From positions 1,302,001 through 1,366,000 of the forward strand of contig NZ_KB892705.1 in the NCBI RefSeq assembly GCF_000373905.1: a stretch of 64,000 nt of DNA, in the 5' to 3' direction. The position numbers and the translations under genes were made by a program. Of the stretch, positions 1 through 64,000 are shown piece after piece. Source of the stretch: Mycobacterium sp. 155. Its GTDB lineage: Bacteria > Actinomycetota > Actinomycetes > Mycobacteriales > Mycobacteriaceae. Within the stretch, counting starts at the first letter, position 1; every line of letters begins with the position of its first letter. The notes under the pieces are model-generated. The model made no database searches, was not told the origin of the DNA, and worked only from the letters and a program-made list of their open reading frames with translations.

Positions 1-1119
1 CAATGCGCGAGCGACGGACTCACCCAGGGACGTCTTGCCGACGCCCGGAGGACCGGCCAGCACCATTACGGCACCGGACCCCCGTCCGCCGACGACGGCC
101 ATGCCGCGCTGGGTGCGTCGCGCTCGCACGGCCAGGTATTCGATGATGCGGTCCTTAACGTCGTCCAGCCCGTGGTGGTCGGCGTCGAGAATCTCTCGGG
201 CACCCTTGAGGTCCGTCGAATCCTCGGTCTTGACGTTCCACGGCAGCTCCAGCACAGTGTCCAGCCAGGTGCGAATCCAGCCGCCCTCTGGGCTCTGCTC
301 GCTGGACCGTTCCAGCTTGCCGACCTCGCGCAGCGCGGCTTCGCGCACCTTCTCCGGCAGATCGGCGGCTTCGACGCGCGCCCGGTAGTCGTCGACGGAA
401 CCGGCGTCGTGTTCATCCGATTCACCCAGCTCCTTGCGGATGGCGGCCAGCTGCTGGCGCAGCAGGAATTCCTTCTGCTGCTTGTCCATCCCGGCCCGGA
501 CATCCTCGGCGATCTTGTCGTTGAGTTCGACCTCGGCAAGGTGTTCGCCGGTCCAGTCGATCAGTACACGCAGCCGTTCGGCCACGTCGGCGGTCTCCAA
601 CAGCTGACGCTTCTGGACGTCGGTCAGGTACGACGCGTAGCCGGCGGTGTCCGCCAGGGCGGATGGGTCGGTGATCTTGTTGACCACGTCGACAATCTGC
701 CACGCCTCGCGGCGCTGCAGCATAGCCAGCAGCAGCTTCTTGTATTCGGCGGCCAGCGCCTTGGTCTCGTCGGTGGCCTCGGGCTCAGGCGCCTCATCCA
801 CCTCGACCCACAGGGTGGTACCGGGTCCGGTGGTGCCGGGCCCGATGTGAGCGCGCCGCTCGCCACGGACGACGGCGCCGGCACCGCCACCGGGCATGCG
901 GCCAACCTGCACGATCGACGCGATCACGCCATGGGTGGGGTAGCGGTCATCCAGGCGTGGCGCGATCAGCAGTTTGCCGGACTCTCCGGTCGGAGCTGCA
1001 GCTTGTGCTGCTTCGATAGCCGCGCGCGCAGCGTCGTCGAGCTCGATCGGCACCACCATGCCAGGCAGCAGGATCGGTTCTTCGACGAACAACACCGGCA
1101 CAGAAATTGGTTCGGACAT
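1..1119 (-). CDS. lon: ATP-dependent protease Lon, N-terminal half (runs off window start)
   Basis: ATP-dependent serine protease of the cytosol that degrades misfolded and some regulatory proteins. The visible 373 residues hold the N-terminal LON substrate-binding domain (start MSEPISVPVLF), the helical linker with a Q-rich stretch typical of Lon, and the Walker A motif GPPGVGKTS near residue 355. The rest of the AAA+ module and the Ser-Lys protease domain lie outside the window. The ATG is fixed by a GGAGG 4-5 nt upstream. Lon occurs in fast-growing mycobacteria but is absent from M. tuberculosis. A long ORF on the opposite strand here is only a shadow. Confidence 0.96.
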   Translation of the reverse strand, partial: MSEPISVPVLFVEEPILLPGMVVPIELDDAARAAIEAAQAAAPTGESGKLLIAPRLDDRYPTHGVIASIVQVGRMPGGGAGAVVRGERRAHIGPGTTGPGTTLWVEVDEAPEPEATDETKALAAEYKKLLLAMLQRREAWQIVDVVNKITDPSALADTAGYASYLTDVQKRQLLETADVAERLRVLIDWTGEHLAEVELNDKIAEDVRAGMDKQQKEFLLRQQLAAIRKELGESDEHDAGSVDDYRARVEAADLPEKVREAALREVGKLERSSEQSPEGGWIRTWLDTVLELPWNVKTEDSTDLKGAREILDADHHGLDDVKDRIIEYLAVRARRTQRGMAVVGGRGSGAVMVLAGPPGVGKTSLGESVARAL

Positions 1120-1227
1120 CAAACCTCCAAAGTTCAGTCTGATGCACTCAACCCTGTCAGGCGCTGGTTTGTTCCCGGAGATGAATTCGGCCCTGCCGGA
1201 GCCTGCCTTTGCGGCCGCAGGAGTGGG

Positions 1228-3567
1228 TCAGGTGTAGGCGACGTGGACGCGCTGGATGTGGCCTTCGAACGGGAACGGTGCGCGTTCGCGGTAGTCGAGC
1301 GATACCGGCGAACCCAGGCAGGTGCCGATGTCGAGGCAGTCGTTGGCCGTGAACAGCAGCGGTGCACTGATCGGTACCTGACCGCTCGCAATCATTTCAC
1401 CGTTGCGCGCGATGCTGATGTTCAGTGGGCCGGCTGGGCGCGGTTCGGCATATTGCGTCGTGACGGTGAGAGTGGCACGTCCCGGTGGCACCTTTTCGGC
1501 TGAGCGGATCTTGGTGCGCGACAGGATGAACAGGTTGTACTCGTAGCAGAGGTAGCCGTCGTCGAGATAGAGAGTCAGCCCGCCTGCCGCGGCGCCGAGG
1601 GCGTAGAGCACTCCGTTGGCGGCGGCGGGGATGTCGACATCGATGGTGACGACGTTGTTCTTGTTGCCCAGTGCCGGTGCGCAGAACTCCGGCATGCGTA
1701 CCGTGTCGCCGGAGAACTCCCACTGCTGATACGGGGGAGCGATGCGCAGCTCGGGGTGATAGACGGGTACCCACAAGCCGCCACCGATGGGCAACACCGC
1801 ATTACGGGCGGCTTCGACGATGAACATCTCCCGCAGCTGGGCGAGTTTCTCGGGTATCTGGTCGGCGAGATCATTGGCCTGTGACCAGTCCTCGTCGAGG
1901 TGGTATAGCTCCCACTGGTCGTTGTCGGGGGTCCAGGTGGCGATGCCTTCAGGCATTCCGGGTAGCCACGGGAGCCGCGGGCCGCGGGCGCAGGCCATCC
2001 AGCCGTCGTGGTAGATGGCGCGGCTGCCCATGATTTCGAAGTACTGGGTCTTCTTGCCGCCGGGCGCGTTTCGGTCGCCGAGCGTCCGGGCGAAACTTGC
2101 TCCTGCGAGCGGCATCTGCGGCTCGCCGTTGACCACCTGCGGAGTCTCGATACCGACGATGTCGTAGATGGTTGGCACTACGTCGTTGCAGTGCAAGAAC
2201 ACGTCGCGAGGCGTGGGCTCGGCGGTGATCTTTCGCGGCCAGCGCACTGCCATGGGATTGCGTGTACCGCCCAGATGTGATGCGAGCAGCTTCATGCCTT
2301 TGTACGGCGTGCTACCGGCCCACGCCCACGCGGCGTGGTACTGGTTGTCGACGAGTGGGGAGCCGAGGCAGTCAAGGCCGCCGAGTTCATCGAGGGCATC
2401 GATGTGCTGGCGTACGGTAGTGGGAATGCCGTTCTGCGCCAACAGTTCTGCGATCGTGCCATTCTGGCCTTCGCCAGAGGAGCCGTTGTCGCCCCAGATG
2501 TAGAAGAACAACGTGTTCTCGGCGTAGCCCAGTGATTCGAGCTCGTCGGTGATGCGGCCGACCTGGACGTCGACATGTTCGGCATAGCCGGCCGCGACTT
2601 CCATCAGGCGACGCTGGAATGGCTTCTCGTCGTCGGGGATATCGTCCCAACCGGCGAGGGATTCGTCCCTGGGCGTCAACTCGCAGTCCTGCGGAATCCA
2701 GCCCTTGTCCTTCGCACGTTCGAATACCCGCTGCCGGTATGCGTCCCAGCCGTCGTCGAACTTGCCGGCGTATTTGTCCGCCCATTCCTTCATGATGTGG
2801 TGCGGGCCGTGGAGACACCCGCTGGCCCAATACATGAAGAATGGCTTGTCGGCGTTGAACGCCTTGTGTCGGCGCAGCCAGGAGATGGCATCGTCGGCCA
2901 GATCCTCGGACAGGTGGTAGCCCTGTTCCGGAGTTCTGGGTGGCGGGACCACAGTGGTGTTCCGCACCAGGTTCGGCTCATACTGCGAAGCCTCACCGGC
3001 CAGAAAACCGTAGAAGTATTCGAAGCCCAGACCAGTGGGCCAGTTGTCGAACGGCCCGGCGGCGGTGGTTTCCTCGGCCGGGGTGTTGTGCCACTTGCCG
3101 AAGGCCGATGTCGCGTAGCCGTATTGCTTGAGCACCTCGGCAACTGTGGCGCTCGATCGCGGGATCTTGCCGGCATACCCGTCCCAGTCGTTGGCAAGTT
3201 CGGCGATCTGACCGTTGCCGATCGCGTGGTGATTGCGGCCGGTGAGCAAGGAGGCCCGGGTCGGCGAGCACATCGCCGTGGTGTGAAACCTGTTGTAAGA
3301 CACACCTTCAGCACAGATACGGTCGAGCGTGGCAGTGGTCACCTCACCACCGAATGTCGACGGTAAGCCGGGTCCGGCGTCGTCGATGAGGACGATGACG
3401 ATGTTGGGCGAGTCATCGTGCAGGCGCTGCGGTACCGTCCGCGGGCTGTACGTCGACTCCTGCAACGTCCGGCCGGCGATGCTGCCCGACGGCACTGGGG
3501 CGAAAGGCAATACGCCACCGCCCGGCAGGACGGGCGCCACCAACCGATCACTCTGCACGTTCGACAC
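1228..3567 (-). CDS. Type I sulfatase (arylsulfatase, AtsD-like)
   Basis: Hydrolyses sulfate esters using a formylglycine made from cysteine. The signature CSPTRASLLTG begins at C100; the metal-binding DD pair lies at residues 62-63; GKWH and WGDNG supply further active-site residues. The C-terminal third is a beta-rich extension, which with 779 aa matches the long mycobacterial AtsD/AtsB class. I chose the GTG at 3567 because AGAAAGGAAC lies just upstream; the reading frame stays open for 34 more codons without a convincing start. No signal peptide is visible, so it is probably cytosolic. It is divergent from an AraC regulator that probably controls it. The exact substrate cannot be told. 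Confidence 0.93.
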   Translation of the reverse strand: MSNVQSDRLVAPVLPGGGVLPFAPVPSGSIAGRTLQESTYSPRTVPQRLHDDSPNIVIVLIDDAGPGLPSTFGGEVTTATLDRICAEGVSYNRFHTTAMCSPTRASLLTGRNHHAIGNGQIAELANDWDGYAGKIPRSSATVAEVLKQYGYATSAFGKWHNTPAEETTAAGPFDNWPTGLGFEYFYGFLAGEASQYEPNLVRNTTVVPPPRTPEQGYHLSEDLADDAISWLRRHKAFNADKPFFMYWASGCLHGPHHIMKEWADKYAGKFDDGWDAYRQRVFERAKDKGWIPQDCELTPRDESLAGWDDIPDDEKPFQRRLMEVAAGYAEHVDVQVGRITDELESLGYAENTLFFYIWGDNGSSGEGQNGTIAELLAQNGIPTTVRQHIDALDELGGLDCLGSPLVDNQYHAAWAWAGSTPYKGMKLLASHLGGTRNPMAVRWPRKITAEPTPRDVFLHCNDVVPTIYDIVGIETPQVVNGEPQMPLAGASFARTLGDRNAPGGKKTQYFEIMGSRAIYHDGWMACARGPRLPWLPGMPEGIATWTPDNDQWELYHLDEDWSQANDLADQIPEKLAQLREMFIVEAARNAVLPIGGGLWVPVYHPELRIAPPYQQWEFSGDTVRMPEFCAPALGNKNNVVTIDVDIPAAANGVLYALGAAAGGLTLYLDDGYLCYEYNLFILSRTKIRSAEKVPPGRATLTVTTQYAEPRPAGPLNISIARNGEMIASGQVPISAPLLFTANDCLDIGTCLGSPVSLDYRERAPFPFEGHIQRVHVAYT

Positions 3568-3641
3568 CGTGTTCCTTTCTTCGGTTTGGCACGTCACCCA
3601 GGCCCGGCCATCCACTGTGCAGCAAACCCCTACCTGCCGTC

Positions 3642-3677
3642 TTGACATTCCGGGACGAATCTTTGACATTGTGGGAC
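3642..3677. promoter_or_regulatory. Direct-repeat operator, likely AraC-type
   Basis: Two 15-bp copies, TTGACATTCCGGGAC (3642-3656) and TTGACATTGTGGGAC (3663-3677), match at 13 of 15 bases and are spaced exactly 21 bp, two helical turns, in the same orientation. This is the geometry bound by AraC-family regulators. The second copy abuts the ATG of the AraC gene, in the gap shared with the divergent sulfatase. Binding by this regulator is inference. Confidence 0.6.
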
Positions 3678-4694
3678 ATGGCAGTGATTCGAGGGACTGC
3701 GCTCACGGATTTTCACCAGCTTGTTGCCGAACTCGGCGGAGACAGTCGCGCATTGGTGGCTGCCGCCCACATCCCCTACGACGACATCGGTCGTCACGAC
3801 CGGTTCATTTCCCTTCCGAATGGGGCCCGGATGCTCGAAGATGCCGCCGTTGCACTCGAGATCCCCGACTTCGGCCAGCGGCTGGCTCTGCGCCAGGGCA
3901 TCGAGATCCTCGGTCCGGTGGGGCTGGCGGGGCGCAACGCCGCCACGGTGGCCGACGCCTTTCTGATTTTCGACAAGTTCATGGCCGCCTACAGTCCGTC
4001 GATCAGCGCACGGGTGACCGCACACCTCGACCCAGAACTGCGCCGTTTCGAGTTCGAATATCTCCTCGATCCAGCGCCGCCGCAGGCCCAGGCCATCGAG
4101 CTGTCGTTGGGCGTCACCCTGCGGGTGCTGCGTCTGTTCCTCGGCGCTGGCTACCGGCCGGTCGCCGTGCACCTGCCCCATGCTGGGCTGACTCCGCCCG
4201 ATGAGTATGAACGCTACTTCGGCTGTCCGCCAACATTTTCCGAATCGATTGCCGGCTTCACGCTGCGCACGATCGATCTGCAACGGCCGCTGCCCACCGA
4301 CCAACTTGCCCATCAGACGGCGGTCGACTACCTCGGCCGCGTCATCGGTGAGTTCAGTCCTGCAACTGGACCGTTGGTGCGCACCCTGGTGCGTCAACTA
4401 CTGCCGACCGGTGCTGTCGGGCTGACCGACATCGCCCGTCACATCGGTGTGCACCCCAAGACCCTGCAACGCCGGTTGGCGGCCGAGAACGTCACGTTCG
4501 GCGGACTGGTCGACCAAGCCCGCCGCGAAGCGGCGCAACGTCTATTGCTCGATACTGACCTGAGCCTCGATCAACTCTGCCGGCAACTCGGTTACGCCGA
4601 GCAAAGTGTGCTCACCCGCGCCTGCAAGCGGTGGTTCGGTATGACGCCGACGTCTTACCGCAACACCCGTATCGATCCGGTGCCGCGGATCTGA
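3678..4694 (+). CDS. AraC-family transcriptional regulator (Arabinose_bd type)
   Basis: DNA-binding regulator of 338 aa. Residues 1-200 form the ligand-sensing domain found in OruR/VirS-type regulators, and residues 240-335 hold the double helix-turn-helix, with ARHIGVHPKTLQRRL as the first recognition region and the typical GYAEQSVLTRACKRWFG signature at the end. An in-frame TTG at 3642 would add 12 residues, but that stretch is the direct-repeat operator, so I chose the ATG at 3678. The gene is divergent from the sulfatase and probably regulates it and itself. The effector is unknown. Confidence 0.9.
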   Translation: MAVIRGTALTDFHQLVAELGGDSRALVAAAHIPYDDIGRHDRFISLPNGARMLEDAAVALEIPDFGQRLALRQGIEILGPVGLAGRNAATVADAFLIFDKFMAAYSPSISARVTAHLDPELRRFEFEYLLDPAPPQAQAIELSLGVTLRVLRLFLGAGYRPVAVHLPHAGLTPPDEYERYFGCPPTFSESIAGFTLRTIDLQRPLPTDQLAHQTAVDYLGRVIGEFSPATGPLVRTLVRQLLPTGAVGLTDIARHIGVHPKTLQRRLAAENVTFGGLVDQARREAAQRLLLDTDLSLDQLCRQLGYAEQSVLTRACKRWFGMTPTSYRNTRIDPVPRI

Positions 4695-4828
4695 CGAGTA
4701 GAGATCACGCTGCAACAGATCGCCGGTACGGCGATATCGATAGGGTTGAAGCGCAAGGTGACTCATGATGATCGCCCTCGACATCGGTGACCTTGTGCTC
4801 TTCTCGAGTGTTGTCAGCAGGGGGCACG

Positions 4829-5236
4829 ATGACGGCAGTATCACACCCCGACATCGAGGAGCGCATGATGCTCGATTGCAATTTGGATCAAAAGAACTCG
4901 ATCGTCCTCGTGCGTCCCGACGCGGCGCTCGACAAGGACGATTTCGTCAAATTGGCACAGGTGGTCGATCCGCAGATCGAGGCCCACGGCGATCTGGCCG
5001 GCCTGATCATCGATGCGCCGCGCTTCCCGGGGTGGGACAGCCTGGGCGCGATGGTGACCCATATCCGTTTTGTACGTGATCATCACAAGCATGTGAAGAA
5101 GATCGCGGTTGTCACCGATTCGCACCTCGGTGATCTCGCCGAACATCTGGCCGCGCATTTCATCTCAGCCGAGATCCGACAGTTCCCCGGCGGGCATCTC
5201 GAACAAGCCCGAGCGTGGATCAGCGGCGGCTCGTAG
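4829..5236 (+). CDS. SpoIIAA/STAS-like protein
   Basis: A 135-aa cytosolic protein of the SpoIIAA-like family. After a short N-terminal lead the fold runs as strand (NSIVLVRPDAAL), helix, strand (LAGLIIDAPRF), a helical stretch (LGAMVTHIRFVRDHH) and strand (KIAVVTDSHL). The ATG follows AGGGGGCACG; a second possible start is the ATG pair at 4862-4867 with GAGGAG before it. Such proteins are thought to act as lipid-binding or partner-switch-like modules, but their function is not established. A second family member lies at 8105-8494. It is followed convergently by the broken lipoprotein gene. Confidence 0.75.
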   Translation: MTAVSHPDIEERMMLDCNLDQKNSIVLVRPDAALDKDDFVKLAQVVDPQIEAHGDLAGLIIDAPRFPGWDSLGAMVTHIRFVRDHHKHVKKIAVVTDSHLGDLAEHLAAHFISAEIRQFPGGHLEQARAWISGGS

Positions 5237-5286
5237 CACCCTGGTAGTCCCGCCGCGGCGGCCTATCGGGGAGATTGCGTGGGTTG

Positions 5287-6356
5287 TCAAGGGTGCGGAC
5301 ATTTTTCGTAAGCGGTGATGAGTTCTTGCTCGGCGGGTGGGGAGTGGTAGACGAGGGTGTCGCGGTCGGTGCAGCCGCCGACGGTGATGGCGACGGGTGC
5401 GGTGGCGCGTCCGTCGCCGGTGATGTGACCTTGGATTTGGTCGCTACTGGTGTAGAGCACCGGTGCGGGGAGTTCGCGCAGGAGCGGTAGGTGCTGTCGC
5501 GCGAGTGTGATGGCCTCGGTGGGATCGTGGGAACGGGTTTGCGCGGCGATCCACACCGGTGCAGCGACACGGCCGTTGATGGTCAGTTGGTTGGTGTGGG
5601 GGATAGTTTGGTCGGCGTTGACCCGTCGCCACAGGTCGAGTTCGGCGGCGCTGGGATAGCGCCGCGAGGTCTTGATATCGGCGGGATGCTGGCTGCCGGT
5701 GCTGATGGTCCAGGTGAGTCCGGCCAGTTGAGGGAACTGCTTGGCCAGGGTCGCGGCGGCGCTGGCGGCGTCCGTGTAGTCAGCGTCGTCGGGCAGTTGG
5801 ATCTTGGCGATGTTGGATTGCCCTGCATCACGGATGGGGATTGGTTGCCAGGGTGGGCAATGGTGGCACGTAGTTGGACGGTGGCGGCAGGGAATTGGTG
5901 GCGCAGAGCGACCCAGTCGCGTGCCTGGGCGATGATCTGCTGGTCGTTCACGATAGGCAGTTCGCCGCCGTCGATCGCGAAGAGGTTCCAGCCGTCGATG
6001 ACGTCAAGCTCTGACCGGTAGCCCGTGTAGTCGACCAGGTGCAGGTCTTGCAGGTAGCGATCGGCCACGGCGGCCAGTTGGGCCACGGTGATGCCCTGGG
6101 CGGGTTCCGCGGTGATGGTGAATGACACCCATCCTTGAGCTGGACGGTCGGTTACTCGGCTGTTCACTGTGCGAACTCCGGGCATGCGGGCGAGGATGTT
6201 CGCCAGACGGGTGACATGAGGTCGCCGGTCAGGAGGTGCGGCCTGACAGGCGTTCACGAGCGCCGCCAGCACCATGGCCGTGGCGGCCAGGCGCGTCGCG
6301 GTGCGGTATCCCCAGCGCCATCGAGGGTGGTGGAAGTGGGGGCGCTGGGTGGTCAC
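5287..6356 (-). pseudogene. Frameshifted gene for a membrane-anchored or lipoprotein-like hypothetical protein
   Basis: The first half reads from GTG 6356 in one frame with an N-terminal hydrophobic segment ending in VNAC, a possible lipobox. The second half, from QSNIAKIQLPDD to the end EKCPHP, reads in another frame down to 5287. Adding one base in the G4 run at 5836-5839 (C4 on the coding strand) restores a continuous frame of exactly 357 codons. The family was not recognised; the conserved-looking parts are YRSELDVIDGWNLFAIDGGE and VAITVGGCTDRDTLVYHSP. The break could be a true mutation or a sequencing error. The start GTG overlaps the stop of a small upstream ORF (GTGA), suggesting an operon. 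Confidence 0.75.
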
Positions 6357-6511
6357 GCCGGCGGGATTCTGGAGACGAACCGCACAAACGGTAGGTGCCT
6401 TCCGACGGTCTGGAAGTCAGCCGCAGAACCATCGACGGAGAAGCCCAGCACGCGTGGGATCAAATGGCTTGCGGCGAATCGGTGCCGCATCGCATGTCGG
6501 GTGATCTTCAC
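6353..6511 (-). CDS. Possible small protein, 52 aa
   Basis: A short reading frame starts at GTG 6511 with GGAGGG about nine bases upstream, and its TGA overlaps the GTG of the next gene as GTGA, the usual sign of translational coupling. The product is basic at the N-terminus (VKITRHAMRHRFAASHLIPR) with no signal peptide. No family is recognised. It is supported only by the ribosome site and the stop/start overlap. Confidence 0.35.
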   Translation of the reverse strand: MKITRHAMRHRFAASHLIPRVLGFSVDGSAADFQTVGRHLPFVRFVSRIPPA

Positions 6512-6545
6512 TGTGGCTGTCCCTCCGCATTCCATCCCGCTGCCG

Positions 6546-6615
6546 GGGGTCGGACTATATACGCCTACGATTATCAGACAGTGCAATGATCGTATTATGC
6601 AACAATGTAGAGAAT
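6546..6615. promoter_or_regulatory. AT-rich probable promoter region
   Basis: A 70-bp stretch much richer in A+T than its surroundings lies between the minus-strand pair ending at 5287 and the plus-strand lipoprotein. It contains the imperfect palindrome TGCAATGATCGTATTATGCA (6580-6599) and, on the minus strand, TATATA-like -10 sequence. It is a likely regulatory region for one or both divergent units. Confidence 0.4.
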
Positions 6616-6689
6616 GCCGGTCGAGGTGATCGGTGATCGATTGGTGCCGGCCCGCAGCTCTGGACCGACACCCACCCGTGCGTGGACCG

Positions 6690-7142
6690 ATGAGCGCTTG
6701 GTCCACGCCGGTGCCTGAATGTGTCGCGCTGCGACGCACGGGGTTTGGCGCACTTTTGGGCGCTCTCACGTTCCTCGTCTTCGGCTGCAGCACTGCGGAA
6801 TCGCCTCACGTCGGCACTGCGGTGTCCCAATCATCGTCGGGAGTGTCGATCAATCCCTATCGCGCCGCTGATCTCGTGTTGCTGATCGCTGAGGCCGGGC
6901 TGTCGGTGCCCGATCAGCGTGACGTCACCGCACACGATTGCCCGCTGATCGGATGTGTCGACAAGATCGATTCCGACACGGTGTCCGTGAGTACGTTCCC
7001 GACTACCGGTGCAGCCGAAACATATGCAGGATCAACGAATCACCGGTTCCTCATCGCCAACGTCGTGATGGAATTCGGGCCGAGTATGGACCCTGACACT
7101 CAGCATGCCTACGAAGCGGTCGTCACCCGCGCCGTCCAATAG
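6690..7142 (+). CDS. Small lipoprotein, hypothetical
   Basis: About 150 aa. A hydrophobic segment ends in LVFGC, a good lipobox, so the mature protein is probably anchored on the outer face of the membrane. The mature part contains SSSGVSINPYRAADLVLLIA, a CPLIGC cysteine pair and a C-terminal helix. The ATG at 6690 puts the signal peptide near the N-terminus; an upstream GTG at 6633 would place 19 odd residues before it. The function is not recognised. It is convergent with marR, only one base apart. Confidence 0.7.
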   Translation: MSAWSTPVPECVALRRTGFGALLGALTFLVFGCSTAESPHVGTAVSQSSSGVSINPYRAADLVLLIAEAGLSVPDQRDVTAHDCPLIGCVDKIDSDTVSVSTFPTTGAAETYAGSTNHRFLIANVVMEFGPSMDPDTQHAYEAVVTRAVQ

Positions 7143-7143
7143 C

Positions 7144-7626
7144 TCACATGCCGAGGTGGGCGGGTGGCTCGCCACCTGCTGCAATAAAGGCCGTCAGCGC
7201 CGATACCAGCCCGCGCCGTTGCGGCTCGGGCATCGCTTGCACCACACGGGCGATCTCCGCACGCCGCCGTGCGGTCGCCGTATCGACCACCTCGTGCCCG
7301 CGAGGAGTCAACTCCACCACGAGTTCCCGGCGCGAGTTCGGATGCTGGCGCCGGTCGATCAGCCCCGAAGCGACCAAACGGTCAACCATGCGCCCAATCG
7401 TCGAGGGGCGCACATCGAGCAATCTGGCCAGCTCGGTCAGGTTCGAGGCGCCGCGCGACGACAGAATCACCAATGCCCGGAACTGCGGAATGGTGATCGA
7501 TTCATCGACCTCGGCGATTGACCGTGCGGAGATGGCCACCAGCAGTCGCGATGCGGTTACCAGGGCGTCGGTGATCGCATCCACCGAATCCTGGACCGAC
7601 GCTCTGCTCCGGACTGTCACCCGCAT
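7144..7626 (-). CDS. MarR-family transcriptional regulator
   Basis: A 160-aa winged-helix regulator. The DNA-binding core is visible from ITIPQFRALVILSSRG through LTELARLLDVRPSTIGRMVD to the wing with NSRRELVVELT and the closing LTPRGHEV, all typical of MarR. The start is either ATG 7626 or the GTG at 7620, which has GAGAGG at better spacing. The frame extends upstream to 7815, but those codons do not look like MarR. No target gene is obvious next door; its stop meets the convergent lipoprotein gene. Confidence 0.9.
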   Translation of the reverse strand: MRVTVRSRASVQDSVDAITDALVTASRLLVAISARSIAEVDESITIPQFRALVILSSRGASNLTELARLLDVRPSTIGRMVDRLVASGLIDRRQHPNSRRELVVELTPRGHEVVDTATARRRAEIARVVQAMPEPQRRGLVSALTAFIAAGGEPPAHLGM

Positions 7627-7684
7627 CCTCTCGATCGCGTCTGCCCACAGAAATATCCGGAATACAACCCGGCAGAAATTAACT

Positions 7685-7694
7685 ATTGCACAAT
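7685..7694. promoter_or_regulatory. Small inverted repeat upstream of marR
   Basis: ATTG-CA-CAAT lies in a short AT-rich patch about 60 bp before the marR start. MarR proteins usually repress themselves through inverted repeats of this kind. The match is short. Confidence 0.3.
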
Positions 7695-7908
7695 GCCACT
7701 GTCTCACGGGGCGGTGGCACCCCGTCGGCCTCGCAACGTCTCGTCCCTGTCGGGCTTTTACATGGTGTAGTCCGGCAGTTGAAGGTCGTCGTGCAGCTGG
7801 TGCCGGATCATCCAATCACCGATATGGCGTTGCGCGAGCAGTCTGCACCGGGGTTGTGGGTACGCAAGCGGGTTTTGGTAGCGGGCGAAGGCGCCGCGGA
7901 AATCGGGT

Positions 7909-8071
7909 CATGCCGCGGATCGTCTGGATCGTGTTGGTGCCGAAGGGAAAGTCGATCTTACGGCGGAGGCAGCCGATGTAGATCTCGGCGGCGTTCTCAC
8001 CGCCTGTATGGCGGAGCCCAAACATTTTGCAGGATATCCGATTTGGTGAGGACTGCATCCTTGTTGCGCAC
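7909..8071 (-). pseudogene. Remnant of an OmpR-family response regulator (C-terminal part)
   Basis: On the minus strand, one frame reads VLTKSDILQNVW (about 8020-8056) and a second frame reads ENAAEIYIGCLRRKID followed by FPFGTNTIQTIRG (7912-7998). Together these match the end of the winged-helix domain of mycobacterial MprA/PrrA-type regulators, where a DILxxVW segment is followed by VVEVYIxYLRRKID, FGTNTIQTxRGxGY. The join is broken by a frameshift and a stop, and the protein ends after RGM. The receiver domain is missing. No sensor kinase was seen nearby. Confidence 0.7.
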
Positions 8072-8104
8072 CGATGACGAGTCTAGATTCGGGTAATCTC
8101 ACGG

Positions 8105-8494
8105 CTAGTCTCCTTCGGCGATCGTGTCCTCATCGCTTGTGATCCAGTTGCGGGCTAGCGTGGTTTGCGCAAGCGGGAACGCGCGCAGTTCGCCGGGCAT
8201 CAAGAAGCCGAAGATCTTCATGGTGTGCTTGATCCACTCCACATCGGTGACGACTGCCAGTCGTTCCCACCGAAACCAGTGTGCAAGACCGATTTTCGTG
8301 TCTTCCCACGCGGCGTCCGGGTCAACGCCGGCGAAGTCGGGGGCAATCTCGTAGAAAATCCTCACCTTGTCGTGGCGCGTCAGCCGTTGCTCCACATCGG
8401 GTATCAGAACGGCTTCGTAGTCGGCCTGTGTGATATGCCCGTGCCACACGAAGGCGGCGACGTTGTCGGGAAATCCGGTCAATGCCTCGATCAT
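8105..8494 (-). CDS. SpoIIAA-like protein coupled to the P-type ATPase
   Basis: A 129-aa protein beginning MIEALTGFPDNVAAF, the typical opening of the SpoIIAA-like (STAS-related) family, followed by DKVRIFYEIAPDF, WERLAVVTD and PGELRAFPL. The start ATG overlaps the stop of the ATPase gene (ATGA, 8491-8494) and has GAGAGG upstream, so the two are translated as a unit. Family members are cytosolic and of unproven function. The coupling suggests a role linked to the ATPase or to the same stress. Confidence 0.85.
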   Translation of the reverse strand: MIEALTGFPDNVAAFVWHGHITQADYEAVLIPDVEQRLTRHDKVRIFYEIAPDFAGVDPDAAWEDTKIGLAHWFRWERLAVVTDVEWIKHTMKIFGFLMPGELRAFPLAQTTLARNWITSDEDTIAEGD

Positions 8495-10977
8495 GACGTC
8501 CTCTCAGTTGATGCGGTCGGTGCGATTCCGGCCAGCGGCGATAGCACCGGCTCCCTGCGGTGGCGGGTCTGCCGGGGATGGCGCTCAAGCCAGTGGTAGA
8601 CGGCGCGTTTGACGCGGTCATTGACGAAAAACCACAGCAGCGCGTAGCCCCACACGACGCCGGCCCAGCCCCAGCCCAGCGGTGTCATCAATACTCCGTA
8701 GACGGCGATCAGTGTCGCGAGGGCCTGCGTTCCGAGGACCGCAGCGAGCAAGACAGGAGCGGGCGCCGGACGCGACCAGAAGGCGCCTCGGGTGCGGGTG
8801 ACGAAGATGGTCAGATGCCCTGCGACAGAAAGTTTCAGGTAGATCAGGCTGCGAATCATGTCGTGGTCCAACCCGAAGATCTTGTCCGCGACGACGAACA
8901 AAATGAATGTTTGCGCGACGCCAATGACGCCGAGCGTGGTGGCGATGGTGAGTACCGCTCGCATATCCCATGCGGCAGGTTTGGGTGAGCCGCGAACGTG
9001 GTCGTAGGCGATGGCCAAGATTGCGCCGTCGTTGAGCAGCGCCAGCAGCACGATCATTACGGCGGTGACGGGGAAGAAGTTCAAGATCACGATCGCCAGG
9101 GTGATCAGCAGCAGCACCCGGATGGTTTCGGCGATGCGATAGATGGCGTAGCTGTTCATCCGGGCGAAGATCTCGCGAGCTTGACGGATAGCGGCCACGA
9201 TCACCGAGAGGCCCGGGGCCAGCAGGACGACATCGGCGGCCGCACGGGCAGCATCGGTGGCCCCGGCCACGGCGATGCCAGCGTCGGCCTGTTTGAGCGC
9301 GGGTGCGTCGTTGACCCCGTCGCCCGTCATGCCCACGATGTGCCCACGGGCTTGTAATAGCCGCACGATACGGTACTTGTGTTCCGGAAACACCTGGGCG
9401 AACCCATCGGCGGTCGCCACTCGATGACCCAGTTCGTCCTCGCCGCCGGCGGTGTCTAGTGTGGCGGCATCGAGGATCTGCGGACCCAGCCCGACCCGGC
9501 GGGCGATTTCGCGGCCGATGGCGACTTGATCGCCGGTGACCATCTTGACCTCGACGCCGAGTTGTTGTGCGGCGGTGATGGTTTGGGCGGAGTCCTCGCG
9601 GGGCGGGTCGGCCAGCCCCAGCACGCCGATCAGGCGCCAGGATCCGTCGACGTCGGTACGCGCCACACCCAAGGATCGGTAGCCGTGGCTGGCGAACCGT
9701 TCGACCACCCCGGGAACCTCGCCGCTGGCGCCATCATGTTCACACAGCGCGGCGATGACCTGCGGGGCTCCCTTACTGACCTGAAACCCCTGCATGTCGG
9801 GGTCGCGCACCGTAGCTTCGGTGCGTTTGCTGACTGGGTCGAATGGGGTGAACTGCTCCACCTCCACCGCCGGTAGGTCGCCGGCGGCGGCCAGCACTGC
9901 AAGGTCAATGAGGTCGTTGTCCTCGGCGCGTGAGGCCAATGCGGCTACCGTGAGCAGGTCGTGATCGGAGACGCCAGATGCGGTCCACGTGGTGGCCACG
10001 GCGAGTCGGTTCTGCGTCAAGGTGCCGGTCTTATCCACGCACAGTAGGTCCATGCCGCCGAGTTCCTCGACTGCGGGTAGGTGGCTGACCACCGCTTGCT
10101 GGTGGGCGAGCTGGCGGGCGCCTACAGCCATCGTCACCGACAACACCGCGGGCAACGCCACCGGGATCGAGGCGATGGTGACCACCAGCGCGAATTCCAG
10201 GGTCTGCAGGACCGGGTTGCCGCGCACCAGCGACACCCCCACAGTCAGTGCGACCAGCGCGACGGCAATGACAATCAGGTAGTTGCCGATCCGCAGCACC
10301 GCGCGCTGGAAATGGCTCACGCTGCCCGCGGTCTCGACCAGCGCGGTGGTCTTCCCCATATACGACGATGTCCCGGTTTCGCAGACCACCGCATCGGCCT
10401 CCCCGCGGACCAGCACCGCACCCGACAACAAGCTCTGTCCCTGCCCGCGGGTGACAGCCAGAGACTCCCCGGTCAACGCGGACTGGTCCACCTCCAGGGT
10501 GACGTCGTCGAGCACTCGCAGATCGGCGGGGATCACGTCCCCGATGCGCACCCGCACCACATCGCCGGGCACCAGCTCGCGCACCGCCACCGTCGCCCAC
10601 GCACCGTCGCGCAGCACCCGCGCCGAGGAGGCCAGGCGCCGTCTGAGGGCGGCGATCGCATTGGCGGCCTGGTGCTCCTCGGCGAAGGCCACTAGCCCGT
10701 TCATCGCCAGCAGCACCGCGATGATCGCCGCGTCGGTCCAATGTCGAGCCAGCACTGACAACACCAGCGCGGCTTCGATCATCCAGGGGATCGGCGCCCA
10801 GAAATAGCCCAGGAAAACCAGTACCGGGTTGCGGCGCCGCTCGGCGATCTCGTTGGCTCCGTGGCGCTGCAGCCGCGCGTGTGCCTGGGCCGTTGTCAAC
10901 CCCTGCGTCGAGCTGTCCAGATCAGCGAACAGTTGTGGAAGGGGAGTCGTCATCAGGTCGCCTTCACCGGTCGCCAT
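8491..10977 (-). CDS. Plasma-membrane proton-efflux P-type ATPase (P3A)
   Basis: An 828-aa membrane pump that probably exports H+ at the cost of ATP. Seen in order are TGES (169-172, actuator domain), PVALP in M4 (about 272), the phosphorylated D315 in DKTGT, the nucleotide domain with PFDPVSKRTEAT, MVTGDQ and TGDGVNDAPAL, and LLNDGAILAIAYD in M6. The M4 and M6 sequences are those of fungal and plant H+-ATPases rather than metal or Ca2+ pumps. ATG 10977 has GGAGG seven bases upstream. The gene for a SpoIIAA-like protein overlaps its stop. A DosR-like box lies about 115 bp upstream. Confidence 0.93.
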   Translation of the reverse strand: MATGEGDLMTTPLPQLFADLDSSTQGLTTAQAHARLQRHGANEIAERRRNPVLVFLGYFWAPIPWMIEAALVLSVLARHWTDAAIIAVLLAMNGLVAFAEEHQAANAIAALRRRLASSARVLRDGAWATVAVRELVPGDVVRVRIGDVIPADLRVLDDVTLEVDQSALTGESLAVTRGQGQSLLSGAVLVRGEADAVVCETGTSSYMGKTTALVETAGSVSHFQRAVLRIGNYLIVIAVALVALTVGVSLVRGNPVLQTLEFALVVTIASIPVALPAVLSVTMAVGARQLAHQQAVVSHLPAVEELGGMDLLCVDKTGTLTQNRLAVATTWTASGVSDHDLLTVAALASRAEDNDLIDLAVLAAAGDLPAVEVEQFTPFDPVSKRTEATVRDPDMQGFQVSKGAPQVIAALCEHDGASGEVPGVVERFASHGYRSLGVARTDVDGSWRLIGVLGLADPPREDSAQTITAAQQLGVEVKMVTGDQVAIGREIARRVGLGPQILDAATLDTAGGEDELGHRVATADGFAQVFPEHKYRIVRLLQARGHIVGMTGDGVNDAPALKQADAGIAVAGATDAARAAADVVLLAPGLSVIVAAIRQAREIFARMNSYAIYRIAETIRVLLLITLAIVILNFFPVTAVMIVLLALLNDGAILAIAYDHVRGSPKPAAWDMRAVLTIATTLGVIGVAQTFILFVVADKIFGLDHDMIRSLIYLKLSVAGHLTIFVTRTRGAFWSRPAPAPVLLAAVLGTQALATLIAVYGVLMTPLGWGWAGVVWGYALLWFFVNDRVKRAVYHWLERHPRQTRHRREPVLSPLAGIAPTASTERTS

Positions 10978-11411
10978 GTCGATGTCCTCCACGAGCCACA
11001 ATGAATAACAACTGTCCGCGCCTCACCACGAACGCCGTTCGGCATGAAAGTACGCAACTCCAGCGTCCGACCGAGACAGCTCGTCCGGCAGGGCCGAAAG
11101 TACTGCGATGCCACAACAAGAGTCACCTGCCCGGCTTCGTCAGCGCATGGTGTCGAGGATGGCCGTCGTAGTCCCGATGTCGGGTTCGCTGCTGCAGCAC
11201 TACAGTGCGTGGCATCTACCCGGCACCGTCGGTCTGGGAGCTCGTCGCCCTGTAGACCGTCATGATGGTCGGGCCCGTGATGACGTTCACGCCGTTGATG
11301 GCGGACGCGCTCGGTGTCCTGCCCGACAGGTTCTATTCGCGCGACAGTGTCATAAGCTCTCGGCCAAGTGACGGCCCGCCACGGGCGCGGCGGGCCTGTC
11401 CCGCATATGGA
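10978..11411. other. Intergenic region without a supported gene
   Basis: About 430 bp upstream of the ATPase. It holds two related motifs, GGCATGAAAGTAC (11041-11053) and the DosR-like box at 11090-11105, and an 8-bp stem (GGCCCGCC with GGCGGGCC, 11372-11395). Small ORFs on the plus strand look random in composition and have no family likeness. Confidence 0.5.
11090..11105 (-). promoter_or_regulatory. DosR-like box upstream of the ATPase
   Basis: AGGGCCGAAAGTACTG reads on the coding strand as CAGTACTTTCGGCCCT, close to the GGGACTTTNGGCCC form of boxes bound by the hypoxia regulator DosR. A weaker copy, GGCATGAAAGTAC, sits 50 bp away. Hypoxic or NO control of the ATPase and SpoIIAA-like gene is inferred. 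Confidence 0.45.
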
Positions 11412-11451
11412 CAGGGAGCCTGCCGTTCGGGGGGTAACGGCAGGCTCCCTG
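11412..11451 (-). terminator. Strong hairpin downstream of the antigen 85 gene
   Basis: A perfect 16-bp stem (11412-11427 with 11436-11451) around an 8-nt loop lies 16 bp past the stop codon of the mycolyltransferase gene. There is no clear U-tract, as is common for mycobacterial terminators. Confidence 0.75.
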
Positions 11452-11467
11452 GGTGGGTGGATCTTTT

Positions 11468-12559
<1,092 letters not shown>

Positions 12560-12627
12560 TCACACGCGTAACAACGCCGCGCCGCGCATCGCGGTTGGCT
12601 AACGATTGGAACTCGGCACCGAGATCG

Positions 12628-14028
12628 TCAGCGCGCCGCTGCAGCAAGTGCATGCTTGACGCGGGCCCGGCGTTCCTCGATTACGCGGTCGATGTCGTGC
12701 AACAGCCGGTGGTTGCGCAGCACCAGTTCCTCCAAGAAGTCCCGCTCGATCTGGAGGACCGTTACTTCCCCGACCGCATGGGCCGACGCCAGTACTGCCT
12801 CCCGCGTCAGTGTCGTCTGGCCGAAGAAATCGCCTTGGCGCAGGACCCGCACCGGAATCAGGGTGCCCTCATCGCCGATTGCCGTCACCTGGATCTGTCC
12901 TTGCACGATGAAACTCATTTGCTCGGGCACCTCGCCCACGGTCTCGACGGCTTCGTCCGCGGCGAATCGCGTCAGACTGGCGTGACCGAGAACGTCTTGC
13001 TGTTCGGTGTGGTTGAGCCGGAAGGTGGGGGCGACTTGCCGCACTGCCTTGGCCATCCGCTCCGGAGTGCCGAAGTGGTCATCGACATCGTCCAGGTGGA
13101 GTTCCGCGCGCCGCGCCGCGTACCAGATCCAGCGCAGGAAGGTGGCCCGGGCGGCGGTGTCTTCGGCAGGACCGCGTAGCGGGATGGTGGTCTTGTACTG
13201 GTTCCCGCCGAGCGGCACGGCCCGGGGTACCGCACCGCTGCGGCACTGCGGCAACTGCAGGGCCGTGTGCGTGAGCAGCTCGCACACCCGGTCGGGCGGA
13301 TCCGATGCGCGGAATACGCTGACGATGCTCAGTGAATGGGACAGTTCAGGCCGGCTCAGGTTGGTGAACGAAGCCTCGGCAAGCACGGAGTTGGGCATGA
13401 TCTGCATCCCGCTGCCGGTATCGATGTGCGTTGCCCGCCAGTTGACTTCGACGACGCGGCCGCGGGCCGACGGGGTATCGAGCCAGTCGCCGAGCTGGAA
13501 CGGCTGCTCGAACAGCAAGAGCAGACCGGAGATGATCTGGCCCACGGAATTCTGCAGCGCCAGACCGAGCACGATCGAGGTGACGCCCAGCGCGGTGAAC
13601 AAACCACCGACATTGGCCCCCCAGATGTATGCGAAGATCATCCCGATGCCGATCGCGATCAGCGCAAACCGTGCGACATCGAGGAAGATCGATGGAATTC
13701 GCTTGCGCCAGCTGCCTTTCGGGGCGCCCTGGAACAGGGTCGCGTTGAGCCCGGAGAGCAGCAGGATCATCACCACGACGCCGAACACCGTGGCGACGAT
13801 GCGTACGGTGGTGGTCTCGCCTGAGATATCGCCGCCCTTTACCAGCAGGACCAGTAGCGCGCCCAGCGGCAGAATGTAGTTGCGTAGCAGGCTGATCGGC
13901 CGGGCCAGATAGCTGTCACGGCGGGTCAGCGTGTTGTGTAACTCGGTCAGTAATACCAGCCCGACGGGCAGCCCGATCGCAACTCCCAGTGCCCAGTAGA
14001 ACCAATCGGTCTCCAACACGCTTCTCAT
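12628..14028 (-). CDS. MscS-type channel with C-terminal cyclic nucleotide-binding domain
   Basis: A 466-aa inner-membrane protein. Residues 1-150 hold four or so membrane spans, then the MscS pore helix and beta domain (LGVTSIVLGLALQNSVGQII, LLLFEQPFQLGDWLD, GRVVEVNWRATHI, MPNSVLAEASFTN). Residues 340-460 form a cNMP-binding fold (FIVQGQIQVTAIG, LRQGDFFGQTTL). In the canonical pocket the second motif is FGE with an Arg further on; here it is FFGQTTLTREAV, so ligand binding is uncertain. Its ATG overlaps the stop of the cyclase-like gene (ATGA). The pair resembles Rv2434c/Rv2435c of M. tuberculosis. Confidence 0.9.
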   Translation of the reverse strand: MRSVLETDWFYWALGVAIGLPVGLVLLTELHNTLTRRDSYLARPISLLRNYILPLGALLVLLVKGGDISGETTTVRIVATVFGVVVMILLLSGLNATLFQGAPKGSWRKRIPSIFLDVARFALIAIGIGMIFAYIWGANVGGLFTALGVTSIVLGLALQNSVGQIISGLLLLFEQPFQLGDWLDTPSARGRVVEVNWRATHIDTGSGMQIMPNSVLAEASFTNLSRPELSHSLSIVSVFRASDPPDRVCELLTHTALQLPQCRSGAVPRAVPLGGNQYKTTIPLRGPAEDTAARATFLRWIWYAARRAELHLDDVDDHFGTPERMAKAVRQVAPTFRLNHTEQQDVLGHASLTRFAADEAVETVGEVPEQMSFIVQGQIQVTAIGDEGTLIPVRVLRQGDFFGQTTLTREAVLASAHAVGEVTVLQIERDFLEELVLRNHRLLHDIDRVIEERRARVKHALAAAAR

Positions 14029-16193
14029 TGCTGACGCTCCGCGAGTCGCCAGATCGGTTCCTCGGTGTCGGCGATGGTGATCGATCCGTCCGGGGCGTAC
14101 TTCCGGACATCCAGGGTCGCGTCGCGCACGCGGTCGGACACATAGATTCCGGGTCGCGGTGAGTCGCTCCCGACCTGGTAGACCAGGTCCACCACAGCGC
14201 CCCACATGTCGTAAGCGAGGCTGGACCGGCCGATCAGGCCGCTGCTGACGGTACCGGTGTCGATGCCTGCCCGCAGCCTGAGGTCGTAGCCGGATTCGGT
14301 GCGGAACCGGTCCACGATGCGCTGCATCTCCACTGCGAAATCCACTGTGCGGCGGACGTTGTCGAGCCTGGGGACAGTCAGCCCGCAGCTGGCTAGGTAT
14401 CCGTTGTGCAGGGTGCGCACCTGCTCGACGCCGAGTTTGTCCGCGGCGGCGTCGAATTGCCGCACCAGCTTGTTGACGATGTTCAGCAGTTCATCAGAAC
14501 TCAGGTTGGCGGACAACACGTCGAGGCCGATGAGGTCGGCGAAGATGACGGAAACATTCTGGTGGTCCTGGGCGATGGTCTCCTCGCCTTCGCGGTACCG
14601 CTGGACCACCGGTTCGGGCATCATCGTCCGCAGTAGCCGGTCGTTCTCGTTGCATTGCTTCTCGAGCAGATCCTCATTGACCCGCAGATTACGACTCATT
14701 TCGTTGAAAGCGACTGTTAAATCACCGAATTCGTCGTGGGACAGCACTGGTAGCGATGCTCCGTAGTCTCCTGAGCTGATCTGCCGGGCACCGGCCTCCA
14801 GCCTCCGGATGGGCCGCACGAAGAACCGTGCGAGCACGATGGCGGCGATGCATACGACGAAGATCATCGCCACGGTCGAGAGTACGAGGGTCCGGGTGAA
14901 TGCCGTCACCGGGGCGAACGCCTCGGTGGTATCGATCTTGGCGATCATCACCCAATTCAGACCGGGCAGGTTCACCGGCGCGTATGACTGCAGTGTCTCC
15001 TGCCCGAGGTAGTCGATCTCGATGAGGGTGCCGGTCTCGCCGCGTTGAGCTCGTCGCGCTGCTTCGCTGACTATCGGTTGGACCAGGGTGGTGCCGCCCT
15101 GGCGAATCGCCAACTCCGCGAGGTCGGGCGGCGTGCCGGCATTGACGACGTCCTGCTTGTACTGATCCTGGTTCTCGACGAAGAGCCGAGAGGTTGATCG
15201 CATGCGCCCATCCGGACCGACCAGGAACGTCTCACCGGTCGCGCCCATGCCGGCCGGTCCCCATTTCCGGTCGATCGTCATCACCCGGTTTACACCGGTG
15301 ATCGGAAACTGCAGGGCCAGAGCACCTTCCACGCGGCCCTCGTTACCGACCGGCGAGATCATCCATGCGGTCGGAGCCGCGGACGGCTGGTAGTCCCCGA
15401 AATCGGTGACCTCGACGTGGTCGATGGAGTTCGACGCGATGACCCGCCGGTAGGCATCGGTGAGCGCACCACCCCGGTATGGGCCGGTGTAGACGTTGGT
15501 GCCGAGGTCGACGCCCTTGTAGGCGCTGTACACCACGTTGCCTCGGGTGTCGAGCAGTAGGGCGTCGTCGAATTTGAACTGGTCAATAATGGTGCGGAAA
15601 TAGTCGTTGAACCGCGCGCAGGCCGCTGACCAGGCGCTGCCATCGTGAGCGTCGGAGAACTTCAGCGACTCATCCCAGCTACTGAACGGTGCCATGTAGT
15701 TGGCTTGCAGATACTTCTGCGGATTCGACGTGGGCATCACTGCGGCCACATTGATTTCGTTGCCGGTCTGGGCTTTCTCAGCCTTGGCGAACTGGTTCTG
15801 ATAGTAGTCGATGATCGCTTGCTGCTGGGCGGGCGTGATCACGGCGTCGTTGAGCTGGTCGAATCCGGCCGTGAACGCCCGTGTGGCGTCGATGACGTTG
15901 GTGCCCCTGGTGTACACCAGCAGTGAATCCCGCAGGTAGCTGAACTCCGCCTGCAGTTGACGCGCTTGAGCCGAACGTATCTCGGTCAGCCGATCGAACA
16001 CCGAGTCGCGTAATGAGCTCCGGCCCGACTGATATCCGATGGCTCCGACTACGGCGGCCGACAGCACGCTGGTCACCAACAACATGGCCAGCAGTTTGGA
16101 CTGAATGCTGATCCGGGACAGGATGCGGCGGCGCTGGTGCCTCTGTCTGCGCGCGGGCGTCTCCGGATCAGGGGGTTCGGCTGCGGTCGTCAT
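14025..16193 (-). CDS. Membrane receptor with dCache, HAMP and degenerate class III cyclase domain
   Basis: A 722-aa protein: basic N-terminus, membrane helix (about 33-55), large extracellular dCache sensor (60-430), second helix (435-458), HAMP (460-510), and a class III nucleotide cyclase fold (547-715). The first metal Asp is kept (IFADLIG), but the substrate Lys and second metal Asp are gone (EQVRTLHNGYL against the usual EKIKTIGDAYM), and the Asn and Arg of VNLASR are replaced (VDLVYQ). It may be a non-catalytic or altered cyclase. No SD is seen; TAGTGT (16202-16207) ends 8 nt before ATG, suggesting a leaderless mRNA. It is coupled to the MscS/cNMP gene. Confidence 0.9.
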   Translation of the reverse strand: MTTAAEPPDPETPARRQRHQRRRILSRISIQSKLLAMLLVTSVLSAAVVGAIGYQSGRSSLRDSVFDRLTEIRSAQARQLQAEFSYLRDSLLVYTRGTNVIDATRAFTAGFDQLNDAVITPAQQQAIIDYYQNQFAKAEKAQTGNEINVAAVMPTSNPQKYLQANYMAPFSSWDESLKFSDAHDGSAWSAACARFNDYFRTIIDQFKFDDALLLDTRGNVVYSAYKGVDLGTNVYTGPYRGGALTDAYRRVIASNSIDHVEVTDFGDYQPSAAPTAWMISPVGNEGRVEGALALQFPITGVNRVMTIDRKWGPAGMGATGETFLVGPDGRMRSTSRLFVENQDQYKQDVVNAGTPPDLAELAIRQGGTTLVQPIVSEAARRAQRGETGTLIEIDYLGQETLQSYAPVNLPGLNWVMIAKIDTTEAFAPVTAFTRTLVLSTVAMIFVVCIAAIVLARFFVRPIRRLEAGARQISSGDYGASLPVLSHDEFGDLTVAFNEMSRNLRVNEDLLEKQCNENDRLLRTMMPEPVVQRYREGEETIAQDHQNVSVIFADLIGLDVLSANLSSDELLNIVNKLVRQFDAAADKLGVEQVRTLHNGYLASCGLTVPRLDNVRRTVDFAVEMQRIVDRFRTESGYDLRLRAGIDTGTVSSGLIGRSSLAYDMWGAVVDLVYQVGSDSPRPGIYVSDRVRDATLDVRKYAPDGSITIADTEEPIWRLAERQQ

Positions 16194-16201
16194 CGAAAGG
16201 G

Positions 16202-16207
16202 AACACT
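16202..16207 (-). promoter_or_regulatory. Probable -10 box of a leaderless promoter
   Basis: TAGTGT on the minus strand, 8 nt before the ATG of the receptor gene, fits the TANNNT consensus and would start transcription at or one base before the start codon. No Shine-Dalgarno sequence is present. Confidence 0.5.
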
Positions 16208-16285
16208 AGCTGTGCGCTTCGGCGAGCTCAGCGCTTTCCCGCCAAGTCCGCGCCGGTCGGAGGATATCTGTGCGACATTCGACAT

Positions 16286-16735
16286 ATGGTCACCGAAGAC
16301 GACTCGGATGATCTGCGTCGCTTCACCGAGGTGCAGGAGCGCGTCTACCCGACCGTGCTCGCCGAGTTGGCCGACGGCCGCAAGCGCAGTCACTGGATCT
16401 GGTTCATCTTCCCGCAGTTACGTGGGCTCGGCCGCAGCTCGACGGCGCACCACTATGGCATCGCGTCGCAGCGGGAGGCACTGGACTATCTGAACCACCC
16501 GACGTTGGGGCCGCGGTTGCGGGAATGCGCGCGGTTGGCGGCCGCGGTTGACGGACGCACCGCCGAACAGATCTTCGGCTGGCCAGACTGCCTCAAGGTC
16601 CAGTCCTGCATGACGCTCTTCGCGGCAGTTGCCACAGACCCCGACGAGCTGGCGGACTTCCGGGCCGTACTGGACAAGTTCTACAACGGACTCGGTGATC
16701 CGGTGACGCTTGAGATGCTCAGTGTGGCTCGATGA
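16286..16735 (+). CDS. DUF1810 family protein
   Basis: A 149-aa cytosolic protein matching DUF1810 over its whole length: DLRRFTEVQERVYPTVLAEL, SHWIWFIFPQLRGLG, LGPRLRECARL, IFGWPDCLKVQSCMTLFA and a closing FYNGLGDPVTLEML. Family members are sometimes mislabelled calpastatin; the biochemical role is not known. Its 3' end overlaps that of the convergent amylase-family gene by 17 bp. Confidence 0.9.
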   Translation: MVTEDDSDDLRRFTEVQERVYPTVLAELADGRKRSHWIWFIFPQLRGLGRSSTAHHYGIASQREALDYLNHPTLGPRLRECARLAAAVDGRTAEQIFGWPDCLKVQSCMTLFAAVATDPDELADFRAVLDKFYNGLGDPVTLEMLSVAR

Positions 16736-18026
16736 TCAGCCACCCGTGCGGGCCCACCTCGGTGGTCACGATATCGGTGTGCGACGGGGCGCCGGAGCCT
16801 GCGATCACCGTCCCGGACGGCACTCCCAGATCCGGCAGCGACACTGTCAGCGCGACGTCGTCGACGTTGAGGGCGACGATCAGTGTTCCCTCGGGAGCGG
16901 TGCTTCGGTAGATGTACTGCGTGTTGGTCAGTTTCAGCGCGGCCGTTGTCGCGGTGTGCAGCCACGGGTGGCGCCGACGTAACCCGATCAGATGGCGGTG
17001 GAATCGCAGGGCGTCGGAATCCTCAGGGGGAGAATCGAATTCCGGCCGGACCGCATCGTCCCCACCGCGGCGCTCCTCTTTGACACCGCGGTAGGCCGAC
17101 TCGTCACCCGCGTAGATGCTCGGGGTTCCGCCCGTGGTGAGCAGGACGACCAGCGCATGTTCGAGATGGTCCGGGTTGGTCAACTGGCTGGCGATCCGGG
17201 TGACGTCGTGATTGCCTATGAACGTCATCGGGACGAACGTGTCGAGAAAACCATTGTGGCGCTGCAGTCCCCAGTCCAGCTCATGGAAGTTCCCGTCGTT
17301 GAGGCTGCTCCAGATGGCCTTCCAGAGTTCGTACTGGGTGACGGAATCGAAGGTGGAGGCGCTGACCGTGGCCGAGTAGTCGCCGTGGATCACCTCACCG
17401 ACGAACCACGCGTCCGCGTAGTCCTGACGCACTCGCGGCAATACCCGCGCCCAGAACCGGTTGGGCACTGCATACGCGGCGTCCAACCGCCAGCCGTCCG
17501 CACCCCGGCCCAACCAGTGCCGCAGCACCCCTGCCGTGTATTCCACCACCTCGGGGTTGGCGTGGTTGAGCGCGATCAGATCGCCGTGTCCCTCGAAGGT
17601 GTCGAACTGCGATTCCGGCCCGCGGCGACGGAACCACGCCGATGCCGGGTGGTCCGGCCCGCCGTCGAGCGCTTCGCGGTACCGCGCGAAGTCGGTGCCG
17701 ACGTGATTGAAGACGCCGTCGAGCAGCACGCGCAGCCCGCGCCGGTGCGCCTGCGCCACCAGCTCGTCGAAATCGGCGTCGTCGCCGAGTCTCGGATCGA
17801 TGCGGAAGTGATCGGTGGTGTCGTAACCGTGGGTGCGCGAGGCGAAAATCGGCCCCAGCGCGATGCCCGAGGCGCCGAGTTCGACGGCGTGGTCGAGCCA
17901 TTCGACGACGCGGCGCAGGCGGTGCTCGTCGGGGGCTGGCGGCGGCTCGGCGGGAAACGCGCCGACGAAGCCCAGCGGGTAGATCTGCCACCAGATGGCG
18001 TGCGCCACCCACCCGGGCTCAGGCAC
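16719..18026 (-). CDS. Glycoside hydrolase family 13 (alpha-amylase family) enzyme
   Basis: A 435-aa TIM-barrel enzyme acting on alpha-glucans or small alpha-glucosides. The four GH13 regions are present: LLDGVFNHVG (region I), GWRLDAAYA with the nucleophile Asp (II), FVGEVIHG with the acid Glu (III) and FIGNHDVTRI (IV). A short C-terminal beta domain follows. There is no signal peptide, so the substrate is probably cytosolic. Its start overlaps the end of the deaminase gene by 8 bp. It is shorter than TreS or maltogenic amylases and the exact specificity is unclear. Confidence 0.9.
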   Translation of the reverse strand: MPEPGWVAHAIWWQIYPLGFVGAFPAEPPPAPDEHRLRRVVEWLDHAVELGASGIALGPIFASRTHGYDTTDHFRIDPRLGDDADFDELVAQAHRRGLRVLLDGVFNHVGTDFARYREALDGGPDHPASAWFRRRGPESQFDTFEGHGDLIALNHANPEVVEYTAGVLRHWLGRGADGWRLDAAYAVPNRFWARVLPRVRQDYADAWFVGEVIHGDYSATVSASTFDSVTQYELWKAIWSSLNDGNFHELDWGLQRHNGFLDTFVPMTFIGNHDVTRIASQLTNPDHLEHALVVLLTTGGTPSIYAGDESAYRGVKEERRGGDDAVRPEFDSPPEDSDALRFHRHLIGLRRRHPWLHTATTAALKLTNTQYIYRSTAPEGTLIVALNVDDVALTVSLPDLGVPSGTVIAGSGAPSHTDIVTTEVGPHGWLIIEPH

Positions 18027-18498
18027 GAAACTTCGCTGCGTACAGATCCTTCATCTCTTCGGCTAGTTCGGGGGCCGGGCCGTCCACCTCGACACCCGGC
18101 GCCACTGTGGTGATCGGCAGCGGCGCCACCGGCGCCGGTGGGGCATCCCATTCGGTGAGCCATTCGGTCAGCTGCGCCGTGGAGCTGGCATACACGATGC
18201 GGCCCAGCCCGACCCAGGCATGGGCCGCCGAGCACATCGGGCAGTGTTCGCCGGAGGTGTACACCGTGGTGCGAGCCCGTCGTTGCGGGCTCAGGTGTGC
18301 GGCTGCCCATCGAGCGATGGCGAACTCGGGATGCTGGGTCTCGTCGCCGTCCTTGACCCGATTGCGGTCGGCGAACACCGTGGTGCCGGTGTAGTCGACC
18401 AGGATCGATCCGAACGGTTGATCGCCAGCGTCGAGAGCTTCACGGGCGAGCGCAATGCATTTGCGCAGGTGCTTGAGGTCGGTGTCGCTGATGGCCAC
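18019..18498 (-). CDS. Zinc-dependent nucleoside/nucleobase deaminase
   Basis: A cytosolic deaminase of 159 aa in the cytidine deaminase-like superfamily. The zinc site reads HPEFA (usual form HAE) and SGEHCPMCSAA (PCxxC type). The early part, CIALAREALDAGDQPFGSILVD, is characteristic of guanine and tRNA/nucleoside deaminases. The GTG at 18498 is chosen because TAAACT lies seven bases upstream, matching a leaderless promoter; the frame extends 14 codons further. The C-terminus is rich in Pro and Ala. It is followed with an 8-bp overlap by the GH13 gene. The substrate is not certain. Confidence 0.87.
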   Translation of the reverse strand: MAISDTDLKHLRKCIALAREALDAGDQPFGSILVDYTGTTVFADRNRVKDGDETQHPEFAIARWAAAHLSPQRRARTTVYTSGEHCPMCSAAHAWVGLGRIVYASSTAQLTEWLTEWDAPPAPVAPLPITTVAPGVEVDGPAPELAEEMKDLYAAKFRA

Positions 18499-18608
18499 GG
18501 TCGCGAGTTTACGATGGGCGGCGGTGAGTCCGGGGCACAACGACGGTCAACCACATACCGACTTTTGCCTGGGTGCTGCCGACGACGTGGGCACGGAGCC
18601 GAGCGGCA

Positions 18609-20606
18609 TCAGTGTGAATGCGGGACGACGTCGACGCGGTCGATCGCGATGTCGGCCACGCTGCCGGTGATCGTGGTGAGCTCGCCCACCAGGATACGGG
18701 CCGCCCCGTTGTCGGTAGCCAGCGTCGACGCGAGATCGTGGATCCGGCGCAGGGCGGCCGACAGTTCGCCGGTGTCCAGGCTCCACGGCACCGCGGGACT
18801 GGGTGGTGCCCCGCGCAACGCCTCGATGTAATCGTCGACCGCGGCGATGAACTCGGAGTCCAGCGCGGACGATGGGTGGGTGGGCAGGCTGTTCTCCAGT
18901 GTGCTGCACGCGCTCGTCACGGCGTTCAACGCGGTGCGGTAGGACCGCAGCCATCGGCGCAGCGCGGGGGAGTCCAGCCGCGCCGCACCCCATGCCGCCT
19001 CGAACGCCGCGCGGGCCCGGAACGCCCGCTGCCAGGCCGCCGACAGTGCTTCGGCCGGGTGGCCCACCTCGTGCACGAACGCCGTGACCACCATCGCCGC
19101 GTAATCGATCTCGGTCATCAGCAACTCGCCGGCGCGCTGGCGCAACCGGATCAGGGCGTGGTCGGGCAGCAGCACGTGGGCCATCACCGCAAGCCCGCCT
19201 CCGATAAGCACCCCGAACAACCGGTCGAGAATTCCCGGCCAGTCCGAGAACCCGCCGACACCCACCGTGAACACCAGGACGGCTCCGATGGCGACGACCA
19301 CCGCGAGATAGCCGTACCTGATCACTCTGTAGGCGATTCCGACGACCACCGTGGCGCAGATCGCCGAGGCCAGCGCATCGGGCTGCCAGAACACCGTCAG
19401 CACCGACGCAGCCAGGATCCCCGCGACGAGCCCGGTCATCCGCCCAGCGCAGCGCGTGTAGGTATGCGCGGTCTCCGGCCGCAGCACGACCACCACCGCC
19501 AAAGCCATCCAGCAGCCGTGCCCCAGCGTGCCGTACCGGGTGGCCGCTACAGCGATCGCGGTGGTCACCGACAACCTGATGGCGTGTCGCAGGATCGGGG
19601 ACGTCCAGGTCAGGTGTGACCGGACGACCGCAGGGGCCGAGGCCAGCGACCCGATCAAGTCCGGCCGGTGCAGCTGCCCGAACCGCAGCACCGCCGCTTC
19701 TCGCAATTGTTCGGAGAAACGATGTGCGCGTGTGGCTTCCGGCCCGGACACGGCAGCCGCGGTGGCGTCGACACGGACCAGCGCATGCTCGGCGTCGCGG
19801 CGTGCGGTGTGGCCGTGGGCTGCGATGGCATCGAGCAGCACCGCTGCCGCGGCCAGCAGCTGCGGCACGCCGTCATCGCGGTCACCGCCCGCCGTCGAAC
19901 GGAACGAGGCCAGACTTGCGGCAAGCCGTTCGGGCAGCCGGTAGCCGCCGTGGTAAGCCCGGGGGCGCTGGCTCACCTGAGAATTGGCGAACACTTCGCG
20001 CAGCCAGGTCATCGGCGCGTCCTCGACATCGGCAGCGCAGTCCGCGGCCACGCTGCGGGCGTCGGCGGCCAGCGACCGGTAGGCGCGGGTCAATCCCTCC
20101 CGTTGGGCCCGCCACCGACGCGGTGGCCGTACCGCGATGAGCCCTGCCTGCAGGAGACCGGTGGCCAGGACCAGGATGGGAGTGAGCAGGATGTCTGCCC
20201 ACGTCGGTGCACTCGCCGGCGCGATCACCAGCAGTGCACTGGCGGCGGAAGCGACCAGGCCGGCATTGGCACCCAGCGACCACTGCATCCCGGCGGCAAA
20301 ACACCACAGTCCGACCACGACGATGAACAGCGCACTGTGCGCGCCACTCAACACCGCGAGCAGTACCACGGCGGCCAACTCGACCGATCCGGTCACCACG
20401 AGGGGCACCCGCCCGCCAGGGCTGCGCTGCAGCGCGATTGCGCCGGCAATCACCCCGGCGCCGAGCGTCCACATGGCTGCGGTGGTCGAGATAGCGTAGA
20501 GCGCCAGCGTGGTGAGCACGAGAGTGCCGATCAGGCTGCGCGCCACCGCGCCCGCGTCGGGAGTGCTCAGCCGCAGCGCGTCGGCTGGTTGTCCACCGGT
20601 CTGCAC
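18609..20606 (-). CDS. FUSC-family membrane protein (aromatic acid exporter-like)
   Basis: A 665-aa inner-membrane protein with two blocks of about five to six membrane spans each (residues 20-155 and 330-470) separated by a cytosolic helical region, plus a C-terminal helical domain (500-640). The second block holds YGTLGHGCWMALAVVVVLRP and RMTGLVAGILAASVL, typical of FUSC/YccS/AaeB proteins thought to export aromatic acids or similar compounds. The GTG at 20606 starts just before the first membrane span; the frame is open upstream but that part overlaps bfd on the same strand and looks random. Confidence 0.85.
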   Translation of the reverse strand: MQTGGQPADALRLSTPDAGAVARSLIGTLVLTTLALYAISTTAAMWTLGAGVIAGAIALQRSPGGRVPLVVTGSVELAAVVLLAVLSGAHSALFIVVVGLWCFAAGMQWSLGANAGLVASAASALLVIAPASAPTWADILLTPILVLATGLLQAGLIAVRPPRRWRAQREGLTRAYRSLAADARSVAADCAADVEDAPMTWLREVFANSQVSQRPRAYHGGYRLPERLAASLASFRSTAGGDRDDGVPQLLAAAAVLLDAIAAHGHTARRDAEHALVRVDATAAAVSGPEATRAHRFSEQLREAAVLRFGQLHRPDLIGSLASAPAVVRSHLTWTSPILRHAIRLSVTTAIAVAATRYGTLGHGCWMALAVVVVLRPETAHTYTRCAGRMTGLVAGILAASVLTVFWQPDALASAICATVVVGIAYRVIRYGYLAVVVAIGAVLVFTVGVGGFSDWPGILDRLFGVLIGGGLAVMAHVLLPDHALIRLRQRAGELLMTEIDYAAMVVTAFVHEVGHPAEALSAAWQRAFRARAAFEAAWGAARLDSPALRRWLRSYRTALNAVTSACSTLENSLPTHPSSALDSEFIAAVDDYIEALRGAPPSPAVPWSLDTGELSAALRRIHDLASTLATDNGAARILVGELTTITGSVADIAIDRVDVVPHSH

Positions 20607-20692
20607 CCGCCCATTCTCGCGCCTGTGCGCCCGGGTAGGTGGCCAACCGCGGTCAAGTGGCGCGAATCGCCTGGGGTGGCGCTGGCCGCAGT

Positions 20693-20968
20693 TCAGGAAG
20701 TGCTTCCGGTCCCGTTGTCCGACGAGGATGCCATGATCTCGCCGCAGAGCCGGGGTGAGGTCTTGCTGCGTGCCGGGCAGCCGTTGAACGGAGTCGGGCA
20801 CCCGTTGGCCTCGTGTGCGGCGATGATCGCGCGGATGGTGCGCCGGCACCGGCCGCAGTCGATGCCTGCGCCGCAGGCATCCGCGATCTGCTTGGACGTG
20901 GTGGCTCCGGCCGCCACAACTTCATTGACCACGTGGCTGGTGACTCCGGTACACATACAGACGAACAT
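20693..20968 (-). CDS. bfd: Bacterioferritin-associated ferredoxin (Bfd-like [2Fe-2S] protein)
   Basis: A 91-aa protein opening MFVCMCTGVTSHVV, with the four cluster cysteines in the order CxC ... CGAGIDCGRC, the BFD-type [2Fe-2S] fold. In Pseudomonas, Bfd passes electrons to bacterioferritin heme so that stored iron is released. Here it lies in the same short region as bfrA. The usual Bfd domain ends near residue 55; a further 36 residues with three more cysteines (NGCPTPFNGCPARS, RLCGE) are unusual. It starts 12 bp after the 221-aa gene and probably shares its mRNA. Confidence 0.9.
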   Translation of the reverse strand: MFVCMCTGVTSHVVNEVVAAGATTSKQIADACGAGIDCGRCRRTIRAIIAAHEANGCPTPFNGCPARSKTSPRLCGEIMASSSDNGTGSTS

Positions 20969-20980
20969 CAGCTCACCGGC

Positions 20981-21646
20981 TCATTCCTGGCCGTCAACGG
21001 TCATGATGTGGGCCAATTTGCCGACGAACAGGCTCGGATAGGCGCCGAAGCCGGCTCGCGTCATCCATTCGGCGGCCGCATCGGGATGGTCGATCCACTG
21101 GCGGGCGCTGATCTCGTCTTCGATCTCCTGCAGGATCATGACTTCTTGCCCGTCGTCGAGCGCCTGGTACACCCACACCTTGCGCACGCCGCTGTTCTCG
21201 AACCGGCCCAGCCCGTCGTGCACCTTGCGCATCAGTGTTGGCACGTCGTCGACCACCGAGACCACCCCGACCACCACCCCGGCCGCGTATTCGTCCGCGG
21301 TTGGCCCGGCCAGGTCGATTTTCTCCACCACCTCCCCGCCGAATATCGGCGGGATGTCTTCGACCCCGGATATGTCGAACCATTCGAAGATGGCCGGTGA
21401 ACGTAATATATCGCGAATTGACCGGGCATTACGGATACCAATGGTCACCAGAACCCGCCCGGGCTCCCAAATCGACGTGTAGAGCACCACGTGATGTGCC
21501 CCGATGGTCAGTAATCTCGAACGATGTTTCTTCATCCATTTCCACATCTGTTCGACATCGTCGAGCCGGAAATCGCAGCTCAAAATGAGCGAGTGCAAAT
21601 CGAACTCACGCATTTCTTCTCGCGATTCCTGTCCGTCGGCCGGCAT
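20981..21646 (-). CDS. Conserved hypothetical protein in the bfd/bfr unit
   Basis: A 221-aa soluble protein with no signal peptide or membrane span and no family I recognise. Two similar-sized halves are seen: residues 12-100 (LHSLILSCDFRL, MWKWMKKHRSRLL, VVLYTSIWEPGRVLVTIGI) and 118-215 (VVVGVVSVVDDVP, RKVWVYQALDDGQEVMILQEI), each with strand-helix-strand character suggesting tandem ferredoxin-like barrels. ATG 21646 directly follows an IdeR-like box; ATG 21613 is an alternative start. It is upstream of bfd, 12 bp apart, and divergent from bfrA, so a role in iron storage or release is inferred from context only. Confidence 0.75.
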   Translation of the reverse strand: MPADGQESREEMREFDLHSLILSCDFRLDDVEQMWKWMKKHRSRLLTIGAHHVVLYTSIWEPGRVLVTIGIRNARSIRDILRSPAIFEWFDISGVEDIPPIFGGEVVEKIDLAGPTADEYAAGVVVGVVSVVDDVPTLMRKVHDGLGRFENSGVRKVWVYQALDDGQEVMILQEIEDEISARQWIDHPDAAAEWMTRAGFGAYPSLFVGKLAHIMTVDGQE

Positions 21647-21647
21647 G

Positions 21648-21666
21648 TTAGCCGAGTCTAACCTTA
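21648..21666. promoter_or_regulatory. IdeR-like iron box between bfrA and the bfd unit
   Basis: TTAGCCGAGTCTAACCTTA matches 14 of 19 positions of the mycobacterial iron box TTAGGTTAGGCTAACCTAA. A weaker half, TTAGGACAGGC (21668-21678), follows in tandem. The box touches the start of the minus-strand gene and lies about 185 bp before bfrA. It could repress the bfd side and activate bfrA when iron is plentiful; this is inference. Confidence 0.6.
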
Positions 21667-21851
21667 CTTAGGACAGGCAGTCCAGTGTTCGAGGTCCGAT
21701 GGGTCGACGGGTTCGACAGGGGCGGGTATTCCGCCCGAAAAATATGCAACTGTACTCAAAATCGGTGCGTCCATCGGGAGTTTCTGCAGTAGATTGGCAA
21801 TGCACGGCAAACAGCAACGCTTGAACAGCCCTCAAGTGCTTAGGAGTGACG

Positions 21852-22331
21852 ATGCAAGGGGATCCGGACGTTCTGAAATTGCTGAATGAGCAATTGACGA
21901 GCGAGCTCACAGCCATTAATCAGTATTTTTTACATTCCAAGATGCAGGACAGCTGGGGATTTACAGAACTGGCCAGTCATACACGCTCGGAATCATTCGA
22001 AGAAATGCAGCACGCAGAGGTGATCACTGATCGTATTCTGCTGTTGAATGGACTGCCGAACTATCAGCGGTTGTCCTCGCTGCGCATCGGGCAGACGTTG
22101 CGGGAGCAATTCGAGGCGGATCTGGCCATCGAATACGAGGTGGTCGAGCGGCTCAAGCCCGGCATCATCATGTGCCGTGAGAAGCAGGACGCCGTGACGG
22201 CCAACCTGTTCGAGAAGATTCTGGGTGACGAGGAAGGTCACATCGACTACCTGGAAACGCAGCTGGAACTCATGGACAAGCTGGGTGATGCGCTCTACGC
22301 CGCGCAGTGCGTCTCCCGGCCGCCGCAGTAA
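21852..22331 (+). CDS. bfrA: Bacterioferritin BfrA
   Basis: Heme-containing ferritin that stores iron in a 24-subunit cage. The 159 aa match the family's usual length. Ferroxidase ligands are E18, E51, H54 and the later pair in GDEEGHIDYLE; M52 is the heme ligand. The ATG at 21852 has AGGAG six bases upstream; an in-frame GTG six bases earlier is less likely. It is divergent from the 221-aa/bfd unit, with an IdeR-like box between. The gene after it is an MFS pump, the same order as Rv1876-Rv1877 in M. tuberculosis. Confidence 0.97.
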   Translation: MQGDPDVLKLLNEQLTSELTAINQYFLHSKMQDSWGFTELASHTRSESFEEMQHAEVITDRILLLNGLPNYQRLSSLRIGQTLREQFEADLAIEYEVVERLKPGIIMCREKQDAVTANLFEKILGDEEGHIDYLETQLELMDKLGDALYAAQCVSRPPQ

Positions 22332-22353
22332 CCTTCAGCCGCCACGCTTGTCG

Positions 22354-22394
22354 CCGCCTCGGATGTCCGGTTCAGTACCGGAGGTCCGAGGCGG
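22354..22394 (+). terminator. Intrinsic terminator after bfrA
   Basis: A 10-bp stem (22354-22363 with 22385-22394) encloses a second 6-bp hairpin and is followed by TTTA. It lies 23 bp after the bfrA stop codon. Confidence 0.8.
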
Positions 22395-22487
22395 TTTACG
22401 TCTGTGTCGCGCCTCACGGTAACTTTCATAGGCAACCTAACGATATGACGTCTGGACCGACTGTCCTGCCGTCGGCGAAAGGATGTC

Positions 22488-24539
22488 ATGACAAGCGCAC
22501 CGACCACCGCGGAACCGCAGCCAAGCAGCGGTGTTCTGCTGAGCCTGCGCCGCCGCAACCTCGTCTTCATCGCGGTGCTGCTCGGCATGTTGCTCGCCGC
22601 CTTGGATCAGACCATCGTGGCGACCGCGCTGCCAACCGTCGTCGCCGATCTCGGCGGCGCGGGCCATCAGTCCTGGGTGGTGACCAGCTATTTGTTGGCC
22701 TCCACGATCGTCACCGCCGTGGTGGGCAAGGTCGGCGACATCTTCGGCCGCAAGGCGGTATTCCAGGCCGCGGTGGTGTTCTTCCTGGTCGGTTCGGTGC
22801 TGTGCGGTGCGTCGGGCTCGATGGCCATGCTGGTGGCGTCCCGTGCACTACAGGGCATCGGCGGCGGCGCGATCATGGTCACCGCCACCGCGCTTATCGG
22901 CGAGGTCATCCCGCTACGTGACCGAGGCCGCTATCAGGGCATGCTCGGCGCTGTCTTCGGAGTCACCACGGTGATCGGCCCGCTGCTCGGCGGGTTCTTC
23001 ACCGATCACCTGAGTTGGCGCTGGGCGTTCTGGGTCAACGTCCCGGTCGGCATCGTGGTATTCCTCGTCGCCGCGGGCACCATCCCGGCGCTGACCCGCG
23101 CCGGCCGTCCGGTAATCGACTACCTCGGAATCATCCTCGTCGGGCTGGGCGCGTCCGGCCTCACGCTGGCCACCAGCTGGGGCGGCGGCGAATACCCTTG
23201 GGCATCGCCGGTCATCATCGGCTTGTTCATCGGGTCGGCGATCGCTCTGGTCGCTTTTGTTCGCGTGGAAACCCGTGCGGCCGAACCGATCCTGCCCATG
23301 CGCCTGTTCGCCAGCCCGGTGTTCTCGGTGTGTTGTGTGCTGTCGTTCATCGTCGGTTTCGCGATGCTCGGCGCGTTGACCTTCATGCCCACGTTCATGC
23401 AGTTCGTCAACGGTGTCTCAGCCACCGAATCGGGGCTGCGCACGCTGCCCATGGTGGCGGGGCTGCTCATCACCTCGACCGGCAGCGGCGCCATCGTCAG
23501 CCGCACGGGCCGCTACAAGATCTTCCCGGTCGCCGGCACCGCGGTGATGACGATCGCGTTCGTGTTGCTGTCCCGGATGGACGCGGCCACGCCCACGCCG
23601 CTGCAGTCGCTGTACCTGTTCATCCTCGGTATCGGCATCGGCATGTGCATGCAGGTGCTCATCCTGACCGTGCAGAACACCGCGAAGTTCGCCGATCTCG
23701 GCGTGGCGACATCTGGCGTGACGTTCTTCCGGACCATCGGCAGCTCCTTCGGTGCGGCCATCTTCGGCTCGCTTTTCACCAACTTCCTGTCGGGTCGCCT
23801 TCCGGGCGCATTGGCGGCTAGTGGTGCGCCGGCAGCGGCCGGGGCCTCGCCCAAGGTGCTGCATGAGCTGCCTGCCCAGGTGGCCGCGCCCATCGTGGAC
23901 GCGTATGCCGGTGCCCTGGGCAACGTGTTCCTGTGCGCGGCACCGGTCGCACTGGTCGGGTTTGTCGTGGCGTTGTTCCTCAAGGAGGTGCCGCTGCAGG
24001 AGATGGATGCGAGCGTGGCGGTCGATCTCGGTGAGGGGTTCGGCATGCCCAGCGCCGAGTCGGCCGAGAAGGTGCTGGAGACCGCGATCAGCAGGCTGAT
24101 GCGTAACTCCCGCGACATCCGGTTACGTACCGTCGCCGGGTCGCCGGGCTGTGAACTCGACGTCGCCAGATTGTGGGCCCTGCTGCAGATCTACCGGCAG
24201 AGCCAGGTGTTCGGCTCGGCCCGGCTCACCGAGATCGCCGAGCGATTACGCGTTCCCCACGAGGTCCTCGAACCCACCTTCGACACGCTGGTCGCCGACG
24301 GGTACGTGCTCCGTGCCGGAGATCAGCTTTGGTTGACGCAGCGCGGGCTGAGCCAGGTTGATGCGGTATCGGCGGCTCTGGTGGGACGGATCGTCGAAAA
24401 GCTGGCCACGTCACCGTCATTCGAGGGAAGACCGGACCGTGATCAGGTCGAGGCCGCGCTCGAGCGCATCGCACACCGGGTGCTGGCGCAGCGGGACTGG
24501 GGTGACGATAATGTGGAGTCGCTTGCGGCCAAGCACTAG
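22488..24539 (+). CDS. MFS drug-efflux transporter (DHA2, EmrB/QacA type) with C-terminal winged-helix-like domain
   Basis: Proton-driven exporter of 683 aa, similar to Rv1877. Residues 20-500 carry 14 membrane spans with LDQTIVATALPTVV in the first, the GDIFGRKAV loop motif and motif C (GAVFGVTTVIGPLLGG). Residues 545-683 are soluble and look like a winged helix: LWALLQIYRQSQ, LTEIAERLRVPHEVLEPTFD, LVADGYVLRAGDQLWLTQRG. Its start follows GTCGGCGAAAGGATGTC (AAAGGA). A terminator separates it from bfrA. Substrates cannot be read from the sequence. Confidence 0.92.
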   Translation: MTSAPTTAEPQPSSGVLLSLRRRNLVFIAVLLGMLLAALDQTIVATALPTVVADLGGAGHQSWVVTSYLLASTIVTAVVGKVGDIFGRKAVFQAAVVFFLVGSVLCGASGSMAMLVASRALQGIGGGAIMVTATALIGEVIPLRDRGRYQGMLGAVFGVTTVIGPLLGGFFTDHLSWRWAFWVNVPVGIVVFLVAAGTIPALTRAGRPVIDYLGIILVGLGASGLTLATSWGGGEYPWASPVIIGLFIGSAIALVAFVRVETRAAEPILPMRLFASPVFSVCCVLSFIVGFAMLGALTFMPTFMQFVNGVSATESGLRTLPMVAGLLITSTGSGAIVSRTGRYKIFPVAGTAVMTIAFVLLSRMDAATPTPLQSLYLFILGIGIGMCMQVLILTVQNTAKFADLGVATSGVTFFRTIGSSFGAAIFGSLFTNFLSGRLPGALAASGAPAAAGASPKVLHELPAQVAAPIVDAYAGALGNVFLCAAPVALVGFVVALFLKEVPLQEMDASVAVDLGEGFGMPSAESAEKVLETAISRLMRNSRDIRLRTVAGSPGCELDVARLWALLQIYRQSQVFGSARLTEIAERLRVPHEVLEPTFDTLVADGYVLRAGDQLWLTQRGLSQVDAVSAALVGRIVEKLATSPSFEGRPDRDQVEAALERIAHRVLAQRDWGDDNVESLAAKH

Positions 24540-24663
24540 AACCTGTTCCGGCGATCGCCCGGTTTGCGGGCTGACAATCGTATCCTCAACTGGCACCGTC
24601 GAATTCGCTGATCTGCATGGCCAGGTCGGAGGGGCGGTGCTGGGGTGAATCGATGACCGGCGG

Positions 24664-25590
24664 TTATATCGGTGCCCAGGCATCCGGCCGGCGGCCGTCC
24701 AGATCGGTGAACCCGTATTGCCTGGCCAGTTCGACTGAGCTGACCGAATGCTGATTCCACCGGGCCCGGGCGGGATCGGCGGCGATGGCGGCGACGCCCC
24801 TGCCGACGAATCGGGGGGTCTCGGATTCGGTGAACCCTGGTGGGGCCATCGGGTAACCGTCGGCGCGTAGCGGATCCAGGGCGGTGCGCCAATTCGCCTC
24901 GGTGACACCGTAGTTGTCCAGCATCATCTCCGAGCGCAACCAGCCCGGGGTGACGGCGACCGCCGTGGCACCGAACACGGCGAGCTCGAAACCGTGACTG
25001 AATGCCAACCGGTTGACCGCATTCTTCACCAGGTCGTAGAACACCGACAAGCGGTAGTTCTCGACATTGAATTCCGTTGTACCATCGGTTATTTCGACTA
25101 GAAGTCCGCCGGTCTTGGTGGTCAACAGGGGCAACAGGCAGTGCGACGTGATCAGATGTGTGTCGAGGCCCAGACGCAAGATGCGCAGTCCGTCGTCGAG
25201 ATCGTGTTGCCACATCGGCTGGCCCCACGTGGCCGGAGCGCCCTTCAGGATCTCGGCGCCCCAGATGTCGTTGACCAGGATGTCGATACTGCCGAAGTCG
25301 CGGTCGAGACGTTCGGCGAGCGCCCGGACCTGCGGGATGTCGAGGTGGTCGACCTGGATCGGGATGCCCGTGCCGCCGACCGCACAGACCAGTTCGGCGG
25401 TCTCCTCGATCGTTTCAGGGCGGTCGTAGTCGGACAGGCGACTGCCGGACACGCTGCTGCGCCCAGTGCAGACCACCGTGGCACCCGCCTCACCCAGTGC
25501 CATGGCGATGCCCCGGCCCGCACCTCGTGTCGCACCCGCGACCACCGCGACACGGCCCCGCAGCGCATTCGGATCCGGCGTCCATACCAT
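24664..25590 (-). CDS. Short-chain dehydrogenase/reductase
   Basis: NAD(P)-dependent oxidoreductase of 308 aa with a Rossmann fold. The cofactor loop is VAGATRGAGRGIA near residue 15, and DILVNDIWG replaces the usual NNAG. The active-site YxxxK is FYDLVKNAV; the catalytic Ser position is ITDGT rather than a plain Ser. The length and the long C-terminal part (PMAPPGFTESETPRFVGRGV) match a subgroup of actinobacterial SDRs. ATG 25590 gives a normal N-terminus; the frame is open 17 codons upstream. It is convergent with the MFS gene. Confidence 0.88.
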   Translation of the reverse strand: MVWTPDPNALRGRVAVVAGATRGAGRGIAMALGEAGATVVCTGRSSVSGSRLSDYDRPETIEETAELVCAVGGTGIPIQVDHLDIPQVRALAERLDRDFGSIDILVNDIWGAEILKGAPATWGQPMWQHDLDDGLRILRLGLDTHLITSHCLLPLLTTKTGGLLVEITDGTTEFNVENYRLSVFYDLVKNAVNRLAFSHGFELAVFGATAVAVTPGWLRSEMMLDNYGVTEANWRTALDPLRADGYPMAPPGFTESETPRFVGRGVAAIAADPARARWNQHSVSSVELARQYGFTDLDGRRPDAWAPI

Positions 25591-25691
25591 CCGATGAGTA
25601 TCGCGCCCGACGGCCGTTGACCACCGCGGTTCAGTGAACACCGCGGTTCAGCATTGTTGCGGTTCAAGCATTACCGCGCATACTGGCGAAG

Positions 25692-26603
25692 ATGACCCCG
25701 CTACAGCGCTACATTGCAGAGGAAATCGCCACCGACCACGTGGACGGCCTGCTGTCCCGGCGCGAGGCTCTGCGCCGGCTGGCCCTCATCGGCATGGGCA
25801 CGGCCGCCGCCACCGCGTTGATCGCCGCATGCAGTGAACAGAAGCCGGCCGGTGGGCCGACAACTTCATCATCACCGACCGCGACGGGTACCACCGAGGC
25901 GCCGCCGGGTTCGGCCGGTGCCTTGCCCACCGCCCCAGTCACCTGGGCGGGTCCGTCCGGCCAACTTCAAGGTGCCTGGGCTGCGGCCCCGCAACCCCGA
26001 GGAGGGGTCCTCGTAGTCCACGAGAACAAAGGACTCAACGACTGGGTGCGTTCTGTCGCAGGACGTTTCGCAGGCATCGGCTACTCGGCGCTCGCGATCG
26101 ACCTGTTGTCGGCCCAGGGGGGAACCGGGGCGTTCGCCGACCCGGCCGGAGCCACCGCAGCGCTGAGCAAGATCACACCCGAAGAGTTCATCGCCAACCT
26201 CAAGTCCGGCGTCGATGAACTCGCTCGCCGCGTCCCCGACCACAAACTCGCCGCCGTCGGCTTCTGTATGGGCGGCGGGCTGGTCTGGCAACTGCTGGCC
26301 GCAGGCACACCCCAACTGGCCGCAGCAGTGCCGTTCTACGGGCCGGCCCCGGACAACCCGGACTTCTCCGGTTCCCGCCAGGCGGCTGTGCTCGCCTTCT
26401 ACGGTGCACAGGATCAACGGGTGACCAGTACTGAGCCCGTGGTCCGCGCTGCGCTCGAAAAGGCCGGCATGGTGCACGACCTCATCACCGAACCCGACGC
26501 CAACCATGCTTTCTTCAACGACACGGGGGATCGCTACAACCCCGCTGCGGCGGCCGACGCCTGGCGCCGCGTCCAGGACTGGTTCAACCAGCACCTCGGC
26601 TGA
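25692..26603 (+). CDS. Tat-exported lipoprotein, dienelactone hydrolase family
   Basis: A 303-aa alpha/beta hydrolase on the outer face of the membrane. The N-terminus has the twin-arginine motif SRREALRRLALIG and a lipobox LIAAC, followed by a Ser/Thr/Pro/Gly-rich linker (50-80). The catalytic triad is Cys in GFCMGGG, Asp in GAQDQRV and His in NHAFFND, as in carboxymethylenebutenolidase. The substrate is unknown. A long perfect hairpin begins 50 bp after its stop. Confidence 0.92.
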   Translation: MTPLQRYIAEEIATDHVDGLLSRREALRRLALIGMGTAAATALIAACSEQKPAGGPTTSSSPTATGTTEAPPGSAGALPTAPVTWAGPSGQLQGAWAAAPQPRGGVLVVHENKGLNDWVRSVAGRFAGIGYSALAIDLLSAQGGTGAFADPAGATAALSKITPEEFIANLKSGVDELARRVPDHKLAAVGFCMGGGLVWQLLAAGTPQLAAAVPFYGPAPDNPDFSGSRQAAVLAFYGAQDQRVTSTEPVVRAALEKAGMVHDLITEPDANHAFFNDTGDRYNPAAAADAWRRVQDWFNQHLG

Positions 26604-26652
26604 TTGCCCGCCGGAGTTCCATCCCGCGCGCCTCGGCACCGCTTTGCCACCG

Positions 26653-26706
26653 CTTTGTCACGCCAGTGTGGCGCTCGACCCCGAGCGCCACACTGGCGTG
26701 ACAAAG
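26653..26706. repeat. Perfect 25-bp inverted repeat (hairpin element)
   Basis: Arms 26653-26677 and 26682-26706 are exact reverse complements around a 4-base loop (ACCC). Just left of it, CACCGCTTTGYCAC occurs twice in tandem (26637-26650 and 26648-26661). It may be a bidirectional terminator or a small dispersed repeat. The homology of the downstream glycosyltransferase begins shortly after it and lacks its N-terminus. Confidence 0.9.
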
Positions 26707-26779
26707 GCTCGCGATAACCGACGAGCCGGACCTGAAACGGGAGTTCAGCGCGTGTGCAGCCAACGGATGGGGCCGTGCC

Positions 26780-27700
26780 GTGCTGCCCGGCCCGGTCACC
26801 GCGCTGCTGCGCGAATTGGAGCCCGACGCGCTGGAGGTGTCCGACAGGCTGACCCTGCGCTCGCTCGGGCCGTGGGGGCGTCGCCAGCACGTCGCGACTG
26901 TGATGATCTCCCATGAACGCCTGGATCGTCTGGTCGGACAGGTACTTCCGCGGTCCATGGCCCGGGCGGTGGCCAACTTCGCCAACCGCCGCACCGCGGC
27001 GAACTACGACGCGGTGGTGTGCACGACGGCGTTCGCCCGCGAAGAGTTCGACCGGATCGGCGCGGTCAACGTCGCCACTGTGCCGCTCGGTGTCGATCTC
27101 GAGCAGTTCCACCCGCGGCGGCACAGCGAGCAGGTGCGCCGCCGGTGGGCCGTACCGCAGCAAACCCTGCTGGTGCACTGCGGCAGGCTCTCGGTTGAGA
27201 AACATGCCCATCGAAGTATCGAAGCCGTTGCTGCACTGCGTGATTCCGGTGTCGACGCGCGCCTGGTGGTGGTCGGGGAAGGGCCGTTGCGGGCCCGGCT
27301 GGAACGCCAGGCGGCGCGATTGCCGGTCGATTTCACCGGCTACGTTGGCTGTCGCGACACTGTGGCGACCATCCTGGCGTCGGCCGACGTCGCGCTCGCC
27401 CCCGGTCCGCACGAAACCTTCGGCCTAGCCGCGCTGGAGGCCCTGGCCTGCGGCACCCCCGCGGTGGTGTCACGAACCTCGGCGCTGGCCGAGATCCTCA
27501 CGTCCGACAGCGGCGCGATGGCCGACAACGATTCCGGAGCCATCGCACATGCGGTGACCTCGGTGATCAGCCGCCCGGAATCGCTACGCCGCAGCAGTGC
27601 GCGCCAGCGTGCCGAGCAGTTCACCTGGCCGCGGGCTGCCGCAAGGATGCTTGACGTACTCGGTGCCTGGAACGCCGCCGGGTATCTGGCCGACCCGTGA
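26780..27700 (+). CDS. GT4 glycosyltransferase, N-terminally truncated
   Basis: A retaining, GT-B-fold transferase of the GT4 family. The C-terminal nucleotide-sugar domain is complete: LLVHCGRLSVEKHAHRSIEA, ARLVVVGEGPL, and the donor-binding GPHETFGLAALEALACGTP with its EX7E motif. The N-terminal acceptor domain is not: the sequence picks up at LEVSDRLTLRSLGPWGRR, where relatives already have about 100 residues including the first strand and glycine loop. The frame is closed by a stop within the hairpin at 26653-26706. I would regard it as probably non-functional. The GTG start is arbitrary. Confidence 0.7.
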   Translation: MLPGPVTALLRELEPDALEVSDRLTLRSLGPWGRRQHVATVMISHERLDRLVGQVLPRSMARAVANFANRRTAANYDAVVCTTAFAREEFDRIGAVNVATVPLGVDLEQFHPRRHSEQVRRRWAVPQQTLLVHCGRLSVEKHAHRSIEAVAALRDSGVDARLVVVGEGPLRARLERQAARLPVDFTGYVGCRDTVATILASADVALAPGPHETFGLAALEALACGTPAVVSRTSALAEILTSDSGAMADNDSGAIAHAVTSVISRPESLRRSSARQRAEQFTWPRAAARMLDVLGAWNAAGYLADP

Positions 27701-27760
27701 CCCGACGGTTGACGCGGGGTAGATAATCGTAGTGGTTTGATGACACCCTCAGGGAGCGTG

Positions 27761-28141
27761 ATGAATCGCATCGTGGTGTGCTGTGCGGCGGCGGTACTGG
27801 CATTCGGAGCCGTCGCATGTTCGAACTCGCAGCCTTCCGCCGGGCATGACTCCGAAACGGCCACGGGCAGCCCGGTGCCCGCACCGGCTCCGGGAACACC
27901 CGTCATCACAATCGCCGGAATGGGGTTCAGCGCGCCGCTCACCGTAGCCCCCGGAACACAGATCACGATCGTCAACGATGACGAGGTCGCGCACACGGTG
28001 ACCTCACTTACCAAGGGGCTGTTCGACGTCCATGTGGCCGGCAAGCAACGTGCGCTTCTCACCGCGCCTTCGGACCCGGGCGAATACGGCTTCGATTGCA
28101 CCTACCACCCGGCGATGGTAAGCAACTTGATCGTCAAGTAG
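27761..28141 (+). CDS. Cupredoxin-domain lipoprotein
   Basis: A 126-aa precursor: signal peptide with lipobox AVAC near residue 20, a short Ser/Pro/Ala linker, then a plastocyanin-like domain. Type 1 copper ligands are visible as His in VAHTVTS, then Cys, His and Met in FDCTYHPAM. It is probably a small extracytoplasmic electron carrier or copper-binding protein. ATG 27761 has AGGGAG at good distance. It precedes the Mpt53/CcdA pair on the same strand but 390 bp away. Confidence 0.88.
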   Translation: MNRIVVCCAAAVLAFGAVACSNSQPSAGHDSETATGSPVPAPAPGTPVITIAGMGFSAPLTVAPGTQITIVNDDEVAHTVTSLTKGLFDVHVAGKQRALLTAPSDPGEYGFDCTYHPAMVSNLIVK

Positions 28142-28202
28142 GAGCCAGCTCTCGGCGAGCCAGCGCAAGGCCTTTCACCATGAGCAAGCGCGACTATTGG
28201 TT

Positions 28203-28214
28203 GTGGGATCCCAC
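28203..28214. repeat. 12-bp perfect palindrome
   Basis: GTGGGATCCCAC lies in the gap between the cupredoxin gene and the mpt53-like gene. It could be an operator, but nothing else supports this. Confidence 0.35.
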
Positions 28215-28246
28215 ATCGTCTCCAAGCTAGCCGCGGCGCCGGGCCA

Positions 28247-28516
28247 TTGGGGGATGGCCGCAACGGGCCGCCACCATGGGGCTGGGGCCCGCCGCCACCG
28301 CTTCAGTGGCGGGGCGGACCATTGCCGCCGACCGTCAACTACTGGGGTTACAACCTGAATCCTGCGTGGGACGCCGGTTCCCGGCAGTGGGGCGTCTGGT
28401 TGTTCGGCATGTTCATCCCGATCCTCGGCGTCAGTTTCAGGCTCCATCTTGAACCAGGATGTGCTTACCGTCGTGGTAACAGGTGTGTGAGCACCTGCAT
28501 GCACGCTGCACCTTGA
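28247..28516 (+). CDS. Possible small Pro/Gly/Trp-rich membrane protein
   Basis: The frame encodes PPPWGWGPPPPLQWRGGPL, then VNYWGYNLNPAWD and a hydrophobic stretch WGVWLFGMFIPILGV, a pattern seen in small mycobacterial membrane proteins. The only start is a TTG without a clear ribosome site, and the last 25 residues look random and overlap no known domain. It may be a decayed gene. The remaining gap from 28142 holds nothing else but the palindrome at 28203. Confidence 0.35.
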   Translation: MGDGRNGPPPWGWGPPPPLQWRGGPLPPTVNYWGYNLNPAWDAGSRQWGVWLFGMFIPILGVSFRLHLEPGCAYRRGNRCVSTCMHAAP

Positions 28517-28533
28517 GCCGAGGAGATGGTGCC

Positions 28534-29049
28534 ATGAGTACGCGATTCTGGCGGCGACAAAGAACGTTCACCGCGGGCCTGGCCGCCGCGCTGTCGGCGG
28601 TTGTGCTCGGGCTGGCCCTGGTGGCCCCGCCCGCCGCCGTCGCCGATGACCGGATGCAATTCGCCGGGACCACATTGTCGGGCGCTCCGTTCGACGGCTC
28701 CACGTTGGCCGGGCACCCCGCAGTGCTGTGGTTCTGGACGCCGTGGTGTCCGTTCTGCAACGCCGAAGCCCCCGGGGTCAGCGCGGTGTCGGCCGCCAAT
28801 CCGGACGTGACCTTCGTCGGTGTGGCGGCGCATTCCGACGTCGGGGCGATGCAGGCCTTCGTCAACAAGTACCACCTGAACTTCACCAATCTGAACGACG
28901 CCGACGGCTCGATCTGGGCTCGCTACAACGTGCCGTGGCAACCGGCCTATGTGTTCTACCGGGCCGACGGATCCTCGACGTTCGTGAACAACCCGACATC
29001 GGCCATGCCGCAGGACGAGTTGGCCGCGCGGGTGGCCGCTCTCCGCTGA
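28534..29049 (+). CDS. Secreted thioredoxin-like disulfide oxidoreductase (Mpt53/DsbE type)
   Basis: A 171-aa exported protein with a signal peptide (LAAALSAVVLGLALVAPPAAVA) and a thioredoxin fold. The active site is WTPWCPFCN, and the cis-Pro region VPWQPAYVFY is kept. In M. tuberculosis the homologue Mpt53 (Rv2878c) oxidises exported proteins. The ATG at 28534 is preceded by GAGGAG. The CcdA-like gene begins 6 bp after its stop, so the pair forms an operon for thiol chemistry outside the membrane. Confidence 0.93.
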   Translation: MSTRFWRRQRTFTAGLAAALSAVVLGLALVAPPAAVADDRMQFAGTTLSGAPFDGSTLAGHPAVLWFWTPWCPFCNAEAPGVSAVSAANPDVTFVGVAAHSDVGAMQAFVNKYHLNFTNLNDADGSIWARYNVPWQPAYVFYRADGSSTFVNNPTSAMPQDELAARVAALR

Positions 29050-29055
29050 TGCCGC

Positions 29056-29955
29056 ATGGGTGGTGAACTGCTGGGGCTGGCGTTCGGCGCCGGCCTCGTC
29101 GCGGCGTTGAATCCGTGTGGATTCGCTTTGTTGCCTGGGTATCTCGCACTCGTCGTGCGCGGGTCCGCCGATACCGGGTGGCCGGCGTCGGTGCGGCGGG
29201 CGTTACTCGCAACTGCCGCGATGACAGCCGGATTCGTCACGGTGTTCGGGGTTTTCGCCGCGCTGACGATAGCGATGGCCAGCGCGGTCCAGCGCTACCT
29301 GCCCTACGTCACGGTGTTGATCGGACTGGTCCTGCTCGGTCTGGGATGCTGGCTGTTGGCGGGCCGGCACCTGGGCCTGCTTATGGGAAACACCCTGAAG
29401 CGTCACGTCAATTGGGCGCCGACCGCACGCCTGGGGTCCATGTTCGGCTACGGCGTCGGCTACGCAGTGGCGTCGCTGTCCTGCACCGTCGGGCCGTTCC
29501 TCGCCGCGACCGGCGCAGGGTTCCGATCGGGCACGATCCTGCGCGGTGTGGCCGTATTCGCCGCGTACGCGGCCGGGTTCATGGTGATCGTCGGGGCGCT
29601 GGCCCTCGCCGCGGCGTTGGCCAGCACCGTGGTAGTCGAGCGGATGCGGCGAATTGTGCCGTATGCGAACAGGATCAGCGGCGCGCTGCTGATCGTGGTC
29701 GGGACCTACGTCGGGTACTACGGGCTCTATGAGATACGGCTGTTCGGCGCCGGCGGGTCACCCGATGACCCGGTGATCGCGGCGGCCGGGCGGGTGCAGG
29801 GCACCATCGCGGGCTGGGTCCATCAGCACGGCGCGTGGCCGTGGTTGGCGACGCTGGCCGTACTGGTGGTCTGCGGCGCGGTGTGGCGGCTTGCCGTCAG
29901 GCGCGCCGCGAAACGTCGCCCCGCAGATCCGGCCACGGTGGGCGACGGACCATAG
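29056..29955 (+). CDS. CcdA/DsbD-like membrane thiol reductase
   Basis: A 299-aa protein with about six to seven membrane spans that passes reducing or oxidising equivalents across the membrane to the thioredoxin-like partner encoded just upstream. The two redox cysteines are in AALNPCGFALLPGYL and VASLSCTVGPFL. The C-terminus adds one more span beyond the DsbD core. It is similar in order to Rv2878c-Rv2877c. Its 3' end overlaps the convergent GerW-type gene by 59 bp. Confidence 0.92.
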   Translation: MGGELLGLAFGAGLVAALNPCGFALLPGYLALVVRGSADTGWPASVRRALLATAAMTAGFVTVFGVFAALTIAMASAVQRYLPYVTVLIGLVLLGLGCWLLAGRHLGLLMGNTLKRHVNWAPTARLGSMFGYGVGYAVASLSCTVGPFLAATGAGFRSGTILRGVAVFAAYAAGFMVIVGALALAAALASTVVVERMRRIVPYANRISGALLIVVGTYVGYYGLYEIRLFGAGGSPDDPVIAAAGRVQGTIAGWVHQHGAWPWLATLAVLVVCGAVWRLAVRRAAKRRPADPATVGDGP

Positions 29956-30223
29956 CCACCGTCGCGAGCGTGGCCGCGATCAGACCGATCAGCTCGCCCA
30001 TCAGAGCGATGCGGGTGGCGTCCACCGCAGGAACCCAGATCGGGGTGCCGTTCTTGATCACGAACACACCGAGCGCGCGGGCACCCCGGCCGCCGTCGCG
30101 TCGGTGGCGCACCTTGGACACCGGGATCACCGTGGTTCCGTCGGGGGTCTGGTAAGGCTCCCCGAACAATCGGTCGGGATCGCCATCGGTGGATAGGGCT
30201 TCCAGTGCGTCAGGCATTCGCAT
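29897..30223 (-). CDS. GerW/YtfJ-family protein
   Basis: A 108-aa protein with the core DPDRLFGEPYQTPDGTTVIP and VSKVR seen in the spore protein YtfJ (GerW), followed by GVFVIKNGTPIWVPAVD and one C-terminal membrane helix (IGLIAATLATVAM). Mycobacteria do not sporulate, and the role of these proteins outside sporulators is not known. It begins 17 bp after the small acidic gene and forms an operon with it. Confidence 0.85.
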   Translation of the reverse strand: MRMPDALEALSTDGDPDRLFGEPYQTPDGTTVIPVSKVRHRRDGGRGARALGVFVIKNGTPIWVPAVDATRIALMGELIGLIAATLATVAMVRRPPWPDLRGDVSRRA

Positions 30224-30240
30224 GCCGGCGTCCTTTCGGG

Positions 30241-30444
30241 TCAGCGGTCGAAATCCAGATCGTCGTCGATCGGTACGACAGTGGCCTGCTCGATGAGGTC
30301 CGCCTCGTCGGCGTCGGCATCAGGGGATATCCGGATCCGGCTGGATTCGGACATGTCGTCGTCGATATTGACGGGCGTGAGTTGTTCGACTGCATCAGCC
30401 TCGGGTGCGTCGTCGTCGAACGCCCCGTTGTCGGCATAGGTCAT
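30241..30444 (-). CDS. Small acidic protein, 67 aa
   Basis: The 67 residues contain about 20 Asp/Glu and very few basic residues, and the phrases PVNIDDDMSES and VVPIDDDLDFDR look like an imperfect internal repeat. GGGAGG lies directly before the ATG, which strongly supports translation. It is probably intrinsically disordered. It is the first gene of an operon with the GerW-type protein and may be its partner. Confidence 0.75.
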   Translation of the reverse strand: MTYADNGAFDDDAPEADAVEQLTPVNIDDDMSESSRIRISPDADADEADLIEQATVVPIDDDLDFDR

Positions 30445-30724
30445 GATCGTTCCTCCCCGATCGGCCGGCGATGACCATCCCGATTGTCCTACCGGTGCCG
30501 GGATGATTCAACGGTGCGGGTCAGCGGGCCGGGAACCCGGGTTCGGCGCCGGCGGCATGCGGCCATACCAGCCGGTGGATCATGCCCGCTCTCCCATGGA
30601 GCGACAGCGCCGCCGCAGTCGGAGCCGCACCCCAATTCGATCAAAGTTATTGGTGCGCAGGCTATCCCGCCAGCCCGACACCCGGGCGCCAGCAACTATT
30701 TGGCCGGGGTGAAGATTTGGAGTC

Positions 30725-31675
30725 GTGAGACTCGTGACGATCGACGATATACGCGGTGCCGCCGAGCGCATCGCGGCCGACGTGATCCGCACCCCGCTGC
30801 TGCCTGCCGCATGGGCCGACCCTGACCGCCCGCTGTGGATCAAGCCCGAGAATCTGCAGCCCATGGGTGCTTTCAAGATCCGCGGCGCGTTCAACGCGCT
30901 CGGCCGGCTGGATCCAGGGGTGCGGGCTAGGGGAGTCGTGGCGTATTCCAGCGGCAACCACGCCCAGGCGGTCGCCTGTGCGGCGGCAAGTTACGGCGTC
31001 GTCGCGCATATCGTGATGCCCGAGGAGACCCCAGCCGTCAAGGTCGACGCGACCCGGGGCTATGGCGCGGACGTGGTGCTGTGCGCGGCTGGTCAGCGCG
31101 AGCGGGTGGCCGCCGAAGTCGTCGAACGCACCGGCGGGGTGCTGATACCGCCGTTCGACCACCTCGACGTCATCGCCGGGCAGGGCACGGTCGGGCTGGA
31201 GATCGCCGAAGACCTCCCCGGAGTCGCGACCGTGCTTATCCCGATCAGCGGCGGCGGCCTGGCGTCCGGTATCGGCACGGCCGTGCGTGCGCTGTGCCCA
31301 CGAGCCAAGATATTCGGGGTCGAACCGGAACTCGCAGCTGACACCGCCGAAGCGCTGGACAGCGGTCATCTGGTAGATTGGCCTGTGGCACAACGCAATC
31401 GGACCATAGCCGACGGGCTGAGGTCCACTCCGTCGGCGTTGACCTTCGCGCATCTGCAGCACGTACTCGACGGCGTCATCACCGTCACCGAGGACGAGAT
31501 TCGTGCCGCCATACGGGAATTGGCCTACCGGGCGCATCTGGTCGTCGAGCCAAGCGGGGCCGTCGCACTTGCCGGCTACCACCGCGGGCAGCTCCCCAAG
31601 GGGCCCGCGGTGGTTATCGTCTCCGGCGGAAACATCGAACCGGCGTTACTGAGAGCCATTTTTGCCGATGGCTAG
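30725..31675 (+). CDS. PLP-dependent threonine/serine dehydratase (type II fold)
   Basis: A 316-aa enzyme that probably removes water and ammonia from serine or threonine, or acts as a serine racemase. The PLP lysine is in GAFKIRGAFNA, the substrate loop is SSGNHAQA and the phosphate-binding loop is SGGGLASG. There is no C-terminal ACT domain, so it is of the catabolic, non-IlvA type. The start is GTG 30725; a second GTG at 30734 is also possible. The 280 bp before it, back to the acidic-protein gene, hold no gene. Confidence 0.92.
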   Translation: MRLVTIDDIRGAAERIAADVIRTPLLPAAWADPDRPLWIKPENLQPMGAFKIRGAFNALGRLDPGVRARGVVAYSSGNHAQAVACAAASYGVVAHIVMPEETPAVKVDATRGYGADVVLCAAGQRERVAAEVVERTGGVLIPPFDHLDVIAGQGTVGLEIAEDLPGVATVLIPISGGGLASGIGTAVRALCPRAKIFGVEPELAADTAEALDSGHLVDWPVAQRNRTIADGLRSTPSALTFAHLQHVLDGVITVTEDEIRAAIRELAYRAHLVVEPSGAVALAGYHRGQLPKGPAVVIVSGGNIEPALLRAIFADG

Positions 31676-31978
31676 TGCATACCCTCCATCGAGTGTGGCT
31701 GTCACGCCGACCCTGCCGCTCAGCCGAAGGCGGGACTCGGAGTCCGGCTTCGACGGGGCCGATCCGGCTGCCGGCAATTACCGAGCCGGTTTCGGTAACC
31801 GGTGCTTCAGCGCGACCCGATGTTGCTGGTCGCACGTGACGGCGGGTGCTCCGTGGACGGGTGAAACGTTTGTGCGCCGCGCGCCGATGCAGTAACTGTG
31901 AATCGCTGCCTCCGGGAATCCCATGTGACGCTTACTGGCCTCGGCCTGTGTATACCGCGGGCGGCCGCGCGAACGAAC
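31676..31978. other. Intergenic region
   Basis: Just over 300 bp between the dehydratase and the transpeptidase. A small stem (CCGGTT with AACCGG, 31786-31802) is the only structure seen. ORFs here lack coding character. Confidence 0.5.
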
Positions 31979-31984
31979 TACACT
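31979..31984 (+). promoter_or_regulatory. Probable -10 box of a leaderless promoter
   Basis: TACACT lies six bases before ATG 31991 of the L,D-transpeptidase gene, fitting TANNNT and a transcript that starts at or next to the start codon. No Shine-Dalgarno sequence is seen. Confidence 0.5.
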
Positions 31985-31990
31985 GCAGTG

Positions 31991-32776
31991 ATGCTGAACG
32001 CCTCGTCGCCCGGTTCTCGAACCGTGCTTGGATCGGTCCGAAAAGTGTTTGCGGTGATCGGTATCGCCATGCTCGCCACCGCCGCGTCGGTTAATGTCGC
32101 GGCGGCTGCCGTCAGCACCCCGAACCCGGTGGCCAGCGTCGAGCCGTCAGCGGGCTCCGTCGTAGGGGTGGCCTACCCGATCACGGTGACGTTCAGCCAG
32201 CCGGTCATCGACCGGGGTGCGGCCGAGCACGGCCTGCGGGTGTCGACCTCTGCGGCGAGCACCCCGACCGGGAAGTTCACCTGGTTGAGCGACGACGTCA
32301 TGCGGTGGACCCCGGATCAGTTCTACCCGGGTCACTCCACCGTCTCGGTCGTCGCTGAGGGCTTCAAGACCACTTTCGAGACCGGGGCCACCGTGCTCGG
32401 TGTGGCCAATATCAGCGCTCACACTTTCACCGTCAGCATCGACGGCGAAGTTGCGCGCACCATGCCCGCGTCGATGGGCAAGCCTAAGCATCCGACCCCG
32501 GTCGGTTCCTTCACCGCACTGTCGAAAGAGAAGACGGTGGTGATGGATTCGCGCACCATCGGGATCCCATTGAGCGATCCGGAGGGCTACAAGCTGACCG
32601 TCAACGACGCGGTCCGAGTGACTTGGGGCGGGGTGTACGTGCATTCAGCACCGTGGTCGGTGGCACAGCAGGGCAATTCGAACGTCAGCCACGGCTGCAT
32701 CAACCTGAGCCCGGACAACGCGGCGTGGTATTTCAACACCGTCAGCATTGGTGATCCGATCGTCATCAACGCCTGA
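31991..32776 (+). CDS. L,D-transpeptidase
   Basis: A 261-aa exported enzyme that makes 3-3 cross-links in peptidoglycan and is insensitive to most penicillins. After a signal peptide or anchor (VFAVIGIAMLATAASVNVAAAA) there is one Ig-like domain (about 50-135) and the YkuD catalytic domain with VSHGCINLSPDNAAWYF holding the active Cys. The short single-Ig layout is like LdtMt1 (Rv0116c). ATG 31991 is preferred over upstream codons because of the promoter spacing. Confidence 0.92.
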   Translation: MLNASSPGSRTVLGSVRKVFAVIGIAMLATAASVNVAAAAVSTPNPVASVEPSAGSVVGVAYPITVTFSQPVIDRGAAEHGLRVSTSAASTPTGKFTWLSDDVMRWTPDQFYPGHSTVSVVAEGFKTTFETGATVLGVANISAHTFTVSIDGEVARTMPASMGKPKHPTPVGSFTALSKEKTVVMDSRTIGIPLSDPEGYKLTVNDAVRVTWGGVYVHSAPWSVAQQGNSNVSHGCINLSPDNAAWYFNTVSIGDPIVINA

Positions 32777-32980
32777 CGGCCACGTCGCGACGCAGTCTGC
32801 CGATTAGGTGGTGGGGTGCTCAGCGACGCCCTGTCGCAGAGCCGTTCCGGCGTTGGCCTGCAACAGATTTCCAGGCCCGCTGTCGTCAGCGATCGGTTCC
32901 GTTCTCGCGGAGGAACTTCCAACGCTGACGCTAGCCGCGCAGCAGTATGGTCCGGCTGGCGTCCGTGCCGCCAAATCCCA

Positions 32981-33310
32981 CGGACGATCTCGTCGGCCGC
33001 GGGTGGTCGGGCGTTTCTCCTTGAACAGTTCCTATTGGTCGCGGAACTTGGTGAAGGCCATCATGTCCTCGGTGATCGAGTTACGGGTCACCTCGTTGCT
33101 GGCCACCGCCAGCAGGATCGGGAGATGCCGTCCTCGCAGTCTGGGACAGCGACGTCTTCTCCTAGCTGGGGAAGACGTCGCCGCACAGGGAGACCACCGG
33201 ATCGGCGCCGGTCTCCGCATCTGCGCGAGCTCGTCGACCGGTAGGCGCTCGGCGCGGATGTCGGGATCGGTGAAGTCGAATCCGGCGGGAGATTCTAAGG
33301 TCAGCACCAT
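32981..33310 (-). pseudogene. Remnant of a CYP125/CYP142-type cytochrome P450
   Basis: The minus strand starts as a normal steroid-type P450 (MVLTLESPAGFDFTDPDI, ERLPVDELAQMRRPAPIRW), then jumps to the I-helix ILLAVASNEVTRNSITEDMM in a row, so about 200 residues are missing. A TAG stands where relatives have Trp (DQW), and a frameshift precedes ADEIVR, after which similarity ends. The heme Cys region is absent. CYP125 oxidises the cholesterol side chain in mycobacteria. No other gene is visible between 32777 and 33513. Confidence 0.85.
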
Positions 33311-33513
33311 GGCCTGTTGACTCCTCGCAACGACGTTGTGTAGTGATACCGCTCCTTGTGACACCCCAGGTGGAACGGTATGCGGCGGTTGTAGAACTCG
33401 AAAAGTCGTCAGTTTTGGAATGCGTTCCGATTCGGCTGGTGTAACGAATGACTGGCATCGCCGATGTACCCAGCGCTACCATCAGCCCCTGGAGTAACAG
33501 CGAGAGGCCACCG

Positions 33514-34161
33514 ATGACTGTCGACATCCGAAAGCTTGCGTCCGCGGCTGCGTGCTGCGTGTCGGCTCCCGTCGTCGCGCTGATGATCGCGGCGGCGGCA
33601 TCAGCCGATCCGGGCTTGCCGGTACCGCCCCCGGATCCCGGCGCCGTACCGGCGCCGCAGGCGGCCGATCCGGCGGCCCCGACGCCGTTGGCTGCCGATC
33701 CAGCGGCCCCCGCACCGTTGGCGGGCGATCCGGCGGCCCCGACACCGTTGGCCGCCCCGCCAACGGGCACCCCGCATCTGGCCAGTCCGGACGCGCTGCC
33801 GCCGGGGTCGACGATGGATCCCAACGCAGGGGACGCGGACCGTCCCAATGTGAGCTATCTCAAGGATCTGTGGCACGCGGTCCAGAACAACGACATCAGC
33901 GGTAAGCAGGCGCTGCTGCTCGGTCTCGCGCAGCGCAACATGAGCACCCCGATCCCGGATCAGGCACCCGGCCCAAATGTGCCGCTCTCACCGGGCGAAC
34001 CGGCGCCGCAGGGCGCACCGGAGCCGAACACCATGGCGCCCGCAGGCCCCGTCCTGCCCGGTGGGTCTGCGCCTGCGGCACCGGCGAACCCGTTTGCTCC
34101 GCCACCACCAGCAAACTCGCCACCTCCGCCGCCGGTTGATCCAGCTCCGCCGCTGCCCTGA
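33514..34161 (+). CDS. Secreted Pro/Ala-rich protein
   Basis: A 215-aa exported protein with a signal peptide ending near AASADPG. It carries three imperfect copies of the decapeptide DPAAPTPLAA (residues about 50-85), a central less biased helix (NVSYLKDLWHAVQNNDISG and KQALLLGLAQRNM), and a long Pro-rich tail ending PPPPPVDPAPPLP. It resembles cell-wall or secreted mycobacterial antigens of the Apa kind in composition only; no catalytic motif is seen. GAGAGG precedes the ATG. Confidence 0.8.
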   Translation: MTVDIRKLASAAACCVSAPVVALMIAAAASADPGLPVPPPDPGAVPAPQAADPAAPTPLAADPAAPAPLAGDPAAPTPLAAPPTGTPHLASPDALPPGSTMDPNAGDADRPNVSYLKDLWHAVQNNDISGKQALLLGLAQRNMSTPIPDQAPGPNVPLSPGEPAPQGAPEPNTMAPAGPVLPGGSAPAAPANPFAPPPPANSPPPPPVDPAPPLP

Positions 34162-34310
34162 TCACCGCTCGCGGGATTCAGCCCACAGGGGCGCTTGCTA
34201 CGGCTGCCATCAGTTCGCCGGGGACCGCTCCTGCGCTCAACAGTCCGGCCATGGGCGTCGGCGTAGTCGAACTGACCGCTACGACGATGCGGATCCAGAA
34301 CGAAATCGAC

Positions 34311-34324
34311 TGAAACGTGTTCTA
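34311..34324. promoter_or_regulatory. KstR-like operator
   Basis: TGAAACGTGTTCTA fits every fixed position of the KstR motif TNNAACNNGTTNNA, which controls cholesterol catabolism in mycobacteria. It lies 73 bp upstream of the HAD phosphatase start. Such a short motif can arise by chance. Confidence 0.45.
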
Positions 34325-34396
34325 GTTTAGTGTTCTGAGGTGCGGCACTTAGACGGAATGGCCCAAACTGCGGCCGACGATGCGTCATCCGGGTAG

Positions 34397-35206
34397 GTGT
34401 CCGACCTATTGAGGATTGGCCGGATCGTGGCTCGGCTTGGTCTACTTGTCTTCATGGGTCGGATATTGTCGCCACCCGAATCGCTGGCCGAAATCGGCGA
34501 AGGTTCAGGTGGTGCGAGGGTGGGGGCATTCTTCGATCTTGACGGAACGCTAGTCGACGGATTCACCGCCAGCGCTCACGCCGGGTACCGGATCCGCAAT
34601 CGACAGGCCGCGCTCGGCGAGATCCTGGGGATCATCGAAGCTTCGGTGCGTTACCGACTGGGCCGGATGCCGTTCGAGAGGCTCCTCGTGCGAGCTGCCG
34701 GATATCTGCGGGGCGAGTCGTTGCGAGAACTCGACGAGTTGGGGGAGCAGCTGTTCACCCGGCGCATCCTCGAACGGGTCTACCCCCACATGCGCGAGGT
34801 GGTCCGGCGCCACCAGGAGCGTGGTCACACCGTAGTGATGAGTTCGTCGGCGCTGACCATCCACGCCGAGCCCGTCGCGCGTCACCTCGGCATCGACCAT
34901 GTGCTGTGCAACCATTTCGAAACCGACGCCGACGGACTGCTGACCGGTAACGTGGTCCTGCCGATCGTGTGGGGTGCCCGTAAAGCCGATGCAGTGCAGC
35001 GGTTTTGCGAAGATAAGGCCGTCGAGCTGCAGCGCAGTTACTTCTATGCCGACGGTGGCGAAGACGGTGCGTTGATGCGGCTGGTGGGTCGGCCCCGGCC
35101 GGTCAACCCCAGGCCGGGTCTCGCCTCGGTGGCAGCGGAGCATGACTGGCCGGTGCTGACCGTGGAGCGGGCCCGCACCGCGCCTTTGCCACCAGGCTGG
35201 GCCTAA
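34397..35206 (+). CDS. HAD-IB family phosphatase (SerB-like)
   Basis: A 269-aa haloacid-dehalogenase hydrolase. Motif I is FFDLDGTLVDGF, motif II MSSSALTIH, motif III has the Lys in RKADAVQ, and motif IV is YADGGEDGALMRLVGRP. Many mycobacterial relatives carry a second acyltransferase (PlsC) domain; this one stands alone. The first 40 residues include a hydrophobic stretch and precede the domain. The GTG at 34397 is the longest choice; ATG 34454 would still keep the whole domain. Substrate unknown. A KstR-like box lies upstream. Confidence 0.88.
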   Translation: MSDLLRIGRIVARLGLLVFMGRILSPPESLAEIGEGSGGARVGAFFDLDGTLVDGFTASAHAGYRIRNRQAALGEILGIIEASVRYRLGRMPFERLLVRAAGYLRGESLRELDELGEQLFTRRILERVYPHMREVVRRHQERGHTVVMSSSALTIHAEPVARHLGIDHVLCNHFETDADGLLTGNVVLPIVWGARKADAVQRFCEDKAVELQRSYFYADGGEDGALMRLVGRPRPVNPRPGLASVAAEHDWPVLTVERARTAPLPPGWA

Positions 35207-35215
35207 CCGCCCGCG

Positions 35216-35352
35216 TTCGACGACCGGTCGACCATCGATGAAAAATACCGTCGCGCAGCGGAATTCATCGACGCAGTCCGGGCACTACGGGATCCTGGGA
35301 CGACGACGCGGTGCTGGCCGACAAGACCGCCATCGACCGCCGCCGCGCCTAG
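35216..35352 (+). pseudogene. Remnant of a luciferase-like (NtaA/SnaA-type) flavin monooxygenase
   Basis: The plus strand reads STIDEKYRRAAEFIDAVRAL in one frame and, after a frameshift near 35293, SWDDDAV-like sequence (WDDDAVLADKTAID) to a stop at 35352. Together they match a short internal segment of NtaA/SnaA/DszA monooxygenases (RAEEFxxVxRALWDSWxDDAxVADKA). Everything else of that gene is gone. The rest of the gap, to 35549, holds only a GC-rich stem around 35471-35491. Confidence 0.5.
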
Positions 35353-35549
35353 ACGTGCCGCTGCCGCGTGCAGCCGCACCGCGTCGGTGATGGCCTCGGG
35401 TGGCGCCCATGGCGCAGTACACTGCGCGGTCCGGCTTGGTCAACGAGGTCGCACACAAGTTTTGAAGGTGCACCGCCCGCGCGGGCGGGTGTGCGTCGCG
35501 GCAGAATGACCGGGCGGCCGCCCGCCGCACTGGTCCCGAGGAGCCACCC

Positions 35550-38342
35550 ATTTCCAGCCCGAAACGTCGCGTCGGCCCGCTCATCGCGGGTGTCGTCGTC
35601 ACGCTGCTGCTGCTGTCGGTGTGTGTCACCGATCTGCCCGTGTTCGCCCGGCCGGAGCCACCGTCGGGTCGTATCGAGCTTTCCCAGGGCTGGCAGCTGA
35701 CCTCTGCGCGGGATGTGAAGGCCGGGGGCGCGGAGATCTCCGCGGCCGGATTCCGCGGGGACAGCTGGCACCAGGTGGAGCACATGCCCGCCACGGTGCT
35801 ACAGGCGCTGGAGGACGACGGCACCTACCCGAACCTGTATTACGGCGAGAACCTGACCGACGTCCCCGACGATCTGTACCGCCAGGACTGGTGGTATCGG
35901 ACCACGTTCACGGCACCGGCAGGCAGCTCGAGCTATCGCATCGAGTTCCCCGGCATCAACTACCGGGCCGAAGTGTGGCTCAACGGCAGGCAGATCGCCG
36001 GCAGCTCCGAAGTGGTCGGCATGTACACCGCCCACGAACTCGATGTCACACCGTGGCTCAACCAGGGCGGTCAGAACAACCTGGCCGTCAAGGTCACCCC
36101 GGAGCAGGCCCTTCAGGACATCAACGGCGTCGAACTCGCCGACAGCTGGTGGGACTGGATCAACTGGAACCGGATCGGCTACCAGGGCCCGGGCAAGAAC
36201 CCGCTGCGCGGTAATTCCTTTGTCGCCGACCGCAACGCAGGCATCTTCAAACCGGTGTACTTGAGCTACTCCGGTACGGGCGTCCTCAGCGACCCGATGG
36301 TGACCACCGAGCTGCCGCTGCCATCGACCGACACGGCCCGGCTCACCGTCTACAGCGACGTCCGCAATACGTCGTCGACCACGCTGCGCGGGGTGGTGCG
36401 CGCCACGATCAGCCGGTCGGGCAAGCCGGATATCACCCTGGAACAGCCGGTCACCCTCGGTGCGGGGGAGCGCCGGGAGGTGAAATTCGATCCGGACTCC
36501 TACGCCGCGCTGACGGTGCACAACCCGGATCTGTGGTGGCCCTACACCATGGGCGATCCCAATCTGTACAACCTGCACCTGGAGTTCCGGCAGTATGGCC
36601 GGGCCACCGACACCGACGACTCGCGGTTCGGTATCCGGACCATCACCCAGCATCGTGACGACGACGAGCAGTACCCGAACCTGGGCCGCGGCGGCAGCTT
36701 CTACCTCACCGTCAATGGCAAGGATCTGCTGGTGCGCGGCGCCGCATATACCCCCGACCTGTTGTTCCGGTACGACCCGCAACGTGAGGACGCCATCCTC
36801 GCCTACGTGCGTGACATGGGCCTGAACATGCTGCGGCTGGAGGGGAAGTTCCCGGGCGACAACATCATCCAACGTGCGGACGAGCTAGGCATCCCGCTGA
36901 TGTACGGCTGGATGTGCTGCAATCAGTGGGAGAAGTGGTCGCAGTGGGATGCCGAGGACCACCGCGTCGCCAACGAAAGCCTGCGCTCGCAGCTGCTCAC
37001 CTTGCGCGGTCACCCGTCGGCGTTCATCTGGGCCAACGGCAGCGACGGCAAGCCACCGCAGTCGGTGCTCGACGCCTATCACGGCATCCTGGCCGAACTG
37101 CACTGGCCCAACGCCGTGGTCGACACGGTGTCGTCACTGGCCCGCGACGGCGACGGTCAGCCCGACTGGGACGGCATCCACATGGCGGGCCCGTACACCT
37201 GGCGCCCACCCAGCTACTGGTTCAGCGGCGGGTATCAGGCCACCCGCGGGTCGAACGCCGAGCAGGGCGACAACGAGAACATTCCGCCGTTTGCGAGCCT
37301 GCGGAAATTCATTCCGCCGGACAAGCTGTGGCCGATCAACGACACCTGGTACTTCCACGCCGGGGCCAACCCCAGCAACAACGCGCTGGAGAGCATCCGC
37401 ACCGCGGTGATGCGGCGGTACGGATCCTCGCCCAATGCAGAGGAATTTGCGCGCAAGGCACAGTTGGCGCACTACGAGTCCACCCGCGCCCAGTTCGAGG
37501 CGTTCGCGGCGATGGGCTGGGCGAACCACAAGATGACGATCTACTGGATGCTCAACAACCACTGGCCGTCGTTCTTCGGGCACCTCTTCGACTACTACCT
37601 TCGGCCTGGCGGCGCCTACTTCGGTGCCAAGAAGGGGCTGCGGCCGCTGTCGGTGGTGTTCGATTCCTTCGCCACCGGCGACCACAACACGGCCAACGTC
37701 ACGGTGGTCAACCAGTCGCCTGCCGAGCAGCACGGCCTGCACGTGCGGGTGCGGACCTACGATCTGGCCGGCCGGGTACGTGACGACCGCACCACGGACA
37801 CCATCTCTGTACCGTCCGGCGGCGCGGTACAGGCCCTGGCGCTGCCACACGTGGTCCGCGACTCGCGGGTGTTCTTCGTTCGGTGCGAACTGCTCGATGC
37901 GTCGGGCGACGTCGTCACTGAAAACACCTACTGGCAGTCGCAACAGCGCGACGACGTTGGCAACCAGATGAACGACCAGGCCTTCGACCTCGCCCAGACC
38001 AGCTGGGCCGACATGACCCCGCTCAACACGATGCCGCCGGCATTCCCACAGGTCAGCGCCTCGCGCTCAGTCGGTCCCGACCGTACCGTGGTGGCAATCC
38101 GCCTGCACAATCCCACCCGCCAGATCGCGTTCTTCGACCGAGCCGAGATTACCGAGACCCACGACGGTGACGAGATCCTGCCCATCGAGTACTCCGACAA
38201 TTACGTCACCGTCTATCCGGGTGAAACAGTGGTGCTGACCGGCACCATCACCGGTACGGAACCGCAGGCCAACTGGGTGCGGGTCACCGGTTACAACTCC
38301 GCACCCGTGACCGTGCCGATCGACCAGTCCAGCCGCCGATAG
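35550..38342 (+). CDS. Exported glycoside hydrolase family 2 enzyme (exo-beta-glucosaminidase/mannosidase type), ATT start
   Basis: A 930-aa enzyme with an N-terminal anchor (IAGVVVTLLLLSV), a GH2 sugar-binding domain (YRIEFPGINYRAEVWLNG), an Ig-like domain (290-370), and a TIM barrel from about 370 (LNMLRLEGKFPGDN, FIWANGSDGKPP, QFEAFAAMGWANHKMTIYW), followed by beta domains. WANGSD replaces the usual GNE, as in chitosan-degrading exo-glucosaminidases. GAGGAG (35538-35543) stands six bases before ATT 35550, and no ATG or GTG in this frame can supply the signal sequence. The substrate is uncertain. Confidence 0.85.
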   Translation: MSSPKRRVGPLIAGVVVTLLLLSVCVTDLPVFARPEPPSGRIELSQGWQLTSARDVKAGGAEISAAGFRGDSWHQVEHMPATVLQALEDDGTYPNLYYGENLTDVPDDLYRQDWWYRTTFTAPAGSSSYRIEFPGINYRAEVWLNGRQIAGSSEVVGMYTAHELDVTPWLNQGGQNNLAVKVTPEQALQDINGVELADSWWDWINWNRIGYQGPGKNPLRGNSFVADRNAGIFKPVYLSYSGTGVLSDPMVTTELPLPSTDTARLTVYSDVRNTSSTTLRGVVRATISRSGKPDITLEQPVTLGAGERREVKFDPDSYAALTVHNPDLWWPYTMGDPNLYNLHLEFRQYGRATDTDDSRFGIRTITQHRDDDEQYPNLGRGGSFYLTVNGKDLLVRGAAYTPDLLFRYDPQREDAILAYVRDMGLNMLRLEGKFPGDNIIQRADELGIPLMYGWMCCNQWEKWSQWDAEDHRVANESLRSQLLTLRGHPSAFIWANGSDGKPPQSVLDAYHGILAELHWPNAVVDTVSSLARDGDGQPDWDGIHMAGPYTWRPPSYWFSGGYQATRGSNAEQGDNENIPPFASLRKFIPPDKLWPINDTWYFHAGANPSNNALESIRTAVMRRYGSSPNAEEFARKAQLAHYESTRAQFEAFAAMGWANHKMTIYWMLNNHWPSFFGHLFDYYLRPGGAYFGAKKGLRPLSVVFDSFATGDHNTANVTVVNQSPAEQHGLHVRVRTYDLAGRVRDDRTTDTISVPSGGAVQALALPHVVRDSRVFFVRCELLDASGDVVTENTYWQSQQRDDVGNQMNDQAFDLAQTSWADMTPLNTMPPAFPQVSASRSVGPDRTVVAIRLHNPTRQIAFFDRAEITETHDGDEILPIEYSDNYVTVYPGETVVLTGTITGTEPQANWVRVTGYNSAPVTVPIDQSSRR

Positions 38343-38351
38343 GATCACCTG

Positions 38352-38576
38352 ATGACGACGACCGATGAGCGCCGCGATCTGTCCCAGGTGGCCGAGTCCA
38401 GCGGCTGGTCGCGCCGTGATGTCGACCGCGTGGATATCTATCGGCGTGGCGACGATCGGATCCGGGTGATCTGGCAAGGATCGAGCGCGATCAGCGGCGC
38501 CAGCCGGTTCCAGGACGACATCATGGTCACCTACACGCGCGACCTGTCGACGGTGAACAGCTGGCTCAAGCGCTGA
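38352..38576 (+). CDS. Small hypothetical protein, 74 aa
   Basis: A short soluble protein with a beta-like C-terminal half (VDIYRRGDDRIRVIWQG, DIMVTYTRDLSTVNSWL). It starts 10 bp after the GH2 stop with AGGA upstream and is probably in the same transcript. No family was recognised; its link to the GH2 enzyme is unknown. Confidence 0.65.
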   Translation: MTTTDERRDLSQVAESSGWSRRDVDRVDIYRRGDDRIRVIWQGSSAISGASRFQDDIMVTYTRDLSTVNSWLKR

Positions 38577-38653
38577 ATCGCCGACGGCGTCAATCGGCCG
38601 CGGCGGGGCAGTGCGGGTTCTGACCCGAATACGGCTGCGTAGTGTGCATCGGT

Positions 38654-39937
38654 GTGAGCGCACGCGCAGGCATCGTGGTGACCGGAACCGAAGTTCTCAC
38701 CGGACGCGTCCAGGACCGCAACGGGCCGTGGATTGCCGACCGGCTGCTCGAACTGGGTGTTGAACTCGCCCACATCACCATCTGTGGTGACCGTCCCCGG
38801 GACATTGCCGCACAACTGCGGTTTCTAGCCACAGAGGGAGTGGACCTGATCGTCACCAGCGGCGGGTTGGGTCCCACCGCCGACGACCTGACGGTGGCGA
38901 CCGTCGCCGAATTCTGTGGTCGCGAGCTGGTGCTGGACACCGAGATCGAGGAACAGATCGCGGCGATCTTGCGTCGGCTCATGGCGGGGCGCGGCGTCTT
39001 CTCGGAAGTCGACTTCGAGGCGGTGCGGGCAGCCAACCGCAAGCAGGCCCTGGTTCCCGCCGGCGCGGAGATCCTCGAACCGGTCGGTACCGCACCCGGC
39101 GTCGTGGTTCCCGGAACACCGACCGTCATCGTGCTGCCCGGTCCGCCCCGCGAACTGCAGCCGATGTGGTCTGCGGCGATCGCGACGGCGGCTGCGCAGC
39201 AGGCGATCGCGCAGCGCACCGTCTATCGCCAGGACATGGTGCGCATGTTCGGGCTCGCCGAGTCCGGCCTGGCCGAAACCCTGAGGGAAGCCGAGCGTGA
39301 CATCGCCGGGTTCGCCGACCTGGAAATCACCACGTGTCTGCGCCGAGGCGAGCTGGAGATCGTCACCCGTTACGAGCCGGCGGCCGCCGACACATACGCC
39401 CAACTGGTCAAGATGCTGCGGGACCGCCACGCCAACACGCTGTTCTCCGAGGATGGTTCTACGGTCGATGAACAGGTGGCCGCACTGCTGGCCGGTCGTC
39501 GCGTCGCAACTGCGGAATCGTGCACCGCGGGCCTCCTGGCGGCGCGGTTGACCGAGCGGGCGGGCGCATCGGCCTATGTCGCCGGCGGGGTCGTCGCCTA
39601 CGCCAACGAGGCCAAAACCCGACTGCTGCAGGTCGATCAGGAGCTGCTTGCCGAGCATGGTGCGGTCTCCGAGCCGGTGGCTGTGGCGATGGCTGCCGGG
39701 GCACTGCGCAGCTTCGAGGCCGACACCGCGGTGGCGATCACCGGTATCGCCGGTCCGGGCGGTGGCAGCGCGGACAAGCCCGTCGGCACGGTGTGCTTCG
39801 CCGTGCAGCTTGCGGGTGGGGAGGCCGTCACCCGCACACTCCGGTTGCCGGGCGACCGTACCGACGTCCGGGAACGTTCCACCACGGTGGCGATGCACAT
39901 GTTGCGGCGGGTGTTGCAAGGCTCCAGCGTCGGGTGA
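38654..39937 (+). CDS. cinA: CinA-like protein (molybdopterin-binding/NMN deamidase)
   Basis: A 427-aa cytosolic protein. Residues 1-170 are the MoCF-like domain ([46 protein letters not shown]) and residues 260-425 the CinA C-terminal domain ([33 protein letters not shown]), which in other bacteria deamidates NMN. GTG 38654 is chosen because the closely related Rv1901 begins with the same VSARAG sequence and TAGTGT (38640-38645) sits eight bases upstream, fitting a leaderless mRNA; GTG 38642 is the alternative. Confidence 0.94.
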
Positions 39938-39958
39938 CTGCGGCCGAATCCGGTCACC

Positions 39959-41350
39959 TCATCGCGGTGTGCTCAGCACGCGCCGGATTGCCGCGGCCGA
40001 CCGGTCGACGTCGTCGTCGGTGGTCGCCCAGTTCGAGAAGGACACCCGTAATACGTACCGACCCTGCCACGTGGTCCCACCGAGCCAGCAGGTGCCGTCG
40101 GCCTGGATCGCCGCCACTGCGCGCCGGTTAGCTTCATCGCCACCGGGGAGCCGAACCAGAACCTGGTTGAGCACTACGGCATTGAGTATTTCGGTGCCGG
40201 GGATTTCGGCGAGCAGTGCCGCCATCCGCCGGGCCTGCGCGCAGTTGCGTTCCACGAGTTCGGCCACTCCGGCCCGGCCGAGCGAGCGCAGCGCCGCATA
40301 GACGGGGACAGCACGGGCGCGCCGGGAACTTTCCGGCACATAGTTCGTGTTGTCCCGCTGGCCGGCGTCGGCGACAAGGTAGGGACCCGCGAGCCCGGTC
40401 GCGGCCAGGTGTGCTTGCTGGTCGGCGACGATCGCCATCGCACTGTCGTAGGGCACATTGAGCCACTTGTGGGCGTCGACGGCCCACGAATCCGCGCGGC
40501 TGGCGCCCGCGGTGAGGTGCCTGTTCGACGGGGAGGCCGCGGCCCACAGCCCGAAGGCCCCGTCGACATGCAGCCATGCGTCGTGGGCTGCGCACACATC
40601 GGCGATAGCGTCGAGATCGTCGAAGGCGCCGGTCGACACGTTGCCGGCTTGCGCGCATACGATCGTCGGTCCGGCACCGCGACTGAGGGTTTCGTCGAGG
40701 GCATCCGGCTGCATTCGGCCCTGGTCGTCGGCGCGTACCCGGGCGGCCGTGCCCTCGCCGAGCCCGAGGAATCTCAAGGCCGTGTGGATGGTCACGTGGG
40801 CCTGCTCGCCGCACAGTACCCGGACCCGCGGTGCCCCGATCAATCCGTCGCGGCCGACATCCCAGCCGGCTCGGGCGAGGACCGCATGACGGGCCGCCGC
40901 CAGGCCGGTGGTGTTGGCGGCCTGTGCGCCTGTGACGAATCCAACGCCGGCGTCGGGCGGCAACCCCAGCAGGTCCAAAACCCACCCGCCAGCCACTTCT
41001 TCGATCGCGGCCGCGGCGGGGGACAGCGAGTGGAATGCTGCGCACTGGTCCCATGCCGACACCAACCAGTCGGCTGCCAGTGCGGCCGGTAGGGCACCTC
41101 CGACGACGAAGCCGAAATGCCGGGGTCCGGCGCTGGCGACCAGCCCGGCCTCGGTGCCGGCGGCCAGTGCGTCAATGACGGCAGTGGGGTCTTCACCGTG
41201 TTCGGGCAGTGGGCCACCGAGGGCGGAGCGCACGGTTGACGCGTCGACTCGTGCCGCCACCGGACGCTCGTCGAGCCCTGTCAGGAATGTCTCGGCGTGG
41301 GCAAGGGCGGTTCGCAATACGGCTGTGCGAGCGAGCGACGGGATCGACAT
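39959..41350 (-). CDS. Group II PLP-dependent decarboxylase
   Basis: A 463-aa fold type I enzyme of the aromatic amino acid/glutamate decarboxylase group. The PLP lysine is in SWAVDAHKWLNVPYD, the ring-stacking His in GEQAHVTIHTA, and the Asp that holds the pyridine nitrogen in LHVDGAFGLWA. The N-terminal region AFHSLSPAAAAIEEVAGGWVL is also typical. The substrate amino acid cannot be told. It is convergent with cinA with 21 bp between their stops. Confidence 0.92.
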   Translation of the reverse strand: MSIPSLARTAVLRTALAHAETFLTGLDERPVAARVDASTVRSALGGPLPEHGEDPTAVIDALAAGTEAGLVASAGPRHFGFVVGGALPAALAADWLVSAWDQCAAFHSLSPAAAAIEEVAGGWVLDLLGLPPDAGVGFVTGAQAANTTGLAAARHAVLARAGWDVGRDGLIGAPRVRVLCGEQAHVTIHTALRFLGLGEGTAARVRADDQGRMQPDALDETLSRGAGPTIVCAQAGNVSTGAFDDLDAIADVCAAHDAWLHVDGAFGLWAAASPSNRHLTAGASRADSWAVDAHKWLNVPYDSAMAIVADQQAHLAATGLAGPYLVADAGQRDNTNYVPESSRRARAVPVYAALRSLGRAGVAELVERNCAQARRMAALLAEIPGTEILNAVVLNQVLVRLPGGDEANRRAVAAIQADGTCWLGGTTWQGRYVLRVSFSNWATTDDDVDRSAAAIRRVLSTPR

Positions 41351-41394
41351 GGCCCGACCATACGGTTTCCGGTGGATTCCAGCGAAGGTGCGCC

Positions 41395-42141
41395 TCAGGC
41401 CGGCACCACGACCGTCAACTCGTCACCGTCGCGTTCGACGCGCATGTCGGCGCGGCGAGCGACGGCGGCCACCGCGGCGGCGTCGTTCGGTTCGGATCGG
41501 GAGCCGGCCAGCGTCCGCGCCAGCCGACCTTTGTGTGCCTTGTTGAAATGACTGACCACGCTTCGGTGTCCGTCGGCGTGTTGGGCGAGGACCTGGACGC
41601 GGACCGCTCCGGGTATACGGCCTAGCGCGGCGTACGAGCCCGAGCGTAGGTCGACGATCAGATGTTGGTCGGACAGTTCGGCGAGCACCGGCTCCAGGAT
41701 CGGACGCCAGCGGGTGCTGAGCCCTGGCTGTCCGGGTAGTTTCGAGGTTGCCGACAGGCGGTAGGCGGGCACCTGGTCATCGGCGCGTAGCAAGCCGAAC
41801 AGCGCCGATCCGACGGCGAGCCGGGCCCGCGCACGCTCAGCCGCTGCGCCGCGCAGCGAGCCGATGTCGAGCGCGTCGTACAGCACGCCGGTGTAACGGT
41901 GCATCGCCGGCAATGTTGGGGCCGAGCGGAGTTCGGCATTGCGCTCGATCTCCACGTCCTGCTTGGTCGAGAGCCCGAGGGCCCTGCGGCAGGCCGGAAT
42001 GTCGGCGGAAAGCCCGATCAATTGGTCGAGCAGCTCCTCACGCAGCGGCGTGAGGGCCGTGGAGCTGAGCTGGTCCAGTCGCAGCGGCGGGCCGTCTCCG
42101 CCGGCGCGCTTGGTCTCCGACGGAGGCAGGAGCACGATCAC
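41395..42141 (-). CDS. yaaA: Peroxide-stress protein YaaA (DUF328)
   Basis: A 248-aa cytosolic protein with the family opening IVLLPPSETKR and later YTGVLYDALD, RADDQVPAYRLS and VVSHFNKAHKGRLAR. In E. coli YaaA is induced by OxyR and lowers free iron during peroxide stress, and it binds DNA. The start is GTG 42141. It lies 44 bp after the decarboxylase start, on the same strand. Confidence 0.93.
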   Translation of the reverse strand: MIVLLPPSETKRAGGDGPPLRLDQLSSTALTPLREELLDQLIGLSADIPACRRALGLSTKQDVEIERNAELRSAPTLPAMHRYTGVLYDALDIGSLRGAAAERARARLAVGSALFGLLRADDQVPAYRLSATSKLPGQPGLSTRWRPILEPVLAELSDQHLIVDLRSGSYAALGRIPGAVRVQVLAQHADGHRSVVSHFNKAHKGRLARTLAGSRSEPNDAAAVAAVARRADMRVERDGDELTVVVPA

Positions 42142-42276
42142 ACGGCGACGTTAGCCGAGTGATCGTGGTGCACGGCACCCCGATCGAATGTGATTCGTGT
42201 CAGGTCAGATTGGCATGGCAGCAGGGGCGTCGCCGCCTCCGCGTCCGCCGGCTGATCGCCCACCGCAGCGGCCGAA

Positions 42277-45186
42277 TCAGGCCAGCGCGTCCGCTGTTTG
42301 CTTCTCCGCGGGCTTGGGCCATGGCGCCGGGACTGGCCGCTGGCGCACTTTCTGTGGCCACCAGAACCATTTTCCGAGTAGGGCGGCGATGGATGGGGTC
42401 ATGAAGGAGCGGATGACGAGGGTGTCGAAGAGCAGGCCGAGGCCGATGGTGGTGCCGACTTGGCCGATGACGGCGAGTTCGCTGACGGCCATGGACATCA
42501 TGGTGAAGGCGAAGACGAGGCCGGCGGAGGTGACTACTGAGCCGGTGCCGCCCATGGCGCGGATGATGCCGGTGTTGAGGCCGGCGTGGATTTCTTCTTT
42601 GAATCGGGAGACCAGGAGCAGGTTGTAGTCGGCGCCGACGGCCAGCAGGATGATCACGGACATGGCCAGGACCATCCAGTGCAGTTCGAGGCCGATGAGG
42701 TGTTGCCAGATGAGTACGGAGAGGCCGAAGGATGCGCCCAGTGAGATGACGACGGTGCCGACGATGACGGCGGCGGCGACGACGCTGCGGGTGATGATGA
42801 GCATGATGATGAAGATCAGGCAGAGTGAGGCGATGCCGGCGATCAGCAGGTCGTAGTTGGCGCCCTCCTGCATGTCCTTGAAGGTCGCGGCGGTACCGCC
42901 GAGGTAGATCTTCGAGCCCTCCAGTGGCGTGCCTTTGATGGCTTCCTTGGCGGCCTGCTTGATCGGTTCGATATGGGAGATGCCTTCGGGGCTCATCGGA
43001 TCGCCTTCGTGGCTGATGATGAACCGCACCGCATGCCCGTCCGGGGACAGGAACATTTTCATGCCGCGTTTGAAATTCGGGTTGTTGAAGGTCTCCGGCG
43101 GCAGATAGAACGAATCGTCGTTCTTCGAAGCGTCGAAGGCCTGGCCCATGGCCGTCTGGTCCTTCATCATCGCTTCCATCTGATCCTGTAGCCCACCCAT
43201 CGTGGCCTGCATCGTCAGCATCATGGTCTTCATCGTCTTCATGGTCGCGATCATCGGCGGCATGATCTTGACCATCTGCGGCATCAGTACATCGAGGTGA
43301 TCCAAGTCCGGCATCAGCTTCTGGATGTCGTCGGTCATGGTGTCGATGCCGTCAAGGGTGTCGAAGATCGACCGCATCGACCAGCAGACCGGGATGTCGA
43401 AGCAGTGCGGCTCCCAGTACAGGTAGTTGCGGATGGGCCGGAAGAAATCGTCGAAATCCGCGATGTGATCCCGCAATTCAGCGACGTCCGCGACCATCAC
43501 ATGCATCTTGCCGACCATGCTGTGCGTGGTGTCCGCCATTTCCTGAGTCAGCTTGACCATGGCTTCCATGGTGTCGATGGAGACCTGCATCTCGTCGGCC
43601 ATCTTCAACATGTCTTTCATGCGGTCCTGCATGTACTTCATGTTCATCATCTGGGTGGTGCCCTGCATGCTGATCTGGAACGGGATCGAGGTGTGCTCGA
43701 TCGGCGTGCCCTGCGGGCGGGTGATCGCCTGTACGCGGGAGATGCCCGGCACCTGGAAGATACGTTTGGCGATCCGATCGATGACGAGGAAGTCGGCTGA
43801 GTTGCGCAGATCGTGGTCGCTCTCGATGAGCAGCAGCTCGGGGTTCATCCGGGCCTGGGAGAAGTGCCGGTCGGCGACCGCGTACCCGGTGTTGGCCGGC
43901 AGATCTGTGGGCATGTATTTGCGGTCGTTATAGCTGGTCCGGTACCCCGGCAGGGTCAGCAGTCCGATGAGGGAGAGTGCGATGGTGGCGATCAGGATCG
44001 GCCCGGGCCAGCGCACCACCGCGGCGCCGATCTTGCGCCAGCCGCGGATGCGCATGGCGCGCTTGGGTTCCAAGGTTTTGCCGAATTTCGTGGCGACGGT
44101 AATCATCGCCGGGCCCATCGTGAGCGCCGCGACGACCACCGTGACCATGCCGATGGCCAGCGGGATACCCAGCGTCTGGAAATAGGGCAATCGGGTGAAG
44201 TGCAGGCAGAAGGTGGCACCCGCGATGGTCAGGCCCGAACCCAGGATGACGTGGGCCGTGCCGTGGAACATGGTGTAGTAGGCCGATTCTCGGTCTTCGC
44301 CGACGCTGCGGGCCTCTTGATATCGGCCGATGAGGAAGATCGCATAGTCCGTCGACGCCGCGATCGCCAGGGTCACCAATAGGTTGGTGGCGAATGTCGA
44401 AAGCCCGATGATGTTGTAGTAGCCCAGGAACGCGATGAGCCCGCGGGCCGCAGATAGTTCCAGCACCACCATCAGCAGCGTCAAGACGACGGTGACGATC
44501 GAGCGGTATACCAGGAGCAGCATGGTGATGATGACCGTGAAGGTGATCGCTTCGATCATCTGCATGCTGCGGTTACCGGCGAGCTGCTGATCGGCCAAAA
44601 GGGCGGCCGGGCCCGTGACGTAAGCGTGGACACCCGGTGGTGCTTGCACGCTCTTGACGATGTTTTCGGCGGCTTGGACCGATTCGTTGGCCAGTGCCTC
44701 GCCCTGGTTGCCGGCGGTGTAGACCTGCACGTAGGAGGCCTTGCCGTCGGAGCTCTGCGCGCCCGAGGCGGTCAGTGGGTCGCCCCAGAAGTCTTGGACG
44801 TGTTCGATGTGCTTGGTGTCGGCGCGCAGCTTGGCCACGATCTGGTCGTAATAGTCGTGCGCGGCCTGGTCGAGGGCATGGTCGCTCTCCAGCACGATCA
44901 TGACCGAGCTGTTCGACTTGAATTCGTCGAAGACCTGGCCGACCCGTTTCATCGCGATCATCGACGACGCCTGATCGGGGCTCAACGAGACCGAGCGCAT
45001 TTTCCCCACCTCTTCGAGCTGGGGGACGATCACGTTGAGTACCACGATGACGGCGATCCAGCCGAGGATGATCGGCAGTGCCAGGCGCCGGATCCACTTA
45101 GCGATACCGCTGCGCTCGGCGGCGTGCTGGGGCGGCGGGTTGGCCGGGAACACGTCGGTCGGCGCATCGTGGGTAGGGGTGCTCAT
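42277..45186 (-). CDS. MmpL-family RND transporter (MmpL4/5-like)
   Basis: A 969-aa inner-membrane exporter of lipids or siderophores. Two groups of membrane helices (about 200-400 and 765-935) flank a large periplasmic domain. The proton-relay Asp-Tyr pairs are in ASTDYAIF and GADYNLLL. Residues about 500-690 form a Met-rich coiled coil ([18 protein letters not shown] and [16 protein letters not shown]), as in MmpL4 and MmpL5. The cysteine pair in [11 protein letters not shown] is also kept. Its ATG overlaps the mmpS stop (ATGA). The cargo (mycobactin, drugs or glycolipids) cannot be assigned. Confidence 0.94.
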
Positions 45187-45656
45187 GCAGATTTCACCAA
45201 GCAGAAAGTTTGGGCGTTGACGCCGGTGGAGGTGCGTTGATCTTTGAGTTCGTCGTCGACGGTGATCCGGCAGCTGATCGTGTCACCGTTGCCTTGGGCC
45301 ACGATGTTGGGAAACACCGATGGTGCGGTGCTCTGCAGGCGCAGTGTCCAGGGCAGGGACACCCCGTCGATGCGTTGTGGTTGGGCGTCGAGGTCGAGGT
45401 AGTTGACGTCGGCGGTGGCGCCGGGTTCCCCGGTGATCTCGTAGACCACGACCTTGGGGTCGAACGGCTTGGTGTCGTCGACTTTCGCGCTGGCGATCCC
45501 TGAGCCGTCACCGGCTCCGAAGAAGGTACGGACCCGCATCACGGTGAACGTCCCGATCGCCACCACCACCACGATGAGCACCGGAATCCAGAACCGCCGG
45601 AGGATGCCGAACAGTGAAAACTGTTTGCGACGCGGCTTTTTCGTCTCGGTGCTCAT
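45183..45656 (-). CDS. MmpS-family transport accessory protein
   Basis: A 157-aa protein with one N-terminal membrane helix ([18 protein letters not shown]) and a periplasmic beta domain with [20 protein letters not shown] and a cysteine pair ([17 protein letters not shown]). It works with the adjacent MmpL. ATG 45656 removes 14 unlikely residues and overlaps the stop of a possible upstream ORF. AT-rich promoter sequence lies 140-170 bp upstream; no clear IdeR box is seen there. Confidence 0.93.
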
Positions 45657-45772
45657 CGCCGTCCGGTGGCGGAATGGCACACGGCAGGCACCGGACATCC
45701 GGCGGAGCTGTCAGTGCGAAACCGGATGTCGTCGCTGGCCTGCGCCATGTGCATTTCGTTGCGCCTCGTCAT
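45653..45772 (-). CDS. Possible leader ORF upstream of mmpS, 39 aa
   Basis: From ATG 45772 a 39-codon frame ends in a TGA that overlaps the mmpS ATG (ATGA), so ribosomes could pass from one to the other. mmpS itself has only a weak Shine-Dalgarno. The peptide has two cysteines (AGCPVPAVCHS). It may be a coupling leader rather than a functional protein. Confidence 0.35.
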   Translation of the reverse strand: MTRRNEMHMAQASDDIRFRTDSSAGCPVPAVCHSATGRR

Positions 45773-45798
45773 CGTTATCGTCAGCTGAATTAGGCGAG

Positions 45799-45825
45799 AT
45801 ATTAGCTTATTTAACAGAACTGCAA
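45799..45825 (-). promoter_or_regulatory. Possible promoter of the mmpS-mmpL operon
   Basis: On the minus strand TTGCAG (45820-45825) and TAATAT (45799-45804) are separated by 15 bp in an AT-rich stretch. The spacing is slightly short. The repeat CTAAT occurs twice just here (GCTAATATCTCGCCTAAT). It is the best candidate promoter in this gap. Confidence 0.4.
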
Positions 45826-45928
45826 AACGGGTAGCTACCTGCGGGACCCCGACGTGACCGTGTTCATACCAAGCGCGGATCGTGATGCGAACAGACACGA
45901 ACGCCGGTCAAGCCCTTGAAATGGAAAG

Positions 45929-45952
45929 CCCCCTGCGCGGAGTCGCAGGGGG
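45929..45952 (-). terminator. Hairpin terminator after the secreted-protein gene
   Basis: A 9-bp stem (45929-45937 with 45944-45952) and a 6-nt loop lie 20 bp past the stop at 45972 and are followed on the minus strand by TTTCCATTT. Confidence 0.7.
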
Positions 45953-45971
45953 GCCGACGAACCCGAGGGGT

Positions 45972-46445
45972 TTAATGCCAATCCCATACCGACATGTCGC
46001 CGGCCGGGTAGTTCGCGCAGACATCAGTCGTACGGGCGGCGACACCCTTGTTGTTGAAGAAAAGCTTCGCCCAGTTCGGCCACTTCCACGCCATGTTCTC
46101 ATAGAACGCGTTGGTCGCGGTGTTCTCTGAGTACTGCCGGCGGCCGGCGTAATCCAGCGAGAAGAACCAGTGGATTCGGTCCTGCGTCTCCTGCTGCAGC
46201 TCGGGCGCCTTGTTGTTGTAGTCGATCATGTATCGCTCGTAGTACACGGGCTCGACGTCCCGGGCGGCGGCCATGATCTGCTCCGCGGTACAGGTGGTCT
46301 TGAGGATCCGGTTTGGGATCGGGTAGTCATCGGTGGCGTCTGCGGACGCCATACCTGGCGCCGCGGCCAGGCTGCCCGCCACGGCACACGCGGCGACACC
46401 GGCACGGATCAGATTGGTCACCCGACGTGGTCGCATAACGTTCAT
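45972..46445 (-). CDS. Secreted mycobacterial protein (DUF5078-like)
   Basis: A 157-aa precursor with a signal peptide (residues 10-36, cleavage near ASADAT). The mature part reads [48 protein letters not shown] and [12 protein letters not shown], and has two Cys likely forming a disulfide. This resembles a family of small secreted mycobacterial proteins of unknown role that I believe is DUF5078. GGAG precedes the ATG. It lies 37 bp after the DUF732 gene on the same strand. Confidence 0.8.
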
Positions 46446-46482
46446 GTATCGCTCCGAGTCTGAGATCTGGATTGGCTGACAA

Positions 46483-46818
46483 TCAGCCCTGATGCGCTGC
46501 CACCTGGTCGATCACCGGCTGCAGATCGGGGCAGTAGAAGTTGATGGCTGTCCCCAGGAACTGCCAAGCCTGCGCGGTGGTGCTGTCCTTTGCCAAGTTC
46601 GTGGCGACGAACTTGGCCGACTGGTAAGCGTCGTGGTCCACCCCGTTGTGCAGCCGTTTGCACGCGATCTTGGCGATCCAGGCGTTGTAGTCACGTTGTC
46701 CGTAAATACCGAAGGTGTGCAGCTGGTTGGCGAAGTCGGTGTCGATCTCGGCATGTGCCGGAGCGGCGAATGCGATCGCGGCGGCTGCGCCGACTGCTGC
46801 CAGGCCTGCAAGCTTCAT
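46483..46818 (-). CDS. Secreted DUF732-family protein
   Basis: A 111-aa exported protein: signal peptide ([18 protein letters not shown]), then [12 protein letters not shown] and a C-terminal [13 protein letters not shown] that are hallmarks of DUF732, with two conserved Cys. The function is unknown. ATG 46818 is seven bases after TAAGAT, so the mRNA is probably leaderless. Confidence 0.85.
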
Positions 46819-46825
46819 GCGCTGA

Positions 46826-46841
46826 ATCTTAGATCATCTAA
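46826..46841 (-). promoter_or_regulatory. Leaderless promoter with overlapping palindrome
   Basis: The -10 box TAAGAT (46826-46831) overlaps a perfect palindrome TTAGAT-C-ATCTAA (46829-46841). A regulator bound here would block the DUF732 promoter. Confidence 0.5.
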
Positions 46842-46902
46842 TACAGAATTGGGACAGCAAGCCTCCGCTTACCGGATTCCGAATCAGCGCCGCCAACGCT
46901 GT

Positions 46903-48069
46903 TCAGCCGTACGCCAACAACAGCGGAATCCGTTGTTCGGCGCTGGTCAATGAGCCGTGCTGCCCGATAAGAGAAGACTCGATCGGTTCGGTCGTGCGCC
47001 GTAACAATGCCGCCGAGCCGCGTGCCGCGACGACGACATCGCCGATTCTCCCGCGCACCGCGTCACGGACGTGGGCCCCGAACCAGCCGGCGGCGATGGC
47101 TTCATCTCGGCCCAGCACCCACGCCGTGTCGTCGAGCGCCTCCCGCCACTGCGCCACGACGTCGTCGCCCGCGCCGGCGACCGTGTAGATGTGGCGGGCC
47201 CGAGCTTCACCGCCGATGTCCTGCACGCCTGCCAACAGATCCGGACGCGTATCGAGGTCGACCACCGCGCTGGGATCGACCGCGACCATCCCGTGGTCGG
47301 CGACGACGGCGAGCAGGGCACCACGCGGCAAAGCGTCGACAATCGACTCCACCAGCTTGTCGACCTGGCGTAATTGCATGCGCCAGGCCGGTGAACCTGG
47401 CCCGTGCAGATGCCCGACGAGGTCGAGTTCGCCGTGATAGCCGTAACAGAAGCCGCCGCGGGCCACGGCGTCGCTCACCCCGGCGGCGAGCTCACCGAGG
47501 GCGTGTACTCCGACATAGCGGGCGCCCCGTAGGACGGCTCGGGTCAGTCCTGACCCGGCGAATTCCGCGCCCGAGACGACGCTCACCGCGACTCCAGCGG
47601 CCGCGGCCCGCTCGAATGTGGTGGGCAGTGGCTGCAGTTCCTCGGGGCGGACGCGTTCACGCAGGTCCTCGCCGCGCGGGTGCGGGCGCCACCGCAGGGC
47701 ATTCAGCACAAGGACGTCGGAAGCGTCGGGCACCCGGAACGACATGCCCACCAGACCGTGTTCGCCTGACCGGCATCCGGTACCGATGGCCGCCAAGCCG
47801 GCTGCAGTGGTGGAAGGGAAGCCGACCTGCAGCGTCTTCCCGCGCAACCCGGCCAACACCGGCGCATCACCGGCGTGGGCGTCCAGCAGTTCGGCGCCGA
47901 GCCCGTCGACCAGCAGAACGCAGGCACCGCGCGCCGGGCCGGGCAGCTCGAGGCGGCGGGAATCGAAGCCCGTCACCCCGAGGGTGCTCAACACTGCCGG
48001 CACCACATCGGCGAGTGCGGGCGCATCGGGATCCAGGTGTGGCGCATCCACGTTGCGAGCTTCCCACAC
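46903..48069 (-). CDS. Type I phosphodiesterase/nucleotide pyrophosphatase (alkaline phosphatase superfamily)
   Basis: A 388-aa hydrolase. The metal-binding ACVLLVDGLGAEL, the nucleophile Thr in GFPSTTAAGLAAIGTG, and the later YGYHGELDLVGHLHG and LLAVVADHGM are the expected metal-site segments. No signal peptide is visible. The start is placed at GTG 48069; GTG 48051 is also possible. It is divergent from the secreted-protein gene at 48097, with 27 bp between. The substrate (nucleotide or phosphodiester) is not known. Confidence 0.88.
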   Translation of the reverse strand: MWEARNVDAPHLDPDAPALADVVPAVLSTLGVTGFDSRRLELPGPARGACVLLVDGLGAELLDAHAGDAPVLAGLRGKTLQVGFPSTTAAGLAAIGTGCRSGEHGLVGMSFRVPDASDVLVLNALRWRPHPRGEDLRERVRPEELQPLPTTFERAAAAGVAVSVVSGAEFAGSGLTRAVLRGARYVGVHALGELAAGVSDAVARGGFCYGYHGELDLVGHLHGPGSPAWRMQLRQVDKLVESIVDALPRGALLAVVADHGMVAVDPSAVVDLDTRPDLLAGVQDIGGEARARHIYTVAGAGDDVVAQWREALDDTAWVLGRDEAIAAGWFGAHVRDAVRGRIGDVVVAARGSAALLRRTTEPIESSLIGQHGSLTSAEQRIPLLLAYG

Positions 48070-48096
48070 CGATCGACCCCGGTACGCTGGCGTGCT

Positions 48097-48615
48097 ATGA
48101 GGCCGATGAGAGCAGCGATCCTCGCCGCGACCCTTGCTGCGGCCGGGGCTGGAATGTTCAGCGGTGTCGCCACCGCTGACCCCGCCGCACCCAATCCGCC
48201 GGCGCCGCCCGTGGCTCCGGACCCGAACACATCGCCGGCGCCGGCCGGCGCTCTGGCCACCAGCATCGACCATGACGGCACTTTCGTCGTCGGCAAGGAC
48301 ATCGCGCCGGGCACCTACGCCTCGGCGGGCCCCGTCGGCGATGGCGCGTGCTACTGGAAGCGGATCGGTGACGATCAGAATCCGATCATCGACAATGCGA
48401 TGACGAAGAAGCCCCAGACGGTGGCGATCGAGCCGACAGACAAGGCGTTCAAGACCAGCGGCTGCCAGGCATGGACGTTGACAGACGCGCCCGCCGACGC
48501 CCAGCCGGCTGGTGGGCTATCGGCGCTGATCGCCGGAGCCCAACTGCGCGGCTGGCTGAACACCGTGAACAACGGTGCGCGTCAGTACGACGGATCGCAG
48601 GTCCCGACACCCTGA
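48097..48615 (+). CDS. Secreted hypothetical protein with a beta domain
   Basis: A 172-aa precursor with a signal peptide ending at ATADPAA and a Pro-rich linker, then a domain DGTFVVGKDIAPGTYASAG, GACYWKRI and SGCQAWTL with two Cys. Similar domains occur in exported actinobacterial proteins of unknown function. TACGCT (48083-48088) stands eight bases before the ATG, suggesting a leaderless mRNA. Confidence 0.8.
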   Translation: MRPMRAAILAATLAAAGAGMFSGVATADPAAPNPPAPPVAPDPNTSPAPAGALATSIDHDGTFVVGKDIAPGTYASAGPVGDGACYWKRIGDDQNPIIDNAMTKKPQTVAIEPTDKAFKTSGCQAWTLTDAPADAQPAGGLSALIAGAQLRGWLNTVNNGARQYDGSQVPTP

Positions 48616-48906
48616 CAAATCGGGTGTAGCCGACACGCCGAGGCCGTGCGCGGCGATCCACGCGAGCGGGCTGTAAATCGGTTGATCGTTTTGCTGCGCA
48701 AGCGGATCCGGTTGGTGTTCAGGGCTATCGGGCGCTGGTTCAGCAAGTACACAGGAACATGGACGCGCGGCCGAAGCGCCGCCGCTGCTAGTCTGCGAAG
48801 GCTGCCGGTCGCCCGGTTGTGGGAGCCTTCCCCCTCGGCCAGCCACGGCGCATGATGCGGGCGAATCGGTGAGTGGACACGTAAATCGGCAAGGATACGG
48901 ACCAAA
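48616..48906. other. Intergenic region
   Basis: About 290 bp between the secreted protein and the acyltransferase. I see no convincing gene, hairpin or operator; a long minus-strand ORF crossing it is antisense to the acyltransferase and lacks coding character. Confidence 0.5.
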
Positions 48907-50121
48907 GTGGCGCGCGGCGCAGAGATCAAGGCCCTCACCGGACTGCGCATCGTCGCAGCCGTGTGGGTCGTGCTGTTCCACTTCCGCCCATTGCTCTATG
49001 AGGTGGCGCCAAATACCACCAAGGCGCTGGCGCCCGTGCTCAACTGCGGGGCCCAAGGCGTCGATCTGTTCTTCATCCTCAGTGGCTTCGTGCTGACCTG
49101 GAACTACTTTGATCAGATGGGGCCATCCTGGTCCACTCGCGCCACGCTGCATTTCCTGTGGCTGAGGCTGTCGCGGGTCTGGCCGGTGTATCTGGTCACC
49201 CTGCACCTGGCCGCACTGTGGGTGATCTTCACCCTCAACGTCGGGCATATCCCGACCGAGGACGTCAGCCCATACAGCGCGGTCAGCTACTTCCGACAGT
49301 TCTTCCTCATCCAGCTGTGGTTCCAGCCCTATTTCGACGGGTCCAGCTGGGACGGCCCGGCCTGGTCGATCAGCGCAGAATGGTTGGCCTACCTATTGTT
49401 CGGGGTGTTGATCCTGGTGGTGTTCCGGGTCGCCCGGGCCACCCGTGCGCGCAGCCTGGCGCTGCTGGCGATCGCCGCATCGACGCCTCCCGTGGTGCTG
49501 ATGATGGTCAGCGGGCACATCTATACGCCGTGGAGCTGGCTGCCGAGAATCGTCATGCAGTTCACCGCGGGTGCGTTGGCCTGCGCGGCAGTGCGCAAGT
49601 TGGACCTCGGTGACACGGCCCGTCGCCGTGCCGGCTACCTGTCGATTGCTTTGATTGCACTGGTTGTCACCGGGCTGTACTTCTTCGACGCGCACCCGCT
49701 GAACACCGTGGGTGACGCCGGTGGTCTCGTCGACCTGCTTTTCGTACCGCTGATCGTGGTGCTGGCGGTAGGCACCGGCAGCCTGCCCGCCCTGCTGTCC
49801 ACCCGGCTGCTGGTCTACGGCGGGCAGATCTCCTTCGGCCTCTACATGGTGCATGAGCTTGTCCATACCGCCTGGATATGGACGGTCAAGCAGTTCGAGC
49901 TCACGCTGACGCCCACCCTGTCGGGCAAGGTCACCGTGCTCGGCCTGATGGCCTTGTCGGTTCTCGGGGCGATCCTGCTCTATCACATCGTCGAAGAACC
50001 GGCCCGCCGCTGGATGCGCCGCATGGTCGACATCAGGCCTGCGGAGCCACCCAACAGATTGCACCGGATCGATAGCGAGCTCGAGGCCCGTCCCGCCGGT
50101 GTTTCAGCTCGCGCCGGATAG
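48907..50121 (+). CDS. Acyltransferase 3 family membrane protein
   Basis: A 404-aa inner-membrane O-acyltransferase with about ten spans. Family motifs are IKALTGLRIVAAVWVVLFHF with the catalytic-type His, GVDLFFILSGFVLTW, LRLSRVWPVYLV, WSISAEWLAY and ISFGLYMVHELV. Such enzymes acylate sugars or cell-envelope polysaccharides; the acceptor here is unknown. The start is GTG 48907. The next gene encodes an SGNH hydrolase, a domain often fused to or paired with acyltransferase 3, so the two may act on the same envelope sugar. Confidence 0.92.
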   Translation: MARGAEIKALTGLRIVAAVWVVLFHFRPLLYEVAPNTTKALAPVLNCGAQGVDLFFILSGFVLTWNYFDQMGPSWSTRATLHFLWLRLSRVWPVYLVTLHLAALWVIFTLNVGHIPTEDVSPYSAVSYFRQFFLIQLWFQPYFDGSSWDGPAWSISAEWLAYLLFGVLILVVFRVARATRARSLALLAIAASTPPVVLMMVSGHIYTPWSWLPRIVMQFTAGALACAAVRKLDLGDTARRRAGYLSIALIALVVTGLYFFDAHPLNTVGDAGGLVDLLFVPLIVVLAVGTGSLPALLSTRLLVYGGQISFGLYMVHELVHTAWIWTVKQFELTLTPTLSGKVTVLGLMALSVLGAILLYHIVEEPARRWMRRMVDIRPAEPPNRLHRIDSELEARPAGVSARAG

Positions 50122-50273
50122 ATGCACGAAGTAGCGAAACAGCCTGTGCCGCAGGTTGTAATGGTCCCGTTATCAGCGTGTCACCGTGGCCGGGGTAGCC
50201 TTCCTCGGGCAGTCCGTCGGCCTGCCGTGATCGTGGTGCGGGACACGTCGTCTCACCGGCAGTGGAGGTAGCA

Positions 50274-50960
50274 GTGAGTCGTCTTTTCACGTTCGTCCTC
50301 TCACTTGGTCTCCTGGCGGGAGTGGTCGCCCACACCCCCGTCGAGCGGTTCACGACGTCGGGCCTGGATCCGCACCTGAATCACATCGCGGTGATCGGCG
50401 ACTCGTACACCACGGGGACCGACGAAGGTGGTCTGGGTCCGAAAGGTTGGTCCAGCCTCGCGTGGAGTGAGCTGGCCCACCGCGGCGTACAGCTGAACGC
50501 TGACGTGGTCGCTGAAGGGGGTGCGGGATATGTGGCCAGGGGCAACCGAGGCAGCGTCTTCGGGGATCTGACGGCCCGGGCCGTGAAACCCGACGACACA
50601 TTGGTGGTGTTCTTCGGATCACGCAACGACAAGGACATAGACCCAGCCGCGATCACCATGATGAGCCACAACGCGTTTACGCTTGCGCAACACATCGCGC
50701 CGTCGGCCAAACTGCTGGTCGTCGGGCCGCCGTGGGTGTCGGCCGATGTGCCACCCTCGATCCTGGGCATTCGCGACATCCTCAAATCTCAGGCTCACGA
50801 CGTGGGCGCAGTGTTTTTCGACCCCATCGAAGATGGCTGGTTCTTCGACCGGCCCGACCTCATCGCGAGCGACGGCATTCACCCCACTGACGCCGGGCAT
50901 GCTTATATGGCCGACCGACTGGCCCCGCTCATCAGCAAGCAGCTGCCGCGCGGTCTCTGA
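50274..50960 (+). CDS. Exported SGNH/GDSL hydrolase
   Basis: A 228-aa esterase-like protein with an N-terminal signal or anchor (LFTFVLSLGLLAGVV). The nucleophile block is AVIGDSYTTGTD, the oxyanion Gly lies in AEGGAGYV, the Asn block is FFGSRNDKD and the Asp-His pair DGIHPTDAGH, so all catalytic residues are present. GTG 50274 follows GGAGGTA. It lies 150 bp after the acyltransferase 3 gene. Confidence 0.88.
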   Translation: MSRLFTFVLSLGLLAGVVAHTPVERFTTSGLDPHLNHIAVIGDSYTTGTDEGGLGPKGWSSLAWSELAHRGVQLNADVVAEGGAGYVARGNRGSVFGDLTARAVKPDDTLVVFFGSRNDKDIDPAAITMMSHNAFTLAQHIAPSAKLLVVGPPWVSADVPPSILGIRDILKSQAHDVGAVFFDPIEDGWFFDRPDLIASDGIHPTDAGHAYMADRLAPLISKQLPRGL

Positions 50961-50992
50961 TCCGATCGGGCGTCGGCTAGCGTCACCTGCTT

Positions 50993-51946
50993 GTGCAGAC
51001 CCTGATCGACTTCGACAGCTCTCCGGTGTTCGCGATTCCTCTGCGCGACGGCAGCGCCATCCATGAGGGCGTGCTGGTCGAGGGCCCACAGGGCTGGGGC
51101 GAGTTCAGCCCGCCGTCCGCCGCCGCCCCCCGGACGCTGGTGCGCTGGCTGACCGCGGCGACTGAGGCCGGCACCGTGGGCTGGCCCGATCCGGTCCGCG
51201 GTCGGATACCGATCGCTGCCACCGTGCCCGCCGTCGATCCGGCCCGCGCCCATGAGATCGCTTTGGCGGCGGGCTGCCGGTTCGCGGTGGTAGAGGTCGG
51301 CACCGCGCTCGCCGATGACATCGCGCGGGTGGCCGCAGTGCGTGACGCGGTCGGGCCCGACGGAGCAGTCCGCTGCGATGCCAAGGGGCGGTGGGATGTC
51401 GAGACCGCGGTGACCGCGATCGCGGCCCTCGATCACGCGGCCGGCGGGCTCGAATTCGTTGTGCAACCCTGCCGCGCCGTCACCGACGGTGCACGTGTGC
51501 GGACCCGGGTCGAGGTGCGCGTCGCGGTGGACATGTCTCTGCTCGGAGCTGCGGGGCACGAGGTGCACGATGCCGCCGACATCGCCGTGCTGTCGTGCGG
51601 CCCGCTCGGCGGCGCTCGACGAGCCTTACGGGTGGCCGAGACGACGGGGCTGCCGTGTGTCGTCACGTCGAGTGTGCAGACCAGCATCGGCATCATGGCC
51701 GGGCTCGCACTCGCGGGTGCTTTACCGGAGTTGCCCTTCGCATGTGAGCTCGGCGGCCGTTCGCTGCTCGTGGACGACATGGTCGCCGAGTCGCGTTCGC
51801 TGCGGGTCCTGGACGGCTTCCTGCCGGTTGCACCGATGCCTCCGGCACCCCAACCGGAGTTGATCGAACGTTACGCCGTCACCAACCCGCAGCGGATCGC
51901 GTGGTGGCGCGACCGCATCCGCACGGCCACCCAGCTGGGGAGCTGA
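50993..51946 (+). CDS. MenC-like enolase-superfamily protein without catalytic residues
   Basis: A 317-aa protein that aligns with mycobacterial o-succinylbenzoate synthase along its length (GPQGWGEF, RIPIAATVPAV, CDAKGRW, ADIAVLSCGPLGGARRAL, SSVQTSIGIMAGLALAGALPEL). The catalytic KxK is replaced by VEV (about 99-102), the metal-binding Glu in LEYLEQP by Val (LEFVVQP), the Asp-Glu pair by DM (180-181) and the second catalytic Lys by Ser201. Only the first metal Asp (D129) is clearly kept. It cannot be a normal MenC. GTG 50993 follows TAGCGT by nine bases. Confidence 0.85.
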   Translation: MQTLIDFDSSPVFAIPLRDGSAIHEGVLVEGPQGWGEFSPPSAAAPRTLVRWLTAATEAGTVGWPDPVRGRIPIAATVPAVDPARAHEIALAAGCRFAVVEVGTALADDIARVAAVRDAVGPDGAVRCDAKGRWDVETAVTAIAALDHAAGGLEFVVQPCRAVTDGARVRTRVEVRVAVDMSLLGAAGHEVHDAADIAVLSCGPLGGARRALRVAETTGLPCVVTSSVQTSIGIMAGLALAGALPELPFACELGGRSLLVDDMVAESRSLRVLDGFLPVAPMPPAPQPELIERYAVTNPQRIAWWRDRIRTATQLGS

Positions 51947-51952
51947 GCGCGA

Positions 51953-52855
51953 TCAGTCCTGCACGGCCTTGGCCATGGTCACGCAGGTGGTCAGCCAGTC
52001 CGTGTCGGGCTTGTCCTGCTCGGTCAACTCCCACATCGCGTTGTGCATCGCTCGCACGATCACCCAGGCCCGGGCCCGATCGACGTCCAGCTCGGCGGCG
52101 TCGACCAAGGTGTAGAACCGGCGCCGGACCCCGTCGCGGACGTAACCGGTCAGCTCGTCCCACCGGTTCCACAGCATCGGTGCGATCTCGTAGTGCGGAT
52201 CGCCGTTGACCGGTTTCGGGTCGATCACCAGCCACGGTTCCCGCTCGGCGCCCAGGACGTTGTCGTAGTGCAGATCGCTGTGGATGAGCGTTGCCGAGCT
52301 CTCGGGGTCGGCGCCGAGCTCGGCGCCCAGGGTGATGGCCTGCTCCACCATGCGGCGTGGCACCGGGGCGTTGCGGGGGAGTGCCGTCAGGTCTGCGGTC
52401 CAGCGTTCGACGAATCCGGATAGCGGGCGTAGTTGCGGCAGTGCCGGGACGTGGATCCGACGGTACAGCGATGCGACGATCTCGCACGCCTCAATGTCCC
52501 AGAGCGCGTTGAGATCTCGGGTATGCAACCGCTCCAGCAGCAGGGCCCGCCGGTGCGGCTCGGCGCGGAGCAACCGGACTGTGCCGTTGCCGCCCCACCG
52601 GCGCAACGCGAGGTGTTCGTGCTCGGACTCCTCGTCGGGCAATGCCATCTTGAGCACCGCAGCGCCGTGGTCGCGGGTGCGCACGGGCAGCACGACCGAG
52701 CAGAAACCGTGCATGGCATCGCCGTCGAGGGTGAGTTCCCAGTCATCGAGCTGGGCCCGCAGCAGGCGAGGCAGCCGGTCGACCCAGTCCTGCCACTGCG
52801 GTCCACGCGCGGCCATCGCACGCACCCCGTCGGGCAGATCGATCATCGACCCCAT
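51953..52855 (-). CDS. Aminoglycoside/hydroxyurea resistance-type kinase (APH(6) family)
   Basis: A 300-aa phosphotransferase like streptomycin 6-kinase. The catalytic loop is TLIHSDLHYDNVL and the metal-binding segment is LVIDPKPVNGDPHYEIAP; the ATP Lys is in AAVLKMALP. Family members phosphorylate aminoglycosides or hydroxyurea, but many chromosomal copies have no proven resistance role. ATG 52855 or 52846 may be the start. It is convergent with the MenC-like gene (6 bp apart) and divergent from tpx. Confidence 0.88.
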   Translation of the reverse strand: MGSMIDLPDGVRAMAARGPQWQDWVDRLPRLLRAQLDDWELTLDGDAMHGFCSVVLPVRTRDHGAAVLKMALPDEESEHEHLALRRWGGNGTVRLLRAEPHRRALLLERLHTRDLNALWDIEACEIVASLYRRIHVPALPQLRPLSGFVERWTADLTALPRNAPVPRRMVEQAITLGAELGADPESSATLIHSDLHYDNVLGAEREPWLVIDPKPVNGDPHYEIAPMLWNRWDELTGYVRDGVRRRFYTLVDAAELDVDRARAWVIVRAMHNAMWELTEQDKPDTDWLTTCVTMAKAVQD

Positions 52856-52906
52856 GGTCGCACCCCGGCCTGCCTGGCCTGCCGCCGGCTTTGACAGACT
52901 GTGTAC

Positions 52907-53401
52907 ATGGCACAGATAACCCTGCGTGGAAACCCCATCAACACCGTGGGCGAGCTGCCCGCCGTCGGATCGCCGGCGCCCAGCTTCACCCTCACCGGCA
53001 CTGATCTCGGCCCCGTCACCAGCGAGCAGTTCCGCGACAAGGCCGTGCTGCTGAACATCTTCCCGTCGATCGACACCGGGACCTGCGCCACGAGCGTGCG
53101 TACCTTCAACGAGAAGGCCGCCGCCAGTGGCGCAACCGTGGTGTGTGTCTCGAAGGACCTGCCGTTCGCGCAGAGCCGTTTCTGCGGCGCCGAGGGCATC
53201 GAGAACGTCACCACCGCGTCGGCCTTCCGGGACGGCTTCGGTGAGGACTACGGCATCACCATCGCCGACGGTCCGATGGCCGGTCTGTTCGGTCGCGCCG
53301 TCGTGGTGATCGGCGCCGACGGCAATGTCGCCTACACAGAGTTGGTGCCCGAGATCGCCGACGAGCCGAACTACGACGCCGCACTGGCCGCCCTGAAGTA
53401 A
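52907..53401 (+). CDS. tpx: Thiol peroxidase Tpx
   Basis: Atypical 2-Cys peroxiredoxin of 164 aa that reduces H2O2 and organic peroxides with thioredoxin. The peroxidatic Cys60 is in IDTGTCATSVR, the resolving Cys93 in SRFCGAEG, and the third mycobacterial Cys80 in VVCVSKD. The N-terminus MAQITLRGNPINTVGELP is the standard Tpx start, so ATG 52907 is chosen over GTG 52901. Confidence 0.96.
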   Translation: MAQITLRGNPINTVGELPAVGSPAPSFTLTGTDLGPVTSEQFRDKAVLLNIFPSIDTGTCATSVRTFNEKAAASGATVVCVSKDLPFAQSRFCGAEGIENVTTASAFRDGFGEDYGITIADGPMAGLFGRAVVVIGADGNVAYTELVPEIADEPNYDAALAALK

Positions 53402-53414
53402 GCGTTTGATTGCG

Positions 53415-53446
53415 CGGTGCCCGCCTGCGATGCCCGGCGGGCACCG
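53415..53446. terminator. Bidirectional hairpin between tpx and tenA
   Basis: An 11-bp perfect stem (53415-53425 with 53436-53446) with a 10-nt loop lies between the two convergent genes. Confidence 0.75.
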
Positions 53447-53455
53447 GGCAGCCGG

Positions 53456-54130
53456 TCAGACCGGCCAGCCCTCGCGCCGGTATCCGGCGTCGAAGAACAT
53501 CCATTCATAGCGCGCAGTCTGCGTGAAATGCGCCCGCGCGACAGCCTCCTCCGCCGTGGTCAGGGTCGGCCCGACACGGTCGGTCAGGGCCAGCACTTCC
53601 GAGACGGTGGCGGCAAAGGCCTCGCCGCCGTAACTGTCGATCCAGCGCTGATAGCGCGAGTCAATCGATCCCAGGGTGGCCAGTTCGGTCCCCACCCGCG
53701 CGTAGATCCAGTAGCACGGCAGCACCGCGGCCAGGCCGTCGGCGAAGCTGCCGCTGTACACGGTTGCAAGCAGATAGCTGGTGTACGCCTGGGTGGTCGG
53801 CGCCACGGGTTCGGCGTTCAGTGTTGCCGGGTCCAGTCCAAGTTCGGGCAATAGCTGGGTGTGCAGTTCCAATTCCACATCGAACACTTCGGCGGCGTGC
53901 CGCGAGAACATTGCGGTGTCGGTCAGCGTCGGTGCCTTCGCCGCGACGATCGCCAGTGCGCGCGCATAGTCCCGCAGGTAGTGAACATCCTGGGCGACGT
54001 AGTGGGCGAAAGCCTTTTCGTCGAGACTGCCGTCGGTGAGCCCCGTGATGAAGGGATGGGCCATGATCGCCGTGAAGGTGTCGTCGATGTCGTTCCACAG
54101 CCGGGTCGACCAGCTTGTCGTCGCGTTCAT
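53456..54130 (-). CDS. tenA: TenA-family thiaminase II-like protein
   Basis: A 224-aa all-helical enzyme that salvages thiamin pyrimidines by hydrolysis. The core is HPFITGLTDGSLDEKAFAHY, the DVHYLRDYARAL segment, the catalytic Cys in AAVLPCYWIYARVG, and the end EWMFFDAGYRREGWPV. These match TenA_C. ATG 54130 is the first start that gives a family-like N-terminus. No TPP riboswitch-like sequence is seen upstream. Confidence 0.93.
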   Translation of the reverse strand: MNATTSWSTRLWNDIDDTFTAIMAHPFITGLTDGSLDEKAFAHYVAQDVHYLRDYARALAIVAAKAPTLTDTAMFSRHAAEVFDVELELHTQLLPELGLDPATLNAEPVAPTTQAYTSYLLATVYSGSFADGLAAVLPCYWIYARVGTELATLGSIDSRYQRWIDSYGGEAFAATVSEVLALTDRVGPTLTTAEEAVARAHFTQTARYEWMFFDAGYRREGWPV

Positions 54131-54402
54131 GACCGCTATCTTGTCAGGTCCCTGGACGCTGTGAGAAAAATTGTTGCAGCACAACATGGTTCGACAGTGT
54201 GATCCCCGGGTTGTTGCGGCTTGCCGGCAAGTTCCCCGGCCGCGTGGAGTCACCGTTCGGTCACGGTACTGCATCTCATTAGCGTTGTGCCACATGGAAA
54301 TTGGGCAAGCAGCAAATTCGCCGGTACAAATAGTTGTGGTGGCTGCTGTCGACAGACAGTCAGCCTCAGATGGCACTGGATCGAAGAGAGTTGAAGAAGC
54401 CG

Positions 54403-55023
54403 ATGAAGCGCACGTATGCCTTGATGGTCAGCCTGGCCCTGCTGCTGGCGGCCCCCGGACTGGCGTCCGCCGACCCGTACCAGCGGCCAGCCGGCAACCA
54501 GAAGTTCATCGAACAGGTTATCTCCCGGGCACTTTCGCAGCGTGGCGTGCCGTTTGTCTACGGTGGAGGTGACTCCAACGGGCCCACCCGCGGTGTTGTC
54601 CGTGACGCGGCCGTGGCCACCGCGAATCCGGCGTTGCCGGGCGCCGCCGGACCGGTTCTGGCACCCACCACGCCGGCTTCTCCCGGGCTGTTCCCCGGCC
54701 TGCTGGGTCTCGGCGTCACTCCCGCCGCACCTGCCGCCCCCGACGTCGTCGGTTTCGACGCCTCCGGTCTCATCGTGTACTCGTTCGCCGGTGTCGGCGT
54801 GAAGTTGCCGCGGTCCTCCGGTGAGCAGTACAAGGTCGGTCAGAAGGTCGCGCCCGCGCAGGCGGCTCCCGGCGACCTGATCTTCTACGGTCCGGAGGGC
54901 ACACAGAGCGTGGCCTTGTTCATCGGAAATGGTCAGATGGTCGAGACCACCGACCGGGGTGTGGCGGTGTCGCCGGTGCGCACCAACGGCATGACCCCCT
55001 ACCTGGTCCGCATCATCGCCTGA
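54403..55023 (+). CDS. ripD: RipD-like NlpC/P60 protein lacking the catalytic Cys and His
   Basis: A 206-aa secreted protein with a signal peptide (MVSLALLLAAPGLASA). The NlpC/P60 fold is seen (ISRALSQRGVPFVYGG, DLIFYGPEGTQSVALFIG, SPVRTNGMTPYLVRI), but FDASGL stands where active enzymes have FDCSGL, and QSVALF replaces the His segment. M. tuberculosis RipD (Rv1566c) has the same changes and binds peptidoglycan without cutting it. An Ala/Pro-rich insert of about 50 residues lies between the first helix and FDASGL; the C-terminal repeat tail of Rv1566c is absent. Confidence 0.9.
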   Translation: MKRTYALMVSLALLLAAPGLASADPYQRPAGNQKFIEQVISRALSQRGVPFVYGGGDSNGPTRGVVRDAAVATANPALPGAAGPVLAPTTPASPGLFPGLLGLGVTPAAPAAPDVVGFDASGLIVYSFAGVGVKLPRSSGEQYKVGQKVAPAQAAPGDLIFYGPEGTQSVALFIGNGQMVETTDRGVAVSPVRTNGMTPYLVRIIA

Positions 55024-55204
55024 GGCGTGCGGTGGCACCGAATCGGTGTCAGCTGCACGGCGCAACCTCTCCGTGGTGTTGGGTCAGACACGTCGAAGGG
55101 CAGACCGCGATGAACCAGCCACCCGCGACCACGCGAACCGTATTTCCCGGCATCAGTTCCCGGGCCTGGGGTATGCCGCCGACCGCACCGCACTGACCGG
55201 CGAA

Positions 55205-55957
55205 TCAGCCCGTGGGTATCGCCCCGGCGAGGCCGAGCATCACCACGATGCCCGGCAGCAGATTGGTCACCTGATGCGCGGCGATACCGGCGAGCAGGCT
55301 ATTGGTGAAAAACCGGGCCAGCGCGAGCGGAACGGCTATCACCAGAAGCAGCGGAAAGCGCTCGAATTCCAGGTGGGCCAGCGCGAACACCACCGTGCTG
55401 ACTCCGAGCGCCACCCATCGTCCCCAGCGCTGTTCGAGTGCACCCCACAGCAGACCCCGGTAGAGGATCTCCTCGCAGACCGGCCCGATGACGACGATGA
55501 CGACGAAAACCAGCACGGCCACCGGCCAGGAGGCCCGCACCCCGCCGAACACCTCGCCCACCGCGGAGTTCGCGTCCGGCCCGGTGATCGAGCTGTACAG
55601 CATCGCCGCCGGCAGCGTGACGAACAGCCCACAAATCCCGAACGCGACTCCGATGCCCCAATCCCGCCATGACCAGTGCATCCGGAAGTCAATTCGTGGT
55701 CCGTTGCCGCGTACCCGGGCGATGAGCAAGGCCAGGCCGGCTGCGGCCAGCGTCGGCGCCGCCACGGCAAGTGCCAGGGTTGCCGCCTGCGGCGGTCCGT
55801 CGCGGGTGAACGCCACGACGAATGCCGCCGAGATGAGCAGGTAGGCCATCTCGGCAATGACGAAAGCCCCCAGGCCCCAACGATGCCGTGGCAATTCCCT
55901 ATCGACTGTGAGTTCCGGCGCGACTTCGCTGTCACCCGGCCCGGTTTCGGCGGCCAC
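55205..55957 (-). CDS. CPBP-family intramembrane metalloprotease
   Basis: A 250-aa membrane protein with about seven to eight spans. The three CPBP motifs are present: EEILYRG, FALAHLE and HQVTN. The family includes type II CAAX prenyl proteases and bacteriocin-immunity proteins; the substrate here is unknown. It starts with GTG two bases after the upp stop, so it is the last gene of the URC operon. Confidence 0.9.
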   Translation of the reverse strand: MAAETGPGDSEVAPELTVDRELPRHRWGLGAFVIAEMAYLLISAAFVVAFTRDGPPQAATLALAVAAPTLAAAGLALLIARVRGNGPRIDFRMHWSWRDWGIGVAFGICGLFVTLPAAMLYSSITGPDANSAVGEVFGGVRASWPVAVLVFVVIVVIGPVCEEILYRGLLWGALEQRWGRWVALGVSTVVFALAHLEFERFPLLLVIAVPLALARFFTNSLLAGIAAHQVTNLLPGIVVMLGLAGAIPTG

Positions 55958-55959
55958 GG

Positions 55960-56589
55960 TTACTTGGTTCCGAAGATGCGGTCGCCGGCATCGCCGAGGC
56001 CCGGCACGATGTAGCCGTCGGCGTCGAGTTCGCGGTCCAGTGCCGCGGTATAGATCGCGACATCGGGATGTGCCGATTGCATCGCGGCGACGCCTTCAGG
56101 GCAGGTCAGCAGGCAGACGAACTTGATCGACTTCGGTTGGTATTCCTTGAGCCGGTCGATGGCAGCCACCGCGGAATTGCCGGTGGCCAGCATCGGGTCG
56201 ACCACCACCACGTCGCGTTCCTGCAGGTCGCTCGGCATCTTGAAGTAGTACTCCACGGCGACAAGGGTCTTCGGGTCCCGGTATAAACCGATATGGCCGA
56301 CACGCGCGCTTGGAACGACGTTGAGCATGCCGTCGAGGATGCCGCTGCCGGCCCGCAGGATGGACACAAAAACTAGTTTCTTGCCGTCGATCACCGAGCC
56401 TTTGGTTGATTCCAGTGGCGTGTCGATTTCGATCTCGTGCATCGGGACGTCGCGCAGCACCTCGTAGGCCATCAGCATCGAGATCTCGGTAAGCAGTTGT
56501 CGGAAACCCTTGGTGGACACCTCTTTTTGTCGCATCATGGTGAGCTTGTGCTGGACCAGGGGATGGTCGACGATGTGCAGATTGCTCAT
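55960..56589 (-). CDS. upp: Uracil phosphoribosyltransferase
   Basis: Converts uracil and PRPP to UMP. The 209 aa are the usual length. The PRPP loop is [17 protein letters not shown], the uracil-binding end is [17 protein letters not shown], and [13 protein letters not shown] is the expected earlier segment. A strong AAGGAGG precedes the ATG. It follows URC4 by 10 bp and URC1 upstream of that. In the URC pathway this enzyme (URC6) carries out the first step, so here it probably serves uracil breakdown as well as salvage. Confidence 0.96.
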
Positions 56590-56599
56590 GCTGCCCTCC

Positions 56600-57822
56600 T
56601 TAGAAGACCGTGCCGTCGCTGCTGACGGCCAGCGGCGGCCGGCCGGCCCGCAGCCGTCCGGCCAGTCGCCGCCCGGCTGCCCAGGTACCGCCTTCGAGCA
56701 CACAGGCCAACGGCAGTCGCTCTGCGCCGGCGCCGAGTCGTGTCCGTACCTGCGCGGCGAGTTCGTCGAGCAGCGCGACGGTAAGGGCACGCCACTCCAC
56801 CACGAGTTCGTCTCCGACAGACCACGTACGCGCCGCCCACTCGGGCTTCCGGAGTTGCAACACCGCGGTGTCGAGCAGGAGACCGCCATTGCGGTACTCG
56901 GGCAGCCCGGTCAGTGCCTCCAGGCCGCTCACGTGCACGCCGGCCCATTCGAGCGGTTCTAGCAGCGAGTAGGTCAACCATTGCGACAGCTTGTGGAACG
57001 GCATCCAGCCCCACGACGGTCCGTCGCCGGGCACCGCGGGGTGAGGCCAGCAGTCGCCGAGGGGTTGGCCGTCTATAGCGTTGTCGGCCAACCAGATACC
57101 GGAAAGTGATGTCAACAGCCGACTCAAGATGGTGTGGGCGGTGACGGTTGGGCCGCCGAGAGTGTCGAATAGCCCGCCGGGGCGGCCCGGCTGTCCGAAC
57201 ACCTCGGGTTGGGCCGCCAGTGCGGCACCCAGGCGATGCAACAACTGCACCCGGCCGTCGAGTCCGACGAGGGGATTGTGCGAATCCACCTGGAACGCCC
57301 GCGCGAGTGCATCGGGTTGCAGGGTGGCAAGCCCGATGGCGTCGGCCTGCCACGGTCGTGTTGGGTCGCTGGAGAACGTTCCGTCGAGGAATGCGTGCCA
57401 GCTCGCCACTGCGAGCCCTTCGGAGCGGGCGAAGCGTTGGCCGGTGACGGTTTCGCGGTACTGCCAGCTGGGCCCGGCGCCGGCGTCGAGCAGGACGCTG
57501 ATCACAGTTAGATCGATGAGTGTTCTGGCCCGTTTCGCGGGGACCAGATCCGCCAGGCGGGCGTCGAGTTCGGCCTTACGGTCTAAGCCGCCGGCCTCGA
57601 AGTGGCGCCATCGGCTGTGATACGGGATGCGCAGATCGGGGTACCGCTCGCGGGTGACCGAGACGACCTCGGCAACCGCGTGGGGCAGCGCATCGTCGTC
57701 GACCACGAACCACGGTGAGCGGCCCGCCCGGGCCCGTTGCAGCAGGACACCCGCCCGTTCGCGGATCGCGCCGGTGGTGCGCAGGGTGGCGACCGCGGCG
57801 TCGGTCTCCGTGTCGGCGGCGG

Positions 57823-57826
<4 letters not shown>
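56600..57826 (-). CDS. URC4-like protein (DUF1688)
   Basis: A 408-aa cytosolic protein of the DUF1688/URC4 family, needed for uracil breakdown in the yeast URC pathway but with no proven reaction. Features include [18 protein letters not shown], the [20 protein letters not shown] motif, [37 protein letters not shown] and [14 protein letters not shown]. Its ATG overlaps the URC1 stop (ATGA), so both are translated together. Confidence 0.9.
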
Positions 57827-59103
<1,277 letters not shown>

Positions 59104-59304
59104 GACCGTCGCCCCTTTCTGTGGCGCTAGGCCTCCAGTCAACCCCGAATTATCCGGCCGCGCAGCGGCATCGCCGCAGTGTGATGGGATTGTCAGGTAC
59201 AAAGGGCTGGCGGATCGGACCGTTGCTCAATCCTTACCTCGACGGTTCAGATCTCGAACCGGCGAACGTCGCACGGTATCTGGATCGCACGCGAACCGCT
59301 GAGC

Positions 59305-60075
59305 TCACCGACCGGCTTCACACTGGCACGCAGCCGGCCGGGGGTCATCGGGGTCGGTCGGGTCCGGGTCGCCGAACCACCTGGACGGTTCATGGTTGCC
59401 GTATTCGTCGTGCCAGTCCCACCATTCGTACGGTGCGGTCTGGGGGTAACCGTCGGGCGAGTCCTCCCAGGTCTCCTGGCGGCCTAAAGCTGTCATGTCG
59501 AGGAACGCCCAGGTGTTGACGAACACCTCGTCGCCGCGGTTGTTGATGAAGTAGGTGCGGAAGACGCGGTCGCCGGCACGGATGAATGCGTTGGTGCCGT
59601 GCCATTGGTCCACTCCGAAGTCGACATCGAAGGCACGTCCGGAATCTTTGTCGGCAACGATGGTGTACCAGGGGATGTTCCAGCCCATCCGCATCTTGAT
59701 CCGTGCGATGTCGCCCTGCGAGCCGCGCGAGGCGTACACCAGCGTGGTATTGCGGGCGTTGAGGTGGGCGAGGTTGCCGATGTGGTCGGCCATCAATGAG
59801 CAACCGACACAACCATGTTCGGGCCAGCCGTGCACTCCCGGGTCGACGAATGCGCGATAGATAATGAGTTGGCGCCGGCCGTCGAACAGGTCGAGCAGCG
59901 TGACAATCCCGTCTGGGCCGTCGAATTCGTAGTCCGGGCGTACCCGGGTCCACGGCATGCGGCGGCGCGCAGCAGCCAGTTCATCTCGAGCCCGGGTGAA
60001 TTCCTTTTCGCGAACCAGCATCTGCTGGTATGTGGCATTCCATTCCTGTGCGGTGACGATCGGCGGAGTCTTCAT
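59305..60075 (-). CDS. DUF899 thioredoxin-like family protein
   Basis: A 256-aa cytosolic protein with REKEFTRARDELAAARRRMP near the start, the ring YEFDGPDGIVTLLDLFDGR, a thioredoxin-like pair in HGCVGCSLMAD and YEWWDWHDEYG near the end. The family is linked to thioredoxin-like redox proteins but has no defined reaction. AGGAG precedes the ATG. It is divergent from the ArsR/AHSA1 pair, with operator-like repeats between. The 200 bp downstream, before URC1, hold a weak ORF at 59184 only. Confidence 0.9.
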   Translation of the reverse strand: MKTPPIVTAQEWNATYQQMLVREKEFTRARDELAAARRRMPWTRVRPDYEFDGPDGIVTLLDLFDGRRQLIIYRAFVDPGVHGWPEHGCVGCSLMADHIGNLAHLNARNTTLVYASRGSQGDIARIKMRMGWNIPWYTIVADKDSGRAFDVDFGVDQWHGTNAFIRAGDRVFRTYFINNRGDEVFVNTWAFLDMTALGRQETWEDSPDGYPQTAPYEWWDWHDEYGNHEPSRWFGDPDPTDPDDPRPAACQCEAGR

Positions 60076-60094
60076 CGTGTGCTCCTCATGAAAT

Positions 60095-60164
60095 TAAACA
60101 ATATGGTTGAATATTTGTTTTTCAGCACACCACGCCAGGCGGATATAGTCAACAACATGGTTGA
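60095..60164. promoter_or_regulatory. Pair of operator-like inverted repeats
   Basis: TAAACAATATGGTTGA (60095-60110) and TCAACAACATGGTTGA (60149-60164) agree in 13 of 16 bases; both follow the inverted pattern TCAAC-N6-GTTGA. One lies before the DUF899 gene, the other covers the start codon of arsR. They are the likely binding sites of this ArsR regulator. Confidence 0.55.
60144..60149 (+). promoter_or_regulatory. -10 box of the arsR promoter
   Basis: TATAGT stands seven bases before ATG 60157, fitting a leaderless transcript, and borders the second operator-like repeat. Confidence 0.55.
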
Positions 60165-60489
60165 AGATCGGGTGTTGGACCGGGCGTATGCGGCGCTTGC
60201 CGACCCCACGCGCAGGCTGCTGTTGGAGACGCTGCGCGAAGGGGACGCCAGGATCACCGATCTGGCTGCCCCGTTACCCATGACGTTCGCCGGAGTGTCC
60301 CGCCATATCGGGGTACTGGAGTCTGCCGGGCTGGTCCGGCGTGAGGTGCGTGGCCGGGAGCACTGGTTGTCGCTGCAACCGGACGGGCTGACGCTGGCCC
60401 AGCGATGGATCAACGAGCAGACCGAATTCTGGTCTGTGCGCACGGATGCGCTGGCCGAGCGGTTGCGGCGAAAGAAGGGCGGTCGATGA
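60157..60489 (+). CDS. ArsR-family transcriptional regulator
   Basis: A 110-aa winged-helix repressor with YAALADPTRRLLLETLREGD, LPMTFAGVSRHIGVLESAGL and the wing VRREVRGREHWLSL. There is no metal-binding Cys motif. It belongs to the non-metal ArsR group usually paired with an AHSA1/SRPBCC protein, as here. ATG 60157 is supported by the leaderless promoter. The stop overlaps the next start (ATGA). Confidence 0.93.
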   Translation: MVEDRVLDRAYAALADPTRRLLLETLREGDARITDLAAPLPMTFAGVSRHIGVLESAGLVRREVRGREHWLSLQPDGLTLAQRWINEQTEFWSVRTDALAERLRRKKGGR

Positions 60490-60926
60490 GCACCGAGACG
60501 GTGGTGGTCCGGGTGCAACGGGTCATGCCCGCTACGCCGGAGGTGGTGTTCGACGAATGGCTCGATCCGGAGGCGCTGCGGGAGTGGATGTGCCCGCGCC
60601 CGTCACGGTGTGTGGCGGTAGAGGTGGAGCCCCGGGTCGGCGGCAGAGTGCGGTTCGACGTCGACCATCTGGGCTCCAGCGTGCTGATCACCGGGCAATT
60701 TTTGACCATTGATCGACCGCGTCTGTTGAGCTTCACCTGGAGCAACTCGAACTGGTCGGATCCCACCGCGTCCAGCGTCGTCAACGTCACCTTCGCGCCG
60801 GTAGGGGACGATCAGACCCTCATGTCCATCGAGCATTCCCTGCTGCCGTCCGAGGAATTCGAGAGCTTCCACAACGGCTGGATCCTCACCTTCGAGCAGT
60901 TGGCGGCCGTGTTGCAGCGCCGCTGA
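60486..60926 (+). CDS. SRPBCC/AHSA1-domain protein
   Basis: A 146-aa protein with the Bet v1-like fold: VRVQRVMPATPEVVFDEWLD, EWMCPRP, VGGRVRFDV, GQFLTIDRPRLLSFTW and the closing helix NGWILTFEQLAAVL. Such proteins bind small hydrophobic molecules or act as Hsp90-activator-like partners; the ligand here is not known. It is translationally coupled to arsR. Confidence 0.9.
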   Translation: MSTETVVVRVQRVMPATPEVVFDEWLDPEALREWMCPRPSRCVAVEVEPRVGGRVRFDVDHLGSSVLITGQFLTIDRPRLLSFTWSNSNWSDPTASSVVNVTFAPVGDDQTLMSIEHSLLPSEEFESFHNGWILTFEQLAAVLQRR

Positions 60927-60987
60927 CAACCCGGTCATCTCAGCCAACTCCCGGCTTGGTCGGACGGATTCGGGCATATTGGCACCC

Positions 60988-61920
60988 ATGCGGCTCGCCT
61001 TCGGACGTATCGGCCCGGTGATCGCCACTGCCGTCGTGGTTCTCGCGGTGCTTGTACCGGGGGCGACGGCGTCGGCGACTCCGACGTCATGGGCGGCAGC
61101 CCAGATCGACTACGGCGGGTTGGCCCGCAGTTACGAATTACATGTCCCGGCCGGCGTCGACCATCCGTCCGGATTGGTGGTGAATCTGCACGCCGCGGGC
61201 GCGACCGGCCGGGACCAGGCCGCGCTGACCCACTACGACGCCGTCGCCGATGCGCACGGATTCATCGTGGTGTACCCCGACGGGATCGATCTGAGCTGGG
61301 CCGACGGCCGCGGTGCCTCGGTGCCCGACCGGCAAGGGATCGATGATGTCGGCTTCATCTCCGCGCTGGTCGAGCAGCTGGTCGCCGACTATCAGGTTGA
61401 CCGAGGCCGGGTGTTCGCGACGGGCCTGTCGGCCGGTGGATTCATGGCGAACCGGTTGGCGTGCGACCGCCCGGACCTGTTCGCTGCGATCGCTCCGGTC
61501 GGTGGGACCCTCGGCATCGACGTGGGCTGCAACCCGTCCCGACCGGTGTCGGTCTTGGCCACCGATGGAACTGCGGACCCGATCGTGCCGTTCGACGGCG
61601 GGGCCATGACCGGCCGTGGCGGCGCCAGCGACATCCTCTCCGCCCCGGCCCTGGTCGACCGGTGGCGCCAGGTGAACGACTGTCCCGGCGTCCCCGCGCA
61701 GGAGGACCTTCCGGCGACCGGTGACGGCACCAGTACACAACGCATGACCTATGCGCCGTGCGCGCAGGGCACCGCGGTGGTGTTCATGCGAGTCGACGGC
61801 GGTGGCCACACATGGCCCGGTGCCCCAGAGATCCTGCCAGTGCAGGCCGTCGGCCCGGCCAGCCACGGGTTCGACGCGTCGGAGGAGTCTTGGCAGTTCT
61901 TCGACAGCCACGCGAGGTAG
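60988..61920 (+). CDS. Secreted esterase of the PHB depolymerase/LpqC type
   Basis: A 310-aa alpha/beta hydrolase with a signal peptide (ATAVVVLAVLVPGATASA). The catalytic residues are Ser in ATGLSAGGFMA, Asp in DGTADPIVPF and His in GGGHTWPG; LVVNLHAAGATG supplies the oxyanion region. Relatives are annotated polyhydroxybutyrate depolymerase or feruloyl esterase; the substrate is uncertain. ATG 60988 is preferred to the TTG nine bases earlier. Confidence 0.9.
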   Translation: MRLAFGRIGPVIATAVVVLAVLVPGATASATPTSWAAAQIDYGGLARSYELHVPAGVDHPSGLVVNLHAAGATGRDQAALTHYDAVADAHGFIVVYPDGIDLSWADGRGASVPDRQGIDDVGFISALVEQLVADYQVDRGRVFATGLSAGGFMANRLACDRPDLFAAIAPVGGTLGIDVGCNPSRPVSVLATDGTADPIVPFDGGAMTGRGGASDILSAPALVDRWRQVNDCPGVPAQEDLPATGDGTSTQRMTYAPCAQGTAVVFMRVDGGGHTWPGAPEILPVQAVGPASHGFDASEESWQFFDSHAR

Positions 61921-61988
61921 CGCCGACGGGCCGCGGCGAGCCCGCGCAGCACACCGGGCCGGTCCGCACCGCGCCTTAGACTGCCTCC

Positions 61989-63809
61989 ATGGCTTTTGAG
62001 GCACCGGAAGGTCTGTTGCGGATCGAGGATTGCCTCGACGCTCACGGCGAGGTCGTGCTACCGCCGGACGTCAACTTGATATCGCTGATCGAGCGCAACA
62101 TCGCCAATGTCGGCGACACCATCGCCTACCGCTATCTCGATCACAGCCGGTCGGACGGCGATATCACCGAGCTGACGTGGACCCAACTCGGTGTTCGGTT
62201 GCGTGCCATCGGAGCGCATCTGCAACGGATCACCGGACGCGGTGAGCGCGTCGCGATCCTCGCGCCGCAGGGCCTCGACTACATCGCGGGGTTTTTCGGG
62301 GCGATCAAGGCGGGCATGATCGCGGTCCCGTTGTTCGCCCCGGAACTGCAGGGTCACGCCGAACGGCTGGAGACCGCGTTGCTCGACGCGCAGCCCGCGG
62401 TGATCCTGACGACGACGGTCGCGAGCCCGGCGGTCGCCGACTTCCTCGCGACCCTGCCGGCCGAGCGCCGACCTCAGGTCGTGTGCATCGACGAGATCCC
62501 CGATGCAGCGGGGGAGATGTTCGCCTCGGTGGTGATCGACGCAGGCGACGTCTCGCATCTGCAGTACACCTCGGGCTCGACGCGGCCCCCGGTCGGCATC
62601 GAGATCACCCACCGCGCGGTCGGCACCAACCTGCTGCAGATGATCCTGTCGATCGATCTGCTCGATCGAAATACGCACGGGGTCAGCTGGTTACCGCTCT
62701 ACCACGACATGGGGCTGTCCATGATCGGCTTTCCCGCCGTCTACGGTGGGCACTCCACCCTCATGTCGCCGACCGCCTTCATCCGTCGTCCCCAGCGGTG
62801 GATCCGCGCGTTGTCCGACGAGTCGCGGCACAGTCGGGTGATCACCGCGGCACCCAACTTCGCCTACGAGTGGACAGCGCAGCGGGGCCTGCCCGCGCCG
62901 GGCGACGACATCGACCTGAGCAACGTGGTGCTCATCATCGGGTCCGAACCGGTCAGCATGGGCGCGATCACCACATTCAACAAGGCGTTCGCGCCGTACG
63001 GGTTGCCTGCCACGGCATTCAAACCCTCGTACGGGATCGCCGAGGCGACGCTGTTCGTGTCGACCATCGCCCCGCAGGCGCAGGCGACCGTCACCTATTT
63101 CGATCGCGAACAACTCGCCGCCGGCCGTGCGGTGCCGGTCGCGGCTGACGCGGTGAGCGCCGTCGCACATGTGGCCTGCGGTCAGATCGCACGCAGCCTG
63201 CGAGCCGTCATCGTCGACCCCGCGACCGCGGCCGAACTGCCGGACGGTTCGGTCGGCGAAATCTGGTTGCACGGCAACAACATTGGCCGCGGTTACTGGG
63301 CCTTGCCCGACGAATCGCGAGCGACCTTCGGCGCTTTACTGCAGAGCCGCCTTACCGCGAACAGCCACGCCGACGGTGCAAATACGGAGGGCTCGTGGCT
63401 GCGCACCGGAGATCTCGGGGTGTACCTCGATGGTGAGCTCTACGTCACCGGCCGCGTGGCCGACCTCATCGTCATCGCCGGAGGGCAGCACTATCCGCAG
63501 GACATCGAGGCGACGGTGGCCGATGCGTCACCGATCGTGCGGCACGGCCACGTCGCGGCGTTCGCAGTCGACGAAAACACCTCGGCGGACACTGGATTGG
63601 TCATCATCGCTGAACGAGCTACCGGCACTGGGCGCATCGACCCCGAGCCGGCGGTCGAGGCGATCCGGACGGCAGTAGCGAACCGGCACGGTCTGTTGGC
63701 CACCGACGTGAGACTCATCCCGGCCGGCGCGATCCCGCGCACCACCAGCGGCAAGCTGGCCCGGCGCGCCTGCCGTGCCCAGTATCTGGCGGGGGAGCTC
63801 GGCGGGTAG
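61989..63809 (+). CDS. Fatty-acyl-AMP ligase (FadD-type FAAL)
   Basis: Activates a fatty acid as acyl-AMP, usually for transfer to a polyketide synthase or acyl carrier protein. The 606 aa show the ATP motif LQYTSGSTRPP, WLPLYHDMGL, KPSYGIAEATLF, LRTGDLGVYLDGELYVTGR and the A10 lysine in RTTSGKLARRA. The length and WLPLYHDMGL are typical of mycobacterial FAALs. No PKS gene is visible in the window, so the partner is not known. Confidence 0.92.
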   Translation: MAFEAPEGLLRIEDCLDAHGEVVLPPDVNLISLIERNIANVGDTIAYRYLDHSRSDGDITELTWTQLGVRLRAIGAHLQRITGRGERVAILAPQGLDYIAGFFGAIKAGMIAVPLFAPELQGHAERLETALLDAQPAVILTTTVASPAVADFLATLPAERRPQVVCIDEIPDAAGEMFASVVIDAGDVSHLQYTSGSTRPPVGIEITHRAVGTNLLQMILSIDLLDRNTHGVSWLPLYHDMGLSMIGFPAVYGGHSTLMSPTAFIRRPQRWIRALSDESRHSRVITAAPNFAYEWTAQRGLPAPGDDIDLSNVVLIIGSEPVSMGAITTFNKAFAPYGLPATAFKPSYGIAEATLFVSTIAPQAQATVTYFDREQLAAGRAVPVAADAVSAVAHVACGQIARSLRAVIVDPATAAELPDGSVGEIWLHGNNIGRGYWALPDESRATFGALLQSRLTANSHADGANTEGSWLRTGDLGVYLDGELYVTGRVADLIVIAGGQHYPQDIEATVADASPIVRHGHVAAFAVDENTSADTGLVIIAERATGTGRIDPEPAVEAIRTAVANRHGLLATDVRLIPAGAIPRTTSGKLARRACRAQYLAGELGG

Positions 63810-63951
63810 CGCCCGTCGGGGGTGCGGGGCGTGCGTAAGCGCTCGTCAGGGGTAGCGCCGGGTTGATGCTGAAAGCGATTTGTTTTCAATATGTTTCGTC
63901 ATATCAGTCGGATGAACGCCGAACCGTGCGCCGCCGATGCAAAGATGAAGT

Positions 63952-64000
63952 GTGGCGATCTTTCCCATCCATGACGGCCAATGGCGTGGCTTCGCGAGCG
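63952..64000 (+). CDS. Possible start of a further gene (runs off window)
   Basis: From GTG 63952 the frame reads VAIFPIHDGQWRGFAS to the window end. AAAGAT lies five bases upstream and could be a -10 box. Too little is visible to identify it. Confidence 0.25.
   Translation, partial: MAIFPIHDGQWRGFAS

Follow-up and report, generated by a model that had tools for sequence, protein, structure and literature searches.

In the 64-kb window of Mycobacterium sp. 155 (the window being the whole stretch of DNA analyzed), the haem bacterioferritin gene bfrA is divergent from two genes on the opposite strand, one encoding a protein that we call X and the other a Bfd-type [2Fe-2S] ferredoxin, with a conserved iron box in the control region between them. 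X is predicted to be a single-chain, tandem-duplicated ABM-type barrel, and its most constant partner is the Bfd-type ferredoxin, not bfrA. Neither X, as a family of tandem-ABM proteins, nor its repeated association with bfd appears to have been described. As a whole explanation, a divergent iron-store switch in which X acts as a redox partner of Bfd has, in our estimate, an even chance of being correct. The host genome is 4.6 Mb in size, and its X has its closest counterpart in Mycobacterium sp. 141 (98%). The locus extends over 20693..22331, with bfrA on the plus strand and X followed by bfd on the minus strand, and contains the following features.

20693..20968, minus strand: bfd, Bfd-type [2Fe-2S] ferredoxin, 91 aa (PF04324, 42.2 bits, cut-off 26)
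20981..21613, minus strand: X, 210 aa, two ferredoxin-like repeats, predicted single-chain ABM-type barrel (relatives, models, fold matches, repeat E 1.6e-9)
21648..21666, no strand assigned: candidate IdeR/DmdR-type iron box, 14/19 (consensus score, conservation)
21668..21684, no strand assigned: second conserved block, TGGACTGcCTnnnCTAA on the minus strand (78-row intergenic alignment)
21785..21796, plus strand: conserved TGcAGTAGaTTg, which holds TAGATT (78-row gap alignment)
21852..22331, plus strand: bfrA, haem bacterioferritin, 159 aa (TIGR00754, 239.5 bits for the 161-aa frame, cut-off 125.55)

BfrA qualifies as a haem bacterioferritin both by the NCBIfam cut-off and by its residues E18, E51, M52, H54, E94, E127 and H130, whose numbering and roles we take to be those of the Bfr ferroxidase ligands and the haem-binding Met52; it also scored above its Pfam cut-off. 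The ATG at 21852, with AGGAG in front, was preferred as the start over the GTG at 21846 that opens the 161-aa frame. A gene for a DHA2-type efflux transporter of 683 aa with a long C-terminal extension (22488-24539) lies 3' of bfrA here and in several relatives, an order similar to that of Rv1876-Rv1877.

The first-pass annotation had given X 221 aa, starting at 21646. The start is most likely 21613, giving 210 aa, because among the best 120 relatives listed 116 are 205-214 aa long and only four have 221 aa, because some relatives carry a stop codon, or lack a start codon, just upstream of the equivalent position, and because GAGAAG precedes the ATG at 21613. The 221-aa frame matched nothing in Pfam or NCBIfam at E up to 1, and the 210-aa form matched no Pfam family, ABM (PF03992) included. 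In the alignment of 45 chosen members that we used for residue and family counts, eight relatives did match ABM at E up to 1 (best E 1.3e-5). The earlier statement that X belongs to no recognized family is accurate for this protein alone.

Structure prediction, which had been suggested for this protein, gave two models with pLDDT of 82.2 and 85.5 and pTM of 0.81 and 0.84. In both their secondary structure and their whole-length matches, the predicted models contain two ferredoxin-like repeats forming one barrel, and the sequence contains an internal repeat (E 1.6e-9). The fold matches, at 7-18% identity, are tandem ABM and dimeric alpha-beta barrels, namely the anthrone-oxidase-like 5f9p, PenE, sulfur oxygenase reductase, HmoB and chlorite dismutase/HemQ; the best of them, 5f9p and PenE, are oxygenase-like. 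Searched by sequence against solved chains, X gave a best E of 0.23 for both the single protein and the profile, to unrelated molecules. X differs from the known proteins of this fold in having no invariant His. Across the 45 relatives neither His nor Cys is invariant, with H41 present in 90% or more, and X therefore has no evident metal or haem site.

To describe how X is distributed, we surveyed its genus and its family. At least 134 of the 148 genomes surveyed in the genus contain X. A sample of its family showed it in 21 of 151 genomes, which represent 3 of 31 genera; the two other genera are Williamsia and Aldersonia, names taken from 3 of the 11 genomes concerned. A tree of 43 X proteins separated clade A, which comprises the bfrA-linked Mycobacterium copies (94/89), from clade B (100/97) and from the two other genera (99/97). 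In a first sample of 25 genomes, seven had clade A only, 15 clade B only, one both and two neither. A strict either/or spread of clade A and B copies was considered and dropped, as at least 33 of the 148 genomes have two or more matches, a few of which may be fragments of a single copy. Two 3.3-Mb genomes of the genus (G232 and G272) hold only pieces of X with internal stops, and five of eight genomes checked were without a match.

The linkage between X and bfd holds in several separate settings. In the window, bfd starts 12 bp after the X stop codon, and X adjoins bfd in all eight clade-A loci of the first sample, the window included. The same is true of 79 of 80 named loci, which are the best 80 of 240 relatives and all bfrA-linked, so that this count says nothing about clade B. 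The order bfrA, X, bfd was found in 11 of 11 Williamsia and Aldersonia genomes. Away from bfrA, bfd lies directly downstream of X in 31 of 40 cases (12/16, 3/4 and 16/20), and the remaining nine have no adjoining bfd. These 40 genes combine 20 assigned to clade B by the tree, around each of which stretches of 11.5 to 16.7 kb were searched, and 20 chosen by 40-51% identity to the window X, for which the search covered about 1.2 kb on each side (less in L251) and revealed no bfrA. Based on these three counts (79/80, 11/11 and 31/40), the ferredoxin is the most constant partner of X, and bfrA is a third partner of the pair in clade A and the two other genera. On the first-pass question of whether X always travels with bfd and bfrA, its tie is closer to bfd than to bfrA or to iron: much of the genus has X away from bfrA. 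Likewise, X is part of such a unit in clade A and the two other genera, but elsewhere it usually has its own bfd and neither bfrA nor an iron box nearby, boxes having been searched for at 20 of the 40 genes. The sole locus of the 80 in which bfd is not beside X, L039, has a partial bfd match about 3 kb away, perhaps because of an assembly break.

Conversely, bfrA and bfd also occur as divergent neighbors with no X between them, in 15 genomes looked at, which indicates that the basic switch does not require X. Among the genomes of the first sample with clade B only, bfrA has its own bfd in 14 of 15; no bfd was found beside bfrA in L223.

We further analyzed the control region. The box at 21648-21666 matches 14 of 19 positions of the scoring consensus, which we take to be the IdeR operator, and is conserved, so that by its sequence it is a putative operator of this type. 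Its previously reported score was confirmed, and it is the sole position of at least 14 in the 64-kb window, compared with a mean of 0.07 and a maximum of two in 100 simulated sequences. A 19-mer identical to the consensus is described as a DmdR1 site in the available part of PMC7174319. The box was said to touch the start of the minus-strand unit; once the start of X is corrected, the box stops 34 bp short of it on the upstream side and lies 185 bp upstream of the bfrA start. Across 81 regions (the window and the 80 named loci, those of L050, L091 and L095 being of wrong length), the highest-scoring box between bfrA and X reached 13 in five, 14 in 72 and 15 in four; the TAGACT core was present in 81 of 81, and TAAGGTTAGACTnnnCTAA or a one-base variant of it in all 81. 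The three wrong-length regions were left out of the 78-row gap alignment and of the 72/80 count in the box scan, and three further hits of at least 14 in 1,133,733 bases may be these same loci. In four loci (L064, L081, L092 and L097) a further 14/19 iron-box-like site lies over the X start codon.

Most of the gap is unconserved in the 78-row alignment, but a 37-bp block, TGGACTGcCTnnnCTAAnTAAGGTTAGACTnnnCTAA (21684 down to 21648), stands out. Directly upstream of the main box on the minus strand, the TGGACTGcCTnnnCTAA part of this block scores 12-13 in some relatives and is a probable weaker second box. The weaker half-box noted earlier is part of this second conserved block at 21668-21684. 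The placement of the main box would suit a repressor of X-bfd, for which it is a candidate site, and its TAGACT could be the -10 element (mycobacterial TANNNT) of the X-bfd operon. Similarly, the TGcAGTAGaTTg patch, with its TAGATT, is a possible -10 region of bfrA. A sigma-70 consensus scan of 20500-22500, of little use in this genus, returned no promoter-like site. The genome encodes two strong DtxR-type regulators (81.6 and 79.5 bits), which are candidates for IdeR.

The occurrence of the box in other lineages helps to assign it. In the genus, 14 of 15 bfrA-bfd gaps that have no X carry a box of at least 14, several of them two, indicating that the box goes with the bfrA/bfd unit; the exception, L221, reaches only 12. 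In the two other genera, none of 11 bfrA-X gaps has a box of 12 or more, and all 20 clade-B X genes examined lack a box scoring at least 14 in the roughly 300 bp upstream (best 13), which argues against a tie between X itself and IdeR.

Related arrangements are known. The Pseudomonas BfrB-Bfd pair likewise consists of a haem bacterioferritin and a [2Fe-2S] Bfd encoded by differentially expressed neighbors, but its regulator is a different one, and we know of no X gene there. For mycobacteria, the title of the 2001 paper by Gold et al. reportedly calls IdeR a "dual functional regulator". According to the available part of PMC5218490, BfrA and BfrB of M. tuberculosis are IdeR-regulated; bfd, which faces away from bfrA, is likewise under IdeR control and is reported to increase in low iron (Gold et al. 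2001 being cited there), so that opposite control would be of a known kind. Compared through this cited description, the M. tuberculosis unit and our locus are alike in the divergence of bfd from bfrA and in IdeR or IdeR-type control, whereas here X separates bfd from the control region that both sides share. Opposite iron control, as put forward in the first-pass annotation, is consistent with the position and conservation of the box and with the M. tuberculosis bfd; its other half, activation of bfrA by iron, gains no support from M. smegmatis, in which the accessible text of PMC2170428 reports no induction of bacterioferritins under any condition tried, and none of the accessible texts states that bfrA increases with iron. 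Bfd promotes iron release from BfrB in Pseudomonas (available part of PMC7762939), and the role of bfd in mycobacterial iron release is termed "speculation" in PMC5218490, as far as its text was available. We found no account of a tandem-ABM family with bfd as its partner in the literature searched, which left most subscription papers outside, and X is not mentioned in the accessible portions of PMC5218490, PMC7762939, PMC8371482, PMC2170428 and PMC10745912.

We propose the following mechanism. In high iron, an IdeR-type repressor would, as we infer, occupy both boxes at the X-bfd promoter, and X-bfd would be shut. bfrA would be on, and in this species its expression would presumably increase with iron, perhaps through activation from that same box, which lies about 185 bp upstream of the bfrA start. 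In low iron, the repressor would leave and X and Bfd would be made together, as the box and the published relatives suggest. Bfd would then reduce the BfrA haem by electron transfer, leading to the release of iron. Linkage and predicted fold make X a probable redox partner of Bfd, and it could be either an enzyme that takes electrons from Bfd or a protein that holds or feeds the ferredoxin; for all of its chemistry, we infer rather than observe. Iron release from mycobacterial bacterioferritins has been little tested, and a conserved third protein with a clear fold prediction offers a direct handle on it.

In the annotated clade-B loci, X lies near genes for an AMP-binding (acyl-CoA) ligase, amidohydrolase, CoA-transferase, thiolase or acyl-CoA dehydrogenase, neighbors that were called with a crude ORF script and annotated for some loci only. 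This setting allows X to be a ferredoxin-served oxygenase of lipid breakdown, and X-bfd could then be a redox pair of general use in lipid or steroid catabolism, a ferredoxin with an ABM-type oxygenase, that sits beside bfrA in some lineages and may or may not serve BfrA. The 31 of 40 distant X genes with their own bfd and the oxygenase-like best fold matches (5f9p, PenE) agree with this reading, which we nevertheless regard as unlikely, since the link to bfrA recurs in Mycobacterium clade A and two other genera and so is no single-clade accident, and the clade-A X-bfd operon has an iron box. A broader view, in which X and the Bfd-type ferredoxin form an undescribed two-gene redox cassette for either iron release or acyl-CoA/steroid breakdown, with X a real third partner of BfrA in iron release, is put forward tentatively, as somewhat doubtful. 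That the pair also occurs in lipid loci suggests that Bfd-type ferredoxins are used more widely.

Two further readings were considered. X might have no link to Bfd chemistry, its adjacency being plain operon inheritance; the nine of 40 distant X genes without bfd and the 15 genomes with bfd beside bfrA but no X speak for this, but the pair has been kept in two settings and three genera, and we consider this reading quite improbable. X could instead handle haem for BfrA, by loading, removing or breaking it down, as barrels of the IsdG/HmoB or chlorite-dismutase type do. Haem enzymes of these types have a conserved His at the haem, and no His is invariant among the 45 X sequences, which lowers this reading; a common fold shows no function, and many X copies lie away from bfrA. 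We consider a role in haem handling very unlikely.

The database name of X also needs correction. NCBI calls it a fatty-acid--CoA ligase, but an AMP-binding domain is absent from the 20 families matched by the 45 members, and the wrong name probably derives from the true ligase neighbors in clade B. Beside the AMP-binding ligase and X, some clade-B loci (L105:7664-7966 and L119:8730-9032) encode a conserved 100-aa protein without a Pfam match.

Finally, we examined the ferredoxin. Besides its PF04324 score, the window Bfd has Cys 4, 6, 38 and 41, which we take to be the positions expected of Bfd-like [2Fe-2S] proteins, together with Cys 32 and the tail residues Cys 57, 64 and 75. Against the Bfd equivalog PRK10509 (NF007803) it scored 28.7 bits, below the 75-bit cut-off, and it is thus Bfd-like but other than that equivalog. 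The unusual 36-residue tail with three extra Cys (20693-20801) is present as described earlier, but it is not conserved: among 79 named clade-A Bfd proteins, Cys residues after position 55 number none in 30, one in 25, two in 18 and three in six, and only four of these six (L025-L028) have the window-type tail. As judged from these sequences, the Cys-rich tail is a local peculiarity and no family feature. A tree of Bfd based on 56 columns has few supported forks, with 14 of 15 clade-B Bfd proteins grouping together and the rest unresolved. The Bfd proteins beside bfrA in L219 and L220 have a Cys-rich tail of another type.
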